Virus record (IMG/VR): IMGVR_UViG_3300048691_000182
Location: 32,280-96,279 of that record
Reading direction: 5' to 3' (one strand)
Length of the DNA stretch: 64,000 nt
Source: a virus
Part shown: positions 1-64,000 of the stretch, piece by piece
Numbering within the stretch: the first letter of the stretch is position 1
Layout of the letters: every line of letters begins with the position of its first letter
Translations under genes and position numbers: made by a program
The notes under the pieces: generated by a model
Database searches by the model: none
The model's input: only the letters and a program-made list of their open reading frames with translations
What the model was told of the DNA's origin: nothing

Positions 1-1005
1 ATTAATAGCATTGATGCTGATGATGCCTACAATAATGAAATTGCTAATAGGGATGTAAGTAGTTTTAGTGGTGGTGATCTAGATGCTATTCAAAATAAAA
101 AATTAGCGGCTAAAGATGCGTTAGATGCACAACTAACAACGCGTTTGTCTAATGATGCGTCTAGCGCTTTAACACAATTAAAAAGCTTGTCTGATGTTGT
201 TAAGAAAAATATTACCATAAATCCAATACTAGGTAGAGTAATAACTGCTACGTTAGGAACTAAAAAAGCCAACATTTTAACACAGCATTTAAATGATGCT
301 AAAGCAGTTACTAGACTGATAGATAACTTTGCTAAAGGCAACGGTGGTTATGGTGTTGGATTTACAGACAAGGGCGCTATAAGTGGGCTTATAGCCGGGT
401 TAGCTACAGAGGGAAGTAGACTTGGTCTCCCTAGTACTTTTACCAAACTTGCGGGTGCTGTTACTAGTAAAGGTCCTTTAATGGCAGCTGCCTCTATGCT
501 GCTACCTAAAGCAGCTAAGTCTGGTGATTTAAACCTTTTAAGAGATGTGGCTGATTCGGTTATAAAAGACGATATTTATAAAATAATGCCCAGCGTAATA
601 AGTGAAAATATAAAAAATTTTAGTTTACCGAAACCACTTAGCCTTAAGGACGCTGTATCTAAGTACGATCTTTTAAATAGTACTTTTAGTGATATTAAAA
701 CTGATTGGAATAAAGTAAGTAGAAACGGGGTTAGTACTTTATCTGGGTTAAAGCTAGGGAGTAACCCAATGATTCGCAGTTTATTAAGTTCTAAGGTTAT
801 GTCACAAACTGAAGAGGTTGTAGAGGCAGATTATGGGTTTGGTATTAATAGTAATGCTCATTCTCAAGATGAGAAATTTACCTTACCTGCCGCTTATTCC
901 TTAACAGATGTCACCGGTGAGTTAGAAAAATCTTTTCCCAGTATAAATGTTAAAGATGATTTATTTGTAAAAGAAAAACCAGTATTTGATCCTCAGTATA
1001 TTTAA
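1..1005 (+). CDS. Unknown protein, C-terminal part (gene begins before the window)
   Basis: The frame is open from the first base to the stop at 1003-1005, so this is the 3' end of a longer gene; a TTG at 145 is an internal codon, not a convincing start. The visible ~334 residues are rich in Ser, Lys and Asp and mostly helical in character, with no motif I recognise. A perfect hairpin right after the stop separates it from the convergent gene on the other strand. Position next to tail genes suggests a virion protein, but that is inference only. Confidence 0.7.
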   Translation: MNSIDADDAYNNEIANRDVSSFSGGDLDAIQNKKLAAKDALDAQLTTRLSNDASSALTQLKSLSDVVKKNITINPILGRVITATLGTKKANILTQHLNDAKAVTRLIDNFAKGNGGYGVGFTDKGAISGLIAGLATEGSRLGLPSTFTKLAGAVTSKGPLMAAASMLLPKAAKSGDLNLLRDVADSVIKDDIYKIMPSVISENIKNFSLPKPLSLKDAVSKYDLLNSTFSDIKTDWNKVSRNGVSTLSGLKLGSNPMIRSLLSSKVMSQTEEVVEADYGFGINSNAHSQDEKFTLPAAYSLTDVTGELEKSFPSINVKDDLFVKEKPVFDPQYI

Positions 1006-1048
1006 ACAGCATAATAGCCAGGAATTTATCCTGGCTATTATGCTGTTT
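1004..1048. terminator. Bidirectional hairpin terminator
   Basis: A 19-base inverted repeat (1004-1022 with 1030-1048) lies between two convergent stop codons and could end transcription from both sides. Confidence 0.7.
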
Positions 1049-1049
1049 A

Positions 1050-3125
1050 TTACCTTCTAGTACCTGCAAATAAACCTTCTAACATCCCAACGGGAGTATC
1101 TTCTTTTACCCATAATGCCCATGCAGCTGGAGAAGTAAAAGCTTGTCCTGACCGTAGCTTTCTAGCAGCGTTTAAACGCAACTTAGGAATTGTGTGAAAT
1201 TGCTGGTCTAACGATAGCGAACTAAGAGTATTCATGTAGTCCGAGAATACTGTTTCTTCATCAAATACACCGTCCTCGTGTCCAAAGAATCCTCTAGATA
1301 TTTGCATATGCATTACTGAAGACATATCTACGACAGTAAAACTCACATCAATACCCATAGCCTGGTTACTACTATTAAAACCTAGATTGGTGGTTCCTCT
1401 AGTAATACTCAACGAGTCTATCATACCTAATCTAGTCTGGTGTCTACCGTGGTCGTATAGCTCACAAATAAAAGGACTAGTGTAAGACTGCTTACCAGTA
1501 GATAATGGAAGAGCAGCAGCCAACAACATACTGAGCGGTATGTATAAATTCTGCATCTGAGAAATAACATTACCGTAAGGTGATCTTAGCTTAATAGTGT
1601 ACGATGATCTTGGTAAACTAGCAGACGAGCTCTCCCAATGCTTAGGAATATCTACAAAACCGCCGCCAGCTAATTGAAGTAAACCAGACAAACCAAAAGT
1701 ATCAGCTGTGCCAGCAATAATACCTTTTGCCGTATTAACACCCATGTCAATAACAGATCCTATTCCGCCGATATTACCGCCACCCGCAAAAGAAAAGTTA
1801 ACAGATCTACCAGAGCTAGCCATTCCGTTCATTTTACCTTGAATATCCGAATCTCTAACTGAATTACTAAAACTTTCCTGCACTGAGCCTGTGTACTCAA
1901 CTTCAAAAGTTGCAAAAGCAGCACCATCATCCAATTCAGCTTTCAAGTCAGCCCAAAAATTCTTCAACCAACTTCTATTTCTGGTTGGATCATTTTGCTG
2001 CACACCTGGGGTTTCAGGTGGCGCTACGTAATCTGGATCAATTTTAATGTCTTGTTCTGAGCTAAGATCAGCTTTCTTTGAATCAGGGTCTGGCATGGTT
2101 GCTTCAGACTTTAACCAGCTCTGAAGTCTATCGTACCAGCCACGATTCATAGAACTATCGCTTAACATTTCTTGTCCAGCTTTCTGTACCACGCCAGCAA
2201 AATCTGTACTAGAAGAATTATTAAACTGTTCCCACAATTCATTATCGGCTGCAATCTTAAACCTCTGAGCCCTATTAGCAACTGCATAAACATCAATACC
2301 GCCATCTTTAGAAAAGACTTCCGGCATTAAATCATGAAGTTGTTCTAAGAACTCTCTGTCTGCTAAGTATGCTGTGTCAATTTTTTGATCAGTGGGGTCG
2401 TCTGATTTTAAAAGAGAAGGTATTAGACCACGCCCAACAGCAATTTTATTTACAATAGAATTTACAGCAGACCAATAACTCAGCATTGTTGGCTTAAGAT
2501 AATAGTATTTACTAGTCTGTTTCCCAAAGAAAAAACTAGCTACGTGCCCAAGTGCATTTACAGCAGCAAGTTGCCAAACAGCAACACTTGCCACTAAAGA
2601 AATAACTCTACCAACAGCATAGCCTAATTTTTCTGATAAAGTAGTTCTACCGCTTCTTGATAATGCTGCTGCCTTACTGTTGTAATAACCTGTAAAGAAT
2701 TGTGTAAGACTGTTGTATTGCGGGACACCAAACCGCATATGAATTTGTTGCTTATTTTTATCAATAGCTTCATGGTAATATCTACCCATACCGTTCTTAC
2801 CAGTAATGGAGCCTGGCGTAACAAGCTCTCTACCCGGTAATCTACCCATAGATCTTAAGTCCGCATATCTGGTAAACTGTGGTCTAGAATTAACAGCGTA
2901 TGTACCGCCAAGTGAGGTATCTTGAAAACTCAGGCTCACAGTGGAAAAAGTTCTATTGAGCACGTCTACACTTTCTAAATCTCCTGCTGAAACAAAAAAA
3001 GCTTGTTTAGCCCATGCTGCATCTAATACGGTGGATTGTTGGTCAGTAGCAAAAATGTTTTGTTGTTCTATTGTTGGTTCAGCAACGTTACTATCGCCCG
3101 TAGCAGATTCTTTATAAGTGCTCAT
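1050..3125 (-). CDS. Putative virion/baseplate structural protein
   Basis: 691 residues. No family recognised with certainty. A hydrophobic stretch lies near residues 165-200, the middle (about 440-475) is Gly/Ser-rich, and the C-terminal 200 residues have the mixed beta character seen in tail and baseplate proteins. It lies directly downstream of the 2418-residue tail hydrolase gene on the same strand, separated by a hairpin and a run of T/A, so the two are probably expressed together as late structural genes. Virion role is inferred from position and composition. Confidence 0.6.
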   Translation of the reverse strand: MSTYKESATGDSNVAEPTIEQQNIFATDQQSTVLDAAWAKQAFFVSAGDLESVDVLNRTFSTVSLSFQDTSLGGTYAVNSRPQFTRYADLRSMGRLPGRELVTPGSITGKNGMGRYYHEAIDKNKQQIHMRFGVPQYNSLTQFFTGYYNSKAAALSRSGRTTLSEKLGYAVGRVISLVASVAVWQLAAVNALGHVASFFFGKQTSKYYYLKPTMLSYWSAVNSIVNKIAVGRGLIPSLLKSDDPTDQKIDTAYLADREFLEQLHDLMPEVFSKDGGIDVYAVANRAQRFKIAADNELWEQFNNSSSTDFAGVVQKAGQEMLSDSSMNRGWYDRLQSWLKSEATMPDPDSKKADLSSEQDIKIDPDYVAPPETPGVQQNDPTRNRSWLKNFWADLKAELDDGAAFATFEVEYTGSVQESFSNSVRDSDIQGKMNGMASSGRSVNFSFAGGGNIGGIGSVIDMGVNTAKGIIAGTADTFGLSGLLQLAGGGFVDIPKHWESSSASLPRSSYTIKLRSPYGNVISQMQNLYIPLSMLLAAALPLSTGKQSYTSPFICELYDHGRHQTRLGMIDSLSITRGTTNLGFNSSNQAMGIDVSFTVVDMSSVMHMQISRGFFGHEDGVFDEETVFSDYMNTLSSLSLDQQFHTIPKLRLNAARKLRSGQAFTSPAAWALWVKEDTPVGMLEGLFAGTRR

Positions 3126-3157
3126 AATTTCTTTTCTATATTTTTTTTTTACAACAT

Positions 3158-3191
3158 ACTCAGAGTAAACCGTGAAAGGTTTACTCTGAGT
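3158..3191. terminator. Intergenic hairpin
   Basis: A 14-base inverted repeat (3158-3171 with 3178-3191) sits between the two minus-strand tail genes. It may end or weaken transcription between them; no clear U-tract follows on the minus strand. Confidence 0.4.
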
Positions 3192-3203
3192 GCTTTATGT
3201 TAT

Positions 3204-6200
3204 CTAAGTACGTGCCATTGACACTGGGACAGTTTTATTGGGTGTTCTTTGTGGTTGAGCACCCTGCACATTACTCGTATTCATATCATTATTACTAGGT
3301 GTGTTTTTCTCATCTACCTTCATTGCTTTAGGTTGACCAGAATTTTCTAATAATTTCTGTAACACAGACAACATACTAGTCTGTACATCAAGAGATTTCT
3401 TCAAAGTAGTAGAAACATCACCAATAGCATTTGTCATATCCGCATTAGGATTAGACTGAACTTGTTTAGTGGTGGGTACATTAAATCCACCTACATCTGC
3501 TCTAGGGGTCAGAGCAGCACTAATATTTCGATCAGGCTGGCTAGAGCTAGGCGTATTAGTAGAACTACTTTGACTAGGCATCCCAGCTATAGTACTAGCT
3601 GTTGAATTAGGAGCTTTTAGTCCCAAACCAGAACTACCGGGAACACCCGGTTTAACACCTTCTAAACTAGAGCCTGGCTTCAACCCTATACCACCTACGG
3701 GATGGTATTCAACTGGGACACCGTGTTCTTTTACTTTATTCTTGACTCTACCGTCTAATAAAGAATAAACTTCAGAAATAGTCCTAGGTGTATTACCATT
3801 ATAAAAAATACCAGGATTGCTCTTTGCTGCGTCTGGTAATACGTTAGCAGCAACAGTGTTTGGATCAGCACTAAAGAATTTCTTGGCACCTGCTGCACCT
3901 AAGAAATGAGCCATGTATAAATCAGTAGCATTTAAGTCTGATTTACTACCGGACAAGGACTTCATATTTTCTTTAATGTACTCAGCAGTCATTAAAGCAT
4001 TAGCCCTTGAATCCATGGGTGAAGTACCAGGTGTGATGCCGTACTTACTGCCATTTTTCCTAATCATGTCTTCCCAAGTTTTGTCAACAAATTGACCCAA
4101 ACCTGAAGCTGTGCTAGACCCAGCTCTTGCATTAGGATTAAACCCGGATTCGATAGCTATAACAGGGGCTAAGATTTTAGGATCTACTCCAGTCATCTTT
4201 GAAGCACCAAGAATAACGTCTTTCTGACTCTCCCAGCCTTTTGCAGAACTACCCTCTCCAAGAAGAGAATACTTTCCGCCCGTCCCAGGAGTAGAAGATT
4301 TTAAAGCTTCCATCTTGTCGCCAGGGGCTGGTGCTCTAGACGAAGTAGACATCATTCCCTTACCTGATTCACTATCAGCACTGGATGTAATTCCTGCTAA
4401 TCCAGAAGGTCCATCAGATTTAACTTGTGGTTTATCAGGGATAGTTTTCTTAGTAATATCAATCATTGTTCCGGCGTTACCCGCTTTTGCACTTTTATCA
4501 ATAGCTGTTAATACTTTTGAATTATCAGTGATTGCCGGTGACTCTGCTTTAGCAACAGCGCTTGGTGTTACATTCATGTCCAGTAGTTTCTTGGCTAATA
4601 CTGGGTCTCTTGTAGCTAGTTTACTACCAGCAACAGTACCTAGACCGCCACCACCTTTGCCTAAAGAAGCCTGAATAGCTTTTGTGGCTGCTTGAGGATT
4701 TTGTTTAAATCCTTGAATATCAGTTTGAATACCAGCAGGCTCCATATGCCACTTTTCACCCCCAACAGGTCTGGTAAAACCATACTTACGCATTAGGCCT
4801 AGCTTTTCCATTTCATCAAGAGTAGCTGAATTTATATCCACAGCTAAACCAGACTCATGCATACTAGTACCAGGTTTAGCCGCCTTACTTGAGTCAGCGG
4901 CATACAGTTGTTGTTGCTGAGCAAAAGTTCTAAAACCATCGTTGATATAAACAGTCTTACCTGTCAGTTTACCAAACTCTTCAATCATACCGTTTAAGTT
5001 AGCTTTAAAGGCAGGATTTAAGTTATCAATATTAACACCTGGTTTTAATTTTGTAAACTGAGAAGCATTTCTACCATCAGAAATAGCACCTCCAGCTAAA
5101 ACTAATCCATTAGGTGCCGCGCCACTAGTAGTATCAAAACCACCACTTCCTTTAGCACCTAGAGAACTAGACTCTGAATCAGGACCTCCTTGGGGTTTTC
5201 CTGATTCATAAGCGGAAGGATTATTGCCTCTTGCTCTTGGAGATGTATCGGTTGAAGGTTTAACCTTACCTGCATCACTAGTCTGAGGGGTTAGTTTTTT
5301 CTTTATGGCTTCAGCTGCTAATTCATTCTTAGCATCTTCTTGTAATGATTCTAATATATCTTTTAAAATACTAGAATTACTTCCTAAGCTATAACCATCC
5401 CAAGGTGAACTAGTAACACCCCATATTCCAGGTAAAGAAACTAGCTGATTTACAATGGTTAATTCTTGACTAGGTTTTAGTTGAGGTAGTTTACCTTTGA
5501 CTAATTCGGACCCAGACATTTGTTTTACTAAACCTAGATAAGTTAAGTAAACAGGTAAGAATCTTTTCTGAAACCAATTAATCCAATCTTCACCCTTATC
5601 AGTGTTTCTAGAAACCCCAAAAACACCACCTATGGAGTCTATAATTATATTTGCATCAGCCTTGAGACTTGCTTTTCCATCAGCTCCATAAATACTGTTA
5701 TCAGTAATTAGATCTTCTAATTGGCGAAGACAGTTTACTTTCATGGTCTCCATTTTGTGTAAACCATATGCTCTAAATCTAGCGCCCTCTAAAGCCTCGA
5801 TGGTGCCTGCTTTTCTATATCTTGGTGCAGAGCCCTTGGCTGATATATTGCGGGCCTCTGAGGCTGCTGTAGCTGCATCTCCTAAGCCATCAGCTTTGGT
5901 ATTCTTAGCAGTAGAGTTAGTATTTTTCTGATTTAGTTTATTTACTACATCTTCACCTAATTGTGCAGCGGTTGCCACACCTAAACGGGTAGAATCTTTC
6001 TTTTGTTTTAGATCTCTATCTGCGGCAGCTTTAGCTACTTTGAAAGCAGCTTCAACATCAGCACCGTTAGTTACTTTAACATCCGAAGTAATGTCAGGCC
6101 TATACTCAGAATCGTAAGGACCTTCAGGAAAATGAACTAATTCTAAATATTTAACTTTAATGGCTGGTTTAAAATCATCAACCTCAGCTAAAGGTGTTTT

Positions 6201-9200
6201 ATTATCTAAAGCAGCAATAGCGGTATAGTGCGTTAAGTAAACAGGTTTGAAACGATTAGTAAACCACGCTGTCCAGTTATTAAGAGCAGAGCTATCGTCC
6301 TTAGAAACATTGAACAAAGACAAAGCTTTTTCCATGTCAAAGTTTTTATCGGATAATGAAGCTCTACCAGCTTTCACCATGGTTATTTTCTTTAGCATGT
6401 CTTCTAATTCAAGTATTTTTTGTATACCTGAATTATCATCTTGCCTATAACCGTACTGCACCATTCTGAAAGCAACTAAAGGACTAACTTTAGCTTTCAG
6501 GTATTTGTACGCTTTGTAACCACCATAACTTAGTGCAGCCGCTGCGACTAAACCTAAGGTAATAGGTGATGTCAGAATAGCGCCTATAGTTGTTAAAGTA
6601 CCAGCTAGTCCTGCCACTATTGTCGCACCTAAAGTACTGCCTGTTGCTGCTGTAGCCGCAGCCGTGGCACCTGTAGCAGCCGCTGCGCCACCACCAGTTG
6701 CACCTGCGGCTATTGTACCAGCGCTAGCTGTTGCTGCGCCAGTAGCTAAGGCACCCGCACCCATACCAAATAAGCGCATACCAGCAAGGCTAGTACCGAC
6801 AGACTTTAAAGCAGAAGCACCTTTACGCAACCAACCCTTACCACCTTTTTTCTTAGATCCATCACCAATATCGAAGAGATCAGTAAGTGTATCCATAAGA
6901 CCTGATAAAAGACCACCTTCTTTTTCGCTTTTCTTTACAGCTTCATCTGCTTTCTTAGCACCTTCTGCGACACTTTTACCTTTGGTACCAAAACCTTTTT
7001 GTTGCTTTCTCCACGAACCTTCACGCACACCGTCACCATCTGTATCGTTGAAAGCTTGTTTCTTCTTACCAGGTAATCTGTCGTTGAGAACCGTATAAAT
7101 TTGAGTAAGTACGTTTACAGAAGCCTGACCATAGCCACCTATGTCAATCCCATTAACACCTCTGGTTATTAAATTAGCAGCTCCCTTTACTACATTTTTA
7201 ACAACAGTACCAATACCTCTTGTAAACTTTAATCCAGAAATAATGGTGTTTTTAACCATTGCTAATATTTTCTGAATAGGTAGTCTAATTGGATCTCCTT
7301 TAGAATCTACTAAACCCATTTTTATTTGCTCGGTAGTTAAGACAACCTCACCGGTGCTATTTTTAATGACGCCATCAATATCAGAAGGCCTCATAACTGG
7401 TCCATTGTCAGAAGCTCTGAAATAACCACCATTTCTCATAATGAGAGCCGTCATTACTGGGTTTTCAATACCTTTGACATAAATGTCAACTGGTTCATTG
7501 AGAATGTTTTTAGCTTTATTAATTATAAATTTAGCTGTATCAAAACCCAATTTTAAAATAGGTGGAATAACTAAATTACCAAGATTAGATATTCTTCTAA
7601 CATTTTTACCTAAGAAATTACTTACGCCGGTAACGGTTTTAGATAAGAGGTTTCTAGAAACTAAATTCTTTAACTCGCTTGCTTCTAAAATAACATTGCC
7701 TGCTTTATCTCTTACTTCACCGGTAATATCCGAAATCTTTTCAATTACTTTTTTACTGTTAACGTCAATGTAAGCGCCTGCTTTCAGTAACTCAGCCCTT
7801 AAAGCGACCCCGTCCCTACCAGTAACGTAAAGATCACTTATCTCATTGTAAGCTTCTTTAGTTTTATTCCAAAGAAAACTTCTTGCTGGTTGTGTAAAGT
7901 CTTTTGCAATATTAAAAGCGCCTTTGGCAGTGTCTTTAACAATACCAGCAGTTTCAAAAGGTTTCTTTGCAACCCAAACGGTGGCGTTCTTAGTCTTTCT
8001 AAGGAAATTCACTATGTTGATATTTCCGCGAGAGAAAATATCCTTAGCATCGGTTTTTAAATCAGCATAGCTATTATTTCCAGAACCACCAGGCATTCCA
8101 CGCGCCAGCATCTCAATCAACGATCCAAAATAAATAGATTGATCTTGACTGTTAAGGCTGGTAGTAGATTCAATTTTCTCTAATAATTTTCTCATTAGAG
8201 TAGCTTCGCTAATGAGCGTGGTGTTTTCTTCTTTGGTAAGAATAGCCTCACCTTCGTGAATCTTTGCAAACATGTCATGCGGTACTTTGTCCACGCCCAC
8301 TGCAAACGAAGGAACTCTTACGTTTTTACCATTTTTACCTCGTGGTTTCTTTTTCTGTCCCGGCTTATCGTCCTTGCTTCTGAATACAAGATCATCCGCA
8401 GAATCCATACCACCAACACCACCTGCGTAATTAAGTAGTTTCTCAATGTTAATGTTTCCATTTTCATTGACTAGGTCATTATTAGAGAGAAAATCATTCA
8501 TTCCTAAATTGATCATCTCTTGTATTTTTGATGCAGGGTTTTCTAAATATTGTCCAACACTTTTTTGCTTATCTGTAAAAGCATTATGCTTAGAAAGTGT
8601 TTCGTTATCTAAGCCAAAACCTACCTTGGTGTGTTCTTGAACTTTGAAGAACTTAAGCATAACGTTATGTATTTCGTCAGCGTATTTCTCAGTTATTTTA
8701 TCATTCGTAAAAGTATCTTTATTAGTAACGCTACCAATACCTGAATTAGTGTTGTCTAGGTTCTGAGAAAGAAGCTTCTTACCTAATGCTACTCTTGCGT
8801 CAGGTGACATTTTACCACCAGGATCAACCATCTCTAGCAATTCATCTAACTGACGCCCAGTGGCGTTCTTGCCGCTAGACATATAGTTTTTACTTGCTTG
8901 CTTTATTTGTTCCTTGGTAAGTTTTTTATCTGGATCAATTTTCTTTAAGTGTTTCTTAAGGTCTTCATCTGTTGGATTACCTTCAACAAGATTATTCAGA
9001 AGATTCTTCTCAGCAATTTTAGCATCTAAAAACTTATTTTTAGTAACGTCGTATGTGGTGAGATTGATATTCTCGTCACCTGTGCGCATTACTTGGAGTT
9101 CTCTAAATATTCTTGATAGATAACCAGGAATTACCTCGTTAATAGATTTATGTGTCTGCTTAGTAAAGATGTGTGGTTTATTTAAATCACCTAACTTGTC

Positions 9201-10460
9201 TTCTTTAACGCCAGTATCGGGACTGAGATCAGGAACTAACTCTTGCAGAAGACTAATAAGCTTTGATCCTATATTGTCTTTATATAAGAGTTGCTTATTG
9301 TTTTTGAATTCGGTTAACTTAGCAGGTGCATTTCCAACAAAATCTTTAAGTAGTTCATTACCTTTAGCAATTGTTTTATGTTTACCTAGAAAATCTTTTT
9401 GTCCCTTAGCTAACTTCTCAGCTAACCAGGTAATAAAAGCACTGGAAGCCGTGTTGCCTGCTAAACCTAACTTATCATCAACTTGTTCTAAAGTTTCTTT
9501 AGCTTCGCCAGCTTGCTCCAGAGCACCTGTGGCCTCATTTATTTTATCTTTAAATAAACTTACCTTATCTTTGGCTAGTTTAGTAATGTGGTCACCAAAT
9601 TTCTTACTGATGTTGCTATCAAATAACTTATTGGCCATTCTAGTACGCAACATCATATCTAGTCGTTCACTATTTGTCTGTTTGACAAAATCTGGTAGAC
9701 CTGTATTCTTTTGAATAGCGTCTAAACTAGTTCTGAGAAAAGCATTTTGCTCTTTAGTTTCACTAAGTAAATCCATCATCACAAACTGCGTGCGCATTTG
9801 TGTTTCTAAAGATTTACGTTGAAAGTTAATAGTTATTTTATCCTGATACTGAGCAAGTCTATTAGTAGCGTTACCAATTCTATTAAGCATTCCAAACACA
9901 TCTCTGTGTCTACCAATTTCAATGCCTTCTTGTAGTCTTTCTCTTACTTCCTTACGAGCATCTTGCTTAGCATTATGCGTCATTTGGAATTTAAAAGTAT
10001 CAGCTAAACTAATACCAAGACCCTCTGTTCTCTGGTCTTCCTTACTAGCGGCTGACTGAGTTAATGCTTTTTGCTGATCAGCCCATTTATTAATAGAACT
10101 AAGAGTATTCTTTAAATAAGGAGCGCTAGTAGGTACTAATTTATCAGCCGCTTTGCTCATTTCAGCAATACTGGGCTTAATTTCCCTGGCAGCGTTATTG
10201 TATAGCTGCTTAGCTGTAGTACCTACTTCATCTGCAAAATCCATCGCTTGGCCGTACCCTTCAGGTAGGGCTATGCGCAATAACTTCTTTATAAAAGAGG
10301 CATCTTTGATAGTAGATGTGGCACCTTCATAGACGCCATGCGCTAGTTTTGTAACTGGGGTTCTGTCGTCTTTGCCTTCGAGAGAATCGAAGTCGAAATC
10401 TGGTACATCAAAATCATCCTCCACAGGACGAGACGTATTTAGTTTGTCTGTCTTTGCCAT
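3204..10460 (-). CDS. Giant tail protein with M15 peptidase and lytic transglycosylase domains (phiKZ gp181-like)
   Basis: 2418 residues. The N-terminal half is long and helical, with a Gly/Ala-rich hydrophobic segment at about 1230-1320, as in tape-measure-type proteins. Around residues 1815-1910 lies a D-Ala-D-Ala carboxypeptidase-like (M15/VanY) domain with the zinc pattern SxHxxGxAxD and a later WHxE. Around 2075-2220 lies a transglycosylase domain (ESGFNPNA, ASGLGQF). It should cut peptide cross-links and glycan strands while the tail crosses the wall. The start has a GGAG ribosome site. In phiKZ the large transglycosylase protein gp181 also lies next to a virion RNA polymerase gene, as here. 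Family placement is strong; the exact role as tape measure is inferred. Confidence 0.88.
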   Translation of the reverse strand: MAKTDKLNTSRPVEDDFDVPDFDFDSLEGKDDRTPVTKLAHGVYEGATSTIKDASFIKKLLRIALPEGYGQAMDFADEVGTTAKQLYNNAAREIKPSIAEMSKAADKLVPTSAPYLKNTLSSINKWADQQKALTQSAASKEDQRTEGLGISLADTFKFQMTHNAKQDARKEVRERLQEGIEIGRHRDVFGMLNRIGNATNRLAQYQDKITINFQRKSLETQMRTQFVMMDLLSETKEQNAFLRTSLDAIQKNTGLPDFVKQTNSERLDMMLRTRMANKLFDSNISKKFGDHITKLAKDKVSLFKDKINEATGALEQAGEAKETLEQVDDKLGLAGNTASSAFITWLAEKLAKGQKDFLGKHKTIAKGNELLKDFVGNAPAKLTEFKNNKQLLYKDNIGSKLISLLQELVPDLSPDTGVKEDKLGDLNKPHIFTKQTHKSINEVIPGYLSRIFRELQVMRTGDENINLTTYDVTKNKFLDAKIAEKNLLNNLVEGNPTDEDLKKHLKKIDPDKKLTKEQIKQASKNYMSSGKNATGRQLDELLEMVDPGGKMSPDARVALGKKLLSQNLDNTNSGIGSVTNKDTFTNDKITEKYADEIHNVMLKFFKVQEHTKVGFGLDNETLSKHNAFTDKQKSVGQYLENPASKIQEMINLGMNDFLSNNDLVNENGNINIEKLLNYAGGVGGMDSADDLVFRSKDDKPGQKKKPRGKNGKNVRVPSFAVGVDKVPHDMFAKIHEGEAILTKEENTTLISEATLMRKLLEKIESTTSLNSQDQSIYFGSLIEMLARGMPGGSGNNSYADLKTDAKDIFSRGNINIVNFLRKTKNATVWVAKKPFETAGIVKDTAKGAFNIAKDFTQPARSFLWNKTKEAYNEISDLYVTGRDGVALRAELLKAGAYIDVNSKKVIEKISDITGEVRDKAGNVILEASELKNLVSRNLLSKTVTGVSNFLGKNVRRISNLGNLVIPPILKLGFDTAKFIINKAKNILNEPVDIYVKGIENPVMTALIMRNGGYFRASDNGPVMRPSDIDGVIKNSTGEVVLTTEQIKMGLVDSKGDPIRLPIQKILAMVKNTIISGLKFTRGIGTVVKNVVKGAANLITRGVNGIDIGGYGQASVNVLTQIYTVLNDRLPGKKKQAFNDTDGDGVREGSWRKQQKGFGTKGKSVAEGAKKADEAVKKSEKEGGLLSGLMDTLTDLFDIGDGSKKKGGKGWLRKGASALKSVGTSLAGMRLFGMGAGALATGAATASAGTIAAGATGGGAAAATGATAAATAATGSTLGATIVAGLAGTLTTIGAILTSPITLGLVAAAALSYGGYKAYKYLKAKVSPLVAFRMVQYGYRQDDNSGIQKILELEDMLKKITMVKAGRASLSDKNFDMEKALSLFNVSKDDSSALNNWTAWFTNRFKPVYLTHYTAIAALDNKTPLAEVDDFKPAIKVKYLELVHFPEGPYDSEYRPDITSDVKVTNGADVEAAFKVAKAAADRDLKQKKDSTRLGVATAAQLGEDVVNKLNQKNTNSTAKNTKADGLGDAATAASEARNISAKGSAPRYRKAGTIEALEGARFRAYGLHKMETMKVNCLRQLEDLITDNSIYGADGKASLKADANIIIDSIGGVFGVSRNTDKGEDWINWFQKRFLPVYLTYLGLVKQMSGSELVKGKLPQLKPSQELTIVNQLVSLPGIWGVTSSPWDGYSLGSNSSILKDILESLQEDAKNELAAEAIKKKLTPQTSDAGKVKPSTDTSPRARGNNPSAYESGKPQGGPDSESSSLGAKGSGGFDTTSGAAPNGLVLAGGAISDGRNASQFTKLKPGVNIDNLNPAFKANLNGMIEEFGKLTGKTVYINDGFRTFAQQQQLYAADSSKAAKPGTSMHESGLAVDINSATLDEMEKLGLMRKYGFTRPVGGEKWHMEPAGIQTDIQGFKQNPQAATKAIQASLGKGGGGLGTVAGSKLATRDPVLAKKLLDMNVTPSAVAKAESPAITDNSKVLTAIDKSAKAGNAGTMIDITKKTIPDKPQVKSDGPSGLAGITSSADSESGKGMMSTSSRAPAPGDKMEALKSSTPGTGGKYSLLGEGSSAKGWESQKDVILGASKMTGVDPKILAPVIAIESGFNPNARAGSSTASGLGQFVDKTWEDMIRKNGSKYGITPGTSPMDSRANALMTAEYIKENMKSLSGSKSDLNATDLYMAHFLGAAGAKKFFSADPNTVAANVLPDAAKSNPGIFYNGNTPRTISEVYSLLDGRVKNKVKEHGVPVEYHPVGGIGLKPGSSLEGVKPGVPGSSGLGLKAPNSTASTIAGMPSQSSSTNTPSSSQPDRNISAALTPRADVGGFNVPTTKQVQSNPNADMTNAIGDVSTTLKKSLDVQTSMLSVLQKLLENSGQPKAMKVDEKNTPSNNDMNTSNVQGAQPQRTPNKTVPVSMART

Positions 10461-10501
10461 GTTTTATAAACTCCAAGTGGAATATTTTAAGAAAGATAGA
10501 A

Positions 10502-12142
10502 ATGAGTAATAATGAAATTCCGTTTAATATAAATATATTAAACCTTACAGATGATAAACTGACGGGAATGAAGCCTGTTAGGTCACAAGACATTTTTGAT
10601 GGAGCAACTCGGAACTTTCACGAAGACGGTATTTATAGTACCAGTATTTTTGGAAAAGTGGGAGATGAGAGAAGAAATAGACGTTTCTCTTATATTGACA
10701 TCAAACTAGGTATTCTTCACCCTGTAGTTTACAGAGCTTTAATTAAAATAAAAGGTTTATACCAAGGCATTATTAACGGTACAGAATTTGTACTATGGAA
10801 TAATGAAATTAAAGACTTTGAGAAAACAAATGCGTTAAGTGGTAAGACTGGTTATAGTTATTTCTTAGACCATTGGAAGGATATTAACTTTATTGAAAAT
10901 GATAGCGATAGACGACAATTCAATATTGATATCTGTAAACGTTTTGCTAACAAAGCAATTCTTACTAAAATCACCGTCATTCCAGCAGGCGTAAGAGATC
11001 TTCAAGATAATGGTGGAGGTAGAACTGAAGAAGATGAAATTAATGTACTTTATAGAAAATTACTTTCATTTGCTAACTCTGTTCCCGCTACAGCTATTGA
11101 GACTAATCCAGAAATTTTAAATAAAGCAAGAGTGGGTCTACAAAGAACCTATAATGAGATTTATGAATTAATAGAAAGTTTTGTTGAAGGTAAGAAAAAA
11201 TTAATTACTGGTGGGTGGGCTGCCCGTAAGGTATTTAACGGAACACGTAATGTTCTTACCGCCATGAACTTTAACTCAGGCGACATGGGTTCACCCACTA
11301 ACGTTGGTTTTAACGACACAGTGGTTGGTCTGTATCAGTTCCTAAAAGGCACGCTTCCTGTTAGTAAATACAATCTTAGAAATGGTTTCTTAAGTAAAGT
11401 ATTTAGTGGTCCTAACTCTCCAGTTTACTTAACTAATATTAAAACAAGAAAACGTGAAGCCGTTAGAATTAATTCTAAACTTAGGGATATTTGGGATAGT
11501 GCTGAAGGTATTGAGAAAGTAATTACTTCTTTTCAAGAAACTTCATTTAGATCAAATCCTGTTATTATTGAAGGTTACTATATTGGTTTAGTTTATAAAG
11601 GACCTGACGGTACATATAAACTATTTCAAGATATCGAAGAGCTTCCTAAAACTAGGTCTGTCGATGATGTCCATCCAATTACTTTTACGGAGCTTTTATA
11701 TTTATCTGTTTATAAAACAGCTAACAAATATCCTGCTTTTGTAACTCGTTACCCGATTACTGGTTACGGGTCAATATATCCTAGTAAGGTATTTTTAAAA
11801 CCAACTATTAAAACAGAAATTAGAACAGAGCTAGACGACAACTGGCAACCAATGGATGACTCTAACACAGCTTATCAGTTTCCTATCACAGGTAGCTCGT
11901 TTGTTGACTCCATGGCTCCGCATTCCACCCACCTGAGTAGACTGGGTGCTGACTATGATGGGGATACTGGAAGCTTAAATATAGCCTATACCGACGACGC
12001 AGTGGCTGAAATTGATAATTACTTAAAAGATAAAAGTTACTATATTGGTACAGATGGTAGCATTAGTTTTAGTGCTAACACGGATACCATCACTTACGTT
12101 TTACACAACATGACTACTAACGTAGAACAACCACAGGAATAA
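10502..12142 (+). CDS. Virion RNA polymerase beta' subunit, N-terminal part
   Basis: 546 residues from ATG 10502, preferred over an in-frame upstream ATG at 10454 that would overlap the divergent gene. Near residues 480-487 is GADYDGD, the version of the NADFDGD magnesium-binding catalytic motif of multisubunit RNA polymerases. The protein stops about 60 residues after that motif, so the remaining beta' must be a separate gene outside this window, as in phiKZ-like phages where beta' is split. It overlaps nothing and is followed three bases later by the beta gene. Location beside the tail hydrolase marks it as the polymerase that travels in the virion (gp180-like). Confidence 0.88.
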   Translation: MSNNEIPFNINILNLTDDKLTGMKPVRSQDIFDGATRNFHEDGIYSTSIFGKVGDERRNRRFSYIDIKLGILHPVVYRALIKIKGLYQGIINGTEFVLWNNEIKDFEKTNALSGKTGYSYFLDHWKDINFIENDSDRRQFNIDICKRFANKAILTKITVIPAGVRDLQDNGGGRTEEDEINVLYRKLLSFANSVPATAIETNPEILNKARVGLQRTYNEIYELIESFVEGKKKLITGGWAARKVFNGTRNVLTAMNFNSGDMGSPTNVGFNDTVVGLYQFLKGTLPVSKYNLRNGFLSKVFSGPNSPVYLTNIKTRKREAVRINSKLRDIWDSAEGIEKVITSFQETSFRSNPVIIEGYYIGLVYKGPDGTYKLFQDIEELPKTRSVDDVHPITFTELLYLSVYKTANKYPAFVTRYPITGYGSIYPSKVFLKPTIKTEIRTELDDNWQPMDDSNTAYQFPITGSSFVDSMAPHSTHLSRLGADYDGDTGSLNIAYTDDAVAEIDNYLKDKSYYIGTDGSISFSANTDTITYVLHNMTTNVEQPQE

Positions 12143-12145
12143 ATT

Positions 12146-15100
12146 ATGCTTGCTTATGATCTATTCTACAGACACTCAGGTGTTAGAATACCACAACAAT
12201 TAATGACTCCCATCATAACTTCTATGGAGAAGTTTGAGTTTCCTAAAAACTCTTTGTTTAACAGCATTTCTTACGATGGTGTACGCTCTGCCCCCAGTAG
12301 TGATGAATATTTGTTTAGACTCATTACTAAACAAATACTGATGGACCACGTTATTAATTTAACTGAGTTCACGGGTAACCCTAGAAGAATCAACACACAA
12401 ATAACACCTTATATTCGTGAGTACCATGTTCACAATAGAAGGTTCAGGCTAAGCAAGGATATGGTTAAAACCGATAGAGAACAAAATACTCTAATGGTTA
12501 CTAACTACGACTTCTTACCTAAGGCATATCGGTACACAAGAAATAAGTTTACAGAAGCATATATCTGGCATAACCTTACTAAGACTTTATGCGACACCAT
12601 TGAGTCCCAAGCTAAAGTTAGTCAAAGACAACAATTCATTCTTATTGATCTTCCTACCATTCTACCGAGTGTTACATCTTTAGATCTTTATTCTAAGGTA
12701 TTTAATACTAATTATTTAAATATTTTCAATACTGCTGAATCTAAAATGATTTTGGAGATTTGGAAGTGGTTAGGTGAAGACAGTAGAAAAGATTCTATTC
12801 TAAATACGTTATCTAAAGATTCTTTATCTAAAGTTAACATTATTTACAGAGATGTAAATAAGTGGTTAGTAGTGAATCTTGGAGTTTTGAATAGTTGGAG
12901 ATATGTTAAAGTTGAGGATAGTGAACCAGGTCAGAAAATCAAGATAACGCCCGCTGATCTACAGAAACGGTTCTTGAGAATGTTGATGGGTTTAATGCAT
13001 CTTAGAAGTACGCCTAGTGCTTCTGAAACTGAGAATCCAGAAACCACCGCCGATACAGCTGCTTCCGCACCTGAAGAAGATCCATTAAAGAATGAATTAA
13101 AACCTATTGTTGCTGAACAAGAGTTAACTGACGGAGTAGCTCTTAATAACGAAGAGACTAGACTAGAGGCTTCAAACAGACTCTTAGCCAGTATAGACGA
13201 TGACTTAAAACAACTCGACGTTATTGAAAGCTTAAAATTAAGTGCTTTGGTAAATGCTGATTCTGAACAAGGTGATCAAAGTTTTAATGACTCTAGTGCT
13301 TCTTTAGAAGATTTTAACAAAGAAGTTAAACCGGAAGACGCCATTATTAAGATTTGTAATAAACAAGCTGATGACGGTATTATTACAGCAGCTGTTTTTA
13401 AGAATCTCGTAAGCGCAGCTTCTACTTACAAAACGCTAAAGGCACCAGGCACGGATGTTTCTCTAGAAGAGTACATTAACATACCTCCTGAGGACTTAGC
13501 CATTAACGAATCTAAGCCTATCAAGAGTATTGCGACTGTACTTGATAAGTCAATGTTAAAAAGTAGTCTATTAACTTTTGATGAAAAGTATGTAGAGAAG
13601 GTTCTGTCTAAGGACATTGCTGGTATGGTAGTGGGGGTTCAGAAAGCTGGTGTCATTCTTAATGACTACTCTATCGAACGCCATAACGAATTACTTGGTG
13701 AGTACGAAGTCCACACAATGCGAGTAAGACCCGTTGAAGGTGTTAGTTCAGTTTTGCATTTTAGAATACCAGTTGTGCAAGAAGACGGAACACTAACCAT
13801 TGCTGGTAATCGCTACAGACTTAGAAAACAGAGATCTGATTGCCCTATTAGAAAAATATCACCTAGGTCTGTTGCTCTCACTAGTTATTACGGTAAAACG
13901 TTTGTTAATAGAAACGATAAAAAAGTAAATGATTACGGAAATTGGCTCTGTAATAACATTATGCTTAAAGGACTAGATAGTACAGATGAAACTGTTTCTA
14001 ACATAGCAACAGGTGATGTTTTTAATAATGATGCATCTGTACCTCGTGTTTACAGTGCCATCTCTCAAAACTTTATTAGTTTTAATTCACAAGGTTATAG
14101 TTTTAATTTTGATATTAACTCTATTGAGAAAATTCACGGTAAAGAAAATTCTGATAAACAAAAAGAGTTTGGTGTTACTTTGGTTGCTATTAATAACAAA
14201 GATGAAAGTCTTGGTATTGATATCGACAACAACATTGTTAAGATTGAAAAATCTGGTAATAAAATACTGGGTACTATTGAAAACTTTCTTGGTCTGAATC
14301 CTATTAATTCACCAATAGATTTTTCTGAACTCAAAGTAATGGGTAAGAATATTTCTGTAGGTTTAGTACTTGCTTACGACATTGGACTTAGTGAACTCTG
14401 CGAACGTTTAAAAGTAGAACCTAGAAAAGTTCTTGCTGGTAATAGATTAAACCTAGAACATCATGAGTACGCAATTACTTTTAGTGACGTAAGTTTAGTA
14501 TTCAGCAAAAAAGATAAGTTAGCTACCTTAATTCTAGCTGGTTTTAATGAATACGATAAAGTCATTAGAAGATATTCTGTTGCAGCAATGGATAAACCAA
14601 ATGTTTATCTAAATATTTTAGAATCCGCCGGAATGACAGTTAGGCACTTGCGCGAACTACAGAACTTAAATGGTTTGTTTGTTGACCCTATCACTAAAGA
14701 GCTTTTAGTGGAGATGAAAGAACCTACCACGTTCCATGGTCTGTTAGTCAGAGGCAGCGAATTACTTTTAACAGACGAACATCCCGATCAACTCGATATG
14801 CGATACATGCGCATTAAGGGATATGAACGTATTGCTGGTGCTGTTTATTCTGAGTTAGTACATTCTGTTCGTTCACACAGTAACCGACCTGGTAAGCACA
14901 CTAAGCCGTTAGAACTACACCCTTACGCAGTATGGAAAAGAATTACTGCTGATCCAGCAATGGCTTTAATTTCAGATCTTAATCCAATCGAGAATTTGAA
15001 ACAAATGGAAGCTGTGACTTACAGCGGTGAAGGTGGTAGAAATAGTAGGACAATGACCAGAGATACAAGACAGTACCATGAGACAGATATTGGTGTTATC

Positions 15101-16399
15101 TCGGAGTCCACTGTTGATAGTTCTGGAGTTGGTATTAATATTTTTACTAGCGCCGACCCTCAATTTAAATCTGTCAGAGGAACTACCAAACCTTTTGTTT
15201 TAGAAAAAGCTGGTCCAGCTGCCATGCTTTCTACTTCGGCTTTAATGTCGCCAAGTAGTGATCACGACGACCCAAAACGAGTAAACTTTATTGCTATTCA
15301 ACACTCGCACGGTATTGCTTGCTCTGGTTATAAACAAACTGGTTTACGCACCGGATACGAGCAAGTCATTGCGCACAGAACAAGTGATATGTATGCTTTT
15401 ACAGCCAGACAAGATGGCGAGGTAATTTCATCTCAACCTGACGGTATACAAGTTAAATATAAAGACGGTACTGTAAAAGGTTTTCAAGTAGGTAGAAGAT
15501 TTGGTGCAGCGGCAGGTCTTACAATCCCGCATGACTTAGTTACCGATTTAAAGACAGGGGATAAGTTTAGCTTTGGTGATCCTATTGTTTACAATAAAGG
15601 TTTCTTTGAAAAAGACATACTTGACCCTAAACAAATTGTTTGGAAAGCGGGTGTTAACGCTAAGGTTGTGTTGTTTGAATCTACTGAAACTTTAGAAGAT
15701 GCTTCCAGTATTTCTGAAGAGCTAGCTCAGCGCTTGAAGACTAAAACCACTAAAGTTAAAACCATTGTAGTTAACTTTGACCAAGTGGTGAGGTCTATGG
15801 TTAATGTTAACGACATAATGAAACCAGACACACCACTATGCATAGTTGAAGATGCTACAACACACGGTGCTAATTTGTTTGATGAAGAAACTTTAAATAC
15901 TCTTCAACTACTCAGTAACCAAGCACCTACAGCTAAAGTTAACGGAGTATTAGACAGAATTGAAGTGTATTATCATGGTGATATTGACGACATGAGTGAT
16001 AGCTTAAAGAAGTTAACTAATCAATTTAACAAATCAGCTAGTGTTAGATCTAAAGCTATTGGTAAAGAAAATGTATCTGGTAGCGTAGCAAGTGGTATGA
16101 GTATTGACGGTGAACCTCTTGCGCTTGATACTCTTGCTATTAAGTTTTATATTACCGGCGACGTACCGGCCGGCGTCGGAGATAAAGGCGTTTTTGCTAA
16201 TCAGTTAAAGACTGTATTTAGTAAGGTATTTGCTAATAAAATGAGGACTGAGTCAGGCACTATTATTGATGCTGTGTTCGGTCAAAAGAGCGTACAAGAC
16301 CGTATTGTTACTAGCGTAAACACTATTGGTACTACCAATACCCTTTTGGGTGTTATTGGTAAACGCGCTGTACAAATTTATAAACAAGGAGTTAAGTAA
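12146..16399 (+). CDS. Virion RNA polymerase beta subunit, apparently one full-length chain
   Basis: 1417 residues. Residues 1-450 have no bacterial counterpart that I can see, apart from an acidic linker near 290-400. From about 480 the protein follows bacterial beta: an N-terminal 'TLTIAGNRYRL' segment, 'SSDHDDPKRVN' near 1035-1045 (the HDDANRALMGSN region) and 'GVGDKGVFANQ' near 1342-1352 (the NKGVIS catalytic region). The lysine equivalent to E. coli K1065 (GDK) is a valine (GDVPAG), while the K1073 equivalent (DKGV) is kept. AGGA in the end of the previous gene serves as ribosome site. It probably forms the virion polymerase with the preceding beta' part. Confidence 0.87.
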   Translation: MLAYDLFYRHSGVRIPQQLMTPIITSMEKFEFPKNSLFNSISYDGVRSAPSSDEYLFRLITKQILMDHVINLTEFTGNPRRINTQITPYIREYHVHNRRFRLSKDMVKTDREQNTLMVTNYDFLPKAYRYTRNKFTEAYIWHNLTKTLCDTIESQAKVSQRQQFILIDLPTILPSVTSLDLYSKVFNTNYLNIFNTAESKMILEIWKWLGEDSRKDSILNTLSKDSLSKVNIIYRDVNKWLVVNLGVLNSWRYVKVEDSEPGQKIKITPADLQKRFLRMLMGLMHLRSTPSASETENPETTADTAASAPEEDPLKNELKPIVAEQELTDGVALNNEETRLEASNRLLASIDDDLKQLDVIESLKLSALVNADSEQGDQSFNDSSASLEDFNKEVKPEDAIIKICNKQADDGIITAAVFKNLVSAASTYKTLKAPGTDVSLEEYINIPPEDLAINESKPIKSIATVLDKSMLKSSLLTFDEKYVEKVLSKDIAGMVVGVQKAGVILNDYSIERHNELLGEYEVHTMRVRPVEGVSSVLHFRIPVVQEDGTLTIAGNRYRLRKQRSDCPIRKISPRSVALTSYYGKTFVNRNDKKVNDYGNWLCNNIMLKGLDSTDETVSNIATGDVFNNDASVPRVYSAISQNFISFNSQGYSFNFDINSIEKIHGKENSDKQKEFGVTLVAINNKDESLGIDIDNNIVKIEKSGNKILGTIENFLGLNPINSPIDFSELKVMGKNISVGLVLAYDIGLSELCERLKVEPRKVLAGNRLNLEHHEYAITFSDVSLVFSKKDKLATLILAGFNEYDKVIRRYSVAAMDKPNVYLNILESAGMTVRHLRELQNLNGLFVDPITKELLVEMKEPTTFHGLLVRGSELLLTDEHPDQLDMRYMRIKGYERIAGAVYSELVHSVRSHSNRPGKHTKPLELHPYAVWKRITADPAMALISDLNPIENLKQMEAVTYSGEGGRNSRTMTRDTRQYHETDIGVISESTVDSSGVGINIFTSADPQFKSVRGTTKPFVLEKAGPAAMLSTSALMSPSSDHDDPKRVNFIAIQHSHGIACSGYKQTGLRTGYEQVIAHRTSDMYAFTARQDGEVISSQPDGIQVKYKDGTVKGFQVGRRFGAAAGLTIPHDLVTDLKTGDKFSFGDPIVYNKGFFEKDILDPKQIVWKAGVNAKVVLFESTETLEDASSISEELAQRLKTKTTKVKTIVVNFDQVVRSMVNVNDIMKPDTPLCIVEDATTHGANLFDEETLNTLQLLSNQAPTAKVNGVLDRIEVYYHGDIDDMSDSLKKLTNQFNKSASVRSKAIGKENVSGSVASGMSIDGEPLALDTLAIKFYITGDVPAGVGDKGVFANQLKTVFSKVFANKMRTESGTIIDAVFGQKSVQDRIVTSVNTIGTTNTLLGVIGKRAVQIYKQGVK

Positions 16400-16587
16400 T
16401 GGATGTCTCTAATAAGACTGAGGAAACTCAAAAGGTATTGGGTAATGCAACTGAGTTCGCAACCAACATTATTTTGAATGTAGTTGGAAACGATGTTTCT
16501 GATTCTCTTAATGGTGAAGTGGTTGGTCGCACTATTTTGAATGGTATTATTCAAAATCGTTTCGCCAGAGAACTCAAGTTAATTTAA
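16399..16587 (+). CDS. Small unknown protein in the virion polymerase operon
   Basis: 62 residues; its ATG shares one base with the stop of the beta gene (taATG), so translation is coupled. Mixed hydrophobic and polar, no membrane segment, no motif recognised. The tight link suggests a partner of the polymerase, which is inference. Confidence 0.7.
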   Translation: MDVSNKTEETQKVLGNATEFATNIILNVVGNDVSDSLNGEVVGRTILNGIIQNRFARELKLI

Positions 16588-16599
16588 GGAATTATAAAA

Positions 16600-18045
16600 A
16601 TGATTAATGTCGATACAATGCAAGCTTGTTCTAGTCTTGCCATTAAGGCAACGGGTAAAGATAAACGAATTATTGCTGTAACTGGCACTCCTCTAGCTTC
16701 ATTGGTCAAAGCTACTAACCTTTGTCTAGCTAGTTCTAATGTTTGCGCTGCTACCGATGATGTTTTTAGCGGCTCTAGTGTAGCTTATGCAACTGGTGCG
16801 GAAAGCAAACTTGAAGAAACTATCCATGATAAAACAATGGATGATTTAGTTAATGATGTTTCCAAGGCTGTAGCCACACATATTAGTTTTGCTAAAAATG
16901 TAGTTAGTCCAATGGTGGTTAAGTATATTGATTATGTTGTAAAACAAATGTCAATTGACTTGAATTCAGCCGCTACTAAATTTTCTGTTGAAGTTATCGA
17001 CTTACCTGAACCTTTAACTAATGGTTCTTTTGAGCAAAGTTTGGAAAGATTTAAAGAAAAGACTTTCTATGAACCAGAAGACAAATTGAAACTAGGCGCC
17101 CGCACTAGTGAAGAAATTTTTGCTTTGTTGCAAAGCGGTTCTAAAGATTTTGATGCAAAAGTAGCTGTTTGGTATGGAACTCTTTCACCACGTTTTATTG
17201 ACGATGTCTGGAGCCAGTATTTTGGAACACCCAGTATTGTTACTACTAACGACTGGGGTACTAGCTCACTTAGTCTGAACTCTATTAACAATAGAGATAC
17301 TTCTATTTTGGTATTTTTACTTGCTCAGCGTCTTGGTCAAGATATTCCAGAGTCAACTAGTATGACTCTGACACAATACCGTGACACTATTTACAATTTG
17401 ACAGAAGCTAGCGCTTTACAAATTTTAGGTATTTACGATAGACATGTGTTATCTATTAAAACTAATACTTTAGTTGAATTTGTTTCTTTTGATGGAAGAT
17501 CAATTAAAGTAAACGGTACTGTTTATCGTGATTGGTTAGCTGGTGGTGGGTCTAACGAGATTATTCTCGGTATGGCTGCTAGTAGCTCTAAAGCAAGAGT
17601 AGTTTCAGAATTTACTGAGAAAGCCGATTCTTTCAAAGCTTCTTGGTATCAGTTTGAGGAACTTAACAATACTCTTGCACGTAATAACAAATACGCTCGT
17701 TTTGTTCAGGCTTTAGAAACTGGTTTTGAATATATTCAAACAGGTGAACAATCAGAACAAGAACGTGTTTTGATGCAAGAAAAACCAACAGTATCTGAAG
17801 AAATAAAGAAATATTTCAAAGAAGAGTTGGAAAAGATCAAGAACGCAGATGTTGAGAATGTTAACGATACATGCATGCGTTTGTTGTGCCGTAGCCGTTA
17901 CTTCTACACTGATGCTGAAAAGTTCTTGACAAGCATCAATGAGGCACATAAAGCTAATCCTGAAGTTGATGTTCGTGTAGCAGCTTTGATTGCAACTATT
18001 GAGTATGTTGCTGATTATGTTGCTGACCAAATGCAAGTAGTATAA
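16600..18045 (+). CDS. Unknown protein of the virion polymerase block
   Basis: 481 residues, mostly helical; the C-terminal third (about 390-440) is charged and coiled-coil-like. No known domain seen. It follows the 62-residue gene by 12 bases and precedes another unknown by 12 bases, so it belongs to the same plus-strand operon that ends with the prohead protease. phiKZ-like phages carry structural genes at the equivalent place; a virion role is likely but unproven. Confidence 0.7.
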   Translation: MINVDTMQACSSLAIKATGKDKRIIAVTGTPLASLVKATNLCLASSNVCAATDDVFSGSSVAYATGAESKLEETIHDKTMDDLVNDVSKAVATHISFAKNVVSPMVVKYIDYVVKQMSIDLNSAATKFSVEVIDLPEPLTNGSFEQSLERFKEKTFYEPEDKLKLGARTSEEIFALLQSGSKDFDAKVAVWYGTLSPRFIDDVWSQYFGTPSIVTTNDWGTSSLSLNSINNRDTSILVFLLAQRLGQDIPESTSMTLTQYRDTIYNLTEASALQILGIYDRHVLSIKTNTLVEFVSFDGRSIKVNGTVYRDWLAGGGSNEIILGMAASSSKARVVSEFTEKADSFKASWYQFEELNNTLARNNKYARFVQALETGFEYIQTGEQSEQERVLMQEKPTVSEEIKKYFKEELEKIKNADVENVNDTCMRLLCRSRYFYTDAEKFLTSINEAHKANPEVDVRVAALIATIEYVADYVADQMQVV

Positions 18046-18057
18046 AAGAGGTAAGGC

Positions 18058-18783
18058 ATGGATATTAAACAATTAGAGCGTAACGCTGCTAAGGTCCATG
18101 CTTGTCTTCAAGAAACACCAGATGGTCGTCTAATAGCCTTGGAGGAATGTAAAATATACGTTCCTTCAAGGTTTGAAGAACGTGGTCTGATGGAACATGG
18201 CGTAGAAACTTATATTGTTGGTATTTATGCTATTGTTGTAGAAGACAAGTACTTAGCTGTTTCAATGGTTAACGCAATGATGCGTATTAAACCATCCTCA
18301 GCAATGAAAGTAAAAATAAGAGGTACTGAGTGCTATGAATTTACTTTTGATGCTGGTAGTACTATAATCGCTTCTCTTAATCTTGTTAAGAATGACGTTT
18401 TAGTTTATAAAATTTATAATGAAATTTTATCTAACGGTGAGATACCTTGGTATTTAAACTACAGTGATCTTGGTAAACTTTTTGATACAGCTAAACTTCA
18501 CGCTGGTGCTAACGTCGGACAAAACTCCGAAGTTACAGAATTGATTATTTCGCTGATAGCAAGAACTCCTGAAGATAAAGTTAAATACTACAGAACGATA
18601 GCACAAGACGAAGACATTATTCAAAATAAACCAGCTACATACGTGGCTTTAAAGAACGTACAATATTCTGCAACTAACACTACAGATAAGCTAGCAGGTT
18701 CTTATTTTGGCGATGCGCTTACATCTGCTCTTATAAACCCATCATCAAAAAGAGAGCGTTTAGAATCACTGCTATTAAAATAA
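18058..18783 (+). CDS. Unknown protein
   Basis: 241 residues with an AGAGG ribosome site eight bases upstream. Alternating beta and helix character, no recognised motif. It is co-directional with the polymerase and protease genes and ends just before an AT-rich stretch at 18784-18837 that may hold the promoter of the protease gene. Confidence 0.7.
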   Translation: MDIKQLERNAAKVHACLQETPDGRLIALEECKIYVPSRFEERGLMEHGVETYIVGIYAIVVEDKYLAVSMVNAMMRIKPSSAMKVKIRGTECYEFTFDAGSTIIASLNLVKNDVLVYKIYNEILSNGEIPWYLNYSDLGKLFDTAKLHAGANVGQNSEVTELIISLIARTPEDKVKYYRTIAQDEDIIQNKPATYVALKNVQYSATNTTDKLAGSYFGDALTSALINPSSKRERLESLLLK

Positions 18784-18837
18784 TTTATGTAAAAATAAAT
18801 TATGCTATGATTTCTATTTAATTTATTTTGGATCATT

Positions 18838-19596
18838 ATGGACAATATTCGTTTTACTTGTACTAGCCTTGCTAATACTAATAAAGTAGGGATTATTACA
18901 CCCGATACAGATGGCTACTACGACATGGTTGTAGGCGGTTTAAACGTTTTCAATAGCGTGGGTCAGTATTATGAATACGAAGGTGCTAAAGCACTGTTTG
19001 AGAGCTCTAGTCCTTTTATGCGGCGTATTAAGCGTGGCGCTCTTCGTGGCGAAGTAGGTCACCCTAAACAAATGCCTGGTGAAAAGGACGAAGACTATCT
19101 TGACCGTATTTATGTAATTGACGAACGTAACGTTTGTGTGCATTTTAAAGAAATCTATCTTGATTTCAACTCTAAGAAAATGCCTAACGGTGATCCCGTA
19201 ATTGCTATCATGGGAAAGCTTACTCCTAGCGGACCTAAGGGTGATTATTTAGCTAAGCAGATAGCTAATAAAAATGAGAATGTTTGTTTTAGCATTCGCT
19301 CTCTCACACAGGACACAATGGTGAGAGGTCGTTACACTAGAACAATCAAACATATTGTTACGTTTGACCATGTTAATGAACCAGGCATTTCTATAGCTAA
19401 TAAATACGATGCGCCTGGCTTAGAATCTCTCACTCCTTTAGTTGACAAGCCTGTTACAAAGAACCAAATTCTAAGAAGCGTTAATAAATCAGTAGCTACA
19501 ATCGGAACAGAAAGTGCTGTGATGGATGCTAATGAATTGTTTTCTTCTTTTGGTTGGAGTAGCAACACTGGTAAGCCTGCTTATTCTAAATGGTAA
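18838..19596 (+). CDS. Prohead protease (phiKZ gp175-like, T4 gp21 family)
   Basis: 252 residues. The pattern ALRGEVGHP (His about 75) followed by CFSIRSL (Ser about 152) matches the herpesvirus/T4-type prohead maturation serine proteases, which have GELxHP and a serine within VSxR. The enzyme would cut scaffold and capsid proteins inside the immature head before DNA packaging. It has its own AT-rich upstream region and a perfect terminator hairpin behind it. Length fits the family. phiKZ gp175 sits at a similar distance from its virion polymerase genes. Confidence 0.82.
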   Translation: MDNIRFTCTSLANTNKVGIITPDTDGYYDMVVGGLNVFNSVGQYYEYEGAKALFESSSPFMRRIKRGALRGEVGHPKQMPGEKDEDYLDRIYVIDERNVCVHFKEIYLDFNSKKMPNGDPVIAIMGKLTPSGPKGDYLAKQIANKNENVCFSIRSLTQDTMVRGRYTRTIKHIVTFDHVNEPGISIANKYDAPGLESLTPLVDKPVTKNQILRSVNKSVATIGTESAVMDANELFSSFGWSSNTGKPAYSKW

Positions 19597-19603
19597 TATA
19601 ACT

Positions 19604-19645
19604 ACTCACAGTACAGGAACTTATTATAGTTCCTGTACTGTGAGT
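19604..19645 (+). terminator. Hairpin terminator after prohead protease
   Basis: 17-base inverted repeat (19604-19620 with 19629-19645) directly after the protease stop. Confidence 0.7.
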
Positions 19646-19721
19646 ATGTCTGTATTTTAAAATATTTCAGATACTTATTATTAAATTGGTAAAGCAAGTA
19701 GAAAAAGCTTGTAATAAACCA

Positions 19722-19736
19722 GTGTAAATTTTACAC
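19722..19736. promoter_or_regulatory. Palindromic GTGTAAA/TTTACAC element upstream of an abundant-type gene
   Basis: GTGTAAATTTTACAC is a 15-base palindrome 45 bases before the next start codon. A longer version of the same motif lies upstream of the chimallin-like gene at 46418-46439. It may be an operator or part of a phage promoter. Confidence 0.4.
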
Positions 19737-19781
19737 AAACCACATCTTCTATAGTTTAAACTTTTTAAGGAATAATTTTCT

Positions 19782-20225
19782 ATGACCAAAACTGTTCGTT
19801 TCAACAGTATCAATTACAGCGTTGAAAAGCTCATTGCATTCAAAGGACAGGGAACTCTTGTCGATGTCGGAGATGCCAAGGTTGTAGAGAATCCTCAAAC
19901 TGCAACTGTGACTGAAGAACAACTAAAACACCGTTTGGTGGTTTGTGTTAATGGTAGCTTTATTGTCCTAGTAAAGCCTGAGAAATCTTCAGATTACGCC
20001 AATTCTAAAGTAACTATTATCACCAAGTTGGTACTGAAGAAAGTAGCGGCACCTGCTCTTCCTGCAAACGATCTACGTCCACCTTACGTACCTCCTATGG
20101 ATCTTCAAAATCGCTACGAAGGACGACACGCAAGCCAACCTCGTCAAGATTCATATCGTGCGCGTAGCCCGCAACCACAATCTAGTGATAACGGGTACGG
20201 TAATCGCAACAACCGTGGTTATTAA
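19782..20225 (+). CDS. Small protein with a disordered RNG-rich tail
   Basis: 147 residues. The first ~95 residues look like a small beta fold with many short strands; residues ~100-147 are Pro/Arg/Gln/Asn-rich and end in repeated Asn-Arg-Gly, as in single-stranded nucleic-acid-binding proteins. AAGGA ribosome site. Codons are more C/G-ending than in most neighbours, a sign of high expression. A nucleic-acid-binding role is plausible but no family is recognised. Confidence 0.65.
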   Translation: MTKTVRFNSINYSVEKLIAFKGQGTLVDVGDAKVVENPQTATVTEEQLKHRLVVCVNGSFIVLVKPEKSSDYANSKVTIITKLVLKKVAAPALPANDLRPPYVPPMDLQNRYEGRHASQPRQDSYRARSPQPQSSDNGYGNRNNRGY

Positions 20226-20227
20226 AA

Positions 20228-20494
20228 ATGTTTACAAATAATCCAGCTTTTAAAAAGCTTTGTTATCTTATCCTTGCTCTTGCTTTTGCTGTGTTTATAA
20301 CATCTATGCAAAAAGAAAGTCACGTAAAAGATGAAGTCAATCAGCTGCGATATGAATACATTGTTAGCAATAGTTCTGATGAAAGAAAAGAAAAGGCTAA
20401 ACAATTGATTGGTAAAATTGATAGTTTACCTAAGCACTTAGTTACTCCTGATATGGAAGACCTTGTAAGTAATTTAAAAAGTAACTTGCAGTAA
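20228..20494 (+). CDS. Small membrane-anchored protein
   Basis: 88 residues with one hydrophobic helix at about 8-26 (LCYLILALAFAVFIT), followed by a charged helical domain with Lys- and Asp-rich segments. It begins two bases after the previous stop, so the pair is probably co-transcribed. Function not recognised; the shape suggests an inner-membrane anchor with a short periplasmic or cytoplasmic tail. Confidence 0.65.
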   Translation: MFTNNPAFKKLCYLILALAFAVFITSMQKESHVKDEVNQLRYEYIVSNSSDERKEKAKQLIGKIDSLPKHLVTPDMEDLVSNLKSNLQ

Positions 20495-20509
20495 CTAAGA
20501 ACAAAATTT

Positions 20510-20591
20510 GTTACCTAGTGTTTATTCTTAAGAAAATATTGGGTAACATTTAAGCAGGTCAATGACCTAAATACCAACCGCTAGAAATAGC
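20510..20591 (+). promoter_or_regulatory. Structured leader of the following abundant-type gene
   Basis: Three possible hairpins line up before the gene at 20609: GTTACC (20510-20515) with GGTAAC (20542-20547), AGGTCA/TGACCT (20556-20568), and a GCTA-GAAA-TAGC hairpin with a GNRA tetraloop (20580-20591). They may stabilise the mRNA or control translation. Confidence 0.4.
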
Positions 20592-20608
20592 AAATGAAGT
20601 GAGTTATT

Positions 20609-21076
20609 ATGTCCGTTAAAGAATTGAATCCCGCTACCGCTGCTTTGGCTGTTTTGCTTGCTGACAAATTCAACTACGATAAGAAGGAAAACACGATTAA
20701 TCGTGCTGACGATACCTTTACAGGTACGCTTCCAGAAGATCTTACACCTGCCATCGTGGAACGTGTGTCTGAGCATTACACTACTTTTGCCGCAGCTTCC
20801 GCCAAGGTGTATGGTGATTTGGCCATCAAGGCATTGACCGCTGACGAAAAACTGGATCGTGTGAGCATTGAAATTCCTTTGACCGGGAAAGATTCTTTGA
20901 GCTTCTCTATGGATCGTTCTGTTACCAGCCCAATTCCTGGCAAACCAGGTGAGTCAGTTACCAAATACGGTGTGCTGCGTCCTAAGTTCGACTTTGTTGC
21001 TGGTAATAACTCTGGTCAACTCAAACTGGCACGCACGCAACTCAATGAGCTGGCTGAAGCAGCTTTGTGCAAGTAA
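20609..21076 (+). CDS. Unknown, apparently highly expressed protein
   Basis: 155 residues, no membrane segment or known motif. Codon use is clearly different from most of the window, with many C- and G-ending codons like those in the sheath, tube and chimallin-like genes, so it is probably made in large amounts. It has a structured leader and a terminator of its own and is therefore a single-gene transcript. Could be a virion or nucleus-associated protein; function unknown. Confidence 0.7.
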   Translation: MSVKELNPATAALAVLLADKFNYDKKENTINRADDTFTGTLPEDLTPAIVERVSEHYTTFAAASAKVYGDLAIKALTADEKLDRVSIEIPLTGKDSLSFSMDRSVTSPIPGKPGESVTKYGVLRPKFDFVAGNNSGQLKLARTQLNELAEAALCK

Positions 21077-21122
21077 TACACGTATTTAATTAACCTCTTA
21101 GCTGAGGCGCCTAAAGTCGATT

Positions 21123-21162
21123 ACACACTACCTAGAAGATTAATTTCTTCTAGGTAGTGTGT
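21123..21162. terminator. Bidirectional hairpin terminator
   Basis: 16-base inverted repeat (21123-21138 with 21147-21162) between convergent genes, with a T-rich stretch after it. Confidence 0.7.
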
Positions 21163-21178
21163 ATGGTTTATTTATTTT

Positions 21179-21670
21179 TTATTTTAAATTATTGCTAAAA
21201 TCACTATTTGGTAAGTAAATTTCGCTTCTATGGTGAAGTACATTTCCACCGTAGATATCCTTTAGCATATACCAAATACCATTAGGACCTAAAAGATGTG
21301 GCTTAGATAATCCAATCGAAGCACCTATTGATTCTGAACAAAACCATTCGTTTTCAGTATGTTTGACAAGACCTGTGAAGAACTTAATATTACCCATAAT
21401 GTCGTAAGGTTTACCATCGTGTTTAATAAACCATTCCGTTGTTCTATCGGATAAGTAGTCAGGTAATTCTAAGAAATCCCATGCGTTAGGTGTAGAATAA
21501 CCAATTCTTTTTGTTCTTACACCTCTGTCAATATAACTACTACTGCGACTGAGTCCATCAGTACCTATTAATTCTACATGAATATAAATACCATCATCTA
21601 GTGCTCTACCAAGTCTATCCATGACTCCTTGGAGACCTCTGTGTTTTCCTTTGTATGCCGCTAAATACAT
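21179..21670 (-). CDS. Papain-like/permuted NlpC-P60 type hydrolase
   Basis: 163 residues. IHVELIG (His about 31) comes before WFCSESIG (Cys about 112), the order of the circularly permuted NlpC/P60 (YiiX-like) fold, in which His precedes Cys. KPYDIMGNI also fits this family. Members cut amide or thioester-type bonds in peptidoglycan or lipids. It lies downstream of the tail tube gene, beyond a terminator, on the same strand. The substrate is unknown; a wall- or lipid-directed role is inferred. Confidence 0.6.
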   Translation of the reverse strand: MYLAAYKGKHRGLQGVMDRLGRALDDGIYIHVELIGTDGLSRSSSYIDRGVRTKRIGYSTPNAWDFLELPDYLSDRTTEWFIKHDGKPYDIMGNIKFFTGLVKHTENEWFCSESIGASIGLSKPHLLGPNGIWYMLKDIYGGNVLHHRSEIYLPNSDFSNNLK

Positions 21671-21703
21671 TACTATTTCCTTTAAAATTTATAGGCATAA
21701 ACT

Positions 21704-21742
21704 CCATACAACCAATAAAGCTTTTGCCTATTGGTTGTATGG
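21704..21742 (-). terminator. Hairpin terminator after tail tube gene
   Basis: 14-base inverted repeat (21704-21717 with 21729-21742) just downstream of the tube stop codon on the minus strand. Confidence 0.65.
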
Positions 21743-21756
21743 GTTTAAACTAGTTT

Positions 21757-22626
21757 TTAAGCACGACCAATGGACGAGCTAGCCAGAGTATCTACACCTT
21801 CTTTGTAACCAGAGGCTGCTGCTGCATCAGCAGAGATACCAGACACAAAAGCTGCACGCATGTTAGGGTTTGCATTGTTTAGCACAATGTTATCCAACAT
21901 ACGCTGAGCGAGTACGTTACCGCCAAGATTGTATTGGCAGATGCTAGAGAAAGGAATTGACAATGAAGGCATTTCCATAGCAGCTGTCAAATCACGTTTA
22001 CCTTCAATTGCACCAGTGCCCTTGGGGAACATATTAGTAGCTAACCACGAATGAATAACCTTGCGTCCTGTGGCATCAGGTTCAATGAAGATGCATGTAG
22101 CTGAATACATATCAGCCAACATGTCATCTGGTTTATTGCCAGTTAAAGTAGCGATGCCTGGAATCTTTGAGTCTGGATTCATCATACCCATGGTAATCCA
22201 GTCAGAGATGAAAGTCTGAATAGGGCGACCATATTTATCATGACCAAAGTTAAACGAAATGCTACTAGGGGCACGCTTAACGTCAACGATTTCTTCTTGT
22301 ACTTCACCAGCACCGCCAACAGGTGTACTGGTTGTTTCCACAGTCAGTTCAGCATTCAAACCTTCGATTGACTGGGCATGCAGTTCAAACAAAGCTTTAA
22401 GCGCACTAACCCATTTATCTTTATTTGTCAGATAATCGAAGAATTTAGGTGCTTCGATTAAAATACAAATAATATTGCGACGCACATACGCACCGTTACT
22501 AACCCACTGGGTCAAGTCTGGCGCGTAACCATGTTGACCGCCATAAGTCAGGTCCAACATCTTCGCATTGGCATTTTCACTATATGCTTGGCTATCAAGC
22601 AAAGCAGCAGTTACACGACCTGTCAT
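21757..22626 (-). CDS. Tail tube protein (phiKZ gp30-like)
   Basis: 289 residues, beta-rich and without Cys-rich or membrane segments. It lies immediately downstream of the tail sheath gene on the same strand, the sheath-then-tube order found in phiKZ (gp29, gp30) and other contractile-tailed phages. Codons are strongly C/G-ending, as expected for a protein present in hundreds of copies. A GGAG-type ribosome site precedes the ATG. It would form the inner tube through which DNA passes. Confidence 0.8.
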   Translation of the reverse strand: MTGRVTAALLDSQAYSENANAKMLDLTYGGQHGYAPDLTQWVSNGAYVRRNIICILIEAPKFFDYLTNKDKWVSALKALFELHAQSIEGLNAELTVETTSTPVGGAGEVQEEIVDVKRAPSSISFNFGHDKYGRPIQTFISDWITMGMMNPDSKIPGIATLTGNKPDDMLADMYSATCIFIEPDATGRKVIHSWLATNMFPKGTGAIEGKRDLTAAMEMPSLSIPFSSICQYNLGGNVLAQRMLDNIVLNNANPNMRAAFVSGISADAAAASGYKEGVDTLASSSIGRA

Positions 22627-22652
22627 AGAAAAACTCCTTAAAATGTTTGGAA

Positions 22653-22682
22653 TAAAAACAAGATATTTCTACCTTGTTTTTA
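22653..22682 (-). terminator. Hairpin between sheath and tube genes
   Basis: 10-base inverted repeat (22653-22662 with 22673-22682). Likely an mRNA-processing or partial termination site that sets the sheath-to-tube ratio. Confidence 0.45.
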
Positions 22683-22697
22683 TTTATTTTTTTTTTA

Positions 22698-24794
22698 TTA
22701 GGCGGCAACAAAGTCGCTAATACGGTAAGCTTGTACGCTAGTAGTCATCACTGTCTTCATGTTGGACGCGTAAATCTTTACAGGCAGAGTCCAGCTATAA
22801 CCACGTTGATCGTCAGCACTACTGACGTAAGCTGCTGGTTGCATGATAAAGCGGTTATCAAAACGACCTTCAAGCAAGCTGGTGGTTTTAGCATTAACTT
22901 TCTCAACCAGTTGATCGTTGCTTAGATTAGCGCCAGAGCTACCGCTGTAGAAACGCCAAACACGCTCAGCTACCTTATTGATTTCACAAATGGCCATAGC
23001 TGTAAAGAAGCTATTAAGCACAGAAGTGTCATCAGAACAAACTGTTTTCAAAGCAGGGAAGAAGTAACTACGCAGATCATAAGACTGGACCCAATTCAAA
23101 CCAACATCCCAGTCTTTATTACGCGCAGTTGCTGGCGTGAACGTAACATTGAAGTTAGTCATGTTATCCAGAACAGAGCCAGGAGCACCATCAAAGTTAG
23201 AACCAGCTTTCCACTTACCATTTGCAGCACCCATGTACTTAGCTGCTTTCACAGCAATTTCCATAGTGGTGGGAACGTCTTGTGTGAATTGGCTATTACG
23301 CAGTTTACCACTACGACCCATGATCATACCGCGTACCACAGGGGTGCCAAAGTAATCCGATTCAGGAGTAAGCTGTAAACGAGTGCGCAAAGCAACAGCC
23401 AGTGAGTGCTCTTCTGATGCAGTCAAAGCAACCGCACCAACGGTGTGGGTACCGAGCACAACAAACGTGTCTTTACGTACTGCAATAAAATTACAGAGCG
23501 CTTTCTTGGTGTCCAGAGGAAAACCACTATCGTAAATAATGGATTCAACGTTAACCGCTGTGTCCATCAGTTTTGAGTTAGAATTGCTGTACTCGTTAAC
23601 TTCAGCTGTGACTAAGTCAGCAAACAATGCGTCGCTCATTGTGCCATCAGAACCAGACTTAGCGTAAATATTGGTATATTCGCTAGGACGAACAACGCCA
23701 GTACCTGTGCTCAAGATCTGGAAAGTGTTATAGTAGTTACCATTAGACGACTGACCAGACACCATGTTAAACAAATAGGATTCATTTGCAACACCAGTAA
23801 AATCTGACGAATCAGTTTTATTTGGATATTCAGCAGCGTAGAACATATCAACTAAAGTTTTGATATTGTTTTTGTAAACCACCATATCACCAAAATCGCA
23901 ATACTGGATTGGGTATGTTGGATCTGTCAAGTTACGGTACTTATCCAAGAACACATCACCGACATAAAGTTGTGAGTCAGTGACTGGATCAATAACACCT
24001 GGCTTCAGGGTCAGAGTAACGCGTTGCTCAGCAAAGTTAGTTTCAATAACTTTAGGGCTAGAATTAACATCGTCACGGCGAATCAGAGCCATAAAGAAAG
24101 GATAAGCCTTTTCTCTGGTTAACAAAGCTTCACTCACCAAAGTGTTAACTTCGTTGGTAGGTGCCCACAGACGCAAACCAACATCATTACCAAAAGCACC
24201 TTTACTAAAGGCTTTCAGTTCCATGATAGGGTATCGCTGTGATTGAGCGGCTGTAGTGGTGTCAGTTTGATCGCCAGCAACAATACCAGCTGCACCAAAC
24301 GTCTGCATAAGGACGTTAGTGTTACGAGTCGTGACTACCCATTTAACTGTATAACCTGCAACTGTTGAACCAGTAGGAACTTTAGCTCCTTGGGCATCAG
24401 TGACAAAGCTACCATCGGCATTACGGGTATATAAAGGAACCGTAGTTGGAAGTACGTCCAAGGACAGTAACAAATTAGATTCTGGACCAGCATCAGCAGG
24501 AATAACACGCTGATACATACACTGATTACCTTCGGCGTTAACCAAATTAGCCAGCACAGTAGCATGGTTAGCCCAAGGCTTGCGCAGATCAAAAGAGTCT
24601 GCATGAAAAGCTTCAGACCGGGTATCTCCAACCAGCAACTGAGGAAGAGTAACGCCTTTCTTTGCGTAAAGATAAATCTTTGGCAAATGTTGGGGGATGT
24701 TTACAGCTTCTCTTACTGGGGGGCGTGTACTCAGATCCTGCGTGCCTTGAAGCACTGTTTGTGGCGACGCATTAATGATTGTCGTTTGGGTCAT
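22698..24794 (-). CDS. Tail sheath protein (phiKZ gp29-like)
   Basis: 698 residues, close to the ~695 of phiKZ gp29. The N-terminus is short and polar and the C-terminal ~150 residues (DWDVGLNWVQ, YDLRSYFFPALKTV) carry the conserved sheath domain with an alpha/beta C-terminal arm. High-expression codon use and position ahead of the tube gene support the call. The protein forms the contractile outer tail cylinder. Confidence 0.85.
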   Translation of the reverse strand: MTQTTIINASPQTVLQGTQDLSTRPPVREAVNIPQHLPKIYLYAKKGVTLPQLLVGDTRSEAFHADSFDLRKPWANHATVLANLVNAEGNQCMYQRVIPADAGPESNLLLSLDVLPTTVPLYTRNADGSFVTDAQGAKVPTGSTVAGYTVKWVVTTRNTNVLMQTFGAAGIVAGDQTDTTTAAQSQRYPIMELKAFSKGAFGNDVGLRLWAPTNEVNTLVSEALLTREKAYPFFMALIRRDDVNSSPKVIETNFAEQRVTLTLKPGVIDPVTDSQLYVGDVFLDKYRNLTDPTYPIQYCDFGDMVVYKNNIKTLVDMFYAAEYPNKTDSSDFTGVANESYLFNMVSGQSSNGNYYNTFQILSTGTGVVRPSEYTNIYAKSGSDGTMSDALFADLVTAEVNEYSNSNSKLMDTAVNVESIIYDSGFPLDTKKALCNFIAVRKDTFVVLGTHTVGAVALTASEEHSLAVALRTRLQLTPESDYFGTPVVRGMIMGRSGKLRNSQFTQDVPTTMEIAVKAAKYMGAANGKWKAGSNFDGAPGSVLDNMTNFNVTFTPATARNKDWDVGLNWVQSYDLRSYFFPALKTVCSDDTSVLNSFFTAMAICEINKVAERVWRFYSGSSGANLSNDQLVEKVNAKTTSLLEGRFDNRFIMQPAAYVSSADDQRGYSWTLPVKIYASNMKTVMTTSVQAYRISDFVAA

Positions 24795-25166
24795 GTTTTA
24801 TCCTATTAAAAAACAAATTTGAAATTTACTCTTTTTATAAACCTCAGGCATACAGATAATTCTTATTGAACATTTCGAATAAACCCTGCCGACTAACTAG
24901 TCTGTCGCCAGCATATGATGGCTCTGACAAACACTTGGGGTCCATTTAATGCTATGAATAGAATTAGTAGAAATATCCTTACTAATTAGTTTGCATTAAG
25001 TCATAAAGTTATCAGATTAGTTGCTGATACCTCCAGTGTAAATTAATAAGTTACAAAATATTTTTACCCATCAAATCAGGCTCTGTCTGAAATGATGAAA
25101 GCTCATTCTATAATGTATAAAAATTACACCAACACCTTATTAAATTAAATTTTAGGATTGACTTAA
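24795..25166. other. Divergent 372-base intergenic region
   Basis: This gap separates the minus-strand sheath gene from a plus-strand structural gene and must hold promoters for both. I see no gene. A CGAC...GTCG hairpin lies near 24888-24908, and TATAATGTATAAAAATTAC close to 25109 is a possible promoter for the plus-strand gene. Confidence 0.45.
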
Positions 25167-26111
25167 ATGACAGTATTCAAATCGGCTTATGAAACCACTA
25201 TTGGTACTGGTCTTCATACTAAAAATATAGCTTTACAATTACGACAAGTATTAGTATCGACATCGTCTAATTCTATTTTTTCTGGTGACCAAGAACCCTA
25301 TCTTGAATCAATCACAGGTAAGGATGTTAGCCACGCATCTGTTCCTGTGTTTGTTCACCCTTACTTAGTTGACGGTATTGATAAAAAGAATTATCTGTTT
25401 ATTGACTACCGCCCATTTGTTAAAATAGATTCTGTTGATAAATGGGAACCTAAGGTAATTGTTAAAAATACCGTTGAGTATAATTTTGCTAAAGCAAGAT
25501 TACTTATCAACAAAGTTTTACTCACGCAAGGGTCTGGAAGCTTATCTGGTTTGTCTTCTCTTCCAATGGGTGTTTTTGCCTCATGGATCAGTGAGGCTGT
25601 TACACACAGATTTGCTCTCGATATGTCTGAACAGGTTAAGTTAACTGTTTTGGCTTGTATTTATTACCAAACTTTGTTTGTTGAAAATGAAGACTTGGAT
25701 GAACAAATGTTGAATGTCTTTAAAGCCAATGCTATCAGAGTACTTAAAATACCTGCGACAATTGTTTATGAAGTAACAGACAACATTCCTTTGTTCACTA
25801 ACATTAAATCTCTTTGTGAAGTAATCAAAACTAAGTTAGAGAATTCTAGATTAGAAGATTTTAACGAAGGTATATTAATCACCATGCTAAAGAATACATG
25901 GTACGGGAGTAACGCTGCCGAGATTTTAGCTGTAGCTTTAGAACACACCCCTACCTGGGTTTCTCTGGTTTATACCTCTATTTCAGAGAGAACATTTAAA
26001 AACTCCACTATTGCTAAAATAACAGAACGTTATTCTAAAGGTGGGGCGGGCGAAGCATTTCAAAAAAGCTTTGTTACCTTAGCTTTAAGTGTTGATACAG
26101 AAGTCAAATAA
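25167..26111 (+). CDS. Putative virion structural protein
   Basis: 314 residues, no known motif. Ordered with the two large downstream genes and the terminase in the same way as the phiKZ gp25-gp30 block (terminase, three structural proteins, sheath, tube), so it probably corresponds to the protein next to the sheath. Has its own downstream terminator. Assignment rests on gene order. Confidence 0.6.
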   Translation: MTVFKSAYETTIGTGLHTKNIALQLRQVLVSTSSNSIFSGDQEPYLESITGKDVSHASVPVFVHPYLVDGIDKKNYLFIDYRPFVKIDSVDKWEPKVIVKNTVEYNFAKARLLINKVLLTQGSGSLSGLSSLPMGVFASWISEAVTHRFALDMSEQVKLTVLACIYYQTLFVENEDLDEQMLNVFKANAIRVLKIPATIVYEVTDNIPLFTNIKSLCEVIKTKLENSRLEDFNEGILITMLKNTWYGSNAAEILAVALEHTPTWVSLVYTSISERTFKNSTIAKITERYSKGGAGEAFQKSFVTLALSVDTEVK

Positions 26112-26118
26112 CCACTCT

Positions 26119-26152
26119 ATACTCCAGTGAGTTTTAAAACTCACTGGAGTAT
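26119..26152 (+). terminator. Hairpin terminator
   Basis: A 34-base perfect inverted repeat (26119-26135 with 26136-26152) directly behind the preceding gene. Confidence 0.65.
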
Positions 26153-26181
26153 ATCCTCATTTTTATCATGGGATTTTATAC

Positions 26182-28770
26182 ATGTATGATTACTTAGTAG
26201 ACCATGCAATTAAAAATGTATGGTGCACTCCAAACCAAGACAACCAAAGAATCTATGCACCTAAGAGATTAACCCCTAACGGTGGTGTGAGAAATAGCTT
26301 TAGAGTACTTTGGCGCTTACTTGCTATGCCTGATTTAGTTTCACAGTGGCATGTTTACCAGGTGGGTCAAGTGCATCCTGTAATTCTTAATCTTTTACCC
26401 GATGAAGGTAAGTGGACTAGTTTTACCGAGGCTATAAATACTAGAAAATTAATTTGTGATATTTATACAGATCAAGGTGTTCAGATACCTAGGTTTAATA
26501 GCTTCTTTCAATTCACAGAAGACCATAATTTAATTATAGCCATTAGAAAGAATGTTAAGCTACCTATTGATTTTAATAACGATCAGCCTTTTATTCGTTT
26601 ATATTCTAATGCTTATTTTGCAAGTGAAAGAGCAGATGTAACAGATGAATTAATTTATTCAGAAGGGTCTATTGTTACTAATACTGAACAAATTCTAGAT
26701 TTACAAAATGCTTATACGCGTTATAGTTTACTTACTGAAGGTGCAGCATATGCATTTGTAAATGGCTATAAGGTTTCTGGAATTAATTTGTTCACAGCTT
26801 CTGTAGGTGATACTTGCGAATTTGTATATGATTCGTCTATTTACAAAGTAGTTGATTTTAAAGTAGGTGATCTTGGTGTTTTTAACAGCACACTTGACAC
26901 TACATTAAAGTATTTCCTTCATTATCCAGGTGTTGATAATCAGACAATTGATTATAGAGACGATATTGATTTCTTTTTGGTATATCCAGGAGAACCTAAT
27001 AGTAAAGGTTTATGGTACCATAAAAATCAAGACGCTAGCGTTAGGATGATAACACATAGAGATTACTCACTGCCTACTGCTTTTATTGCAGGTTATCAAA
27101 CTCAATTAGCGGCAATGATAGGTACGGGTAATGAATACATACCCCAAAATCTTATTGTACGTCTACATATTAGAAAATCAGGTTACGATAGGGCTTTAGT
27201 TTTTGATGCTAATAAAATTAAAGAACTATATAAATTACCACCTAACCTCATACCTAGAGCTATGCTTGGTATTGACGCCACACTTCCTAATTGGCAGGTA
27301 GATACATTAGAGAGTTCTGGGTATACAGAAATTATGTCAGCTGATTGCTGCGATATTACTAACGCTTTGGTAAATAAAGCTTATGGTTATAACGCTTTGA
27401 GTAAACTACTTGGCAGTACCCCGCAGTTTACTAGATATGAATCTAATCGTAAGCTGGTGGATTTACCTTATGGATTACAGTCTAAAAGCACTGTTTATGA
27501 ATACGATAGCGAAGGTATTCTAACCCACTGGGATACACACTTAACAGGGTCTAGATATGATTGTGTTAATTTAACAACTAACATGATCGAGGTGTTTTCT
27601 GGTACTGGTGGTAACGAGCTATCGGATAGATTTACATTAGACTCCATTAACGTAGATGCCACACAGAGCTATAGAGTATATTACAATCCTTTAAGTACAG
27701 TTGGTATTCCTGGTGACTGGACTGACATTACAGGTACTGATAAATACATTGTTACTAACGGTTTATTAACTAGAAGTAATGATATAATTTTAGGTACTTT
27801 AATGGTACGTACTGAAGCTAAATTCTTGGCTTACGACTTAGAGTTAAACATGGTGCGGGGCGAGCTTCGTTTTGGACTACAACAGTTCAGAATGGTAGGT
27901 ACTGTTAACACCAGTGTTTCGATGGAAGTGCCTTGTGGCCAGTTAGATTTATTTCTAAATGGTAGATCTCTAATCCGTAATCTTGATTATTTTATTAAAT
28001 TCCCTGAAATAGTCATTATTAATAAAGAGTATTTAAACGATCCTTTAAACACTAAACAAAAAATTCATGTGAGAATGTCTGGTTATTGTGAAGAAACTTT
28101 ATCTGTTAATACACCTAGTGATATGGGTTTTATTGAGCACGGTTTATTGTCTAACAACGATAAGTTTGATTTAAGAGATGATAAAGTCTTACGCATAGTT
28201 GTAGATGGGAAACTCTATGACAAAAGTGAGATGATTTTCTCTGAAGAACACTCGGGTGTAAGTATACAAAACCCTATTAATGGTAAACCTTATTCTGTTC
28301 AAGATATTGTTGTGCCTTTAAGGGATTATGTTGCTGAACCTACTTTTACTGTTAGAAATAGAGCCGTCTTAGTTGACAACGCAGTTAAGCAATACTTAAC
28401 TCTTAAAATACCTCAACCTGTAAGAAATCCTATTAGCTCTATTGAAAGACGCTATACGGTTTTTAGTCCTTTTATCTGTAAGATTATTTATGACCTGGAA
28501 TCAGGTTTATTAGACGATTCCAGATACAAGACAAATTACAATGACATGACAGCAAGAGCTGTTTGCCAACCCTATGAGTATTTACTTGAATATGACCCAA
28601 CTCAACAAGATCAGGCTGTTAACGATAGATATGTTGTCGTTCACCCGCATAATCTGACAACTACAATAGACTTAGATTTATTTAGTTACAGATTTGTTGA
28701 AAGAGTTCTAAAGATATATACAAATAACTTAGTCAAACTCTCAGGCTACGTAACACTATCCTCAACTTGA
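26182..28770 (+). CDS. Large putative tail/virion structural protein
   Basis: 862 residues, rich in Tyr, Asn and beta-type segments with little helix, typical of baseplate, neck or fibre proteins. No enzymatic motif seen. It is followed 12 bases later by another beta-rich protein, forming a two-gene unit ending at a terminator. By gene order it matches the structural proteins between sheath and terminase of phiKZ-like phages. Confidence 0.6.
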   Translation: MYDYLVDHAIKNVWCTPNQDNQRIYAPKRLTPNGGVRNSFRVLWRLLAMPDLVSQWHVYQVGQVHPVILNLLPDEGKWTSFTEAINTRKLICDIYTDQGVQIPRFNSFFQFTEDHNLIIAIRKNVKLPIDFNNDQPFIRLYSNAYFASERADVTDELIYSEGSIVTNTEQILDLQNAYTRYSLLTEGAAYAFVNGYKVSGINLFTASVGDTCEFVYDSSIYKVVDFKVGDLGVFNSTLDTTLKYFLHYPGVDNQTIDYRDDIDFFLVYPGEPNSKGLWYHKNQDASVRMITHRDYSLPTAFIAGYQTQLAAMIGTGNEYIPQNLIVRLHIRKSGYDRALVFDANKIKELYKLPPNLIPRAMLGIDATLPNWQVDTLESSGYTEIMSADCCDITNALVNKAYGYNALSKLLGSTPQFTRYESNRKLVDLPYGLQSKSTVYEYDSEGILTHWDTHLTGSRYDCVNLTTNMIEVFSGTGGNELSDRFTLDSINVDATQSYRVYYNPLSTVGIPGDWTDITGTDKYIVTNGLLTRSNDIILGTLMVRTEAKFLAYDLELNMVRGELRFGLQQFRMVGTVNTSVSMEVPCGQLDLFLNGRSLIRNLDYFIKFPEIVIINKEYLNDPLNTKQKIHVRMSGYCEETLSVNTPSDMGFIEHGLLSNNDKFDLRDDKVLRIVVDGKLYDKSEMIFSEEHSGVSIQNPINGKPYSVQDIVVPLRDYVAEPTFTVRNRAVLVDNAVKQYLTLKIPQPVRNPISSIERRYTVFSPFICKIIYDLESGLLDDSRYKTNYNDMTARAVCQPYEYLLEYDPTQQDQAVNDRYVVVHPHNLTTTIDLDLFSYRFVERVLKIYTNNLVKLSGYVTLSST

Positions 28771-28782
28771 AAGAAATAAATA

Positions 28783-30468
28783 ATGGCAACTTCTGATATA
28801 AGTACGTCAGGTATCACAGGTTCAGACGGTGTTACACCGTTGTACTCTCCTAACGAAAGATGGTGTATTTGGAATCTTGATGAAATTTATGTTGGTACTG
28901 TTGGTACTAAGCGGTATGTTCCAAAGATAAATGATTATGTTGTAGATATTACTTCTGGTACTTTTTACAAAGTAAGAACCATTGATCCGGTTACTCTTAT
29001 ATGCACTTATGACCAAGTAAACATTAATACCGTTGATACCTCTCTGAGTGAAAATGATATTTTATTTGGTGTTGGCCCAGGTACTCAGTCTGACACGTAT
29101 CTCGCTTATGTAGATGCAAGTGTGGTTCCTAGTATTCTAGCTGTTGATGCCAGACTTCGCATTGGTGGCAGTATGGCTAGTTACTGTAAAATCTTTAAGG
29201 GTGCTGATGTTTCTAGCTCTGGCAAGGTAATCAGTAGAGTATACGATCAAAACGGAACTTTGTTAACGCAGAACATTCCTCTTGAATTAGCAGCAATTGA
29301 TTCACACACTAACCACAGTATCAAAATTGTAAGCGTAGCACACACCGTTGAAACTTTGACTGATGGTGAAATTGTAACTGTTGTTGTTTATGATGATGTT
29401 GGGCACGTTGTATCTAAACGGCAATTACTGGTAGAAAATACTGCTTTTATTCGTTCTATCAATGTATCTCAGAAATATATTTCGCATATTTCTTTAGCCA
29501 GTCCATTCATGTCTTCTTCAGATAACACTCTGATTGAACTACCTATCAACGTTCTTGTTGAAGGTTTGGATTTATATGGCATTGTGCATTATTCCGATGG
29601 TACGACCTTGAAGTTACCTGTAGACGGTACTAAGTTTAGAATGTTTGGGCTTGAGCAGTATTTAGGTACTGTTGTTGGGCAGCGCGTCCAGCTTGTGTTA
29701 CGTTATGCTTTAAGCACTGGTGAAACTGCCTATGGCGCAGTAAGCGGTGATGGTAAATCAATAACTAAACAATTTACTCTTAATTCACTTGTTCAAAACG
29801 GTGCTTATGCTGTTAAACTGTTTGGTTATCCTGTTTGGGTGGACACAGTAACCGGTTACAAGATGGAGTGGTTCCTCTACAGCTTAGATAGAAACATTGT
29901 CTACAATGTAACTGATTACGTTAGATATAGTGCTGTAACTGGAGCTTTCAGACCCAAGGCTTATGGTTTCTCTCAGGACTTAACTGTAAGTATTAATTTG
30001 CGTGACGTTAGTGGTTCATTCAAATCCTATATCCATGCACAAAACTATAATGTTGTGTTAGTTGACAATGGAGCAGCAAGAACTACTAACTGGACTGTTA
30101 CTTATGAGCCAGGACAAGTTCCGTTGTTTGGTGTTGGTCTTCACGCACAAGCTACTTTGGTTAGTGCTAATAACTACAAACTGACTGTGCACTCTGGTTT
30201 AACTACCAAGGCTGATTGGCTCAATAGAGTTTATTATGCATCTAAACCTATTATTGATTTAGAGCGGGAAATTACTGCACCTGAACCAAATTTCTTTGCT
30301 ATTATTGCTGGTAATAATCGTGTTGAATTCAGTATTGATGACTGGGATAAAAACTTGACAATTGGGTCGGGTCCAGTTATTAACGGAACTGTATTTATTG
30401 AGTTCTTTAAACGTGTTTCAACTAACGATATTCAGTTAGCTATTGCTGGCATGCCTATCTATAATTAA
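28783..30468 (+). CDS. Putative tail/virion structural protein with Ig-like repeats
   Basis: 561 residues, Val/Thr/Ser/Gly-rich with repeated beta strands; several segments (around 110-220 and 225-320) read like tandem immunoglobulin-type domains. No catalytic motif. Ribosome site GAAAG 10 bases upstream. It ends in a strong hairpin convergent with the terminase gene. Domain reading is by eye only. Confidence 0.55.
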   Translation: MATSDISTSGITGSDGVTPLYSPNERWCIWNLDEIYVGTVGTKRYVPKINDYVVDITSGTFYKVRTIDPVTLICTYDQVNINTVDTSLSENDILFGVGPGTQSDTYLAYVDASVVPSILAVDARLRIGGSMASYCKIFKGADVSSSGKVISRVYDQNGTLLTQNIPLELAAIDSHTNHSIKIVSVAHTVETLTDGEIVTVVVYDDVGHVVSKRQLLVENTAFIRSINVSQKYISHISLASPFMSSSDNTLIELPINVLVEGLDLYGIVHYSDGTTLKLPVDGTKFRMFGLEQYLGTVVGQRVQLVLRYALSTGETAYGAVSGDGKSITKQFTLNSLVQNGAYAVKLFGYPVWVDTVTGYKMEWFLYSLDRNIVYNVTDYVRYSAVTGAFRPKAYGFSQDLTVSINLRDVSGSFKSYIHAQNYNVVLVDNGAARTTNWTVTYEPGQVPLFGVGLHAQATLVSANNYKLTVHSGLTTKADWLNRVYYASKPIIDLEREITAPEPNFFAIIAGNNRVEFSIDDWDKNLTIGSGPVINGTVFIEFFKRVSTNDIQLAIAGMPIYN

Positions 30469-30475
30469 ACATACT

Positions 30476-30514
30476 CTACTACTACACAAGCTATAAATGC
30501 TTGTGTAGTAGTAG
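30476..30514. terminator. Bidirectional hairpin terminator
   Basis: 16-base perfect inverted repeat (30476-30491 with 30499-30514) between two convergent genes. Confidence 0.7.
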
Positions 30515-30526
30515 TAGTTATGCTTT

Positions 30527-32686
30527 TTAATATCTTTGTCTATAATTGCTGTAATTTTGAGTATTGTGTTTTGCTACTCTATTGGCTCTTTTAGACTCTC
30601 TAACATTATTAATAAGTTCATCAACAGAGAAGACTTCACCCTCTTCTAAAACAATAGACCTATTTAAAGATCTTAATTTTTGTTCTAGTTTAAGTATAAT
30701 AAAATCATCGTTTGTTTTACTTAGCTCTTCTTCAATAGCAACTATTTCTTGTCTGATATAATTTTGCTCCATTAGAAAATCATATTCAGCCTGGGTAGTT
30801 ACTTTATTCTTATTTGAAGCTGAGAATATTTTCTTACTGTCAATCCCATAAAAAGAAAGATTAGTAGCTTTAGTTAAGAACCAAAATATCAACAACCACG
30901 CAATTACCATATCGTCATGCATACCTTTTAAATGGTCCACACGATTATTAATAATTAACAAACTTGTTATCTGGTCTATGGTTGTCTTATCTCTAACTAA
31001 GTTTCCACCTTGTTTAGCGGCTAGTTGTAACGTAGTTGAATAAAGCTCACTTCGACTAGTTAGGCCTGAACCCGTAGTAATAAATCCAAATGTTTTCTTA
31101 TTAGTAGTGTAGACGTGCGAAGGTCTTCTCCCAAAAGGAATATTTAAATCTCTCCAGGTCTCTTTATCTTCATCACCTTTTTGAACAGCCATATTAAATA
31201 ATCTTTTAAATGGGTCAATACCTTTTGCAGGTAACATTAAAAGTAAATAATCAATAATAGCCACACCAGATGATTTTCTTTCAATAATAACAGTTAGATT
31301 GTCGTATTTAACAATCCAATCACAGATCCATTCAGCAAAAGTAATTAAATTAGTTTCATTGTAATTACCTGCACAGATAGTACCACCGTCGACAATATCT
31401 GCTAATAATAAAGATATATCATCACCACCAGAAGCATCGCTGGTATCCAGCGCCATTACAAAGTTACTAGATGACATTATTCTACCTAGTTCGTCTTGAT
31501 TCACATACCACTTTGTAATGTAGTTGTAGGGTGCGGCTATTTTGGTAGTAAAGTTTAAGTCTTGTGAATTTCTGATTCTAGTAAGTAGTTCAACAGACAA
31601 CGGAGACGATTGCGAACCAGAAGTCCAAACGTTAAAGAAGTCTCTGTCTGCATCCTCACCTTTTTGGATAGCATCTTCAATAGCGCGCTTTAACCACTCG
31701 TCGTCCTTACCTAGCTGAGTGTGGTTAAAAGTAGCATTGATGCGGAGCTTACCTGTTCTGGAGTTTAATTTAATTAATTTCTCCAACTCTTCTAAATTTT
31801 TAGCATCTAAAAAAGCCTCAGTCCATTCAGCAGCTTCTTGTAAGAGATCAAAAATATATCTACCGTCTTTATCGTCACGCTTACCAGCCGTAGTAGTAAT
31901 GATCGTACCGTGTGGTTCGTCATTTCTTCTGGCTTCGTCTCTTGCTGCCGTACCTGCTGCTAAAGCTGCTGGCATAGAGATAGCTATATTTGGTTGGAAA
32001 GGTGCTTCGTCAATATGGAATACAGGACTAGTTAAACCTCTCCCAACTTTTAAAGCATCTTTAGGCGATTTTTGAGGAACATGTGCGCGGTAATTATTAC
32101 CCATCGACTTAATACTAATTTCTTCTAAGTTATTAGTATCAGATTTAGATCTTTGTCTAAGGTAAGGAGGTAGCTCACTATCAATGTCTTTAATGCGTCT
32201 AATGTTGGTAGCACGTAGACCATCATCTTTAGTTAATAAGTTAATGTCTGTATTAGTACAGAGAATATTCATTAACAAAACCATTAATTCGTCCACAGAT
32301 AAAGATTTACCTGTTTGTCGAATCTGAATAAGAATAATGGTAATGTGATTAAAAAAACTCCAATATAAGCAAATATTACCTCTATTGGCCATTAGCATGC
32401 TAGACTGGGTGCCTGATGTAGCTGGGACTCTTGCCACTTCTCTAAAGAAGTACCATGGATTTAGTTTGCACTCTAAACCAATAGCCAGTTTCTGGTCTAA
32501 AGTTAAAAACTCAGAATGCGGATCTACTCCGTCTAATTCTTGGTTGTAAAGTGCAAGTAGGAAACAGTTGTTCTTAACACCCATTTCCTTGTATAAATTA
32601 GCTAGTTTTAAAAAGCTTTTATTACTTGTGTTATAGTGAATGGTGGCACCTGGCCACATTTTCCAATCTTCTTCAAATAGTATCAT
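30527..32686 (-). CDS. terL: Terminase large subunit (DNA-packaging motor)
   Basis: 719 residues. Walker A-like RQTGKS is at about 123-128, and Walker B PVFHIDE ends at about 227, followed by the coupling-type TTTAG segment near 245-250. The C-terminal half has ALDTSDASGGDD near 425-435, the first acidic patch of the RNase H-like nuclease. The protein pumps DNA into the prohead and cuts it. Size agrees with phiKZ-like terminases (gp25). An intron is not present. The exonuclease gene ends two bases before its start codon, so the two are coupled. Confidence 0.88.
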   Translation of the reverse strand: MILFEEDWKMWPGATIHYNTSNKSFLKLANLYKEMGVKNNCFLLALYNQELDGVDPHSEFLTLDQKLAIGLECKLNPWYFFREVARVPATSGTQSSMLMANRGNICLYWSFFNHITIILIQIRQTGKSLSVDELMVLLMNILCTNTDINLLTKDDGLRATNIRRIKDIDSELPPYLRQRSKSDTNNLEEISIKSMGNNYRAHVPQKSPKDALKVGRGLTSPVFHIDEAPFQPNIAISMPAALAAGTAARDEARRNDEPHGTIITTTAGKRDDKDGRYIFDLLQEAAEWTEAFLDAKNLEELEKLIKLNSRTGKLRINATFNHTQLGKDDEWLKRAIEDAIQKGEDADRDFFNVWTSGSQSSPLSVELLTRIRNSQDLNFTTKIAAPYNYITKWYVNQDELGRIMSSSNFVMALDTSDASGGDDISLLLADIVDGGTICAGNYNETNLITFAEWICDWIVKYDNLTVIIERKSSGVAIIDYLLLMLPAKGIDPFKRLFNMAVQKGDEDKETWRDLNIPFGRRPSHVYTTNKKTFGFITTGSGLTSRSELYSTTLQLAAKQGGNLVRDKTTIDQITSLLIINNRVDHLKGMHDDMVIAWLLIFWFLTKATNLSFYGIDSKKIFSASNKNKVTTQAEYDFLMEQNYIRQEIVAIEEELSKTNDDFIILKLEQKLRSLNRSIVLEEGEVFSVDELINNVRESKRANRVAKHNTQNYSNYRQRY

Positions 32687-32687
32687 T

Positions 32688-33215
32688 TTAACTCACTAGG
32701 CTTGGATTAGACATTAAGTCTAATAAAATTCTTATTGATTGTTTAGCGTCAGACAAAGGGTTATGAATAGGTAGTTCATCGCTTAGTCTTTTTCTAGTGG
32801 CAATAGGGTCCTTACCTGTCATAAATAAAAGACTGGAAATATCTAACATAGGTAATGGCCCTTCCCATGCTCTATCTAAATTATCTTTAATACAAGCAGA
32901 TAAAAAATTACTCTCAACAGGCCAGCCACAGTCTGTTACTAGTAATGCTCCTTTACTTTTCCAATATTTCCATTTCTCCCAGAAAGCATTTCTCATTTCT
33001 ATTAACGTAGTGTGTGATATTTCTAATGGTGGTATATTTTCATTTACCCATTTAAGATCTGATATTTGTCCATCGCAAAGTTCTCGGGGGCAAGAAAACA
33101 TTTGTTCATCGTGTACTATTCTATCTTTGTCTACAACAACATACCCAACAGCAAAAGCGTCCCCATGTAGTCCTATAGATTCTACGTCAAAACACATGTA
33201 TAAAGTTTTATTCAT
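32688..33215 (-). CDS. DEDDh-type 3'-5' exonuclease-like protein
   Basis: 175 residues with the three exonuclease motifs in order: FDVESIG (Exo I, D-E), DCGWPVESNFL (Exo II, Asp), and HNPLSDAKQ (Exo III, His and Asp spaced as in DEDDh enzymes). It should remove nucleotides from 3' ends of DNA or RNA. It lies directly upstream of the terminase in a minus-strand operon. Could serve as proofreading partner of the window's DNA polymerase, whose own exonuclease domain I cannot see, but that is speculation. Confidence 0.75.
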   Translation of the reverse strand: MNKTLYMCFDVESIGLHGDAFAVGYVVVDKDRIVHDEQMFSCPRELCDGQISDLKWVNENIPPLEISHTTLIEMRNAFWEKWKYWKSKGALLVTDCGWPVESNFLSACIKDNLDRAWEGPLPMLDISSLLFMTGKDPIATRKRLSDELPIHNPLSDAKQSIRILLDLMSNPSLVS

Positions 33216-33236
33216 TTCTTCTCTTCTAATTATAAA

Positions 33237-33279
33237 TTTAGTTTACTACACAGGTTTTTAATCCGTGTAGTAAACTAAA
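33237..33279 (-). terminator. Hairpin terminator
   Basis: 15-base perfect inverted repeat (33237-33251 with 33265-33279) between two minus-strand genes. Confidence 0.6.
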
Positions 33280-33282
33280 TAG

Positions 33283-34515
33283 TTAACTGTAATAATGCAT
33301 GCAAAAAGCTCTTAAGCAAATATACAAACAAAGTCCTGTTCTCACACTTGACACAATTCCGTCATTATGAAGACCTGTGGCCTTAGTAACTATACCTTGT
33401 GCTAATTCTCTAATCTCTAAGAGTTCTATATCTGTACTTCTGGAAGACATATAGACTCCTCTGAGTTTAGATACTAGTCCAGCTAAATCAGTATTAGCTT
33501 TTAAGACTGTGCTATTGTCCGCCAAATAACCAAAGCTATGTACCATAACTTTTTCTATTAATTTTTCTACTTCAGGCACTGAAGTATGTCTGAAATTACC
33601 AGACATCCACTCTAAGGTCTTAATCAGATTCTTAGGAGGCATTGTGTGTTGAATAGAGATAATAACAGTAAGTAATTCATCTTTAATAAAACTATTTTTA
33701 TCAGAAATAATAGAACTTAAATACCTGGTATAGCCATAAAGATTTTTTGTTTTATCTTTTAGGATTTGTTCACCGTCGTGCTCCATTAAAGAACTAGTCA
33801 CAGTGATTCGGGACCCCATTCCCTGGGCTTCCATCATCTTGCCATAAATATTCTTACCCATGTCTCTAATACGACCTTGTGTATCGTTTAAAGCGTTAAC
33901 AATCTTTTTATCATCATCAAAAGTTTCAAAGACTTTATAATGGATACTTTCCTTAGATACAATATTTTCACTACGTGCATGGAGTGTAGCAGACCAACTA
34001 CCATATTGCTTAATAGCAAACTTATAACTAAGACTAGCGTACGTGGCAGCCGCTAACTGAGGGTCAGCAGGAAACTTAAAGTATTTAAACATTAAGCTAG
34101 TGATAAACTTATACTGCAAAATTAAAGCAGTGTCTACCATTGCATTTTCTTTTTGCTTATCGGTCAGCTCTGTAGAATTAAGAATACCATGTATAACCCA
34201 CAGTGTAGATAAGTTAAAAACATCGCTAGAGATGTGAAACTCAGCATTGATATCTGGTAACATTAAAAGTTTTTCTTCTAATGTAATATCGTCTATTTCA
34301 AGAACGTCACTAAACCATCTGTCTCTGTCTTGTGCTGTGAATCTAACAATCTGTACACCAAACGTATTTCCACCAAAGAACGTCATATGGTCTTCGTTCT
34401 TTTGCACAAAGCCCACTTGAAAAGAATTAATCTTTTTAATAAGGTTTATATCGAACTTGAGATCACGACATTCTTGTTCAAAAACTTCTTTGACGCCATG
34501 TTTCTTAGTGTTCAT
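33283..34515 (-). CDS. Unknown protein
   Basis: 410 residues, largely helical, no membrane segments; the C-terminus has a Cys-rich hydrophobic end (LCLYICLRAFCMHYYS). No family recognised. It follows the next upstream gene by six bases and ends at a terminator, so the pair forms a unit. A virion or packaging role is possible given the neighbours. Confidence 0.6.
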   Translation of the reverse strand: MNTKKHGVKEVFEQECRDLKFDINLIKKINSFQVGFVQKNEDHMTFFGGNTFGVQIVRFTAQDRDRWFSDVLEIDDITLEEKLLMLPDINAEFHISSDVFNLSTLWVIHGILNSTELTDKQKENAMVDTALILQYKFITSLMFKYFKFPADPQLAAATYASLSYKFAIKQYGSWSATLHARSENIVSKESIHYKVFETFDDDKKIVNALNDTQGRIRDMGKNIYGKMMEAQGMGSRITVTSSLMEHDGEQILKDKTKNLYGYTRYLSSIISDKNSFIKDELLTVIISIQHTMPPKNLIKTLEWMSGNFRHTSVPEVEKLIEKVMVHSFGYLADNSTVLKANTDLAGLVSKLRGVYMSSRSTDIELLEIRELAQGIVTKATGLHNDGIVSSVRTGLCLYICLRAFCMHYYS

Positions 34516-34521
34516 TTTTAC

Positions 34522-35124
34522 TTAATCCTTTAAAGGCTTTTTAAGCTCTTTAACCAAGTTTTCAAACCCGACTATCAAACCAATTCCAAAATCTCTACAG
34601 TGAGCTTCTAATGCTGCGTAAGGGTGTTGTGGAATAGTTTCTGAAGTATTTATTGATTTATAACTAAAAAAAGTAGGGTTAGAAGAATTACTTTGTTCTA
34701 TGTGGTCTTTGTCAATGACAATAAAATTCTTTTGCTCAGTGCCCGGTACCGAGTCTCTAGCTAAAGATGTTAGTGCTGTTGGAATAAGTTCAGGTGTAAT
34801 GCTAGATACCGGCACAGCGTAAACGCCAAAGTTACAAGGATAATACCCTTGGATAATTCTATTAACATGTTGGTTATTAATAGAATTATCAACCACACCT
34901 TTTTGTTTATTCAAAATAGACATAGCCATTATGGCATCATTAGCTTGGGATTCTAGCGCAGTATCTTTCAAAGTAGCTAAATCGTCTTTTGCAAAAACAA
35001 TTTGTAAAGCTTTTGTAAATACCTCAGACAAAGGACCTGTCATGGTGATGGTCTGTTCTTGTGGTTCTTCTTTCTTTTGTACAGGTTCCTCACCACACAA
35101 AGCTACTCTAAGAGAATCTATCAT
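34522..35124 (-). CDS. Unknown protein
   Basis: 200 residues from the ATG at 35124, chosen because AAAGGAAA lies 6-10 bases upstream; a longer frame to 35178 has no ribosome site. Glu/Gln-rich early segment, then a mixed fold. No motif recognised. Preceded by a long structured non-coding stretch that could be its 5' leader. Confidence 0.6.
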   Translation of the reverse strand: MIDSLRVALCGEEPVQKKEEPQEQTITMTGPLSEVFTKALQIVFAKDDLATLKDTALESQANDAIMAMSILNKQKGVVDNSINNQHVNRIIQGYYPCNFGVYAVPVSSITPELIPTALTSLARDSVPGTEQKNFIVIDKDHIEQSNSSNPTFFSYKSINTSETIPQHPYAALEAHCRDFGIGLIVGFENLVKELKKPLKD

Positions 35125-35654
35125 ATCTATTTTCCTTTTATGTTTAATTAGCCAATACTTATTCACAAGATAAATCAAGCTAAATAACTTAGTATAATAT
35201 TATTATAGCTAACAGTAATTTTTTAAATTTTTGCCTTAAAGTAAAAACTTTTAATAACTTGTACGTAAGTATCGAGTAGTTAACAAAAAACTAAAGACAA
35301 AATGTTTCTTCTCTTTTTATTTTCGTCTTATAGAAATGCTGTGTTCAAATTTCTTTGAAATTTTTACATGGCATTTTTGGTATTCTGTATTTACGACCTG
35401 GAGGCTTTAGACTCAGGGAGGATACAAAATTTATGTTTTTATAATTATTTTTAAAATATTATTTTTTTTTATTACCGTCCAGGATACCACCGGCTGGTGG
35501 TATTCCTCCACTATGTTGCGGAGCATTTTTTTATCCTAAAAAAATATAAAACCACTATCGTAATATTTTGCGACGGCTGTGGGCCTCTGCAAATTTACCA
35601 AGTTTATATTTTACCTATCGGTAAATAGAGAGAGTCGCTTCGCTCCTCTCTGTA

Positions 35655-35687
35655 CCCTTGTACCCTTGCCCCCTTACCCCCTTTCCC
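35655..35687 (-). repeat. G-quadruplex motif
   Basis: On the minus strand there are five G-tracts (GGG, GGGGG, GGGGG, GGG, GGG) with loops of three to five bases. This is a textbook intramolecular G4 pattern in a genome that is otherwise AT-rich. Confidence 0.7.
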
Positions 35688-35740
35688 ACAAGATATGTGC
35701 GTATGTAAAAAAATACGTACAGTGGTAAAAAAGCACCATA

Positions 35741-35789
35741 AATCCAATACTTACATCTACTAAAAACTAGTATTTGTAAGTATTGGATT
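35741..35789 (-). terminator. Hairpin terminator
   Basis: 14-base inverted repeat (35741-35754 with 35776-35789) directly after the stop of the minus-strand gene at 35793. Confidence 0.65.
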
Positions 35790-35792
35790 AGG

Positions 35793-36605
35793 TTATTTCA
35801 TTGGTCCTATTTGTAGCTTCAAGAACCTAGTCATCTGGGTATTATCGTTCATCAAGGCAATCTTTTGCCATTTCTCAAGTACGAAAGTTTGTAGCAATTC
35901 CTCACTATCAGCATAGCCTTCAATAATTTCTTTAAATTTACCTAAGTCTTGACCACCTGACAACTGAGCCTGGTCCATTGTAATAATGTATTCGTTGTAG
36001 ATATAACTTTTAATAGCTAACTCAACCATCTTACAAAATGCCATTATGGATCTCATCTTAATATTAGACAAGTTCTCATCATTGGCAATGATACAGCGTA
36101 AGTAAGTACCTGAAGCGTAATTACTTAAATCTTTAACTACTACCATGTTTTCACCCACAAGTTCTACTCTTGCGGTACTTACAGAAGGTATGGCACTGAA
36201 AGAATCCTGTACAGCCATCTGTGCCATAGAAACTGGTGTGATAGAATAAGGATTGGTACTACCTAACACAGACATGGTGTTTTGCATGTTCATGTTGTTA
36301 TACCCAATACTTAACACTGACATAATGCTGCAACCATTGGTCCTTGACTTTGGTATATGGTATACAGCAGTATAGGTATCAATAGGTTGTGGACTAATGC
36401 CCTCCAAACTAACATTCACTTCGGTACCACCCACTATATTTGCTAAGACCAAAACTCTTGGTCGTACAACTTTGTTAAGCATTTGCTCATCAATAGACAC
36501 CGGTACTTGTCTGTAGTTGTATGATTTGTCTGTAAAGACTTCTCTTAAAATCTGATTTGGGATTCTCATCTTAACTTCAGATAACGCTGTTGCAATTGGT
36601 TGCAT
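35793..36605 (-). CDS. Putative virion structural protein
   Basis: 270 residues, no known motif; alternating strands and helices with many Met and Ser. It stands alone between a divergent lytic gene and the structured gap. AAGGAA ribosome site. Structural role is a guess from neighbours. Confidence 0.55.
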   Translation of the reverse strand: MQPIATALSEVKMRIPNQILREVFTDKSYNYRQVPVSIDEQMLNKVVRPRVLVLANIVGGTEVNVSLEGISPQPIDTYTAVYHIPKSRTNGCSIMSVLSIGYNNMNMQNTMSVLGSTNPYSITPVSMAQMAVQDSFSAIPSVSTARVELVGENMVVVKDLSNYASGTYLRCIIANDENLSNIKMRSIMAFCKMVELAIKSYIYNEYIITMDQAQLSGGQDLGKFKEIIEGYADSEELLQTFVLEKWQKIALMNDNTQMTRFLKLQIGPMK

Positions 36606-36800
36606 AAATAATTCCTTTTTGATATTCTTCGTAAATTAAAATAATTGAGTCACACATTATCTTAGTAGAGACTATATAGCAGCAACTATAAATTTTCTAC
36701 TGTTCTATAGAATTTCCACTTTTTAAGGAGAACGCTATGTAATATAATAAAATTCTTAGTGTCTTAAAGACAATTTTTATTATTAAACAAAAGGATACCA

Positions 36801-37337
36801 ATGATTAAGAAAATTATTTTTCTATGCCTCGCAATGCTGTCAGTAACTTGTTTTGCTGATCCTATTAAAAATTACGTTGATTCACTTCAAGAGCAAGCTA
36901 GACTTGTTAAGTGGGTTACACAAACGACAAACGGAAAGATGTCAGACGCTAAAGCGCTTTCTATTATCCGAGATGTCTACGCTCATTCATATAGCAAAAA
37001 TTTAAATCCACGCACAGTCCTAGCAATTATTCGTGTTGAGTCCACATTCCAAGAAAATGCTAAGTCTAGCTACGGCGCTAAGGGAATCATGCAAGTTGTC
37101 CCGAGGTTTCATAAAACTAAATTAGCTGGCCGCAATCCTTTTAATTCTAGCGTTTCTACTGAGGTAGGTACTAGTATTTTAGAAGACTGTGGTAAAAAGT
37201 CAAAAGGTAAGTTATATTCAATGCTCCAGTGTTACTCCGGTGGGGGTGGAGCAAAGTACTACAAAAAAGTATTAGCTTATCAAACCGAATTAAGTCGCAG
37301 CATTGTTCCAAAAGAAACAATGTATGCATTTAACTGA
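36801..37337 (+). CDS. Exported lytic transglycosylase (endolysin-like)
   Basis: 178 residues. A Sec signal peptide spans residues 1-19 (KK, hydrophobic core, cut after CFA). The mature part is a transglycosylase (SLT) domain: IIRVESTF with catalytic Glu about 80, then SSYGAKGIMQVVP, and a Cys pair (EDCGKKSKGK, LQCYSGGG) that may form a disulfide outside the membrane. It would degrade peptidoglycan from the periplasm for lysis without a holin pore. AAAGGA ribosome site. The upstream 195 bases contain AGTAGA/TCTACT, possibly a leader hairpin. Confidence 0.85.
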   Translation: MIKKIIFLCLAMLSVTCFADPIKNYVDSLQEQARLVKWVTQTTNGKMSDAKALSIIRDVYAHSYSKNLNPRTVLAIIRVESTFQENAKSSYGAKGIMQVVPRFHKTKLAGRNPFNSSVSTEVGTSILEDCGKKSKGKLYSMLQCYSGGGGAKYYKKVLAYQTELSRSIVPKETMYAFN

Positions 37338-37347
37338 AAGAAATGAA

Positions 37348-37866
37348 ATGAACGATATTATTACAAAAGTGTTTGAACAAATGACTAAAACACTTTCTTA
37401 TAAAAAAACTTTGATGGATGGTCTAAATTGTTATGTAGGTGACGTAAAGCTAGTCTTAAACGAAACCTTGACTAATCAAAGTAATTTAAAGTTTATCTTA
37501 GAAGATATAGAAAGTTTATTTTCTAATGTTGCAGATGAAGCTTGGGTGAGAGCTAAAGAAATTAATAAAGATGTTTTACCTGAAAAACATATTACTTTTA
37601 GTAGAGACATCAGCGCAGCTGTTTATAAAATCGCCCACTTTGTTTTCTGTGATAAAGAAAACAATAAAAAAATACATAAACTCGGGGTAGATAGCCACTG
37701 TGTCGTTATTGGAGTTATGTTTTATTTTACACAACAAGAAAATCCTAAACTTAACTACGTTATTAAAGTACATAGTGGACCCTTGTCTGTAACTTTACCT
37801 AGTGGAGAAATATATTTGAAGGACATTACGCCTTCTATTATCGGCGAAGAAGAAACCACAGGCTAA
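37348..37866 (+). CDS. Unknown protein
   Basis: 172 residues from ATG 37348, 11 bases after the transglycosylase stop and behind GAAAGAAATGAA. Helical N-terminus and beta C-terminus, no motif recognised. Co-transcribed with the lytic gene and closed by a hairpin. Confidence 0.6.
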   Translation: MNDIITKVFEQMTKTLSYKKTLMDGLNCYVGDVKLVLNETLTNQSNLKFILEDIESLFSNVADEAWVRAKEINKDVLPEKHITFSRDISAAVYKIAHFVFCDKENNKKIHKLGVDSHCVVIGVMFYFTQQENPKLNYVIKVHSGPLSVTLPSGEIYLKDITPSIIGEEETTG

Positions 37867-37873
37867 TAAACAC

Positions 37874-37911
37874 ATACCTCTAAATACCAAAACTAAGGTA
37901 TTTAGAGGTAT
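37874..37911 (+). terminator. Hairpin that also covers a ribosome site
   Basis: 15-base inverted repeat (37874-37888 with 37897-37911). The GAGGT in its 3' arm is the only good ribosome site for the next gene (start 37920), so the hairpin may both stop transcription and hide that site. Confidence 0.5.
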
Positions 37912-37919
37912 AAAAGATT

Positions 37920-38294
37920 ATGAACAAAAATTCAAGATTGTTAATGTATTTTGATTTAACTGGTTTTATGTTTGGTATGGGTAGGTTGACTAAGAAAACA
38001 TATTTTACGGATATTAATCTTAATCCAAACTTTCTATACGATCAATATTTTAGTTGGGTAGTTAATTATATTTTAACCACACACCATCAAATAAACATTG
38101 TTGATTGTCAGATTCATAACAGAGACGAATTTAAAGCAATATTATCTAACAATGAAGTAGTTGTTGTAGACTTTTTCAATGATAGTATTAATGTACGGGA
38201 CCTAAGTATAATACGAGGACAAAACGTTAAAACGATTGTCAATGCTAGGGATTTAATTATCTCTAGAGAACAACCTTTATTTTTACCTAACTAA
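37920..38294 (+). CDS. Unknown protein heading a chain of small genes
   Basis: 124 residues. Starts 'MNKNSRLLMYFDLTG', with a beta strand-helix-strand feel, and opens a run of eight tightly packed plus-strand genes to 41297. No motif recognised. Confidence 0.6.
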   Translation: MNKNSRLLMYFDLTGFMFGMGRLTKKTYFTDINLNPNFLYDQYFSWVVNYILTTHHQINIVDCQIHNRDEFKAILSNNEVVVVDFFNDSINVRDLSIIRGQNVKTIVNARDLIISREQPLFLPN

Positions 38295-38297
38295 ACA

Positions 38298-38933
38298 ATG
38301 TCAGCATACCAACTACTTGTACCTACGCAAATACTTAATATCCCAATTCACGGATATGCAATGTTGATTGAGCAACAATGGGGACATTGTCTACAACCAA
38401 ACAAGTCTGGTGTTTATTTAGTTGGTCATTTAGAACCCATTCTTGTTCCCGAGAAAAGATATTATAAACAAGAAAAACAACCAGGTTATGTACAACCTTT
38501 AGTTCAGGTTAATAATTTTGATTCTCATAACGGCGATGTTTATGATTCTCATGGTAATTTAGTATTAAGTGCTTCTGTAATGAAGCATAAAGAAACTATG
38601 TTAAGCCTAGAACCAACTGTGCCTGTTAGGTCACTGAAAATAATCGAACTACTTATTAACAGTTACTTGTCGTCAAAATTAAAACATATTCGCTACAATG
38701 TGTTCTCCTCTAAAATCGACAATTATCTTAAACCAGAACATCAATATCTTTCTTCTGAAGGATATTTAGAAATGACTTGTAGTGGTTTGTTTAACCAGAT
38801 AATTGATTTCATAGGCAGAGATGATTGGCATATTTACAATGTAAAATTAAACACACTTGACATACGTATTGAAAAGACGATTGATTATAGAATCTTCCAG
38901 TACGAGTTAAATCAAGAAACTAATAATGACTAG
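38298..38933 (+). CDS. Unknown protein
   Basis: 211 residues, starts three bases after the previous stop. Beta-rich with Tyr/Gln/His; no known motif. Its last eight bases overlap the next gene. Confidence 0.6.
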   Translation: MSAYQLLVPTQILNIPIHGYAMLIEQQWGHCLQPNKSGVYLVGHLEPILVPEKRYYKQEKQPGYVQPLVQVNNFDSHNGDVYDSHGNLVLSASVMKHKETMLSLEPTVPVRSLKIIELLINSYLSSKLKHIRYNVFSSKIDNYLKPEHQYLSSEGYLEMTCSGLFNQIIDFIGRDDWHIYNVKLNTLDIRIEKTIDYRIFQYELNQETNND

Positions 38934-39414
38934 CTTTAACGAGTTAATTGTAATAGACGCAGACTCTGTGGTAATAAAATCTAGAGTCTATGTCCACCAG
39001 GCTATCCAAAAAGGTGATTCTTTCCCAATAGCTAATCAAGTTATACACGTTAGTTTAGAGTCAAAGAACCAACCCGGTATTTTTAATAACTTAACAGATG
39101 AGTTAATAGGAATAGTTTTATATGCTGTTATAAATTCTTTTGATACGTCTCAAAATGGTAAAACTAAAAAATATGACACTATTACTCAGGCTATTGATAC
39201 GTTAGTTTTTAATGGTGCTACTTTGGATAAGGCTGTTGTTGCTATTAATTCAATAGAGTACTTGATAATTAATACTTTAATGGATATTTATTCAGGGTTT
39301 GAAACATTAAAAGATAATGTATCTTGTACTGCCGACTTTAAGCATAACAAATTCTTGATTAATTTAAAGAATAAAAAAAGCAATAGGATTTTAGTAAATG
39401 CCGACATTATCTAA
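38926..39414 (+). CDS. Small protein, possible member of a tandem paralogue group
   Basis: 162 residues. N-terminal strand ELIVIDAD, central helices with an IEYLIINTLMDIY-type helix, and a C-terminal strand KFLINLKN. The same layout recurs in the following genes (39398, 39765, 40096, 40490). No catalytic motif. Confidence 0.6.
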   Translation: MTSFNELIVIDADSVVIKSRVYVHQAIQKGDSFPIANQVIHVSLESKNQPGIFNNLTDELIGIVLYAVINSFDTSQNGKTKKYDTITQAIDTLVFNGATLDKAVVAINSIEYLIINTLMDIYSGFETLKDNVSCTADFKHNKFLINLKNKKSNRILVNADII

Positions 39415-39763
39415 ACAGAAAATTATTATTGCTGTTGATATTGAAGAGGATAAAAACTTCCTTACCAGGTTAGCTAAATATCTTGGTATTGAGCATAGTA
39501 ATGAAATTAACAAGTTTATTACTAGTGTTTTCTTTATAGCTTTAACAGAAGAGGAAAACTGCTCTGAAGAAATATGGGATTATCTAATAGACTCAATGGG
39601 TTCTAGATTAGACGTTCTTGATTTGACCAAAGTTAATATTCTTATTGATCTTGCTGTGGGATCTATTCTCCAAACAATTGAAAACTCAACTGGATTAACT
39701 AAAGATGTAAGCCCGTTAGTCATAGATCGTAATTTGGGTTTATTTCTTTTTAAAGGAATGTAA
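39398..39763 (+). CDS. Small protein, tandem paralogue group
   Basis: 121 residues; overlaps the previous gene by 17 bases. Layout: strand KIIIAVDIEED, helices, a long hydrophobic helix (VNILIDLAVGSILQTI) and C-terminal strand LGLFLFKG. Acidic. Function unknown. Confidence 0.6.
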   Translation: MPTLSKQKIIIAVDIEEDKNFLTRLAKYLGIEHSNEINKFITSVFFIALTEEENCSEEIWDYLIDSMGSRLDVLDLTKVNILIDLAVGSILQTIENSTGLTKDVSPLVIDRNLGLFLFKGM

Positions 39764-39764
39764 T

Positions 39765-40163
39765 ATGTTTTTAAGCGACAAGTTTAGACATAGCTTAGTC
39801 TGTATAGATTTAGATCCAGAAATAGAGCACTTAGTAAAAAAACTCATAGACTATCACAATGTAACATGTGATAGTCTAGAGGTAATACTTAGTTTTATAA
39901 TAGACTCTGTTCTATTAGGTGATGAAGTAGCAACTATTTTAGACCTTTCAGAAAGAATAATGGAAGAATCTGAACCAGTTGGCAATTTAGACCCCGATGC
40001 TGTTTTTATAATCACAGATAGTTTAAGACGATTATTCGATTCTGTGGATAAAACATTTAAAATGTTAGGCGTTAAACAATACGGTATACCGCCTTATGAA
40101 CTACTCAACTATGATGGTTACAAAAGAATCATTCTGCGTAAAGCCGAAAATATTGATCATTGA
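39765..40163 (+). CDS. Small protein, tandem paralogue group
   Basis: 132 residues beginning just after the previous stop. Layout as its neighbours: strand SLVCIDLDPEIEHLVKKL, helices, DAVFIITDSLRRLF helix and C-terminal YKRIILRK strand. Function unknown. Confidence 0.6.
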   Translation: MFLSDKFRHSLVCIDLDPEIEHLVKKLIDYHNVTCDSLEVILSFIIDSVLLGDEVATILDLSERIMEESEPVGNLDPDAVFIITDSLRRLFDSVDKTFKMLGVKQYGIPPYELLNYDGYKRIILRKAENIDH

Positions 40164-40506
40164 GTTTAGCGGTTTAGAAAAAATAGTAAAAGACATTGAG
40201 TCTATTGTTTACATTGATCTAGACAGAGCTGAACTAGTATCTAAGATACTGTACTCTATACTAAGATTAGATACTAGTTTAACTAATCTGGAGCACTTAG
40301 TTAATAAACTAAGCAAAAAAATAAATAATAACAATAAAGAACTTTTAAAAAATAAATTAACAGACCTGAGTTTAATAGTGTTTAATAATTTACTTACACT
40401 TGGCTGCTATGAAAACAACAAAGTAAATTACTGTTTTGGCGGTTTCTTGTTTTCTGACACTGTTATTCTCTGGAAGCCTAATAAAGACGATGTTCTCCTC
40501 ACCTAA
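40096..40506 (+). CDS. Small protein, tandem paralogue group
   Basis: Up to 136 residues; overlaps the previous gene by 68 bases if the first ATG is used. By comparison with its siblings the conserved part begins at KILIIEFSGLEK, so the true start may be ATG 40111/40114 or a later non-ATG codon. C-terminal strand FLFSDTVILWKP. Function unknown. Confidence 0.55.
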   Translation: MNYSTMMVTKESFCVKPKILIIEFSGLEKIVKDIESIVYIDLDRAELVSKILYSILRLDTSLTNLEHLVNKLSKKINNNNKELLKNKLTDLSLIVFNNLLTLGCYENNKVNYCFGGFLFSDTVILWKPNKDDVLLT

Positions 40507-40894
40507 ACCTAAAAACACGGTAGCGCTACATATTGACGCACCGTTAGAATTGTTTTTAAGAAAAACAGGCTTCGTGATAAACAGCCATGACCACTTAGAA
40601 ACAATAAGACAAATATTTGATATTTTAGATGGTAATTTTATTGAATTTACTAATATCTTACAAACTCTACCTAAATATCATTTATTAACTAACAAAGAAA
40701 GATTTGTTCATTTACACACCACAGCGCTAACTCCTTATGGGGTAGTAGTAAAAGAAACTGTGCAAGAATTAGGTTTAGGTATTTATTTCTTATGTCACCA
40801 AAATAGAATATTTGGTGAAGATAATAAAATTCCGTATATTTTGAATAACATGTACTCCGGCATATGTATGTTAGAGTACTCACCTAAGGAATAA
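40490..40894 (+). CDS. Small protein, tandem paralogue group
   Basis: 134 residues from ATG 40490, which overlaps the previous gene by 17 bases, the same overlap as between the 38926 and 39398 genes. Begins with strand NTVALHIDAPLELFL, helices, and ends GICMLEYSP. Function unknown. Confidence 0.55.
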   Translation: MFSSPKPKNTVALHIDAPLELFLRKTGFVINSHDHLETIRQIFDILDGNFIEFTNILQTLPKYHLLTNKERFVHLHTTALTPYGVVVKETVQELGLGIYFLCHQNRIFGEDNKIPYILNNMYSGICMLEYSPKE

Positions 40895-40898
40895 ATAA

Positions 40899-41297
40899 AT
40901 GTCTGTAAGTTTTGAACTCCATAAAACGTACAATTTTAATACACTAGCACCAAGTATCTTGGGTACTAATTACAAGAATATTACTGTCTTGGGTATTCTT
41001 AGTTACGATACAGCTATTAAATATTTTGTACCCGAAACGGTAAGTGTAAGTGTTTATCCGCACTTACCGAACGGAACACCTAGTGATCCAAAAAGGTATA
41101 CGTATCTTTTGTTTCAAACAGAAGCTGGAATTACCTCAATTATTGCACTTGAATGGATTGATAAACCTACTATTGTAGTAGTTAGTTACCAGACAATCAA
41201 TATTTCTGTTCTGCAAGCTTCGGCAGGAGATACTGAGAAGATTAGGGAATCCCTTGTGTTACTAGGGTTTACCAACTTTACTATGAATACAGTATAA
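40899..41297 (+). CDS. Unknown small protein closing the cluster
   Basis: 132 residues, beta-rich (many Val/Ile/Thr strands) with a C-terminal helix and strand (DTEKIRESLVLLGF). Follows the previous stop by four bases. Different in character from the paralogue group; possibly a small SH3- or OB-like fold. Unknown function. Confidence 0.6.
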   Translation: MSVSFELHKTYNFNTLAPSILGTNYKNITVLGILSYDTAIKYFVPETVSVSVYPHLPNGTPSDPKRYTYLLFQTEAGITSIIALEWIDKPTIVVVSYQTINISVLQASAGDTEKIRESLVLLGFTNFTMNTV

Positions 41298-41300
41298 AAA

Positions 41301-41327
41301 TTACTTTGTAATATATTGTATGTAGAA
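41301..41327 (+). promoter_or_regulatory. Probable promoter of the long structured RNA
   Basis: TTAC, then 16 bases, then TGTAGAA (41301-41327), with TATATT between. The same spacing and words occur before the chimallin-like gene (46431) and the tRNA cluster (56309). Confidence 0.5.
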
Positions 41328-41346
41328 ATGATTAGAATCTATAAAT

Positions 41347-41872
41347 TTACGCTTATTCTTTAGACGCCAAGCTAATGGAATATTCTGTTGCAAGGTAGAG
41401 ACAGAATAAGTGTAAGTCTTTTTGTGCTTAACGCACCATTGTGTCTAGAAAGTGTGGTTGTGGAATTACCTACCTAACCCTCAAGATGGTTAAAACACTT
41501 TCAATGTCAGCCACTTTATTTTAATGCCGTCTTGTTCGAGTCAAGACAAAAAGTAAAACTTAGCTACAAGTTCCGGGTTGGGGTGTAATAGCTAAGCCTA
41601 CTGTCTCCGCTAGAAGCAGAACAGATCTTTGTAACGGAATAAAGTGGTCGGTTAATAATAGATGTTAAGATATAGTTAATAGTAAAAAGGTCTTTCTTCA
41701 TTTCTACTTTTTAGCTATTAACTTGAAATTTTGCATGTTCTTTATTAACCAAAAAAGGTAGGTAGTTCAGCTACTTCTTCCGCAGCTAGAAAACTAGTGT
41801 GCGAGCAAGAGAGAAGTAGAATAAGCGCAACAGTCCCAGAGTCATTGACTCTGGGACTTATGCCGTCTTTTT
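41347..41872 (+). ncRNA. Long, highly structured non-coding RNA (about 500 nt)
   Basis: No gene fits this gap, yet it is full of complementary segments. CGCTTATTCT (41350-41359) pairs perfectly with AGAATAAGCG (41818-41827), closing nearly the whole region, and alternatively 41347-41359 pairs with 41403-41415. Other helices: 41511-41520 with 41638-41647 (10 bp), 41650-41658 with 41742-41750 (9 bp), a long hairpin near 41674-41720, CTTAGCT/AGCTAAG near 41559-41595, GTCTTG/CAAGAC near 41529-41547. It ends in a strong terminator. Size and architecture resemble large 'ornate' phage RNAs such as ROOL or GOLLD, but I cannot confirm membership. Confidence 0.75.
41832..41872 (+). terminator. Terminator of the long RNA
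   Basis: 13-base perfect stem (41832-41844 with 41846-41858) followed by a T-rich tract, a classic intrinsic terminator. Confidence 0.8.
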
Positions 41873-41929
41873 ATTTTTTGTTAATTTTTAACTAGTCAAA
41901 GGTATTCTTTGAACAAGGAGAAAACAACA

Positions 41930-44068
41930 ATGTCGGAAGAAGCAAATCCTTTTGTACTACCTATTGATAGTTACAAAAGAAACTTAAATCCAGTTGCCCA
42001 GTATATTGACCAGGCATCTTTTTATATTAGCACTGAATTAGGTATTGATATTGATGAGGCTAAAAAGAAAGTTATTGAAATAATTAGAAACAAGGAAGTT
42101 TCTGGTATTAAAGATCCCGAAGTAAAATATTTACTGCGTGGTGATAATGGGGATAGAACTGAAGAAGTCACCACGTTAACTAGGTATATCCAAGATTCTA
42201 TCAAAGAAGAAGACATAGTAGCACCCACCTTTACTACTTATTTACCACATAAAAAGAAATTATCTTTACTGGTAGATTACGTTGATGATAACGTGGCTGC
42301 TCGTGGTGTGGCTAAAAAACAGATGTTTGCAGCTGAGGCAATCAAGGATGAATTTGTAGCTTCTGTTAAAAACAAAGAACAAACTAATGTTAAACTAGCT
42401 AACAACGCAGTCTCCGGTGCATTGGCTAGTAAGTCTACCCCTCTTAATAACAAAACAGGCCACAGCACACTAACCTCTATTTGTAGAAGTACCTCTGGTT
42501 ATGGTAATGCTAACAATGAAAAATTCCTTAGTGGAAATAGACATTATTGGTGTTTTGATGTTACTTTGAATAACATAATTTCAATTATTACCCATGTTAA
42601 CTATGCTGAAATTACTAATGTAGTAAATAAATATAATTTGACCATTCCTTCAGTTAAAGATGTAATGGAATTAATTATTGAAAATACTAAGAATTATTGG
42701 CGTAATTCAAAAGAAATGTTAGTTATTGAAGAGTTTGTTTATAAACTCTCAGACCTAGAAAGAACAGCTTTTGTTTATGTCGGCGATTTGTTTCATCTGT
42801 CAAAGTTTAACGAAAAGTTAGTTGAAAGACTTTTGAATAAATTATCTACTAAAATTGCTGATAGAGAATTTGACGACCCTATTAAAATCATCAAAACAGC
42901 TAACGAAGATAACGTAAATTTAGCACACCAGATTTGTAGTTTTGAAATGAAGGGTAAGGGTAAAGACTATAAAGCTTTAAGTAAAGAGACTCTAAATACT
43001 GTGGCCGGTACTACCACTAACATTGCTGAAGTGCTCAATAACTATTCCGATCTTTTTAAAGCCTTTTGGGTAACAGATAATTTCCCAGCCTCGGTAGCAT
43101 ACTTCCCTAGTTGCATTCGTAAGTCTGTTTTAACTTCTGATACTGATTCTACTATTTTTACCGTCCAAGAATGGGTAAGAAAACATTGTGGGTCTATTAC
43201 TTTTGACGACAAAGGGATGTCAATAGCTGCAACGGTTGTCTTCTTAGCTTCGCAGACAATCACGCATTTGCTTGCTATGATGTCTGCTAATATAGGTGTA
43301 GAGAAAAAACGCCTTAAGCAGATCGCCATGAAGAATGAATTTAAGTTTGATATCTTTGTACCAACCCAGGTGGCTAAACACTACTATGCTCTTATTAGTT
43401 GCCAAGAGGGTAATATATTTGAACACTTTAAGAAAGAAATTAAAGGTGTGCATTTAAAATCTTCTAATGCTCCTAAGAAAATCATTAAGCTTGCTACAAA
43501 GTTAATGGAAGACATTATGATGACTTTAATTAGGTCCGAGAAGATCAAGTTATCAGAAGTATTAAAACTTGTTGCAGGCGCTGAAAGAGAAATTATAAGG
43601 TCTATGAAAGCAGGTGAAAACGAATACTTTCGTTTAGCTCAAATTAAACCGTCTGATTCTTATACAACCGAGAAAGAATCTTCACCTTATAGACACCATG
43701 ACTTCTGGGAAGAAGTATTTGCTCCCAAGTATGGAAACATAGCTCCACCTCCTTACAATTGTATTAAGTTCTCCACTGTTCTTGAAACACCTACCAGTAC
43801 TAGAATGTGGGTTGAGTCTATAGAGGATAAAGAATTGGCTTTGCGCTTAACAAACTGGATGACTAAAAATAATAGAAATGTCTTACCTACTATCTTCTTA
43901 TCTCAAGAACTAGTAAAGGCACAAGGCATACCGTTAGAATTAAATAATGCAATTGATATTCGTAGAATGGTTTTTGATTTATCTAAAATAACCTACATCA
44001 TTTTAGAAACTTTGGGTGTTTATATAAGCAACGATAAACAAACTAAATTAGCTTCTGACTTTTATTAA
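41930..44068 (+). CDS. DNA polymerase, family B, polymerase domain
   Basis: 712 residues from ATG 41930, chosen for its AAGGAG site; a TTG at 41909 lacks one. Near residue 147 the segment NKEQTNVKLANNAVSGA matches motif B of family B polymerases, LTSDTDST near 400-407 is motif C (YGDTDS) with both catalytic aspartates, and VAKHYYAL near 480 matches the KKRY region. I see no 3'-5' exonuclease domain, so proofreading may be a separate protein, as in split polymerases of giant phages. It replicates the phage genome. Confidence 0.8.
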   Translation: MSEEANPFVLPIDSYKRNLNPVAQYIDQASFYISTELGIDIDEAKKKVIEIIRNKEVSGIKDPEVKYLLRGDNGDRTEEVTTLTRYIQDSIKEEDIVAPTFTTYLPHKKKLSLLVDYVDDNVAARGVAKKQMFAAEAIKDEFVASVKNKEQTNVKLANNAVSGALASKSTPLNNKTGHSTLTSICRSTSGYGNANNEKFLSGNRHYWCFDVTLNNIISIITHVNYAEITNVVNKYNLTIPSVKDVMELIIENTKNYWRNSKEMLVIEEFVYKLSDLERTAFVYVGDLFHLSKFNEKLVERLLNKLSTKIADREFDDPIKIIKTANEDNVNLAHQICSFEMKGKGKDYKALSKETLNTVAGTTTNIAEVLNNYSDLFKAFWVTDNFPASVAYFPSCIRKSVLTSDTDSTIFTVQEWVRKHCGSITFDDKGMSIAATVVFLASQTITHLLAMMSANIGVEKKRLKQIAMKNEFKFDIFVPTQVAKHYYALISCQEGNIFEHFKKEIKGVHLKSSNAPKKIIKLATKLMEDIMMTLIRSEKIKLSEVLKLVAGAEREIIRSMKAGENEYFRLAQIKPSDSYTTEKESSPYRHHDFWEEVFAPKYGNIAPPPYNCIKFSTVLETPTSTRMWVESIEDKELALRLTNWMTKNNRNVLPTIFLSQELVKAQGIPLELNNAIDIRRMVFDLSKITYIILETLGVYISNDKQTKLASDFY

Positions 44069-44071
44069 AAC

Positions 44072-44118
44072 ATACAAACACTCTACGTTAACACTTGGTT
44101 AACGTAGAGTGTTTGTAT
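44072..44118. terminator. Bidirectional hairpin terminator
   Basis: 21-base perfect inverted repeat (44072-44092 with 44098-44118) filling the gap between convergent genes. Confidence 0.75.
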
Positions 44119-44706
44119 TTAAGTAATAATAGCAGTACAGCTAGTGCAACCAGAATTTAACCTAGGTTCAATACTAAGTTTTGCAACATCGGACACGTAA
44201 TCAATATAACTAGAAGATCTGTCAATTCCCCAACCATTGGAATCCACCATTCCGATTTTTATAGCAAAAGGAATAAGGTAGCTATTCATCCAAAGTATTT
44301 TTTGGTCAAGATAGTTGGCAACTTCAATAGCTAAAAGTATTTCCATATCAGCTTCCGTTATAACTCTATTTAATCCGGTTATAACAGGAATAGTTTTATC
44401 TGAAATATACTCTTTAAAAGCTTTTTGTCTTTTAAGGTTACTAAACATCCAAACTAGTTCTTCAGCTTCTTCAGATATCATTTCTGAAAGAACACCTCTA
44501 TTATCCTCGGACATTATACTTAGGTTAAACTCTTCTTTGTAAACAGAATGAAATAAACCAGCGTTACAAATAGCCTCACTATAACCTAAGTTCTTAAGTA
44601 GAGAATAAACTTTATTTAAATGAAATATAAAGGTTCTGCCTGAGTGTTTTAAACTATTTGCTTTAGCCTCTACTAACCACATATTTAGTTCATCAAATGT
44701 TTTCAT
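44119..44706 (-). CDS. HD-domain-like protein (DUF6817 type)
   Basis: 195 residues. HSGRTFIFHLNKVYSLL followed by GYSEAICNAGLFHSVYKEEF matches the pattern of DUF6817, an HD-superfamily domain with HxxxH...LFHSVY. Such proteins may be metal-dependent phosphohydrolases, though the substrate is unknown. Its start overlaps the oxygenase gene by 14 bases, so the two are made together, suggesting a joint modification pathway. C-terminal SGCTSCTA holds a Cys pair. Confidence 0.65.
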   Translation of the reverse strand: MKTFDELNMWLVEAKANSLKHSGRTFIFHLNKVYSLLKNLGYSEAICNAGLFHSVYKEEFNLSIMSEDNRGVLSEMISEEAEELVWMFSNLKRQKAFKEYISDKTIPVITGLNRVITEADMEILLAIEVANYLDQKILWMNSYLIPFAIKIGMVDSNGWGIDRSSSYIDYVSDVAKLSIEPRLNSGCTSCTAIIT

Positions 44707-45265
44707 ATACTAACCTTGTTTTAAACATAAGTGTTATTCTAAGACCGTTGTATAGTTTACTAACAGACCTTGCACAATGCACAACACCACCATCAAAAGT
44801 AAACAACTTATTAGGCTCTGGCATTACACCACCCGCCATTTGTCCGGTGTCGGTGTAGAATAAAGTCTCCCCAGCCCACTCAGTCCTCCATTCAGGAACA
44901 ACATACAAAATAGTAGTTCTCGTATCATCACGAGAAGAATCGGTGTGAGGTGCCCCTTCTACACCAAACGTATGTGCGTTGGCGTAACACCTAATTAAAA
45001 CATGGTTCTTTAAATAGTCTTGTTTTAATCTATTCCATATTTGATAAATAGGATCTAGAATAGGATTTGACAATAATACAGGTTCAATATCTTCAATGTT
45101 GCTAGATCCACTCTTAACAAAATCAACATTCCAATGATTCATGTCAGATACGTTTTTGGAAGAACTCCACCCGTATTTAAAAGTAACTTTGTTTTGAAAA
45201 TATTCTATTAAGTTATCAAACTCTTCTTGGGGAAGAAAATTTCTTATTGTTTGTATTTCTAGCAT
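44693..45265 (-). CDS. 2-oxoglutarate/Fe(II) oxygenase (prolyl 4-hydroxylase-like)
   Basis: 190 residues from ATG 45265, one base after the stop of the upstream gene. HTDSSRDD (His about 107, Asp about 109), then WAGETLFY, then GGVVHCARSV (His about 163) and LRITLMFK (Arg about 176) give the full facial triad and 2OG-binding arginine. The family hydroxylates proteins or nucleobases. Substrate unknown. Gene order upstream unknown protein - oxygenase - HD protein on one transcript. Confidence 0.82.
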   Translation of the reverse strand: MLEIQTIRNFLPQEEFDNLIEYFQNKVTFKYGWSSSKNVSDMNHWNVDFVKSGSSNIEDIEPVLLSNPILDPIYQIWNRLKQDYLKNHVLIRCYANAHTFGVEGAPHTDSSRDDTRTTILYVVPEWRTEWAGETLFYTDTGQMAGGVMPEPNKLFTFDGGVVHCARSVSKLYNGLRITLMFKTRLVYENI

Positions 45266-45266
45266 G

Positions 45267-46379
45267 TTAGTAATTAAGTAAAGGTCTCCCAGCAATAATA
45301 GCTAGTTCATTCATTTTTAAATTAGTATCTAGAAGCAACTGCACTGGTAAAACATTATTTAAAGAGTTACTTTGAAACAATAATCTACAATCAAATACAA
45401 TAGCATTTATTAGTGATCTATTTAATTTAATAGACTCACTGCCACCCAGTTTAATTAGAGCTAAAAGATAATCTAGTCTAGAAATAGTTTCAACCCATGT
45501 AATTTGTCTTGTTGAAGGAATATAAGGCATTGCTGTACCCTCAATCATTGACTGAGTACTTACCGCAGGAATCATCTCCAACATACCTTTATATTCCATT
45601 GATCTGTTTTGTAAGTCACAGACAATTCTATTTTGAATCCTGCTAACCTCACCAGTATAGTCTGGCATTACAAATGGATGCTGCATAGTACTAGAGCCCA
45701 TTGGGGCGCCTAGTATTAAGTTAGAAATTCTATTAAACAAAGCAATATCTAAATGTGATTCTAATAAACCAGGTAAAACATATCTATGTACAAAGTGCGC
45801 AACACCCTGTAGACCAATTGATGTTTCGCTGTTTAGGTAAAGTTGATCTGTGGTAAATCCCCTGAACTGAACAAGTAGCATTGGTATATTAATAGAGATT
45901 ACAGCTAGCCCTGATTCATTACTAGTTGCTTTTCCGTTAGGAAGTAATAGGTTAAGATCACTACGGGGGTGCAATAACACAGTAACAGGTTTAGCATTTT
46001 TCCAATCTTTGAAAACCACTTCAGGATTAAAAGATTCCTGGCTAGAAATTATAATCTCCGTAGTTCCTTGGCCATAGAAAACACCATCAAAAAGTTTTCC
46101 TTTATTTACAGGCGAAGTAATAAGAAAAACATTGGAAACAGCATTTGCTTTGGTATCTAAAATATCGTAGTATCTCTCTATTTCTAAGTTATGTGATACA
46201 TCAGCTGTATTGATAATTCTACAAAGTAAATGGTTACTTTTAACAGCCATTATTCTGGTGTTATAATACTGTTTAACAGTTTCTAAATTTCTTTTTAAAC
46301 CAGCACGTATATAATTCCATTCAGCATACCGTAGGATGCTGTGAGCAATGGTACTTTGTGAATTGAATAGTTGTTGCAT
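45267..46379 (-). CDS. Unknown protein
   Basis: 370 residues, mixed fold, no membrane or metal motif seen. It leads the minus-strand operon with the oxygenase and HD protein, so it could be their substrate or partner, or an independent structural protein. Diverges from the chimallin-like gene across a 259-base regulatory region. Confidence 0.6.
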   Translation of the reverse strand: MQQLFNSQSTIAHSILRYAEWNYIRAGLKRNLETVKQYYNTRIMAVKSNHLLCRIINTADVSHNLEIERYYDILDTKANAVSNVFLITSPVNKGKLFDGVFYGQGTTEIIISSQESFNPEVVFKDWKNAKPVTVLLHPRSDLNLLLPNGKATSNESGLAVISINIPMLLVQFRGFTTDQLYLNSETSIGLQGVAHFVHRYVLPGLLESHLDIALFNRISNLILGAPMGSSTMQHPFVMPDYTGEVSRIQNRIVCDLQNRSMEYKGMLEMIPAVSTQSMIEGTAMPYIPSTRQITWVETISRLDYLLALIKLGGSESIKLNRSLINAIVFDCRLLFQSNSLNNVLPVQLLLDTNLKMNELAIIAGRPLLNY

Positions 46380-46417
46380 AGTTAATTAGTATTGTTACAT
46401 AAAATGCGCTAATAACT

Positions 46418-46460
46418 CGTATGTAAAATTTTACATACGCTAGTATTATATGTAGAAAAC
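46418..46460 (+). promoter_or_regulatory. Perfect 22-base palindrome plus promoter-like element ahead of the chimallin-like gene
   Basis: CGTATGTAAAATTTTACATACG (46418-46439) reads the same on both strands. It runs into TTAC-N16-TGTAGAA (46431-46457) with TATTATA, the promoter pattern also seen at 41301 and 56309. A likely regulated promoter in the divergent gap; leader to the ATG is ~180 bases. Confidence 0.5.
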
Positions 46461-46638
46461 ATCTACACCTGTTAGAACTGATAAAGGTTCTAACGACAAA
46501 CCATATGTACGTATGTCTTATTCTGCATAAGTAGATTGTAAAAAATTACACCCACTTATTATTAAATAGAGTAAGGTAGGTTAATAATAACCAGTTATTC
46601 GTACAACGTTGTATAATAAATTGCATTAAGGAAATGAA

Positions 46639-48555
46639 ATGATTGAGTCGAAAGATTTTGCGAACACAGGCAACCAAACCGCTACTCAGGCCAACGTTGC
46701 TGAACAGCAACCAGTTAACTATGCACAGCAAAAGCCTGTTGCAGCAAATCCCCATGACGGTAAACTCAAGCCTTGGACTTTCCAAGACCGTAGTCCTTTT
46801 GGTTCGGCGCCAATTGCACGTGGCGTTGGTAGCGAGTACATTGTTAAGCTGGCAGGTATCCTGGGCGAGAAGTTCAAAGCAGCTCCAGCTACTTTCAAAT
46901 ACAATCTGATCAGCATTGATCGCTTGATTGATTCGCAGATTTGGTTCAGTGCTTTGGTGTTCTGCATGGCAGATGCTAAGAACGACAAAGCTGTTGCTTT
47001 TCACACACTGATTCTGGAAGCAACCAACATTGCTATTGCTCCTTTGACAAAGCCTTCAGGCATGCCAAATGAGAACATTCCAGTCGAAGTGTTTCGTCCT
47101 TCCAGCGATGCGTTTGACGCCGAACTGATGAAGTTGGTGAGCGCGCGTGTTCGTGATCAGTTCCCTGGTGCTAAACAGCTGTCTACTTTGGCCACTGTTG
47201 TTCCTCGTGATTTCAACATGGTTGATCAAAACCTGATCCATCAGTTGGCTGTTCAAATCTCTTTGGCCAATACCACTGAGCTGTCCATCAACGCCCCTGA
47301 TTTCACCGACATTAATCTGTCTAACATGGTTAATGACTCTCGCTTGACAGTTACCCCCACGTATACCAAGGGTGTAACGATTGATGCAGTTGATCACCCA
47401 ATCCGTTCCGATATCACGATTAACTTCAGTGCTAAAAAGAATGGCACTGGTAATGGTAACAACGAAACATCAGTCAACGTTGGCGACAACGTGGCGCAGA
47501 TTAGTCAACTGACTGGTTTCATCGATTTCATGTACTCCCCAGTACTGCCGCCTGACGTTACTAACTTTGGCGCCTACCAGCACCAACTGAAGCCTGGCGT
47601 TATCCCAACACAGACTTACGCGGCTCGTCTGGTTATTACCAACCTGGAAAACTACTTTGCAACAACTTTGCCCGGTAACCTGCTGTCGCTGACGACCGCG
47701 TTGGCAGCAAGTGAAAATGGTAACTGGATGCAAACGTTCTTGCCTAGTAACCGTTTGGTTGGTGGTAAGCCTTTCATGATGCATGATGTTGGTGGTTTGG
47801 GTATCGAAACCATCGGTAACGGTAAGCGTATTAATACCGATGGTGATGCCTTCCGTCCTGAGGACATGGGTAAGTTGATCGGTATGACTGTGCGTGAAGG
47901 TCTGACGCTGAGTCTGGATGTTCCTGATTGCGCGCCAAACACCTGGGGTTTGAAAGTATTCTCGGCAGCTGCTTCTGCACGTGAAGGTGAATTCACCCCA
48001 GCAATGGCAGCAATTTGCAATGCAGCAAACTACCTGACTAATGGTGCTTTCGATCGTAATTTCAACAAGAACTCACCAATGTTTGTTGATAAGGGTAACC
48101 GTGTGCATTTGGGTTACTACACCACCAAAGAAGGTGAGAAGCGTGACATCCGTGATTACGATTACTTGAGCGTAGCTAACATCACAGGCGAAGCTGATCC
48201 ACGCGACATCCGTCAGTGGTCGGATACGTTTGCACAAGTTAACCTACCTTTGGTTCCTCGTTTGGCTGCTCGTAAGCGCATCATCTCTAACCTGCAACCT
48301 AATGCAGTGTTCACTGGTTACGGCCACCGTGTTACGTTCAGTTCGCAGTTTATGACTGCTCTGGCCATCTCTTGCCGTGAAGCAGGTTTTGCACCAGTTC
48401 TGAGCACGCAATACGGTACTGCCGGTATGAACAACCAACGTGGCGTTAATAGCTTTGTTGGCGATGCCGCAATGGGTTCTAACAACGGTGTATTCCAATC
48501 TGCCAGCAATGGATGGAATGGTAGCAACACTTTCGGTTACGGTGGCCGTTGGTAA
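46639..48555 (+). CDS. chmA: Phage nuclear shell protein, chimallin (ChmA, phiKZ gp54-like)
   Basis: 638 residues, similar in size to known chimallins (about 600-630). Disordered Gln/Asn-rich N-terminus (1-40), large mixed alpha/beta body, and a Gly/Asn-rich C-terminal tail ending FGYGGRW, fitting the flexible tails that link chimallin tiles. The gene directly precedes the non-virion polymerase beta' N-terminal part, the same neighbour as phiKZ gp54-gp55. C/G-ending codons and its own promoter and terminator show very high expression. It would build the protein lattice around the replicating genome. The alternative, a capsid protein, fits the context less well. Confidence 0.8.
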   Translation: MIESKDFANTGNQTATQANVAEQQPVNYAQQKPVAANPHDGKLKPWTFQDRSPFGSAPIARGVGSEYIVKLAGILGEKFKAAPATFKYNLISIDRLIDSQIWFSALVFCMADAKNDKAVAFHTLILEATNIAIAPLTKPSGMPNENIPVEVFRPSSDAFDAELMKLVSARVRDQFPGAKQLSTLATVVPRDFNMVDQNLIHQLAVQISLANTTELSINAPDFTDINLSNMVNDSRLTVTPTYTKGVTIDAVDHPIRSDITINFSAKKNGTGNGNNETSVNVGDNVAQISQLTGFIDFMYSPVLPPDVTNFGAYQHQLKPGVIPTQTYAARLVITNLENYFATTLPGNLLSLTTALAASENGNWMQTFLPSNRLVGGKPFMMHDVGGLGIETIGNGKRINTDGDAFRPEDMGKLIGMTVREGLTLSLDVPDCAPNTWGLKVFSAAASAREGEFTPAMAAICNAANYLTNGAFDRNFNKNSPMFVDKGNRVHLGYYTTKEGEKRDIRDYDYLSVANITGEADPRDIRQWSDTFAQVNLPLVPRLAARKRIISNLQPNAVFTGYGHRVTFSSQFMTALAISCREAGFAPVLSTQYGTAGMNNQRGVNSFVGDAAMGSNNGVFQSASNGWNGSNTFGYGGRW

Positions 48556-48605
48556 GTTGTTTAAATTTCAGTTATGAATCCATAACTGATGTTACAGGGT
48601 AAGTA

Positions 48606-48650
48606 AAAAACCAGCAGCACGGGGTCAAGAGCCTTGTGCTGCTGGTTTTT
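48606..48650 (+). terminator. Terminator after chimallin-like gene
   Basis: 15-base GC-rich inverted repeat (48606-48620 with 48636-48650) followed by a short T-rich tract. Confidence 0.75.
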
Positions 48651-48689
48651 ATGTTTACATTTTTATTTATTAGAAATGAAAGATAACAA

Positions 48690-50629
48690 ATGGCAATTAG
48701 TTTAGAGCTAGTAAATAACGATAAAGTTTTCTACGAGTTACCTAACCCACCTATTATTATCAATGATGTACTCAATACATCAGAAGAAGAAAGAGAAGCA
48801 TTACAAAAACTTATCTTTAGTAAGTACGGCTCAGAGCACCTAAGTAACTTGCCCTCGTGTGATTGTGATGAAGGTGTTGGTATTGTTGGTGAATTCAACA
48901 TCGGTGTCTATTGTCCTAATTGCAGAACCTGTGTCAAGCCACCCATTGACAAAGAAATCAATTCAATACTCTGGATGAGGTCGCCAATAGGGGTGCAGCG
49001 TCTTATTAATCCAATAGTCTGGACTATGATTAGTGAGCGTTTTACAATCTCTAAGTTTAATATCATTCAATGGTTATGCGATACTGGGTATTCAGTAGAT
49101 GCTAAAGTACCAAGTGAGATAGAACTCATCCAAGAAGCAGGCATAACAAGAGGTTACAATAATTTTGTAACTAACTTCGACGCTATTATGGGTTTTCTTT
49201 TTAGTATAAAGAAATTGTCTTTAAAAGTAAAAGGACCTATTGACCATCTTCAGGTATTACTAAAAACACATAGAGAATGTTTATTTAGTAAACATATTCC
49301 GCTACCCAATAAAGCTCTTCTAATTATTGAAGAGATTAATGTAGGTACATATGTAGACCCTGTTGTTCCAGTAGCTATCAATGCTATCCAGACAATTGCC
49401 AGTATTGATGCACCAGGTAATACTTTTAGCCTTCGTGTAAAAGAAAACAGGACTGTTAAATCATTAGCTACCTTGGCTGAGTTTAACGAAATGTATGCAC
49501 ATGTGGGTCTAGGTGGTAAACCAGGTATTCTTCGAAGAAACGTATTTGGTACTAGTAATAACTTTAGTTTCCGTACAGTTATTACTTCAATTACAGAACC
49601 CCATAAAGAAACAGATATACACATACCTTGGCCTGTAGCAATTACTGTATTTAATTACCACCTGATTAACCATTTAAAGAAAATGGGATTCACTCTAAAT
49701 GAATCTATTGGGTATTTGAATAAACATGCTTACAAATACGATCCTTTGATTGATAGTATTTTTGACAAGTTTTTGAATGCAGGTAAAGGTAATGGAATTC
49801 CTCTTACACTTGGTCGTAATCCAAGTCTAGGTAAGTCTAGTCTTCTTAGTGTATTTATTACTAAGATTATCAAAGACCCTAAAATAGTAGCTACTAAAAT
49901 TAGTATACTAATTACAGCCCATCTTAATGCTGATAGAAACTTAAGTAGTATTTAAGTATTAAGTATGTAAAATGAGGAGAAACATTTTATGTACAAAATT
50001 TAATAGAACATAAAACTAAAAAAAAAACGTTTTAGAGTTCGCTATTTAAGATAAGTCCTTTTATTTAGTAATAAATAAAAAGTATTCTTTTGAATTGCTG
50101 GAATAACTTGTTAGATCAGTAAACTACAATAATCCTGAAAAGAGATTATGAATGTTTAAAAATTACTGAGTAGAGTCAATCAGCAGCTAAGACCCTAAGC
50201 TCGTGAGAGTATGGGTAAAGTTCAACGACTATCCCGTAGCTGGGAGTAGGGGTTAGCAACTCCGAAGTGGAAGACTACCTAACTAGCAATAGAAGGTAGA
50301 AGATATAGTCTGTTCCTCACTGGAGACGTGAGGCGGGTGGAATACACCGGGTGTTTTTAAGAGTAGCCACTGGCGAGCGACTAACACTGGACAAAAAGTT
50401 TGACGGCGACGAATGCAACTTCTGTTTATTCTTGGACGAAGATCTTGCTAAAGAGTTTGAAAGTTTGAAACCACACAAAAGTGTTTTCAGTCTTAATTCT
50501 CCAAGACAGGTATCTGGAAATTTGTCCATGCCTAAGCCAGTGGTATCTAGTATTGCTGAGCTCATGAGCTCAAAAGAAATACCTGATCCTGCTAAGTTAG
50601 AGAAAATGAAGAGTTTGTATGTAGACTAA
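48690..50629 (+). CDS. Non-virion RNA polymerase beta' N-terminal part, interrupted by a group I intron
   Basis: Exons 48690-49934 and 50399-50629 join to 491 residues. C57, C59, C75 and C78 form a zinc-ribbon-like site (CDC...CPNC). Joining the exons restores NAD|FDGD (residues 413-419), the absolutely conserved magnesium-binding motif of beta', preceded by GRNPSLGKSS, equivalent to NRAPTLHR. The C-terminal beta' must lie elsewhere, as in phiKZ gp55/gp74. It is the transcription enzyme made after infection, used inside the phage nucleus. GAAAG ribosome site. Read without splicing, exon 1 meets a stop 21 bases into the intron. Confidence 0.88.
49935..50398 (+). ncRNA. Group I self-splicing intron without endonuclease gene (464 nt)
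   Basis: The 5' exon ends in T (49934) and the intron ends in G (50398), as group I introns require. The core has TTCAACGACTA with GACTA at 50227-50231 pairing to TAGTC at 50306-50310 inside AAGATATAGTC (P7), and an AATCAGCAGC element near 50169. About 230 bases of AT-rich sequence precede the core. No open frame of endonuclease size. Exact P1 pairing was not resolved. Confidence 0.85.
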
Positions 50630-50633
50630 GTAT

Positions 50634-50670
50634 AAAAACTGAATAGAGCCAATCCTTCTATTCAGTTTTT
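50634..50670 (+). terminator. Terminator after polymerase gene
   Basis: 13-base inverted repeat (50634-50646 with 50658-50670) running into a long T tract. Confidence 0.8.
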
Positions 50671-50688
50671 TTTTTAGAAAGAAATGAA

Positions 50689-50805
50689 ATGATTACAGAG
50701 AAAAGAATTAAGTTAGAATCTCTAGAAGTAAAATTAAAAAGAATAAAACTGAAACAACTATTACTTAAACTAAATAGGCTCAAAGTAAATGAAAAAGTAC
50801 ACTGA
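50689..50805 (+). CDS. Very small basic helical protein
   Basis: 38 residues, nearly all Lys/Leu/Ile/Glu, an amphipathic helix. Preceded by GAAAGAAATGAA, the same leader context as other small genes here. Overlaps the next ORF by 17 bases. Could be a real short peptide or chance. Confidence 0.4.
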   Translation: MITEKRIKLESLEVKLKRIKLKQLLLKLNRLKVNEKVH

Positions 50806-50953
50806 TGCTATTATTGCTTTGATCGAGAAAGATGTTATCATTCCTTTGTCTTTTTCAAAGAAACAATCTCTGTCTATTGATATTGAAAAAATATTGAAAC
50901 AAAGAGATAGGATTAAACAAAATCGCAAAGTAAAAAATGCTAAAGTTAAATAA
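50789..50953 (+). CDS. Small basic protein
   Basis: 54 residues, Lys/Ile-rich with a strongly basic C-terminus (KQNRKVKNAKVK), possible nucleic-acid or ribosome binder. Starts within the previous short gene. Confidence 0.45.
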   Translation: MKKYTDAIIALIEKDVIIPLSFSKKQSLSIDIEKILKQRDRIKQNRKVKNAKVK

Positions 50954-51031
50954 TTTCAAACACTTATTATTAAAGGGAAGTTAGAATAATACTGACAAAG
51001 TTTATTATTTGATTAACACCCGAGGAATTTC

Positions 51032-51649
51032 ATGGCCAACGTTATATACGGTGGGGTAGATGCATTTGATACTATAGCCTACGGGCAACAAGATTATGGT
51101 AGTCAGATGTTTTTTAAGTCTCAAGTCGAGCAGGTTAGTAATTTATTGACCGATTATGCTGGTCAATTTTTTAATAATACTAAACAACTATATGACAGGT
51201 ACCAAGGTAGCGAAGCTATCAGAGCAGCAAAAGCTGTGGTGCGCACCCTGGGTGGGTTGTTTTTGCAGAATAAAATCCAACCTCTAACCACAATAGGAAA
51301 TTTACAACAAGCTCCTATTGTGATGCAGAATTGGATTATGGCAAACCCGTTAGTGCGTGAGAATTACCACAAACAAAGATGCGATGGTTATTCCGATACA
51401 TATGTGGATATGCAGCCTAATGCTATTGGTGAAACTCATGACGCATACAGGGAAGTTATGAACGGTATGGTGGTGGAGGATGAAAATGGAAATTCTCGTT
51501 ATTCCTTCTATATGCCTGAAGAAGTAGAAGGAGTAAGACCCCTTAGCTTTGAAGACCAGGTAGATATTTTAACAACCTGGGACATCATCGACGCTTTTAT
51601 GAAAGCAGGAATAGAAGACCCTACCAGCCCTTTCAATAATAAACTCTGA
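51032..51649 (+). CDS. Unknown protein
   Basis: 205 residues with a GAGGA ribosome site. Tyr/Gln/Asp-rich, no membrane segment or known motif. A single-gene unit closed by a terminator, downstream of the polymerase, so possibly a conserved nucleus-related or virion protein. Function unknown. Confidence 0.65.
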   Translation: MANVIYGGVDAFDTIAYGQQDYGSQMFFKSQVEQVSNLLTDYAGQFFNNTKQLYDRYQGSEAIRAAKAVVRTLGGLFLQNKIQPLTTIGNLQQAPIVMQNWIMANPLVRENYHKQRCDGYSDTYVDMQPNAIGETHDAYREVMNGMVVEDENGNSRYSFYMPEEVEGVRPLSFEDQVDILTTWDIIDAFMKAGIEDPTSPFNNKL

Positions 51650-51672
51650 TAAAGTTTAGACATAATACGAGA

Positions 51673-51710
51673 CTACTCACAGAGACTAAATAAATAGTCT
51701 CTGTGAGTAG
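51673..51710 (+). terminator. Hairpin terminator
   Basis: 15-base perfect inverted repeat (51673-51687 with 51696-51710). Confidence 0.7.
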
Positions 51711-51742
51711 GTTAAGTATAGTTTAATTTTTAAAGGTTTATA

Positions 51743-52159
51743 ATGGAAACTCGCGCTGTTCCTTCTTTGTCTGACGATGGTTGGGTTTTGTCTAGTGCGT
51801 TAAGAGCTAACTACTTAATGTCTCATTTTTTTCTGTCTGAATATAGTCAAACTTCACTATATCCCGACCAGGTGTCTAGCTTACCTTACATTATCCAGCA
51901 AAATCAAGGTAATATTTCAAAAACATCTACAGCGATTAGATCTACTCTTGCGGGGTATTTGACTAAATATTTTAATGATGTTAATACACAAGTAGATTTT
52001 GTACAGGATGAAATAAATTCAACTAAATACAGAATTAGAATTTATGTAACCTTTACTGACAATGACGGGATTACTTACAACCTAGGTAAGTTGGCTGTTG
52101 TTGAAAATTCTAAGATATCGTCAATAGCAGACCTCAATAATAACGGCCCCGTGGTGTAA
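51743..52159 (+). CDS. Unknown protein
   Basis: 138 residues; helical N-terminal half and beta C-terminal half (TKYRIRIYVTFTDNDGITYNLG). The pattern resembles gpW/gp25-like or other small baseplate wedge proteins, but the match is not firm. Function unknown. Confidence 0.6.
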   Translation: METRAVPSLSDDGWVLSSALRANYLMSHFFLSEYSQTSLYPDQVSSLPYIIQQNQGNISKTSTAIRSTLAGYLTKYFNDVNTQVDFVQDEINSTKYRIRIYVTFTDNDGITYNLGKLAVVENSKISSIADLNNNGPVV

Positions 52160-52212
52160 TTAAATTACACTAAACTGTAGATTAATATAGTGAAAATAAC
52201 AAAAGGATATTT

Positions 52213-52743
52213 ATGTCTAAAGATATGCACGAGCAAGGAGAAGCACATTTTGCAAACCTTGTTACAAACATAGAAAAAACAAAATTACCAGAAGCTGTGT
52301 TTAAGAGTGTGTTTCTTCCTGTTTTTGCAGGTAAACATAAGTCTACAGATACTGGTGATATTCTTAGAAATTGGGTAGGTATTGCTGGTGCCCCTGGTAA
52401 GGAAGTTGAGATTATTGATCCTAAAGGCAATACTGTATTCACTGTACCACCAGTATTTAATTCTGATTTCATTGATGCTAGTAACAGACAAAACTCAAGA
52501 CAAATGTCAGTCATCATGAGTACTTATGATTTGCATAGAAATGCTCTACCTATCCTTGGTCAAAATTTTCTTCATAACACTTTACCAAATAAAATAGATT
52601 CTATTACACAGGCCTCCCCTAGTAATGAAACTAATGGAAAAAGATGGCAGGAAATCTTTGATAGATACTTTCCATCGTCGACGCCTATTAAAGAACAAGT
52701 ACAACCTTCCAGTAACGTTACTGACGACGATTTTACCTTCTAA
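52213..52743 (+). CDS. Unknown protein, coupled to the nuclease gene
   Basis: 176 residues with an AAGGA ribosome site; no motif recognised. Its stop shares one base with the start of the SbcD-like gene, so the two are translationally coupled and may work together in DNA processing (inference). Confidence 0.6.
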   Translation: MSKDMHEQGEAHFANLVTNIEKTKLPEAVFKSVFLPVFAGKHKSTDTGDILRNWVGIAGAPGKEVEIIDPKGNTVFTVPPVFNSDFIDASNRQNSRQMSVIMSTYDLHRNALPILGQNFLHNTLPNKIDSITQASPSNETNGKRWQEIFDRYFPSSTPIKEQVQPSSNVTDDDFTF

Positions 52744-53864
52744 TGAATAATTTAAAAATAGCCGTAATCTCTGATATCCACTTAGCTGCTAAAAATAATC
52801 CTACTAAAAATATTATCAATAATCTCTGTAATGCTTTGCCTGATAACGAAGAAACAGCTGAGTTGGATATTGTATTCTTAGCTGGCGATGTTTTTGATAG
52901 GTTAGTTAATTTACCAGAAGATGAAGTTTTTGAAATAGATATGTTTATATGCTATCTACTTCAGCTTTGTAAAAAACACAATATCAAGTTAAGGGTATTA
53001 GATGGAACGAAAAGTCATGACTGGTTCCAATCAGCTAGATTCGTAGAACTCAATAACATCGTAAAATATAAGACAGACGTTGTTTATGTAAGAGATTTGT
53101 CTATTGAGTACATTGAAGAGTATGGAATTAATATTCTTTATGTGCCAGACGAATGGTCTACAAGTACCCAGGATACTTTAGACCAGGTAAGAACTTTGCT
53201 CAGTGTCAAAGGTTTAGATAAAGTTGATTTTGCTATTATGCACGGTCAGTTTGATTACCAAATGCCTTTATTAGCTAAAAAGATACCTGTGCACGATTCA
53301 AAAGCTTATTTAGATATAGTTAGAGAATATATCTTTATAGGACATGTGCATACACATACTTTCTTTGATAGAATTGTGGCCCAGGGTTCTTTTGATAGAT
53401 TAAGTCACGGAGAAGAAGAACCTAAAGGCCATGTCAGAGCTGAGATTAACTTAGATACTTCAGAGAAACAATGGTTCTTTATCGAGAACAAAGGTGCTAA
53501 GATTTATAAAACAATTAAGTGTAGCGATAGACTTAATTTAGAGAGCTCTTTAAATAAGATAAAAACCCAAATTAAAAACGTTCCTGACTATAGTGCTATT
53601 CGCGTTTATGCTAATAAAGGTCATCCTATTTTAGAAAATAAACACGAGCTTACTAAAATAGCTCCATTGATGGTCTGGACAGTATTTGGTAAAGAGGAGC
53701 AAACAAAAGAGCAAAAGTTTGCAGAAGAAGATAAAGCAATAGAATCAGGAATTACAATTACTTCTGAAAATATCCATGATCTTTTAATGGGTAAAATAGA
53801 AGCAATTGAAGTTAATGATTTAATTTATAATAAATGCAGTGAGCTTTTAAAAGAAATAATTTAA
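52743..53864 (+). CDS. SbcD/Mre11-like metallophosphatase nuclease
   Basis: 373 residues. Calcineurin-like phosphoesterase motifs in order: ISDIHLA (DxH), LAGDVFDR (GD), DGTKSHDW (the GNHD position, here with SH instead of NH), MHGQF and IGHVHTHTF (GHxH). SbcD/Mre11-type nucleases trim DNA ends and open hairpins during recombination-dependent replication. The Asn-to-Ser change in the third motif is unusual and could lower activity. The SbcC-type partner is not in this window. Confidence 0.82.
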   Translation: MNNLKIAVISDIHLAAKNNPTKNIINNLCNALPDNEETAELDIVFLAGDVFDRLVNLPEDEVFEIDMFICYLLQLCKKHNIKLRVLDGTKSHDWFQSARFVELNNIVKYKTDVVYVRDLSIEYIEEYGINILYVPDEWSTSTQDTLDQVRTLLSVKGLDKVDFAIMHGQFDYQMPLLAKKIPVHDSKAYLDIVREYIFIGHVHTHTFFDRIVAQGSFDRLSHGEEEPKGHVRAEINLDTSEKQWFFIENKGAKIYKTIKCSDRLNLESSLNKIKTQIKNVPDYSAIRVYANKGHPILENKHELTKIAPLMVWTVFGKEEQTKEQKFAEEDKAIESGITITSENIHDLLMGKIEAIEVNDLIYNKCSELLKEII

Positions 53865-53870
53865 TATTTG

Positions 53871-53908
53871 TATTACTTAAGAAACCTTAAAAAGTTTCTT
53901 AAGTAATA
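53871..53908 (+). terminator. Hairpin terminator
   Basis: 15-base inverted repeat (53871-53885 with 53894-53908). Confidence 0.65.
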
Positions 53909-53920
53909 CTAAGGAGTTTT

Positions 53921-54814
53921 ATGTCGTTAAGTAGAGAATTAATTTTAGGCAGAGCAATATCTGCTTTTGCTGTATCCGTTGGAACAAGTCTTGCTCTTGA
54001 ATCAATTTTCATGTCAGACCAACCAAGCATAGATCCTGACAGAACACCACCTCAAAAAGTTAATATAGGAAACTATGATGAGTTCTGGATTAATATAGCT
54101 ACTTTATTTAGAAACTTAATTGGTTCGTTACCTAAAGAAGGAGCTAATTCAGTTTCATCGCCTGATATTAAGGAAGCCCTGATTAATGAAATGGCTTACA
54201 TAGCTGATCTAGTATCACATTACTCAGAGAGAAAAACAAACACTATTTTTTATGTTTGCGAGTATAAAAAAATAGAGGCCATGGAAAGTAAATTCATCAT
54301 GGTGAGGAAAGACAATACGGTTAATCAGAAGAATTATAGAGCGCTGCTGAACAAAACTTTACAAGATATTTTAAATAGCGTAGGCAAAGACGACAATGTT
54401 CGCTTATTCGATTCTGATATTAATGTTTCCCCTAAAGGAAAACCTGGTATTTCTTCTAAAAAATGCAGAGCTATTATTCTAACACACAATGCTTTTGATT
54501 TAACTAGCCAGCACAGATTTGCTAATCTTGATTTAATAGAATCTCACAGTGGTGTTTTAAAGAAACGAGCTATGTTTTATACTAAATACTTAAACGGCAA
54601 TGATTTACCTATGATACCGTTTATGCGTAGCTTACTACCCGTGTTTGGCGATAGAGAAAATTTCTCACCAATAGCCATTAGTATTAGAAAAGCTTTATTA
54701 GATCTAGCAGTAAAAAATAGATGGAGTCAACTCACCACTATTGCTAAAATCAAGGATAATTTAAACCAGCTTCCTAATAAGTTTATGGTCGATACTATTA
54801 ACTCAATAATTTAA
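53921..54814 (+). CDS. Unknown protein
   Basis: 297 residues with an AAGGAG ribosome site. Mostly helical; a segment rich in Lys and Ser (NVSPKGKPGISSKKC) separates two halves. No membrane segment. No family recognised. Followed closely by a coiled-coil small gene. Confidence 0.6.
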   Translation: MSLSRELILGRAISAFAVSVGTSLALESIFMSDQPSIDPDRTPPQKVNIGNYDEFWINIATLFRNLIGSLPKEGANSVSSPDIKEALINEMAYIADLVSHYSERKTNTIFYVCEYKKIEAMESKFIMVRKDNTVNQKNYRALLNKTLQDILNSVGKDDNVRLFDSDINVSPKGKPGISSKKCRAIILTHNAFDLTSQHRFANLDLIESHSGVLKKRAMFYTKYLNGNDLPMIPFMRSLLPVFGDRENFSPIAISIRKALLDLAVKNRWSQLTTIAKIKDNLNQLPNKFMVDTINSII

Positions 54815-54823
54815 GGAATTAAA

Positions 54824-55018
54824 ATGCGTTGGTTGTTTGAAAACCCAGTTGTTTCTAACTTAAAGAAACAAATAACTGCTTTGAAAAAAGAAAACGAGTT
54901 ACTAATTAAGAAAAATGAAATATTACAAAAAGATATTTTGATCTTACAAACTCTTTCTCCTTCGCCTGAAGCTAAACAATTTATTCCTAGTAAATACATG
55001 GTAAACAAATATGAGTAA
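54824..55018 (+). CDS. Small coiled-coil protein
   Basis: 64 residues with an AAGGAA ribosome site. Residues about 10-42 form a Lys/Glu/Leu heptad helix (LKKQITALKKENELL...). Overlaps the next gene by eight bases. Function unknown; probably a dimerising adaptor. Confidence 0.6.
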   Translation: MRWLFENPVVSNLKKQITALKKENELLIKKNEILQKDILILQTLSPSPEAKQFIPSKYMVNKYE

Positions 55019-55280
55019 AAAGAAAAGAAATAAAAATAGAGCCACTAATACAACCTTAAAGAATAAAGTTCGTTCTTTAAAAGAAGCTAAGAGTGTTTGC
55101 CCTAATTGTTCTATGGTTGGTGAGTATCATTGGGTAAGTATGCCTACAAGCCTAGAAAGCTTTATTAATAAAGTTAGTAATGGTTTTTGGATTTGCCCAA
55201 AAATGTACGGGCCTGACGGTAAGCGTACTGATACAATAACAGACAACCCAATGTCTTTTATGGGAAGAAGATTGATATGA
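55011..55280 (+). CDS. Small Cys-containing protein
   Basis: 89 residues, basic N-terminus (KKKRNKNRATN) then VCPNCSMV and a later FWICPKMYG, giving CxxC plus one more Cys and a nearby His, a possible incomplete zinc site. Overlaps the next gene by ATGA. Function unknown. Confidence 0.55.
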   Translation: MSKKKRNKNRATNTTLKNKVRSLKEAKSVCPNCSMVGEYHWVSMPTSLESFINKVSNGFWICPKMYGPDGKRTDTITDNPMSFMGRRLI

Positions 55281-55582
55281 AACAACAAGTAATTGCTTTA
55301 AAGAAAACTAATGATAACTGGATGCCTAGCTATTACTTATCAAATAACAAAGATGTCCAATATGTTAAAATAGAGTTAAAAGATATTACGCCGCCCGGCT
55401 CCAAGAATTTTTATAAAGTAAGTGCTAAGGGTGCCGATAATTATACCTACTCTATTGTTTTTACTGAGCACAGTGAGGCCAGTAAAATGTTCTTATTTTT
55501 AATGCTTAAAGATTTTATAGATATAGCTGATCTTATTGAGTTAGGATTTGAAAATGTTTGGGGTAATCTCAATGGCAAATAA
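55277..55582 (+). CDS. Unknown small protein
   Basis: 101 residues, beta-rich with a helical C-terminus (MFLFLMLKDFIDIADLIELGF). Starts in an ATGA overlap with the previous gene and ends inside the next. Function unknown. Confidence 0.55.
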   Translation: MKQQVIALKKTNDNWMPSYYLSNNKDVQYVKIELKDITPPGSKNFYKVSAKGADNYTYSIVFTEHSEASKMFLFLMLKDFIDIADLIELGFENVWGNLNGK

Positions 55583-55838
55583 ATTAACCTCAGTGGCAAT
55601 TAAGTTCGACGCTCGCATATGGTCACTACCTCCACCAGCACGACACCACGACGTTATTAGGTGGATTGCTGAATCAAATGGAGAAGGAATCAATGGACCC
55701 GATGAACAAGGTTTTATGACAAACGACTGTGAGTTTGTAGATAGAAAAGAAGCTTTAATAATTGCTTTAAAAGCAAACCAAGTACTCGACATTAATAACG
55801 TCAGAGCAAATCAATTGTTTTCTGAAGATCTTTGGTAA
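55572..55838 (+). CDS. Small phage protein of the 'SLPPPARHHDVI' type
   Basis: 88 residues from ATG 55572 (GGGG eight bases upstream). The pattern SLPPPARHHDVIRW, then DEQGFMTNDCEFVDRKEAL, occurs in many unrelated phages (from memory of such proteins) with unknown function; Asp/Gly plus two His could bind a metal. Longer non-ATG starts are possible. Confidence 0.6.
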   Translation: MANKLTSVAIKFDARIWSLPPPARHHDVIRWIAESNGEGINGPDEQGFMTNDCEFVDRKEALIIALKANQVLDINNVRANQLFSEDLW

Positions 55839-55848
55839 AAAAAAAGTC

Positions 55849-56304
55849 ATGCCTCTTAAATTTGTAACGGGTAATCTATTTGAGTCTGACTGTGACGCTT
55901 TGGTCAATACTGTAAATACCGTCGGCGTAATGGGTGCTGGTATTGCATTACAGTTTAAAAACTTATTTCCTGAAAATTATATTCTTTATAAAAATGCTTG
56001 TAAAGATGGTATTGTGGTTACAGGAAAAATGTTTACAACTGTGGCAAACTTTAAAGGTAGGAAAATACTAATAGTTAATTTCCCCACTAAAGAACACTGG
56101 AGAAATCCTTCTAAATTAAACTATATTGAAGAGGGACTTATTAGTTTAGCTAATGGTTTAAGAATGAGTGGCATAAATTCAATCGCTATACCAGCTCTTG
56201 GTTGTAGTAACGGTGCCCTTAATTGGCTGAATGTCAAAGAGTTGATTGTAAGCCATTTGGGAACTATAGATAAAGAAATTTTAATATACGAACCACTACT
56301 GTAA
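55849..56304 (+). CDS. Macro-domain protein (ADP-ribosylglycohydrolase-like)
   Basis: 151 residues, a complete single macro domain. VTGNLFESDCDALVNTVNTVGVMGAGIALQFK (residues about 5-36) is the ADP-ribose loop of the DarG/TARG1-like group, and IAIPALGCSNGALNW is the second loop. Members remove ADP-ribose from nucleic acid or protein. In a phage this could undo ADP-ribosylation of phage DNA by DarT toxins, or degrade NAD-derived defence signals. Target not shown by sequence. Confidence 0.82.
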   Translation: MPLKFVTGNLFESDCDALVNTVNTVGVMGAGIALQFKNLFPENYILYKNACKDGIVVTGKMFTTVANFKGRKILIVNFPTKEHWRNPSKLNYIEEGLISLANGLRMSGINSIAIPALGCSNGALNWLNVKELIVSHLGTIDKEILIYEPLL

Positions 56305-56308
56305 TTAT

Positions 56309-56337
56309 TTACATACAGTAGTTATAATTTGTAGAAG
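56309..56337 (+). promoter_or_regulatory. Promoter of the tRNA/accessory region
   Basis: TTACAT followed by TATAAT and TGTAGAA, the same arrangement as at 41301 and 46431; the tRNA-Met begins ten bases later. Confidence 0.5.
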
Positions 56338-56346
56338 TAAATAAAC

Positions 56347-56420
56347 GTGCCGTTAGCTCAGCGGTTAGTAGCAGCGGCCTCATAAGCCGTTGGTCGTCAG
56401 TTCAAATCTGACACGGCACA
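56347..56420 (+). tRNA. tRNA-Met (CAT anticodon)
   Basis: Cloverleaf with acceptor GTGCCGT/ACGGCAC, anticodon CAT at 56381-56383 and a TTCAAAT T-loop. CCA is encoded (56421-56423). With C34 it could instead be the lysidine-modified tRNA-Ile; the sequence alone does not decide. Confidence 0.9.
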
Positions 56421-56493
56421 CCATATTCTTTATTAAGCCGTAAGGTGTGAGATCATGACTCACTCGTCCCACCATTTATAAAACAACAAACAA

Positions 56494-56709
56494 ATGTCCA
56501 TAGCTCACACAGCCACAGAGTTTTGCACAGGTACAGGATGCATGGAAAAATGCAGAACTTGTCATCATGTTGCAGTTTGGGATGAATTAAACGAGCTACC
56601 AGATGTAGAAAGAAAACTACACCAGTCTGGTATGAAGTCACTTAACACATCTCGCTGCCAGATTACTAGTGGATGTTTTTATAAACCCAAAAATATAAAA
56701 CAAAAATGA
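56494..56709 (+). CDS. Small Cys/His-rich protein
   Basis: 71 residues, with FCTGTGCMEKCRTCHHVAVW early and RCQITSGCF later: six to seven Cys and three His, likely metal-binding or disulfide-linked. Overlaps the next gene by ATGA. Function unknown. Confidence 0.55.
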   Translation: MSIAHTATEFCTGTGCMEKCRTCHHVAVWDELNELPDVERKLHQSGMKSLNTSRCQITSGCFYKPKNIKQK

Positions 56710-57086
56710 TTATTGAAGATTTCATACACCACAAAGAAAATACTCTTACTGACTCAATGTGCACACAAGCTGTTCTAACAGATTTTGTTAGTAAATTGTA
56801 TTTTTACATGAAGTTCTTAGAGAATTCTAATCGTGTAGCAGAAGCAGACCTTATTAGAAATATAAGAGGTATGATAGTTGAATGTCGTTCAATTACACAT
56901 ATTACAAATGAAGATATTCTAAAAACACTGCAAACTGTTAATGTTTATCTGAATATTCAAATAACTGTTCTCAGTGGCGCAAAAGAACGTCAATGGGAAG
57001 CAGAACTCTTTGACACATATATTCAGGATTTAGCTACTGCTATTAATTATTTTGGTAGAAAAGAAATTATTTCACTATTAACTTAA
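56706..57086 (+). CDS. Unknown helical protein
   Basis: 126 residues, mostly helical, no motif. Starts in an ATGA overlap with the Cys/His-rich gene, so the two are coupled. Confidence 0.55.
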   Translation: MIIEDFIHHKENTLTDSMCTQAVLTDFVSKLYFYMKFLENSNRVAEADLIRNIRGMIVECRSITHITNEDILKTLQTVNVYLNIQITVLSGAKERQWEAELFDTYIQDLATAINYFGRKEIISLLT

Positions 57087-57122
57087 TGAATAAATAAAAA
57101 TGAAAATCACACAAGAAGGAAT

Positions 57123-57160
57123 TATACCTTACTATTAGTTTAAACTAATAGTAAGGTATA
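57123..57160 (+). promoter_or_regulatory. 38-base perfect palindrome covering a ribosome site
   Basis: Both halves are exact complements (57123-57141 with 57142-57160). The AAGG that serves the start codon at 57160 lies in the 3' arm, so the hairpin may hide it. It can also act as a terminator or dimeric operator. Confidence 0.5.
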
Positions 57161-57435
57161 TGTCGTATACAAAAATATCAAACGTTTATTGTAAAGCAGT
57201 TAAAAATGGAATTATAGACCAGCGATCTATACCTTATTCCAAAAAGAAACAATTAGATTATAATTGGTTTTGTGTAAGACTAAATTATAAAACTGGTTAT
57301 TTCTTTATCTGTGGAAAATATAAAACTGAACTAGAGGCTCGTAAACAAATGGATAAAGTACTTCGATATAGTCCAATGTTTATTATTGAGAAAACAATAT
57401 TTGAGTCTTGTTACAGCTTTAAGGATTTAAAATGA
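57160..57435 (+). CDS. Unknown small protein
   Basis: 91 residues, Lys/Tyr-rich, with three Cys and a beta-alpha pattern (GYFFICGKYKTELEARKQM). Coupled to the next gene by ATGA. Function unknown. Confidence 0.55.
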   Translation: MSYTKISNVYCKAVKNGIIDQRSIPYSKKKQLDYNWFCVRLNYKTGYFFICGKYKTELEARKQMDKVLRYSPMFIIEKTIFESCYSFKDLK

Positions 57436-57746
57436 ATAATTATTTAAGCGAGAGTGGTCGTTGTCTTTTTAAGAATTCTACTGGTTTAAAAACTATTGAA
57501 AACGGTAAAGTCATTTCTTCTGAACCAGAAGTTGTTTTCTTATTAAGAAAAACATTTTTACTAGGACTAGTAAAAATAAATGTGATTACGGAAGATAGAA
57601 AGCCTGGACCTGGGTCAAATTACCAATACAAGACTCTTCTTAATATTTATGTGTGTGGAATAAGATATTCATTTATTTTCAGGACTATGTGCGAGCCATT
57701 AGTATTTAAAAATGGAAAAGAAATAGTCAAAGAAAATATTAATTAA
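57432..57746 (+). CDS. Unknown small protein, paralogue of the 58624 gene
   Basis: 104 residues, beta-rich. VVFLLRKTFLLGLVKINV is close to VSLVFKKSFFLGILSITT of the gene at 58624, so the two are diverged copies. Function unknown. Confidence 0.55.
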   Translation: MNNYLSESGRCLFKNSTGLKTIENGKVISSEPEVVFLLRKTFLLGLVKINVITEDRKPGPGSNYQYKTLLNIYVCGIRYSFIFRTMCEPLVFKNGKEIVKENIN

Positions 57747-57752
57747 AGGTTT

Positions 57753-57985
57753 CATTGTAAATAGGTGGTAGGCTTAGAAGCAGCCATCCAATAATGAGTA
57801 GGCACGTTACAACTATCCGTTAAAGGATTGTGAGCTGTTTCTTCTGTGCTGTGGACATAGGTGCCCGAGTTAACCCTGAGCTAAAGGGTAGGATGATTTA
57901 GGTTTTTAGTGGTGGACTGTAAACCCATATTTCAGGTACTTAGCATCTGATTTCTTTTAGCGTAATAGCACGCCTTTTTACAATG
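57753..57985 (+). ncRNA. RNA mimic of the 23S rRNA GTPase-associated centre with a ~160-nt insert
   Basis: GGCTTAGAAGCAGCCATC (57771-57788) is identical to helix 43 of bacterial 23S rRNA, and AGCGTAATAGC (57959-57969) is identical to helix 44, in the right order. These loops hold A1067 and A1095, the L11, EF-G and thiostrepton contact site. In rRNA they are separated by ~10 bases; here by about 170. Outer helices CATTGTAAA/TTTACAATG (57753-57761 with 57977-57985) and AGGTG/CGCCT close the RNA. The insert has stems at 57801-57805/57861-57865, 57873-57877/57885-57889 and 57901-57905/57921-57925. No protein gene covers it. Confidence 0.8.
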
Positions 57986-58114
57986 GATTCATTTATGTTA
58001 AAACATATTTTTGGTATAGTAAATATTCAAGATTCTATTTCTGTATCTACCCTTCCTACTAAGGAACAAATACAAAAGAAAGAAGTAGAAAAATATTCAA
58101 AATATTCAAAATAA
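57983..58114 (+). CDS. Small unknown protein, start codon inside the closing helix of the RNA mimic
   Basis: 43 residues from ATG 57983 (39 from ATG 57995), Lys/Gln-rich C-terminus, no ribosome site visible. If real, the 23S-like RNA would act as its 5' leader and the closing helix would cover the start codon. Could also be chance. Confidence 0.35.
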   Translation: MDSFMLKHIFGIVNIQDSISVSTLPTKEQIQKKEVEKYSKYSK

Positions 58115-58156
58115 TAAAATTAGAGATATTGTTTTTAAACTATATAAAAAATCAAA

Positions 58157-58519
58157 ATGACAACAGAAAAGAAAATGACCGCACCACCACCTTGTTATGC
58201 AGTAATGTATCCGGGGTTGGTAGAGGTTGCTAGACGACATGGCTATGCGCTTGCGGTGCATGGTTCTATGACCAGGGACTTTGATTTAATTGCAGTGCCT
58301 TGGGTAGAAGATGCGGGTGACCCTATGCCAATGATTGATGAAATGAAACACGTCTGTATTGGTGTTTATACGCATCACGAAATGGACCATGTAGTTAAAG
58401 ATGGCTTTCGTAGCTCTAAACCACATGGTAGATTTGCATACTCTATTCATTTAACTGAGAAAGGTTGTGATGGACCTTACTTAGATATTAGTGTGATGCC
58501 TCGTTTACCTAAGGAATAA
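58157..58519 (+). CDS. Nucleotidyltransferase-like small phage protein
   Basis: 120 residues: HGYALAVHGSMTRDFDLIAVPW followed by FAYSIHL and YLDISVMPRL. The G-S-x(n)-D-x-D pattern resembles the core of nucleotidyltransferase folds; the same protein type is common in diverse phages with no known role. Ribosome site is weak. Confidence 0.6.
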   Translation: MTTEKKMTAPPPCYAVMYPGLVEVARRHGYALAVHGSMTRDFDLIAVPWVEDAGDPMPMIDEMKHVCIGVYTHHEMDHVVKDGFRSSKPHGRFAYSIHLTEKGCDGPYLDISVMPRLPKE

Positions 58520-58577
58520 AATACCTCCTCCTTTACCGACGCTTAATGTTGATATAAAAGAATTAACACCTGAAGAG

Positions 58578-58655
58578 ATGAATAAACTCTATATTCGTCA
58601 GACACGTGATTACTACAAAGAAAATGACAAACTTAACTGTGACACTGGAAGTAAC
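58578..58655 (+). CDS. Short ORF, possible C-terminal extension in another frame
   Basis: 25 residues from ATG 58578, but the frame is open back to 58497 and its amino acids (PPPLPTLNVDIKELTPEEMN) look natural. Either a small gene with a non-ATG start or the remains of a longer one joined by frameshift to the preceding gene. Weak. Confidence 0.3.
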
Positions 58656-58899
58656 TAACCAAAGAGAAAGAGTCTCATTAGTTTTTAAGAAATCTTTCTT
58701 TTTAGGTATTTTATCCATTACTACAGATGTTTATAAATTCAGTAAAGAGAATGAACCTTTGGAGTATATCGTAGGAATATTTGTTCGATTATTTGGTAAA
58801 AAAATATTTTGCAGTACTTCTTATACCAAAGAAGTTCCAATCTTCTACTTTGATGATGTAAAACACAAAATCAATGAAGTTTATATAAAAGGTTTATAA
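58624..58899 (+). CDS. Unknown small protein, paralogue of the 57432 gene
   Basis: 91 residues from ATG 58624; an earlier non-ATG start (58606) is less likely. Shares the KKSFFLGIL-type strand with the gene at 57432. Function unknown. Confidence 0.5.
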   Translation: MTNLTVTLEVTNQRERVSLVFKKSFFLGILSITTDVYKFSKENEPLEYIVGIFVRLFGKKIFCSTSYTKEVPIFYFDDVKHKINEVYIKGL

Positions 58900-58904
58900 G
58901 TTAG

Positions 58905-59027
58905 ATGACTACTTATCAAAGAGACCAACAATTCCAACAACAGTTAGATTCTAAAAAACCTAGCTGGGATTGTACCAACAGACGCTATCTCAAATACACA
59001 CCCACAAGAATACCTCCCAAACTTTAA
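58905..59027 (+). CDS. Small Gln-rich ORF
   Basis: 40 residues, Gln/Arg-rich, starting five bases after the preceding stop. Overlaps a membrane-type frame below. Uncertain. Confidence 0.35.
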   Translation: MTTYQRDQQFQQQLDSKKPSWDCTNRRYLKYTPTRIPPKL

Positions 59028-59214
59028 CCTGGTATGGTGCCCAGGTAAGAAGCATTACCGTGTATATATTCTCGTAGGTGCTACAACGTACGAGAAAACC
59101 AATGCAGGCTATTGCATTTGTATTATCAGTACAGGTCTGGTTGCTACAGGTTTTTGCATGCTCTACAGCTTCTTGCATAAACATCGTTCTAACAACAAGA
59201 ACGACGCAGTGTAA
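58948..59214 (+). CDS. Small membrane protein frame without ATG start
   Basis: Open frame of up to 89 codons in another frame than the ORF at 58905, ending 59212-59214. It holds a convincing membrane helix (CICIISTGLVATGFCMLYSF) and a basic tail, so it looks coded, but the only ATG is near the end. It may begin at a non-ATG codon or be reached by a +1 shift from the overlapping ORF. Confidence 0.4.
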   Translation: MLKNLAGIVPTDAISNTHPQEYLPNFNLVWCPGKKHYRVYILVGATTYEKTNAGYCICIISTGLVATGFCMLYSFLHKHRSNNKNDAV

Positions 59215-59256
59215 AAAATAACTGCAACGCCTTAATATATAGACAAAGAATAGTAA

Positions 59257-59329
59257 TCCTCGATAACTCAGTTGGTAGAGTACTTGACTGTTAATCAAGG
59301 TGTCCCTGGTTCGAGACCAGGTCGAGGAG
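59257..59329 (+). tRNA. tRNA-Asn (GTT)
   Basis: Acceptor TCCTCGA/TCGAGGA, anticodon GTT at 59290-59292 in loop CTGTTAA, T-loop TTCGAGA, CCA encoded at 59330-59332. Confidence 0.93.
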
Positions 59330-59339
59330 CCAAATAAAT

Positions 59340-59412
59340 CTCTCCATAGTTAAACTGGATATAACAGCAACCTTCTAAGTTGCGATTACATGTTCAAGTC
59401 ATGTTGGAGGGG
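59340..59412 (+). tRNA. tRNA-Arg (TCT)
   Basis: Acceptor CTCTCCA/TGGAGGG with one U-G pair, anticodon stem GCAAC/GTTGC with TCT in loop CTTCTAA, T-arm ACATG/CATGT, CCA encoded at 59413-59415. Confidence 0.9.
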
Positions 59413-59419
59413 CCAGTGT

Positions 59420-59504
59420 GGAAGTGTGGCAGAGTGGTCTAATGCACCGGTCTTGAAAACCGGCGATGGGAAACTATCCGTGAGTTCGAATCTCACCACT
59501 TCCG
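59420..59504 (+). tRNA. tRNA-Ser (TGA)
   Basis: Acceptor GGAAGTG/CACTTCC, anticodon stem CCGGT/ACCGG with TGA, a long variable arm as in class II tRNAs, and CCA encoded at 59505-59507. Confidence 0.93.
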
Positions 59505-59544
59505 CCAATTAGATAATAAATTTATTTTGTGAGTAGGTTTAGGT

Positions 59545-59848
59545 GGCCCTGTGATGGAATAGGTAGACATAAATTAGTTGTGTCCTATAGTAGAAATATT
59601 GTAGAAAAATGGTGTAAATTCAGGGAAAGCTTAACATGTAATGATGATGCCAATCCTGAGCGAAACTTTCGCAGTAATGTGAGATGACGTGCAGAGACTA
59701 TAATCACCTATCTTAACAAGTAAAGCTGAAGATAAAGGGATAGTCCACGTAACAACAGTAATAATACTGATAGTGAAAACTATAGTTATTTGAACAGACT
59801 TAAAATCTGTCGCCGAAAGGCATCCCGATTCGAGTTCGGGCAGGGCCA
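59545..59848 (+). tRNA. tRNA-Leu (TAA), interrupted by a group I intron
   Basis: Exons 59545-59570 and 59793-59848. Acceptor GGCCCTG/CAGGGCC, D-stem ATG/CAT, anticodon stem ACAGA/TCTGT with TAA at 59801-59803, class II variable arm, T-arm CCCGA/TCGGG. CCA is not encoded (CCT follows), unlike the other tRNAs. The intron falls between positions 25 and 26, at the end of the D-stem, not in the anticodon loop. Leader and trailer extend the acceptor to 18 perfect pairs (59534-59551 with 59841-59858). Confidence 0.88.
59571..59792 (+). ncRNA. Group I (IC3-like) intron in tRNA-Leu
   Basis: 222 nt. TCAGG (59620-59624) pairs with CCTGA within GCCAATCCTGAGC, and GCAGAGACTA (59691-59700) pairs through GACTA with TAGTC (59741-59745) in AAAGGGATAGTCC; these match cyanobacterial tRNA-Leu intron core words. 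P1: exon GACAT with intron GTGTC (59580-59584), giving the required U-G at the splice site. P10: exon AAC with GTT at 59577-59579. The intron ends in G (59792). No ORF. Confidence 0.88.
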
Positions 59849-59882
59849 CCTAAACCTATTTAAATATAAATTTATTATTGAA

Positions 59883-60107
59883 AGAACACTAAGAGATAAA
59901 GTAGATGAATGGCGGAATTGGTATACGCGTGGCCAGGACTTCGGTCTGAAGCTGCTAGACTGTGAACACCTAAAGCGGGATATGTGACTTCGAAGAAGAG
60001 CTATCGACACAGTCGGCCTATCATTGGGTCCGGTCTTAGACCAAGTGTGAAGGTTCGAATCCTTCTTCAGAAATCAATGATCTAGCTACTTTATCTCTTA
60101 GTGTTCT
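59883..60107 (+). ncRNA. tRNA-like structured RNA inside a 22-bp inverted repeat
   Basis: Perfect arms 59883-59904 and 60086-60107 enclose ~180 bases. A D-arm TGGCGGAATTGGTATACGCG (59910-59929) and a T-arm GAAGG-TTCGAAT-CCTTC (60049-60065) are clear, as in tRNA-Leu, but no normal anticodon arm follows. Between them lie helices GACTGTG/CACAGTC (59957-59963 with 60007-60013), GGCC/GGCC, and a nine-pair hairpin (60022-60047) with one mismatch. The acceptor is degenerate beyond four pairs. It may be a tRNA with another insertion, a decayed tRNA, or a new RNA. Confidence 0.6.
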
Positions 60108-60116
60108 AAACACTTT

Positions 60117-60163
60117 ATTACCTATTAAGAAGTCTTATTTTTATAGACTTCTTAATAGGTAAT
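60117..60163 (+). terminator. Terminator of the tRNA region
   Basis: 19-base perfect inverted repeat (60117-60135 with 60145-60163). Confidence 0.7.
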
Positions 60164-60191
60164 ATGTCGATTTTTTATAAAGGAGAAAGAA

Positions 60192-60737
60192 TTGAACGAG
60201 GAAATTAAAATTGGTTCTATAGTAACCCCTTGTAAAGAAGGAATTTATCTTCGCAGTGGGGGCGAAGCATGGGTCGGTGCTATTGTTTGTTCGATCGACC
60301 CTTTCATTATGGTGAGTGAAGACACCACAATGCGGTGGTCGTGTGAAAAGATAGAAAATTACTGTGTTGTAAGTACAGGTACTGATGAACAATTGCAAAA
60401 ATGCATGCGTCGCTTAGAACCTAACGAGCGACCAGTTAATTTTGTTATGGAATCGGTCAAAGTTAAGAGTCTGTATAATCTCTTTGATATTGTTCGACAT
60501 ACAAAGTCAGAACACAACTACATCGTCACAGGCACGCCTGAGTTTAACCAACTGACATCACCAAGGTCTCCTGCCTACACTTACAGGCGAGAAGATGGTA
60601 GTGATGCAGTAACGTATATTCGACCTAAAGAAGCAATGGAAGATGGACGTTTTGTTTTAGTTAAAGAGTATGTACCTAGTCCTTTAAAATTAACTGGAAC
60701 AGCATCTAGTATAGTTATCTTAAATGAACTTGGATAA
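60192..60737 (+). CDS. Unknown protein
   Basis: 181 residues starting at TTG 60192, supported by AAAGGAGA seven bases upstream. N-terminal half is beta-rich like an SH3-type fold (GSIVTPCKEGIYLRSGGEAWVGAIV). No catalytic motif. First of a four-gene run to 62607. Confidence 0.6.
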   Translation: MNEEIKIGSIVTPCKEGIYLRSGGEAWVGAIVCSIDPFIMVSEDTTMRWSCEKIENYCVVSTGTDEQLQKCMRRLEPNERPVNFVMESVKVKSLYNLFDIVRHTKSEHNYIVTGTPEFNQLTSPRSPAYTYRREDGSDAVTYIRPKEAMEDGRFVLVKEYVPSPLKLTGTASSIVILNELG

Positions 60738-60752
60738 AATAAAGGAAAGAAT

Positions 60753-61220
60753 ATGAAGAGTTTTACTGGTGCTATTTTCAAACCAATGCTAGAATGGTTT
60801 TATGAAAATGAATCTAAAGTATATGTGACGTTTGCTGTTTCTGATCCTGGTGTTGCGGCAAAACCATGGTTTCCTGAAAGAGCACTAGAAAAAATTGAAA
60901 TTGGTGATACTAATGGAAATAAACTGGGTCAAGTCCAGGTCATTACTATCAACCTTGGGCCGGATGCCGTTGATCAATTTAAATATTGGCCAGAAGGTTT
61001 TTCTGTTTTTGTAAGATTTAACGGTGAACCGTGTGATATTTATGTGCCATACAGTGCTGTAATTTCTTTACATAATCCTAACGGAAGGAAATGGTTTGCT
61101 GATTACGTTGCTGTTTCTTTAAGAACTACTGAGACTGAAGTTATAAAAACTCCTATCCAAACAACCAAACAAACTAAACCATCAAAAGTTAACTTTTTAA
61201 AACTAGTTTCAAAGGACTAA
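60753..61220 (+). CDS. Unknown protein
   Basis: 155 residues with an AAAGGAAA ribosome site; beta-rich, basic C-terminus. No motif recognised. Ends two bases before the next gene. Confidence 0.55.
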   Translation: MKSFTGAIFKPMLEWFYENESKVYVTFAVSDPGVAAKPWFPERALEKIEIGDTNGNKLGQVQVITINLGPDAVDQFKYWPEGFSVFVRFNGEPCDIYVPYSAVISLHNPNGRKWFADYVAVSLRTTETEVIKTPIQTTKQTKPSKVNFLKLVSKD

Positions 61221-61222
61221 AA

Positions 61223-61861
61223 ATGAAAGTATTGTCTCTACATAAAGCTGACTCTGGTTTCTGGAGAATGCTAGTAAATGGTAAAGTGCACCCTTTGTTA
61301 GTTGGCTTTAAATTTCAGGATGAAGCCATTAAAACTGCTGCAAAAATGTTTCCTGATTCTATTTTTCTAGAAGAACCTAAAACGTATCTTAACTGGACAT
61401 TACCAGGTGAAGAAATTAAAACGCCTTTTGAATTACCTCCCATAATTCAAGAATCGATTAGTCTTGGGTATTTAATAAATTTACTTAAAGATAAGTTTAG
61501 CGTTAGTTACATGCCGTTGAGTACTGGTAAAAGAAAACTTAACAATAAACCAGATTACGTAAATGAGGACGAAATACGAAACTTATCACTTGGTACAAAC
61601 TTGTACACCCTAAGTAATGAAAGCCTTAAAACATTTTCATTTTCTATTGGTGTAATTCCAATTGAACCTTATGCTATTTATGTAGGATTACAATTAGAAA
61701 ATTGTGTTGAAATATTGGTTAATCTAAATAATCCATTTGTCCACACTTTTATTCGTTTTGACAATAATGAAGCAAATAAGAATGCTTGGCTTAATTGGAC
61801 ACATGAATTAGTTAATATAGACAAACATGTGCTTAAAGACACTTTGGAAGAGAATTTCTAA
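61223..61861 (+). CDS. Unknown protein
   Basis: 212 residues, mixed fold, no motif. Its stop shares a base with the start of the next gene, so they are coupled. Confidence 0.55.
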   Translation: MKVLSLHKADSGFWRMLVNGKVHPLLVGFKFQDEAIKTAAKMFPDSIFLEEPKTYLNWTLPGEEIKTPFELPPIIQESISLGYLINLLKDKFSVSYMPLSTGKRKLNNKPDYVNEDEIRNLSLGTNLYTLSNESLKTFSFSIGVIPIEPYAIYVGLQLENCVEILVNLNNPFVHTFIRFDNNEANKNAWLNWTHELVNIDKHVLKDTLEENF

Positions 61862-62607
61862 TGATCCCTATTAAACAGACTGTTCTTCACGATCCAGCTA
61901 ACGGTAAAATAGGTAATTGTTTAAGTGCCGTATTAGCATCTATTCTCCACATACCTATTGAAGATGTACCTAATTTTCAAGACCCACTTAATTGGTTAAG
62001 AGATTTGAATAAATGGTTACGTCCACATGGTCTTGGTTATATAAATTACGAAGACTATGACCTTTGGACAAACCACCAAGAACTCACAGGAAGCTACCAT
62101 CTCATCTCAGGCAACACCAATCGCTCAGTTGATGTCTCACATGCCTGTGTTGGTTTAGACTCCTATGTAGTCTTTGATCCACATCCTAGTGACGATGGTC
62201 TTATTAATAAGAATTGTTATGGTGTATTTGTTGTTTTGCGTCCATGGGAAGTAGCACAATTAAATTCAATGACTGTTGAGAAAGCTAATAATATACTTTC
62301 TGAAGAAAATGTCTTCTTACTACACAGAACAGAAGAAAATAATATTTCTATTGATAAATTTGGTGGTGTGGATCACGTTACCTTAGATGGTAAGTTTACC
62401 AAAGAACAACTGAAAGCTATGGTTTTTCTAATGGAAGAAAATGAAAAAGCTAAACCAGTTAGTAGAAACGTTACTAAAGAAGAGCATGATTTATTAATGG
62501 CTGCAACTCTACGGTCATCGATTGTTATTGCAAAGGGTAGACTGGTAGAGCCTAAATCTACTGTTCAAACTTTTCCAATATCACAAGACAGTAAAACAAT
62601 GCTTTAA
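61861..62607 (+). CDS. Papain-like cysteine hydrolase of phage type
   Basis: 248 residues. KIGNCLSAVLASILHIPIEDVPNF provides the nucleophile Cys near residue 20, VSHACVG the His, and VVFDPHPSDDGL the Asp, the order of a papain-like (C39-like) fold seen in a common phage protein family. C-terminal ~110 residues are helical and charged, probably a separate interaction domain. Substrate unknown: protein, peptide or ubiquitin-like tag. Confidence 0.65.
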   Translation: MIPIKQTVLHDPANGKIGNCLSAVLASILHIPIEDVPNFQDPLNWLRDLNKWLRPHGLGYINYEDYDLWTNHQELTGSYHLISGNTNRSVDVSHACVGLDSYVVFDPHPSDDGLINKNCYGVFVVLRPWEVAQLNSMTVEKANNILSEENVFLLHRTEENNISIDKFGGVDHVTLDGKFTKEQLKAMVFLMEENEKAKPVSRNVTKEEHDLLMAATLRSSIVIAKGRLVEPKSTVQTFPISQDSKTML

Positions 62608-62706
62608 GTTGCATGCTTTATAACGCTTAATTCTACAACAGAACAATTAAAAGAAACTACAAAATAATTATTTACTATACTCACTAATAATGTAGTGAGA
62701 TTAAGT

Positions 62707-62778
62707 GCCGTTGTAACTCAGAGGAAGAGTACCTGCCTTGTAAGCAGGAAGTCGAGATTTCGAAATTCTCCAACGGCA
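62707..62778 (+). tRNA. tRNA-Thr (TGT)
   Basis: Acceptor GCCGTTG/CAACGGC, anticodon stem CCTGC/GCAGG with TGT in loop CTTGTAA, a T-loop TTCGAAA with one weak pair in the T-stem, and CCA encoded at 62779-62781. Confidence 0.9.
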
Positions 62779-62809
62779 CCATTTACTATCCTAGTTTAAA
62801 AGGAAACTC

Positions 62810-62992
62810 ATGAATATAGTTTTTTTTCTTTGGGTAGCGATTCTAATCGTTGGAGCAGTTTTAAAAGCTGTCTTTAAGGATTCTAAACATATAAAAACTA
62901 TTAATAAAGTAATTTGGTCATTACTTGGTGTAATGACCTTAATAGTAGCTCTTGGATTATTATTTATAATAAATAGAGTTTTAAGTATATGA
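62810..62992 (+). CDS. Small double-membrane-span protein
   Basis: 60 residues with two hydrophobic helices (about 3-22 and 34-57) joined by a basic turn (KDSKHIKTINK). AAAGGAAA ribosome site. Holin-like in size and layout, but many small phage membrane proteins look like this. Overlaps the next gene by four bases. Confidence 0.5.
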   Translation: MNIVFFLWVAILIVGAVLKAVFKDSKHIKTINKVIWSLLGVMTLIVALGLLFIINRVLSI

Positions 62993-63177
62993 AATATTCA
63001 GAACAAGACCTTGTCGATCTTAATGAATTAAAAAAGAAAATAGCTTCTGGCGAGGCTACTCTATCAAGTCCTTTTGAAGGCATGGATAAACCATGGTCTC
63101 AGGAAGATAAAGATAAGTTAGCAGAATGTTTAAGTACCGTATTTAATTGGAAAAAGATCCAGATAAAAACAATTTAA
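62989..63177 (+). CDS. Unknown small protein
   Basis: 62 residues, acidic, with a KPWSQEDKDKLAECLSTVFNW helix; coupled to the membrane protein by ATGA. Function unknown. Confidence 0.5.
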   Translation: MKYSEQDLVDLNELKKKIASGEATLSSPFEGMDKPWSQEDKDKLAECLSTVFNWKKIQIKTI

Positions 63178-63293
63178 ATTTAAATAATTATTTAAGTCTA
63201 AGTCCTACTCTTTTAGTGGACTTAGACAGTAAGACGTATGACGTAAGGATAATTTTACATACCTTTATTAACTTATGTGAAAACAAAAAGGAA

Positions 63294-63548
63294 ATGAAAT
63301 TGTCTCTCACAAAGGAAGAAGTAACTACTATAATCAAAAATCTTGCCTTAGAGAATTTTGATATTATTCGTAGCGAATTAGATTTTAGTGTAGCCGGTGC
63401 TGAATATCTCGATTATAATTCTTTGGATAAAATGAATTTTATCATGTCTTTGGAATTTAAATTTAGCATCGTAATGAGCGAAGCTGACGCTTACTGTATG
63501 AATAATTTACAAGAAGTAATTGATTACGTTTATGAGAAATTAAAATGA
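63294..63548 (+). CDS. Acyl-carrier-protein-like protein, divergent
   Basis: 84 residues from ATG 63294 (a TTG at 63300 has better ribosome-site spacing). YLDYNSLDKMNFIMSLEFKFSI aligns with the DSL helix-2 region of acyl carrier proteins, with Ser 43 at the phosphopantetheine site, but the preceding Asp is Asn. Coupled to the next ACP-like gene by ATGA. Acyl or peptidyl carrier role possible; the changed Asp makes loading uncertain. Confidence 0.55.
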   Translation: MKLSLTKEEVTTIIKNLALENFDIIRSELDFSVAGAEYLDYNSLDKMNFIMSLEFKFSIVMSEADAYCMNNLQEVIDYVYEKLK

Positions 63549-63829
63549 AATTAACCTCTCTAGAAATTGAAGATAAAATAAAAACTTTGATATTTGAGGA
63601 ATCAAAGCTTTATACAGGCATCGTTAAGCCAGCAAGTAAAGAAGAAATTTTAGACACTCTTGAACTGAAAAAAGATCTTGGTTTTGATTCTATTGATGTT
63701 ATTGAATTCGTTATGTTACTCGAAGTCGAATTTAACGAAAATGAAATTTTCTTATCAGACGAAGATTTTGATAAGACTAAATCAGTGCAAGATTTTGTAA
63801 ATGTTGTTTTAAAACTAAAGGGTTTTTAA
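63545..63829 (+). CDS. Acyl carrier protein-like protein
   Basis: 94 residues. KKDLGFDSIDVIEFVMLLEVEF closely matches the ACP signature (LGADSLDTVELVMALEEEF), with Ser 49 as phosphopantetheine site, and KSVQDFVNVVLKL is the fourth helix. Length is that of a normal ACP. In a phage it could recruit host acyl groups or mimic host ACP, which many bacterial enzymes bind. No synthase genes are in the window. Confidence 0.7.
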   Translation: MKLTSLEIEDKIKTLIFEESKLYTGIVKPASKEEILDTLELKKDLGFDSIDVIEFVMLLEVEFNENEIFLSDEDFDKTKSVQDFVNVVLKLKGF

Positions 63830-63830
63830 A

Positions 63831-64000
63831 ATGTCAAATGAAGTTAGTTTTAGTATTGATTTTAAAGAAAAGATTCGTGCTACTATTATTGAAGCAACAT
63901 TGAATTTGTTTACCAAAGAACAAATGGATGAACTTGTTAATGGAGAAATAAAAGCTTTCTTTTATTCTGGTGTCGCTGGTGCTGGGGACGTTTGTAGTCC
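63831..64000 (+). CDS. Unknown protein, start of gene (runs off the window)
   Basis: ATG 63831 and 56 codons follow without a stop to the window edge. It begins one base after the ACP-like gene's stop, so it belongs to the same transcript. Mostly helical; no motif yet. Confidence 0.6.
   Translation, partial: MSNEVSFSIDFKEKIRATIIEATLNLFTKEQMDELVNGEIKAFFYSGVAGAGDVCS

Follow-up and report, generated by a model that had tools for sequence, protein, structure and literature searches.

Among phage-encoded structured RNAs, the pRNA of Bacillus phage phi29 forms part of the packaging motor, and ROOL and GOLLD, which like OLE are long, strongly structured and non-coding, also occur in phages. ROOL and GOLLD assemble into RNA-only cages, GOLLD binds ribosomes in pull-downs, and a tRNA-island setting has been reported for both (PMC12286853). 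A second point of comparison is provided by the bacterial small RNAs LhrC, RNAIII, RsaE, SprD and FsrA, whose C/U-rich loops are single-stranded and can pair with Shine-Dalgarno sequences; the CU-rich loops of LhrC, with their UCCC motif, bind Shine-Dalgarno regions of proven targets (PMC4132741). Phage non-coding RNAs remain few, one count in 2021 listing a mere 21, and those seen experimentally by Grad-seq in phiKZ, from the PHIKZ298/297 intergenic region and the 5' UTR of p40, measure about 100 and 180 nt (PMC8545117).

Here we describe large structured non-coding RNAs lying between the homologues of PHIKZ049 and PHIKZ050 in relatives of phiKZ. That they form a real RNA class is very likely and well supported; the class has not been described before, and its members measure about 310-600 nt, in many phages roughly 400-550 nt. 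The RNA is much longer than the phi29 pRNA, which it resembles in being phage-encoded and structured, and it occupies a locus other than those of the phiKZ Grad-seq RNAs; phiKZ itself has about 200 nt at this place, without such an RNA. Compared with ROOL, GOLLD and OLE it is shorter, matches none of their covariance models and is not near tRNA islands, and it combines a recurrent UCCUU loop and a fixed place with a fold that varies between subgroups. It shares with the LhrC-type RNAs a single-stranded CU-rich site complementary to the Shine-Dalgarno sequence, and differs from them in its UCCUU motif, in being phage-borne and several times larger, and in having candidate rather than proven targets.

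Genomic context of the RNA

The window, that is the whole 64,000-nt stretch of DNA analysed, comes from a 96-kb virus record. The locus is bounded by two genes.

40899-41297 (+): PHIKZ049 homologue (phrog_3235), upstream boundary of the locus
41930-44068 (+): PHIKZ050-type DNA polymerase gene (phrog_2927), with the ribosome-binding site (RBS) AAGGAG

The polymerase is 49% identical to that of Burkholderia phage FLC9 and about 35% identical to that of phiKZ. This PHIKZ050 homologue and the PHIKZ049 homologue upstream of it mark the contig as a piece of a phiKZ-like jumbo phage genome. The two genes are separated by a gap of 632 nt (41298-41929), in which neither strand holds an ORF of at least 50 aa. 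The sequence of the gap RNA folds with a minimum free energy (MFE) of -169.9 kcal/mol, equivalent to a z-score of -6.4 against dinucleotide shuffles, none of the 100 shuffles folding as well; a repeat on a slightly different window stretch gave -6.6. These results bear out the original prediction of a non-coding structured unit before the DNA polymerase gene.

Fold and ends of the window RNA

The elements assigned to the RNA and its surroundings are the following.

41297-41304 (+): AAAATTAC, resembling the phiKZ middle-promoter motif AAanTTACc, about 21 nt upstream of the putative start
41315-41322 (+): ATTGTATG, TATG start motif (TATG at 41319-41322), putative 5' end at G41322
41322-41879 (+): structured non-coding RNA, inferred extent
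41347-41417 (+): 5' local hairpin of -23 kcal/mol, followed by CTTTTTG and thus itself terminator-like
41350-41359 (+): 5' arm of an alternative long-range helix (CGCTTATTCT), predicted pairing
41524-41531 (+): internal ATGCCGTC, a match to the word found after terminators in this phage group
41674-41723 (+): central hairpin with a pyrimidine apical loop, predicted fold
41693-41699 (+): UUUCUUC in that apical loop, unpaired probability 1.00, window variant of the UCCUU loop
41818-41827 (+): 3' arm of the alternative long-range helix (AGAATAAGCG), predicted pairing
41832-41858 (+): GC-rich terminator stem of 12 bp (arms 41832-41843 and 41847-41858) with an AUU loop
41860-41879 (+): ATGCCGTC (41860-41867) and T-rich tail, the conserved 3' end signature

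The promoter that had been proposed for this unit is not of the sigma-70 type, no such site being found at the RNA start. In phiKZ, the final G of TATG is the first nucleotide transcribed, and the AAanTTACc motif of middle promoters is reported to be centred at about -24 (PMC4666361). The window start signal, composed of TATG and AAAATTAC, fits a phiKZ-type phage promoter better than a sigma-70 one, and the RNA probably begins about 25 nt before the start given previously, near 41322. The word TATTGTATG is found at the same place in the window and in four relatives (L039, L057, L102 and L041), but AAAATTAC and TATTGTATG are both short, and chance matches to them are common in the AT-rich window. 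TATGTAG was also considered as a promoter word and was rejected, as it shows no enrichment in the window.

At the 5' end, two pairings of the same strand had been proposed, and both exist: 41347-41359 pairs locally with 41403-41415 (13 pairs), and 41350-41359 pairs over a long range with 41818-41827 (10 exact pairs). The long-range form is the weaker of the two. It costs 5.9 kcal/mol relative to the local hairpin, and a comparable long-range 10-bp match is present in 4% of shuffles, so we treat this predicted closing helix as a possible alternative and not as a finding.

The expected terminator is indeed found, as a 12-bp GC-rich stem, with the qualification that its T-run is set off from the stem by TTATGCCGTC. 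This spacing is the reason why a generic terminator scan missed it, and the same spaced arrangement recurs 3' of hairpins across the phage group. Consistent with this, ATGCCGTC lies 3' of strong hairpins at many sites (e.g. L004:3935, L012:1313, L065:2909 and L008:3992(-)), and at 78% of its 49 occurrences the 45 nt upstream fold below -12 kcal/mol, compared to 9% for the reversed word. ATGCCGTC may serve the phage-encoded RNA polymerases as a termination or 3'-end element. The window RNA carries the full signature of terminator hairpin, ATGCCGTC and T-rich tail, which marks terminators of the phage group in general and is not specific to this RNA.

In three relatives (L057, L102 and L112), a first long hairpin, which in L102 and L112 has a T-run after it, occurs within about the first 200 nt of the gap, and a second TATG-like start comes later. 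These three gaps may, from their sequence, yield two separate RNAs, and the 5' hairpin of the window with its CTTTTTG may correspond to their first hairpin.

Conservation of the locus among relatives

Relatives were gathered by polymerase-alignment searches, which yielded about 95 viral contigs together with a small number assigned to bacterial genome bins; a scan with a single protein had found no polymerase relatives, and the alignment query recovered them. Two of the bacterial-binned contigs, from a Sulfuriferula MAG (L109, about 245 kb) and a Rhodoferax MAG (L112, about 216 kb), carry the phage polymerase locus and are probably phage contigs inside bacterial bins.

In the polymerase tree, the window falls in a clade of 61 rows, and in most of its phages non-coding sequence of about 400-730 nt separates the two genes. 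This clade includes the cultured phage FLC9, in which the gap with the putative RNA lies at 2709-3244 of record LC667451.1, on the minus strand and oriented towards the polymerase gene. By comparison, the PHIKZ049-PHIKZ050 gap mostly measures about 90-340 nt in phages of the phiKZ, Eowyn and LucasX types. This division has exceptions on both sides: the gaps of L095, L096, L099, L103 and L106 are short, those of 201phi2-1 and L113 hold small protein genes, and others have inserted ORFs. Some phages within the clade keep only 100-317 nt, so that loss or shortening of the RNA can occur. The place before the polymerase gene is conserved, and a terminator hairpin stands upstream of the polymerase RBS in nearly every member.

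Strong folding is likewise a property of the locus. The mean MFE z-score of 41 gap loci, including a few from outside the window's clade, is -5.0, while coding stretches of the same contigs, used as controls, average -1.3; individual folds can be weak, as in L019 (-1.4), L070 (-1.3) and L044 (-1.3).

Between subgroups, nucleotide similarity is confined to the terminator and some brief segments, outside which the window RNA aligns with no subgroup; a nucleotide search with it in phage records gave chance matches only, and no alignable relative was found. An exact 19-mer match in L001 was discarded as it lies in an unrelated coding region. The window RNA is for this reason assigned to the class by its location, length, strength of folding and 3' signature, which make its membership likely. 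Since the RNAs of different subgroups do not align with each other, common descent is argued from position, size and theme. Rapid sequence change under a conserved fold would also explain why homology searches had missed this class.

Covariation within subgroups

Four subgroups could be aligned internally: A (FLC9-like), B, C (six sequences, mean identity 59%) and D (two sequences). Their consensus folds are stronger than those of column-shuffled alignments, with z-scores of -9.1, -6.0, -17.1 and -5.2, respectively, and in all four the consensus fold is stronger on the sense than on the antisense strand. In group C, 50 of the 102 pairs show changes on both sides, while the shuffle mean is 27.0 and none of 500 shuffles reaches the observed count; a control with slid partners gave 15-19 such pairs. 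Eight covarying pairs fall in the stem of the pyrimidine loop (helix 12). The covarying pairs that had been called for as evidence are thus present within groups A-D, the window itself having no alignable relative in which to look for them. The outermost helices of group C show double changes in just 2 of 9 pairs, so that a 5'-3' closing helix does not covary well among the relatives.

The supposed build of ROOL, GOLLD and OLE holds for size and complexity only. At gathering scores, Rfam searches, which included the ROOL and GOLLD models suggested as a check, returned no ROOL, GOLLD or OLE match in the window or in 18 relatives. No known family was found in 41200-42000 at E≤10, nor in FLC9 and L051 at E≤1, where there was nothing except one unrelated chance match. 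The tRNA-island setting is not found either, the nearest tRNA being about 14 kb away, at 56347. Since both the model and the setting tests failed, the RNA is a member of no named family. The idea of a new class, by contrast, is strengthened by its conserved position, by the covarying folds within subgroups and by the lack of an Rfam match.

A recurrent UCCUU loop

We scanned all 5-mers for an unpaired state, relative to shuffles, in 24 diverse RNAs of the class. The most enriched unpaired word is UCCUU, found in 16 of the 24 RNAs compared to a shuffle mean of 1.2 (z 14.8), and the next-ranked words, UUCCU, CUCCU and CCUUU, overlap it. Its usual site is an apical hairpin loop. The anti-Shine-Dalgarno sequence of 16S rRNA has UCCUU as its core, and the predicted loop of L109 reads CCUCCUUA, which is the 16S rRNA 3' end. 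A clearly unpaired UCCUU is absent from the other eight RNAs, window included; variants are found in the window (UUUCUUC) and in L112 (UUCCCUUU), and a few members have no such loop at all. The window variant would need one G-U pair to bind GGAGAAA in a strong RBS.

In the same scan, no complementary purine word is enriched in the unpaired state within the RNAs, and therefore the partner of the loop is expected in trans. No consistent internal pseudoknot partner was found either.

Candidate targets of the loop

We compared the loops with the RBSs of ten genomes or large contigs, leaving the RNA locus out. When the best tenth of RBSs is considered, a loop matches its own phage better than it does the other nine genomes (mean -0.71 kcal/mol, p 0.005), and the same preference is seen for the best 3% (p 0.007); this preference is modest, and was obtained with mechanical gene calls and one chosen loop per RNA. 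A control stretch inside genes shows no own-genome preference (p 0.14 and 0.29), and there is no difference for the median RBS (p 0.22).

The best orthologous target group is an uncharacterised protein of 205-220 aa (phrog_3254), with a family-wise p of about 0.04. The L101 loop matches its RBS over 14 perfect base pairs (G008:169419), and the L070 loop over 16 pairs including G-U (G007:236458), the two sites lying about 8-10 kb downstream of the RNA. This gene does not stand out as a target in the window. We consider it a candidate target and a lead for future work; a single orthologous target common to the genomes was rejected, as the best group is marginal after correction.

Possible functions of the RNA

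Our best explanation, which we advance tentatively on the basis of sequence comparison, is an independently transcribed, trans-acting RNA that regulates translation by binding Shine-Dalgarno sequences. The RNA would be transcribed from its TATG start, putatively by a phage RNA polymerase, and would act in trans. Its UCCUU loop, equivalent to an anti-Shine-Dalgarno sequence, would pair with the Shine-Dalgarno regions of a set of phage mRNAs, possibly with host mRNAs among them, and this pairing would alter ribosome access or mRNA handling, the remaining fold displaying and protecting the loop. The more ambitious proposal, that a large RNA class of phiKZ-like phages mimics the 16S anti-Shine-Dalgarno tail as a phage-wide regulator of translation initiation, seems to us rather unlikely. 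In phiKZ-like phages of the nucleus-forming type, mRNA is made in one compartment and translated in another. An RNA with a loop resembling the ribosomal tail bears on translation control in phiKZ-like phages, and its presence in the cultured phage FLC9 makes this question directly testable.

Pairing with Shine-Dalgarno sequences is generic, and therefore the pyrimidine loop may instead bind a protein. A rival explanation is a scaffold or oligomeric RNA like ROOL, GOLLD or OLE, whose function would be the fold itself, as a cage or in sequestering a protein or ribosomes, with the pyrimidine loops as contact sites for a protein or a part of the ribosome. The size of the RNA, its strong multibranched fold and its residence in phages are all compatible with such a role, as are the cages of ROOL and GOLLD and the ribosome pull-down of GOLLD (PMC12286853). 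Nevertheless, the failed model matches and the location outside tRNA islands weigh against it, the folds vary widely among subgroups, unlike a conserved quaternary design, and there is no purine-rich loop complementary to UCCUU that could make kissing contacts. We find this explanation somewhat improbable.

It is also conceivable that the gap is a turnover hotspot that gathers unrelated structured inserts, the window element being non-homologous to the others. The subgroups indeed lack mutual nucleotide alignment, small protein genes occupy the gap in 201phi2-1 and L113, and L035 and L064 carry differing inserts. However, length, non-coding state, strong fold, 3' signature and UCCUU loop recur clade-wide, and the fold is strongly conserved wherever sequences align, which leaves a hotspot quite unlikely. 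Phage 201phi2-1 was rejected as a member of the RNA class because its gap holds a small plus-strand gene. At this site (L009:3560-3883, record 42581-42904), the annotation places gp82 on the minus strand; a gene of 107 aa, with an RBS before it and a terminator after it, is plausible on the plus strand.

The position directly upstream of the polymerase gene suggests another role, as a cis-acting leader of its mRNA, in which alternative folds would attenuate transcription or hide the polymerase RBS. The two mutually exclusive pairings of the window 5' strand would suit such a leader, loop and polymerase RBS are complementary over 11 bp in L018 and 10 bp in L041, and in FLC9, L018 and L041 the polymerase RBS ranks within the top 10%. 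Across 22 loci, however, the polymerase RBS is an average target, with a mean rank percentile of about 0.50 within its own locus; in the window it ranks 13th of 43 loop targets, and a swap test between loops and polymerase RBSs is weak (p 0.038). We therefore rejected the polymerase RBS as the specific target of the loop. A strong terminator also separates the RNA from the polymerase gene. L064 carries two opposite-strand ORFs (region 2205-2872(-)) between the RNA and the polymerase gene, while in L035 a different insert, an ORF at 1578-2360(-), lies upstream of the RNA, and the RNA blocks of the two are 94% identical over 313 nt despite inserts on different sides. Together with the terminator, these arrangements argue for a self-contained RNA gene and not a leader, a role that we judge very unlikely.

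Lastly, an unrecognised small protein gene, of the kind found at the same place in 201phi2-1 and L113, is exceedingly improbable and largely refuted by the compensatory changes, by the lack of an ORF of at least 50 aa in the window gap and by the fact that no ORF of at least 30 aa stays open throughout all members of group A, B, C or D.

Other RNA elements in the window

Two group I introns are found elsewhere in the window. One, at 50037-50333, lies just after an ORF (48690-49955) that matches positions 1-418 of 478 of the RNA polymerase beta subunit phrog_2987, and this phage RNA polymerase gene is probably split by the intron. The second, at 59561-59771, is located directly 3' of a tRNA Asn-Arg-Ser cluster (59257-59504).

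Follow-up and report, generated by a model that had tools for sequence, protein, structure and literature searches.

The gene for the non-virion RNA polymerase (nvRNAP) beta' N-terminal subunit in this DNA of a nucleus-forming jumbo phage is very probably interrupted, between the GAT codon that closes NAD and the TTT codon that opens FDGD, by a group I ribozyme that is predicted to splice, to have arrived by homing, and to have later lost an HNH gene. The DNA examined (the window) is a 64,000-nt stretch of IMGVR_UViG_3300048691_000182, a record of 96,279 bases that is itself a fragment; the genome of the phage is probably larger than this 96-kb record. The intron core, its exact junction, the homology on both sides of it, and the occupation of the same site with and without an HNH gene were computed. 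That a group I intron splits the NAD/FDGD motif (a slash marks an insertion point or junction) of the phage-nucleus polymerase was the original prediction, and it is borne out by a match to the Rfam model RF00028 and by the full-length homology of the joined protein.

The host gene and the exon junction

The open reading frame at 48690-49955 in the ORF list reads ...HLNAD/RNLSSI and stops 21 nt beyond the junction. Removal of 49935-50398 restores NAD/FDGD and yields one 491-aa protein without internal stops, containing ...TAHLNADFDGDECNF.... In an automatic scan of downstream positions, the sole acceptor that restores FDGD after a G was 50398/50399. The junction had originally been given as T49934/G50398, which is exact and restores the motif; however, these two positions are the last base of exon 1 and the last base of the intron (its terminal G), and the base that follows T49934 once the intron is removed is T50399.

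The spliced product can be aligned from end to end with its counterpart in the intronless Burkholderia phage FLC9 (43% over 99%), matches PHROG 2987 over residues 1-474 (E 3e-141), and matches phiKZ gp55 in the solved non-virion RNA polymerase (PDB 7ogp; E 8e-77). Judged by this homology, together with the presence of NADFDGD, the product is a homologue of phiKZ gp55, the chimallivirus nvRNAP beta' N-terminal subunit. In phiKZ, the catalytic Mg is coordinated by the motif DFDGD (PMC8287921). The arrangement of the nuclear shell gene followed by the polymerase gene (Table 1) is also found in PDCC-1, D3, and MIZ-Pa99.

No second copy of the split polymerase gene was found in the 96-kb record. 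Dependence of the enzyme on splicing is therefore a well-founded prediction, since the gene is present once and the unspliced product would lack the FDGD aspartates; the earlier claim that the enzyme depends on self-splicing stands to this extent, with the splicing itself being predicted. The two reading frames could instead encode separate subunits, as a further split of the polymerase gene that involves no splicing, given that the RNAPs of jumbo phages naturally consist of several separate polypeptides (PMC7598289) and that a GTG start is present at 50351 in the reading frame around exon 2. This has next to no probability, because the break would separate aspartates that have to sit together in the Mg-binding loop, because the inserted sequence is an entire group I ribozyme, and because the joined protein (PHIKZ055 plus PHIKZ056.1) is part of the solved phiKZ enzyme. 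Nor is the insert an intein, that is, an in-frame protein insert with splicing domains, as there are stops in every listed frame.

Table 1. Features of the interrupted polymerase gene and its upstream neighbor (window coordinates).
Feature	Position	Strand	Remarks
Nuclear shell protein (ChmA) gene, directly upstream of polymerase gene	46639..48555	+	PHROG 4795, E 1.9e-67
Exon 1, nvRNAP beta' N-terminal subunit	48690..49934	+	Ends AAT GCT GAT (N-A-D)
Group I intron, 464 nt, without endonuclease gene	49935..50398	+	
P1 extension, 5' strand CUUAAGUAGU	49940..49949	+	Pairs with 50041-50050
Shine-Dalgarno-like GAGGAG, then ATG TAC AAA ATT TAA, P1 loop	49974..50003	+	
Rfam Intron_gpI match, catalytic core	50037..50333	+	RF00028, 70.7 bits
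P1 extension, 3' strand GCUAUUUAAG	50041..50050	+	Pairs with 49940-49949
Internal guide sequence GUCC	50055..50058	+	Directly before P2
P2 hairpin UUUUAUUUA/UAAAUAAAA	50059..50080	+	
P7 3' strand region AAGAUAUAGUC	50300..50310	+	
P9.2 hairpin before 3' splice site	50351..50387	+	Terminal G is 50398
Exon 2	50399..50629	+	Starts TTT GAC GGC GAC (F-D-G-D), ends at stop codon

Structure and predicted splicing of the intron

The insert contains the conserved P3-P8 catalytic core of group I introns. The RF00028 match (E 6.4e-16) covers the model in full (1-253), and its score compares with an Rfam gathering score of 50. The intron ends in G and joining of its exons restores the protein; the 5' splice site follows a U that forms a U.G pair with the P1 guide (GAU^/GUC). 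The helices were placed in the order P1 with its extension, P2, P3-P8, P9, P9.1, P9.2, and the terminal G50398, with the placement of P1 and the guide supported by comparison with introns at the same site in other phages. The exon-intron stretch as a whole folds 3.85 sd better than dinucleotide shuffles.

In the window intron, the end of exon 1 (GAU) pairs with the guide GUC (50055-50057) through U.G, A-U, and G-C, an unbroken run of only three pairs. In the neighboring site-E introns, P1 has an unbroken stretch of 6 bp or more whose sequence tracks the exon codon (GAC/GCYGUC, GAT/GCCAUC). This short guide-exon helix implies that splicing may be slow or need help. Two longer pairings were considered and rejected. 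GUUAGCA (about 50252-50258, in the P7.1/P7.2 loop region) is complementary to exon UGCUGAU over 7 bp, but it is not part of P1 and is not conserved in Aeromonas phage PS1, whereas GUCC stands before P2 in all seven introns at this site. A 9-bp pairing between exon CUUAAUGCU and AGUAUUAAG, just inside the intron, is likewise not found in PS1.

Self-splicing in the cell, like the direction of gain and loss and present mobility, is something that we infer. In the pre-mRNA, the exon end GAU would pair with the guide GUC beneath the extension helix; by the standard group I mechanism, guanosine would attack after U49934, and the freed exon would then attack after G50398 to give an uninterrupted message.

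A second group I intron (59571-59792; Rfam 66.1 bits) in the window splits a tRNA-Leu(UAA) gene (59542-59850) upstream of the anticodon arm rather than in the anticodon loop, and ARAGORN calls this tRNA only once the 222-nt intron is removed. At 59912-60085, tRNA-like halves GGCGGAATTGGTATACGCG ... GGTTCGAATCCTTC lie about 100 nt apart and receive no ARAGORN call; they may represent a tRNA that is degraded or interrupted.

Introns at the same nucleotide in related phages

Introns at the same nucleotide, with both junctions read, are present in the Aeromonas phages PS1, AVP1, and CF8, in Photobacterium phage PDCC-1, and in the metagenomic contigs L055 and L067 (the latter IMGVR_UViG_3300046328_000321), which together with the window give the seven introns compared. 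A P1-extension helix that differs in sequence while its pairing is kept is present in the window and in five of the six relatives; in L067, the exception, the P1 loop is merely CAAAAG. A helix equally long arose in 0-16 of 5000 shuffles for five of the introns and in 59 of 5000 for the window. The intron end GGACA(A/T)AA(A/G)G is common to the window and five of the others. The same site is empty, and NADFDGD continuous, in FLC9, SURPRISE13, L023, and L057-L060, so that it is occupied in some relatives and free in others, as in the case of a mobile intron. An HNH ORF, which starts just after the 5' splice site, occupies the P1 loop of the L055 and AVP1 introns. The same-site intron of PS1, whose core is almost the same as in AVP1, has no HNH gene. 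A tree of 23 intron cores had low support and did not recover a single clade of same-site introns, which leaves room for separate arrivals. A search for related loci with the window protein found no relative, and an eight-phage alignment was too diverged to serve as a basis for searching.

This distribution also bears on whether splicing is regulated and controls late transcription like a switch, with the intron retained for this role. With the intron in the catalytic motif, the enzyme could be active only after splicing, and the exon-guide helix is weak, as might suit such control. Among relatives, however, the intron is sporadic and many lack one entirely, which a mobile element fits better than a conserved switch; a regulatory role is accordingly rated as very improbable. 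The window intron would persist because nothing short of its exact deletion gives back a working enzyme.

Endonuclease and mobility

As originally claimed, the window intron encodes no homing endonuclease: the stop-to-stop stretches listed are all shorter than 40 codons and have no HNH similarity. Two same-site relatives (AVP1 and L055) still have an HNH gene in their P1 loops, which makes loss of the endonuclease the simplest and most likely reading. Endonuclease-driven homing most likely brought the intron to the NAD/FDGD site, and the HNH gene would later have been lost from the P1 loop. By analogy with the P1-loop HNH genes of L055 and AVP1, GAGGAG...ATGTACAAAATTTAA at 49974-50003 may be a relic of the lost endonuclease start. 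This is suggestive only, as the loop is short and AT-rich and, apart from the SD-ATG pattern, has no recognizable HNH codons.

The intron had been described as immobile or mobilized in trans, which omits the likelier loss of a P1-loop HNH gene but is right in allowing for help in trans, as the record is a fragment and an endonuclease may be encoded elsewhere in the genome. A free-standing HNH endonuclease would then cut the intronless NAD/FDGD, and the intron would be mobile by collaborative (trans) homing. Endonuclease-less introns are moved in trans in phage T4 mobE/nrdB (PMC2988022), and HNH genes are common in introns of this polymerase gene in related phages. However, a search of the 96-kb record for such an enzyme gave no match to the models HNH_3 and HNH (both Pfam), GIY-YIG, NUMOD4, or LAGLIDADG_1, and tblastn with nine HNH proteins from related introns gave no real match in it. 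The sole HNH-query match, PhiPA3 gp133 (E 3e-6), is the intron core itself read through stops, the annotated gp133 ORF running over a ribozyme. A seemingly free-standing HNH gene in PS1 (ORF 3017-3808) also sits inside a second intron. Homing in trans is thus an unlikely, though still appreciable, alternative to simple loss of the endonuclease.

Intron insertion across the NADFDGD motif

Sequence comparison shows that the window is no exceptional case: introns within or next to the motif are present in phiKZ and many relatives. Across related phages, introns lie at almost every codon of this active-site motif, with seven positions occupied, in different phages, within the 21-nt NADFDGD code of the nvRNAP beta' N-terminal subunit. 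These are N/AD (phiKZ, T2P, and L061), NA/D (MIZ-Pa99; NG/D in EC001), NAD/F (the window, PS1, AVP1, CF8, PDCC-1, L055, and L067, with L066 assigned from its 3' junction alone), within the F codon (Goslar), NADFD/G (Yong XC31), NADFDG/D (SNUABM_54, PS1, Totoro, Aphrodite1, D3, L067, and PBS1, the last with an inferred intron), and directly after NADFDGD (phiLBG22 and L066). The survey is a sample rather than a census, and many records are near-duplicates. Erwinia phage Caitlin seemed to be interrupted because of an alignment end, but is intronless. Two related marine virus contigs, L057 with the motif intact and L061 with a 1.7-kb HNH-bearing intron at N/AD, are a candidate pair for recent gain or loss.

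Several of these genes carry more than one intron. In PS1 (L011, 817-4032), two group I introns flank a 9-nt micro-exon, TTC GAC GGT (F-D-G). In L067 (1552-4385), one nvRNAP beta' gene holds four group I introns, all of which exceed the Rfam gathering score, with the micro-exons CCAAATGCTGAT and TTTGATGGT of 12 nt (PNAD) and 9 nt (FDG); removal of all four gives a protein without stops that has PNADFDGD. Goslar (L003, 3001-6289) apparently has two introns and a 13-nt micro-exon that codes for the catalytic DGDA; only the first intron is annotated, and the second, which Rfam does not detect, is presumed. The chances are about even that the NADFDGD code is a saturated hot spot in which introns accumulate, such that the aspartates come to lie on 9-13-nt micro-exons joined by two successive self-splicing reactions. 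The hot spot could reflect HNH endonucleases competing for one sequence that the phages cannot change. In the literature accessible without subscription on jumbo-phage polymerase introns, or on micro-exons between phage group I introns, the pattern was not found described.

Recurrent invasion of one motif at seven positions offers a natural experiment on how homing elements choose their sites, and the 9-nt micro-exons are a demanding case of how adjacent group I ribozymes avoid exon skipping. Annotation pipelines fragment this essential gene and can miss its catalytic motif.

Comparison with known systems

The window intron belongs to a kind that is already known, since group I introns are known to favor conserved sites (PMC2814812), active-site intron placement in genes of nucleus-forming phages has been discussed (PMC12908238), and an intron in the PhiPA3 virion RNA polymerase (vRNAP) has been described. 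The phiKZ gp55/gp56/gp56.1 locus is the same gene and subunit, likewise interrupted at the active-site loop by a group I intron (Rfam 75.6 bits), but that intron is inserted 6 nt upstream and encodes the HNH protein gp56 in its P1 loop. The introns of PS1, AVP1, CF8, and PDCC-1 share the insertion nucleotide, the GUCC guide, and the P1 extension with the window; they differ in that AVP1 retains its HNH gene, PS1 carries a further intron 9 nt downstream, and the overall sequences have diverged. PhiPA3 gp210 (vRNAP beta subunit) is also a chimallivirus RNA polymerase gene with a group I intron adjacent to conserved aspartates, but it belongs to another polymerase and subunit, and the intron encodes an HNH nickase whose action against phiKZ has been demonstrated (PMC11620839). 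The T4 td, nrdB, and sunY introns resemble the window intron as phage group I introns in essential enzyme genes, and introns that lack an endonuclease can be moved in trans (PMC2988022), while their host genes serve nucleotide metabolism.

Follow-up and report, generated by a model that had tools for sequence, protein, structure and literature searches.

Can a phage carry a piece of the ribosome as an RNA of its own? This question is raised by the window analysed here, a stretch of 64,000 nucleotides (positions 32,280 to 96,279) of the 96,279-nt virus record IMGVR_UViG_3300048691_000182. A sequence-only reading of this DNA had noticed two segments identical to helices 43 and 44 (H43 and H44) of 23S rRNA, placed in order in a non-coding stretch, separated by a folded insert of about 160 nt and closed by extra helices. 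Such an arrangement would be a copy of the GTPase-associated centre (GAC; H42–H44, residues 1051–1108 in Escherichia coli numbering). The comparative analysis described below makes it nearly certain that the locus encodes a phage RNA with the GAC fold, and a stand-alone, trans-acting role for this RNA is strongly supported.

A split copy of the GTPase-associated centre

The GAC copy occupies the non-coding stretch 57753–57985 on the + strand. Its first identical segment, GGCTTAGAAGCAGCCATC, was found at 57771–57788 and corresponds to E. coli 23S residues 1062–1079, and its second, AGCGTAATAGC, was found at 57959–57969 and corresponds to 1090–1100, which reproduces the order and coordinates first noticed. 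The wild-type E. coli sequence is legible around the A1067U primer in a published source (PMC5829649), and the 5' piece of the RNA family also matches Salmonella 23S records by blastn. Extended to the whole element, the numbering assigns 57766–57799 to 1057–1090 and 57960–57972 to 1091–1103. The copy is split within helix 44, between 1090 and 1091, by an arm of exactly 156 nt, and the gap between the two segments consists of this insert plus UUU. The parts were located as follows.

57753–57985, + strand: whole RNA element, GAC-fold platform plus insert arm (family row L001)
57755–57765, + strand: 5' strand of closing helix P1, in place of H42 (1051–1056); P1 columns covary in the family
57766–57790, + strand: H43 equivalent (1057–1081), from family alignment and covariation
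57766–57768/57788–57790, + strand: H43 outer stem
57771–57774/57782–57785, + strand: H43 inner stem
57775–57781, + strand: H43 loop, with A1067 at 57776 and C1072 at 57781
57791–57795, + strand: A-rich lone-pair triloop motif 1082–1086, with UA/CG/AU covariation in the family
57796–57799, + strand: H44 5' strand GAGU (1087–1090); A1088 at 57797, invariant together with U1060 at 57769
57800–57955, + strand: insert arm between 1090 and 1091, with base stem P4 at 57800–57802/57953–57955
57956–57959, + strand: UUUA linker; UUU[G/A] is a shared derived feature of the family
57960–57972, + strand: H44 tip equivalent (1091–1103), GCGUAAUAGC hairpin, with A1095 at 57964 and the C1092-G1099 pair
57973–57983, + strand: 3' strand of P1
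57983–58114, + strand: 43-aa ORF whose ATG overlaps the end of P1; no domain, no evident ribosome-binding site

The order is hence P1, H43, AUAAU, GAGU, the 156-nt insert, UUUA, GCGUAAUAGC, ACG and the second strand of P1, where A1101 and C1102 follow the H44 tip hairpin and the triloop motif AUAAU has an A-U closing pair at the place of U-A in 23S. The extra closing helix could be defined as the 11-position P1 (57755–57765/57973–57983) with a single U.U mismatch at 57762/57976. No ORF of at least 30 aa overlaps 57753–57982 in any frame, in keeping with a non-coding stretch. A contiguous GAC pattern gave no match within the window, as expected of a split copy, and no LSU match was found in the window that would place the element inside a complete LSU rRNA; the element has P1 as its own closing helix.

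The contig encodes a nuclear shell protein (46639–48555) and RNA polymerase beta subunits of the phiKZ type, together with virion proteins that most closely resemble those of Burkholderia phage FLC9 and Xanthomonas phage LucasX. By these predicted genes it is assigned to a relative of the nucleus-forming (chimallivirus-type) jumbo phages. Several other features of the window were recorded. A macro-domain protein (55849–56304; PF01661, E 2e-15), approximately 1.5 kb upstream of the RNA, resembles DarG-type antitoxin macro domains and possibly counters DarT defence. Two group I introns lie at 50037–50333 and 59561–59771, the latter just after a tRNA-Ser gene in a tRNA array, where it may interrupt a further tRNA. 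An SspB-like protein at 60753–61220, slightly under the Pfam cutoff, is a possible phage ClpXP adaptor.

Distribution of the RNA family

The RNA family extends far beyond the window phage. In IMG/VR, scans with gapped patterns yielded hundreds of loci before filtering, and the same split architecture was retained at 293 loci, nearly all on phage contigs. These were reduced to 198 representatives less than 80% identical, and 119 insert types without mutual similarity were distinguished in the family. Distant blastn searches against phage records detected the two pieces, again split by a long insert, in gaps that otherwise bear no annotation, in pf16, UNO-G1W1, Astolliot, Milchi, XacN1, XbC2, GAP32, CBB, Serratia BF, many Erwinia phages, ME3, Aeromonas 4_4572 and Vibrio 2.275.O, to which XaC1 was added later. 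Hosts of the named carriers include Pseudomonas, Xanthomonas, Erwinia, Acinetobacter, Aeromonas and Vibrio, and a divergent form occurs in a Prevotella phage. At the sensitivity used, the RNA was absent from phiKZ, FLC9, LucasX, RaK2, 121Q and T4.

A scan of GTDB genomes gave ten matches, five of which are real cases, apparently on phage contigs or prophages; L229, L230, L232, L236 and L237 were rejected as true 23S misassemblies. Six IMG/VR matches (L013, L014, L016, L022, L023 and L026) resembled a phage protein-coding gene and were dropped by motif rules, and the match in Paenibacillus Pd_22F was discarded as true 23S. Some records labelled as phage do contain true bacterial 23S rRNA (Salmonella, Listeria, Staphylococcus and Paenibacillus Pd_22F) by contamination or misassembly.

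A covariance comparison with Rfam LSU models and a search of phage genomes had been proposed as checks; the latter recovered the family, whereas the former gave no match to the window element because the insert breaks the LSU models. When the window and 20 relatives (21 sequences) were scanned with Rfam 15, no family matched the element at its gathering score, and only tRNAs and group I introns were matched, all outside the element. The reading's remark that no such phage RNA had been described agrees with the open-licence PMC literature, which held no earlier description of a phage rRNA mimic; beyond that literature, one may exist that is very recent or still unpublished.

Origin of the copy

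Each half of the element predicts the other. When the 3' half alone (TTTGGCGTARNAGCACAC) was used against IMG/VR, an H43-like stem-loop lay upstream in nearly all of the matches listed with enough DNA, and these included compensatory H43 stems (GGAU..AUCC, UGCU..AGCA and GGGC..GCCC). When the 5' half alone was scanned, the 3' half followed downstream in 32 of 33 cases. The closing helix was located 72–315 nt downstream of the 5' search piece. Chance similarity, which had earlier been excluded from the length and order of the segments, is rejected because each half-search recovers the other half.

All members also share derived features absent from cellular 23S, namely the split at 1090/1091, UUU[G/A] before 1091, and A1101. 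That the element might prove a recent insertion of host rDNA had been raised at the outset, and true 23S contamination was indeed found in the phage record Paenibacillus Pd_22F. Recent capture is rejected, however, because members combine these non-23S features with covariation: the 119 insert lineages have UUUGG, A1101 and the same split site in common, and tertiary covariation runs across them. A chance likeness, or a recently captured host rDNA interrupted by an insertion, is accordingly left with almost no probability. Judged from the alignment, the family fits one ancient origin or strong shared constraint.

Covariation of the GAC helices and tertiary contacts

Covariation was evaluated on 172 gap-free cores, and a lineage test was performed with one sequence from each of the 119 lineages without insert similarity. 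Detection had rewarded the H43 pairs 1058-1080, 1059-1079 and 1062–1065/1073–1076, and had left unrewarded P1, 1057-1081, 1082-1086 and the identity of 1072, for which C and U scored equally. The H43 stem-loop and the H44 tip with canonical pairs were recovered over the 172 members and 119 lineages, and the top pairs in corrected mutual information were the expected GAC helices plus two tertiary features. The first of these is the pair 1082-1086, which is UA in 99, CG in 35 and AU in 22 of the 172 cores (MIp z 12.2) and is paired in 109 of 119 lineages against a shuffle maximum of 78; this motif has been described for 23S (PMC6689051). The second is the triple 1072.(1092-1099), occurring as C.CG (120 cores) or U.UA (51 cores) with one exception, and concordant in 118 of 119 lineages where shuffling reached 84 at most. 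This triple is reportedly known from the GAC structure work of Conn, Gutell and Draper in 1998. An out-of-sample scan for U1092/A1099, in which 1072 lay outside the search pattern, gave U1072 in 59 of 60 readable cases. Three insert lineages hold both triple states, so the switch happened repeatedly.

Other core nucleotides are nearly fixed. U1060 and A1088 occur in 172 of 172 cores, so that the nucleotides of this contact are present throughout and their invariance gives no covariation signal; A1085 and A1077 occur in 171 each and A1084 in 167. A1067, the loop nucleotide touched by factors, is less conserved than this L11-type core (A/G/U/C = 134/31/4/3; 78% A). The GAC helices and tertiary contacts are, by these comparisons, under selection. 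The sequence-only reading had considered that relatives might lack the two loops or vary in them without covariation; relatives at unrelated loci retain both loops, and the loops do covary, including the two GAC tertiary contacts.

A few members depart from this frame. In Prevotella phage Lak-A1 (L339, 895–1330), which belongs to type B and has a P1 of approximately 12 bp without mismatches, the frame is present and the H44 tip is replaced by CC-GAGAAAA-GG; this divergent H44 breaks the triple rule, and GAC loop docking may have been lost. Vibrio phage 2.275.O (L123) has the H44 tip GCUUAAUCGC with unusual loop letters and an otherwise intact frame. A minority of members (L020, L025, L029, L063, L072, L077, L086 and others) have an extra hairpin in the H43 3' strand, after GCAGCCA, with the junction intact.

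Closing helix, insert domains and folding energy

In the P1 columns 1048–1053 and 1106–1111, the sequence is free to vary and the pairing is retained; no fixed H42 (uL10-site) sequence was kept around the closing helix in the family. Ribosomal protein uL10 requires H42, and a P1 without fixed sequence implies that its site is not retained. The inserts, of 49–365 nt, are of unrelated types, mounted on an arm whose base stem shows abundant covariation, with pairing in 98, 98 and 91%. Type A inserts end in a small hairpin, CACC-CCR-GNRA/UAAC-YGG-UAAGG, with a covarying closing base pair. Type B inserts, found in GAP32, ME3, XacN1 and XaC1 and in divergent form in Lak, share the core CGUAUAA..UCAGGGGAAG...GACCCUUAGAG and a covarying GAAC/GUUC helix. 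In the window insert, the motif GGACUGUAAACCC is common to L154, with near variants in L111 and L074, and GGACUGUAAACC is common to L154 and L111, with a near variant in L074. Unrelated insert types on a conserved GAC point to a constant ribosomal platform that presents exchangeable domains.

Folding energy failed to prove the GAC fold for the window sequence alone. The unconstrained minimum-energy fold (−71 kcal/mol) pairs H43 otherwise than in the GAC, and the GAC fold with enforced pairs, calculated without tertiary energies, gave −52 kcal/mol. The alternative is driven by a 9-base run in the insert (57800–57860) that can pair with the loop and 3' strand of H43. Such self-antisense pairing as a general switch was rejected, since the family mean of 6.04 equals that in shuffles (6.06). 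Across the family, thermodynamic folding predicts the GAC helices in part (H43 69%, P1 73%, H44 tip 27%). As the best-energy fold of the window sequence is not the GAC, the proposed structure rests on comparative evidence rather than on folding energy.

Comparison with known RNAs

The phage RNA shares with the 23S GAC the H43 and H44 tip sequence, the three-way junction, the A-rich triloop with its 1082-1086 pair, U1060/A1088 and the triple 1072.(1092-1099). It differs in being free-standing, with 49–365 nt between 1090 and 1091, UUUGG before 1091, A1101 for U1101, a variable P1 for H42, and A1067 not fixed. GOLLD and ROOL are large structured phage non-coding RNAs with Rfam profiles that often lie near tRNA islands, and OLE RNA has been proposed to keep RpsU sequestered in a pocket like that of the ribosome (PMC12286853). 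The present family resembles GOLLD and ROOL as structured phage non-coding RNA near tRNA genes, but is smaller (about 120–440 nt), and no GOLLD or ROOL covariance-model match was obtained in the Rfam scans of the window and 20 relatives. With OLE, titration of a ribosomal protein by an RNA has been suggested before, though both the RNA and the protein are different. To our knowledge, GOLLD and ROOL do not contain a GAC, and OLE is not such a phage RNA. Ribosomal-protein operon leaders (uL1, uS8 and similar sites) likewise bind a ribosomal protein through rRNA mimicry (PMC10931766); they act in cis on ribosomal-protein genes, whereas the phage RNA has no conserved following gene and its copied domain is complete in tertiary detail.

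Genomic setting and proposed function

A tRNA gene lies within 200 nt in 41% of representatives, compared with 26% of random places in the same loci, and members with a tRNA within 500 nt are on its strand in 122 of 123 cases; in roughly half of the members no tRNA comes that close. A cis-acting leader, in which uL11 binding would control the next gene as in ribosomal-protein operons, might be suspected from the ATG at 57983 that overlaps P1 and from the established mimicry in such leaders (PMC10931766), and control of this small ORF had been suggested earlier. The first downstream feature, however, is an ORF or a tRNA depending on the locus, and there is no recurrent neighbour gene family, the largest occurring in 11 of 198 loci. 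In XacN1 a strong terminator-like hairpin directly follows P1, and six more loci show such a hairpin no further than 90 nt away. Astolliot (L006), L201 and L253 carry two copies with differing inserts. The copies are in tandem in Astolliot and L201, and those of L201 are one U.UA and one C.CG. Varied neighbours, terminator-like hairpins and double copies together are what an independent stable RNA would show, rather than a leader, and the leader reading is improbable. The 43-aa ORF, lacking a ribosome-binding site before its ATG and not conserved in the family, is probably not a regulated target.

As a whole, the data are best explained, with a chance slightly above even, by a trans-acting GAC-fold phage RNA that is made in infection and binds host uL11. 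The 5' and 3' ends would fold into a faithful three-dimensional copy of H43, H44 and the L11-binding junction, with a variable domain grafted into H44 and a phage-specific helix in place of H42. Such an RNA would be produced as a stable transcript during infection, and its conserved junction would bind uL11. Capture could lower the pool of free uL11 by titration, or it could hold uL11 or translation factors at the grafted domain; ribosome stalk function or uL11-dependent RelA signalling would thereby be tuned to the phage's advantage. We infer uL11 as the best candidate partner because the L11-type core hardly varies, A1067 does vary and no H42 sequence is fixed; GAC RNA, once folded, is known to bind L11 by itself (PMC8373061). 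Thiostrepton and the tRNA elbow both contact A1067 (PMC5829649), and the variability of position 1067 disfavours binding of thiostrepton-like ligands, an earlier suggestion.

Instead of acting mainly through uL11, the GAC copy could make direct contact with tRNA elbows, a translational GTPase or RelA; it might, for instance, chaperone phage tRNAs, serve as a scaffold that sorts them, or be a RelA sink. Ribosomal A1067 does stack on the A/R tRNA elbow (PMC5829649), and the RNAs often lie within tRNA arrays on the same strand. The incomplete conservation of A1067 and the many members remote from any tRNA make this unlikely, and we know of no strong tRNA or RelA binding by bare GAC RNA outside the ribosome. 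The RNA might also be bait, much as phage tRNAs counteract anticodon nucleases; its target would be a host toxin or defence able to recognise or modify the GAC, and the insert would add specificity or stability. Phage specificity, proximity to tRNA arrays and variable inserts on a constant platform would suit a bait, but no defence effector was found adjoining the RNA and none targeting the GAC is known to us, so this role is given a small chance. Taken further, the uL11-binding proposal would define an unrecognised class of trans-acting phage RNAs that capture the host's uL11, or factors that depend on it, RelA among them, by a complete tertiary GAC copy with exchangeable grafted RNA domains as effectors; this we hold tentatively, at somewhat under an even chance.

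Significance

Many unrelated large phages carry a stand-alone GAC-like RNA absent from the RNA family catalogue. In it, a whole ribosomal functional centre has been copied into a viral RNA and kept across phages of diverse hosts. The family offers a large natural library of extra-ribosomal GAC variants for work on RNA folding and L11 recognition, and possible tools acting on the GAC, an antibiotic target site. It makes phage control of uL11, the stalk base or RelA by RNA testable. Capture of uL11, if true, would be an RNA-level hijack of a translation stress-sensing site, and the GAC-like RNAs suggest that phages manipulate host translation or stress signalling by means of a copied piece of the ribosome.
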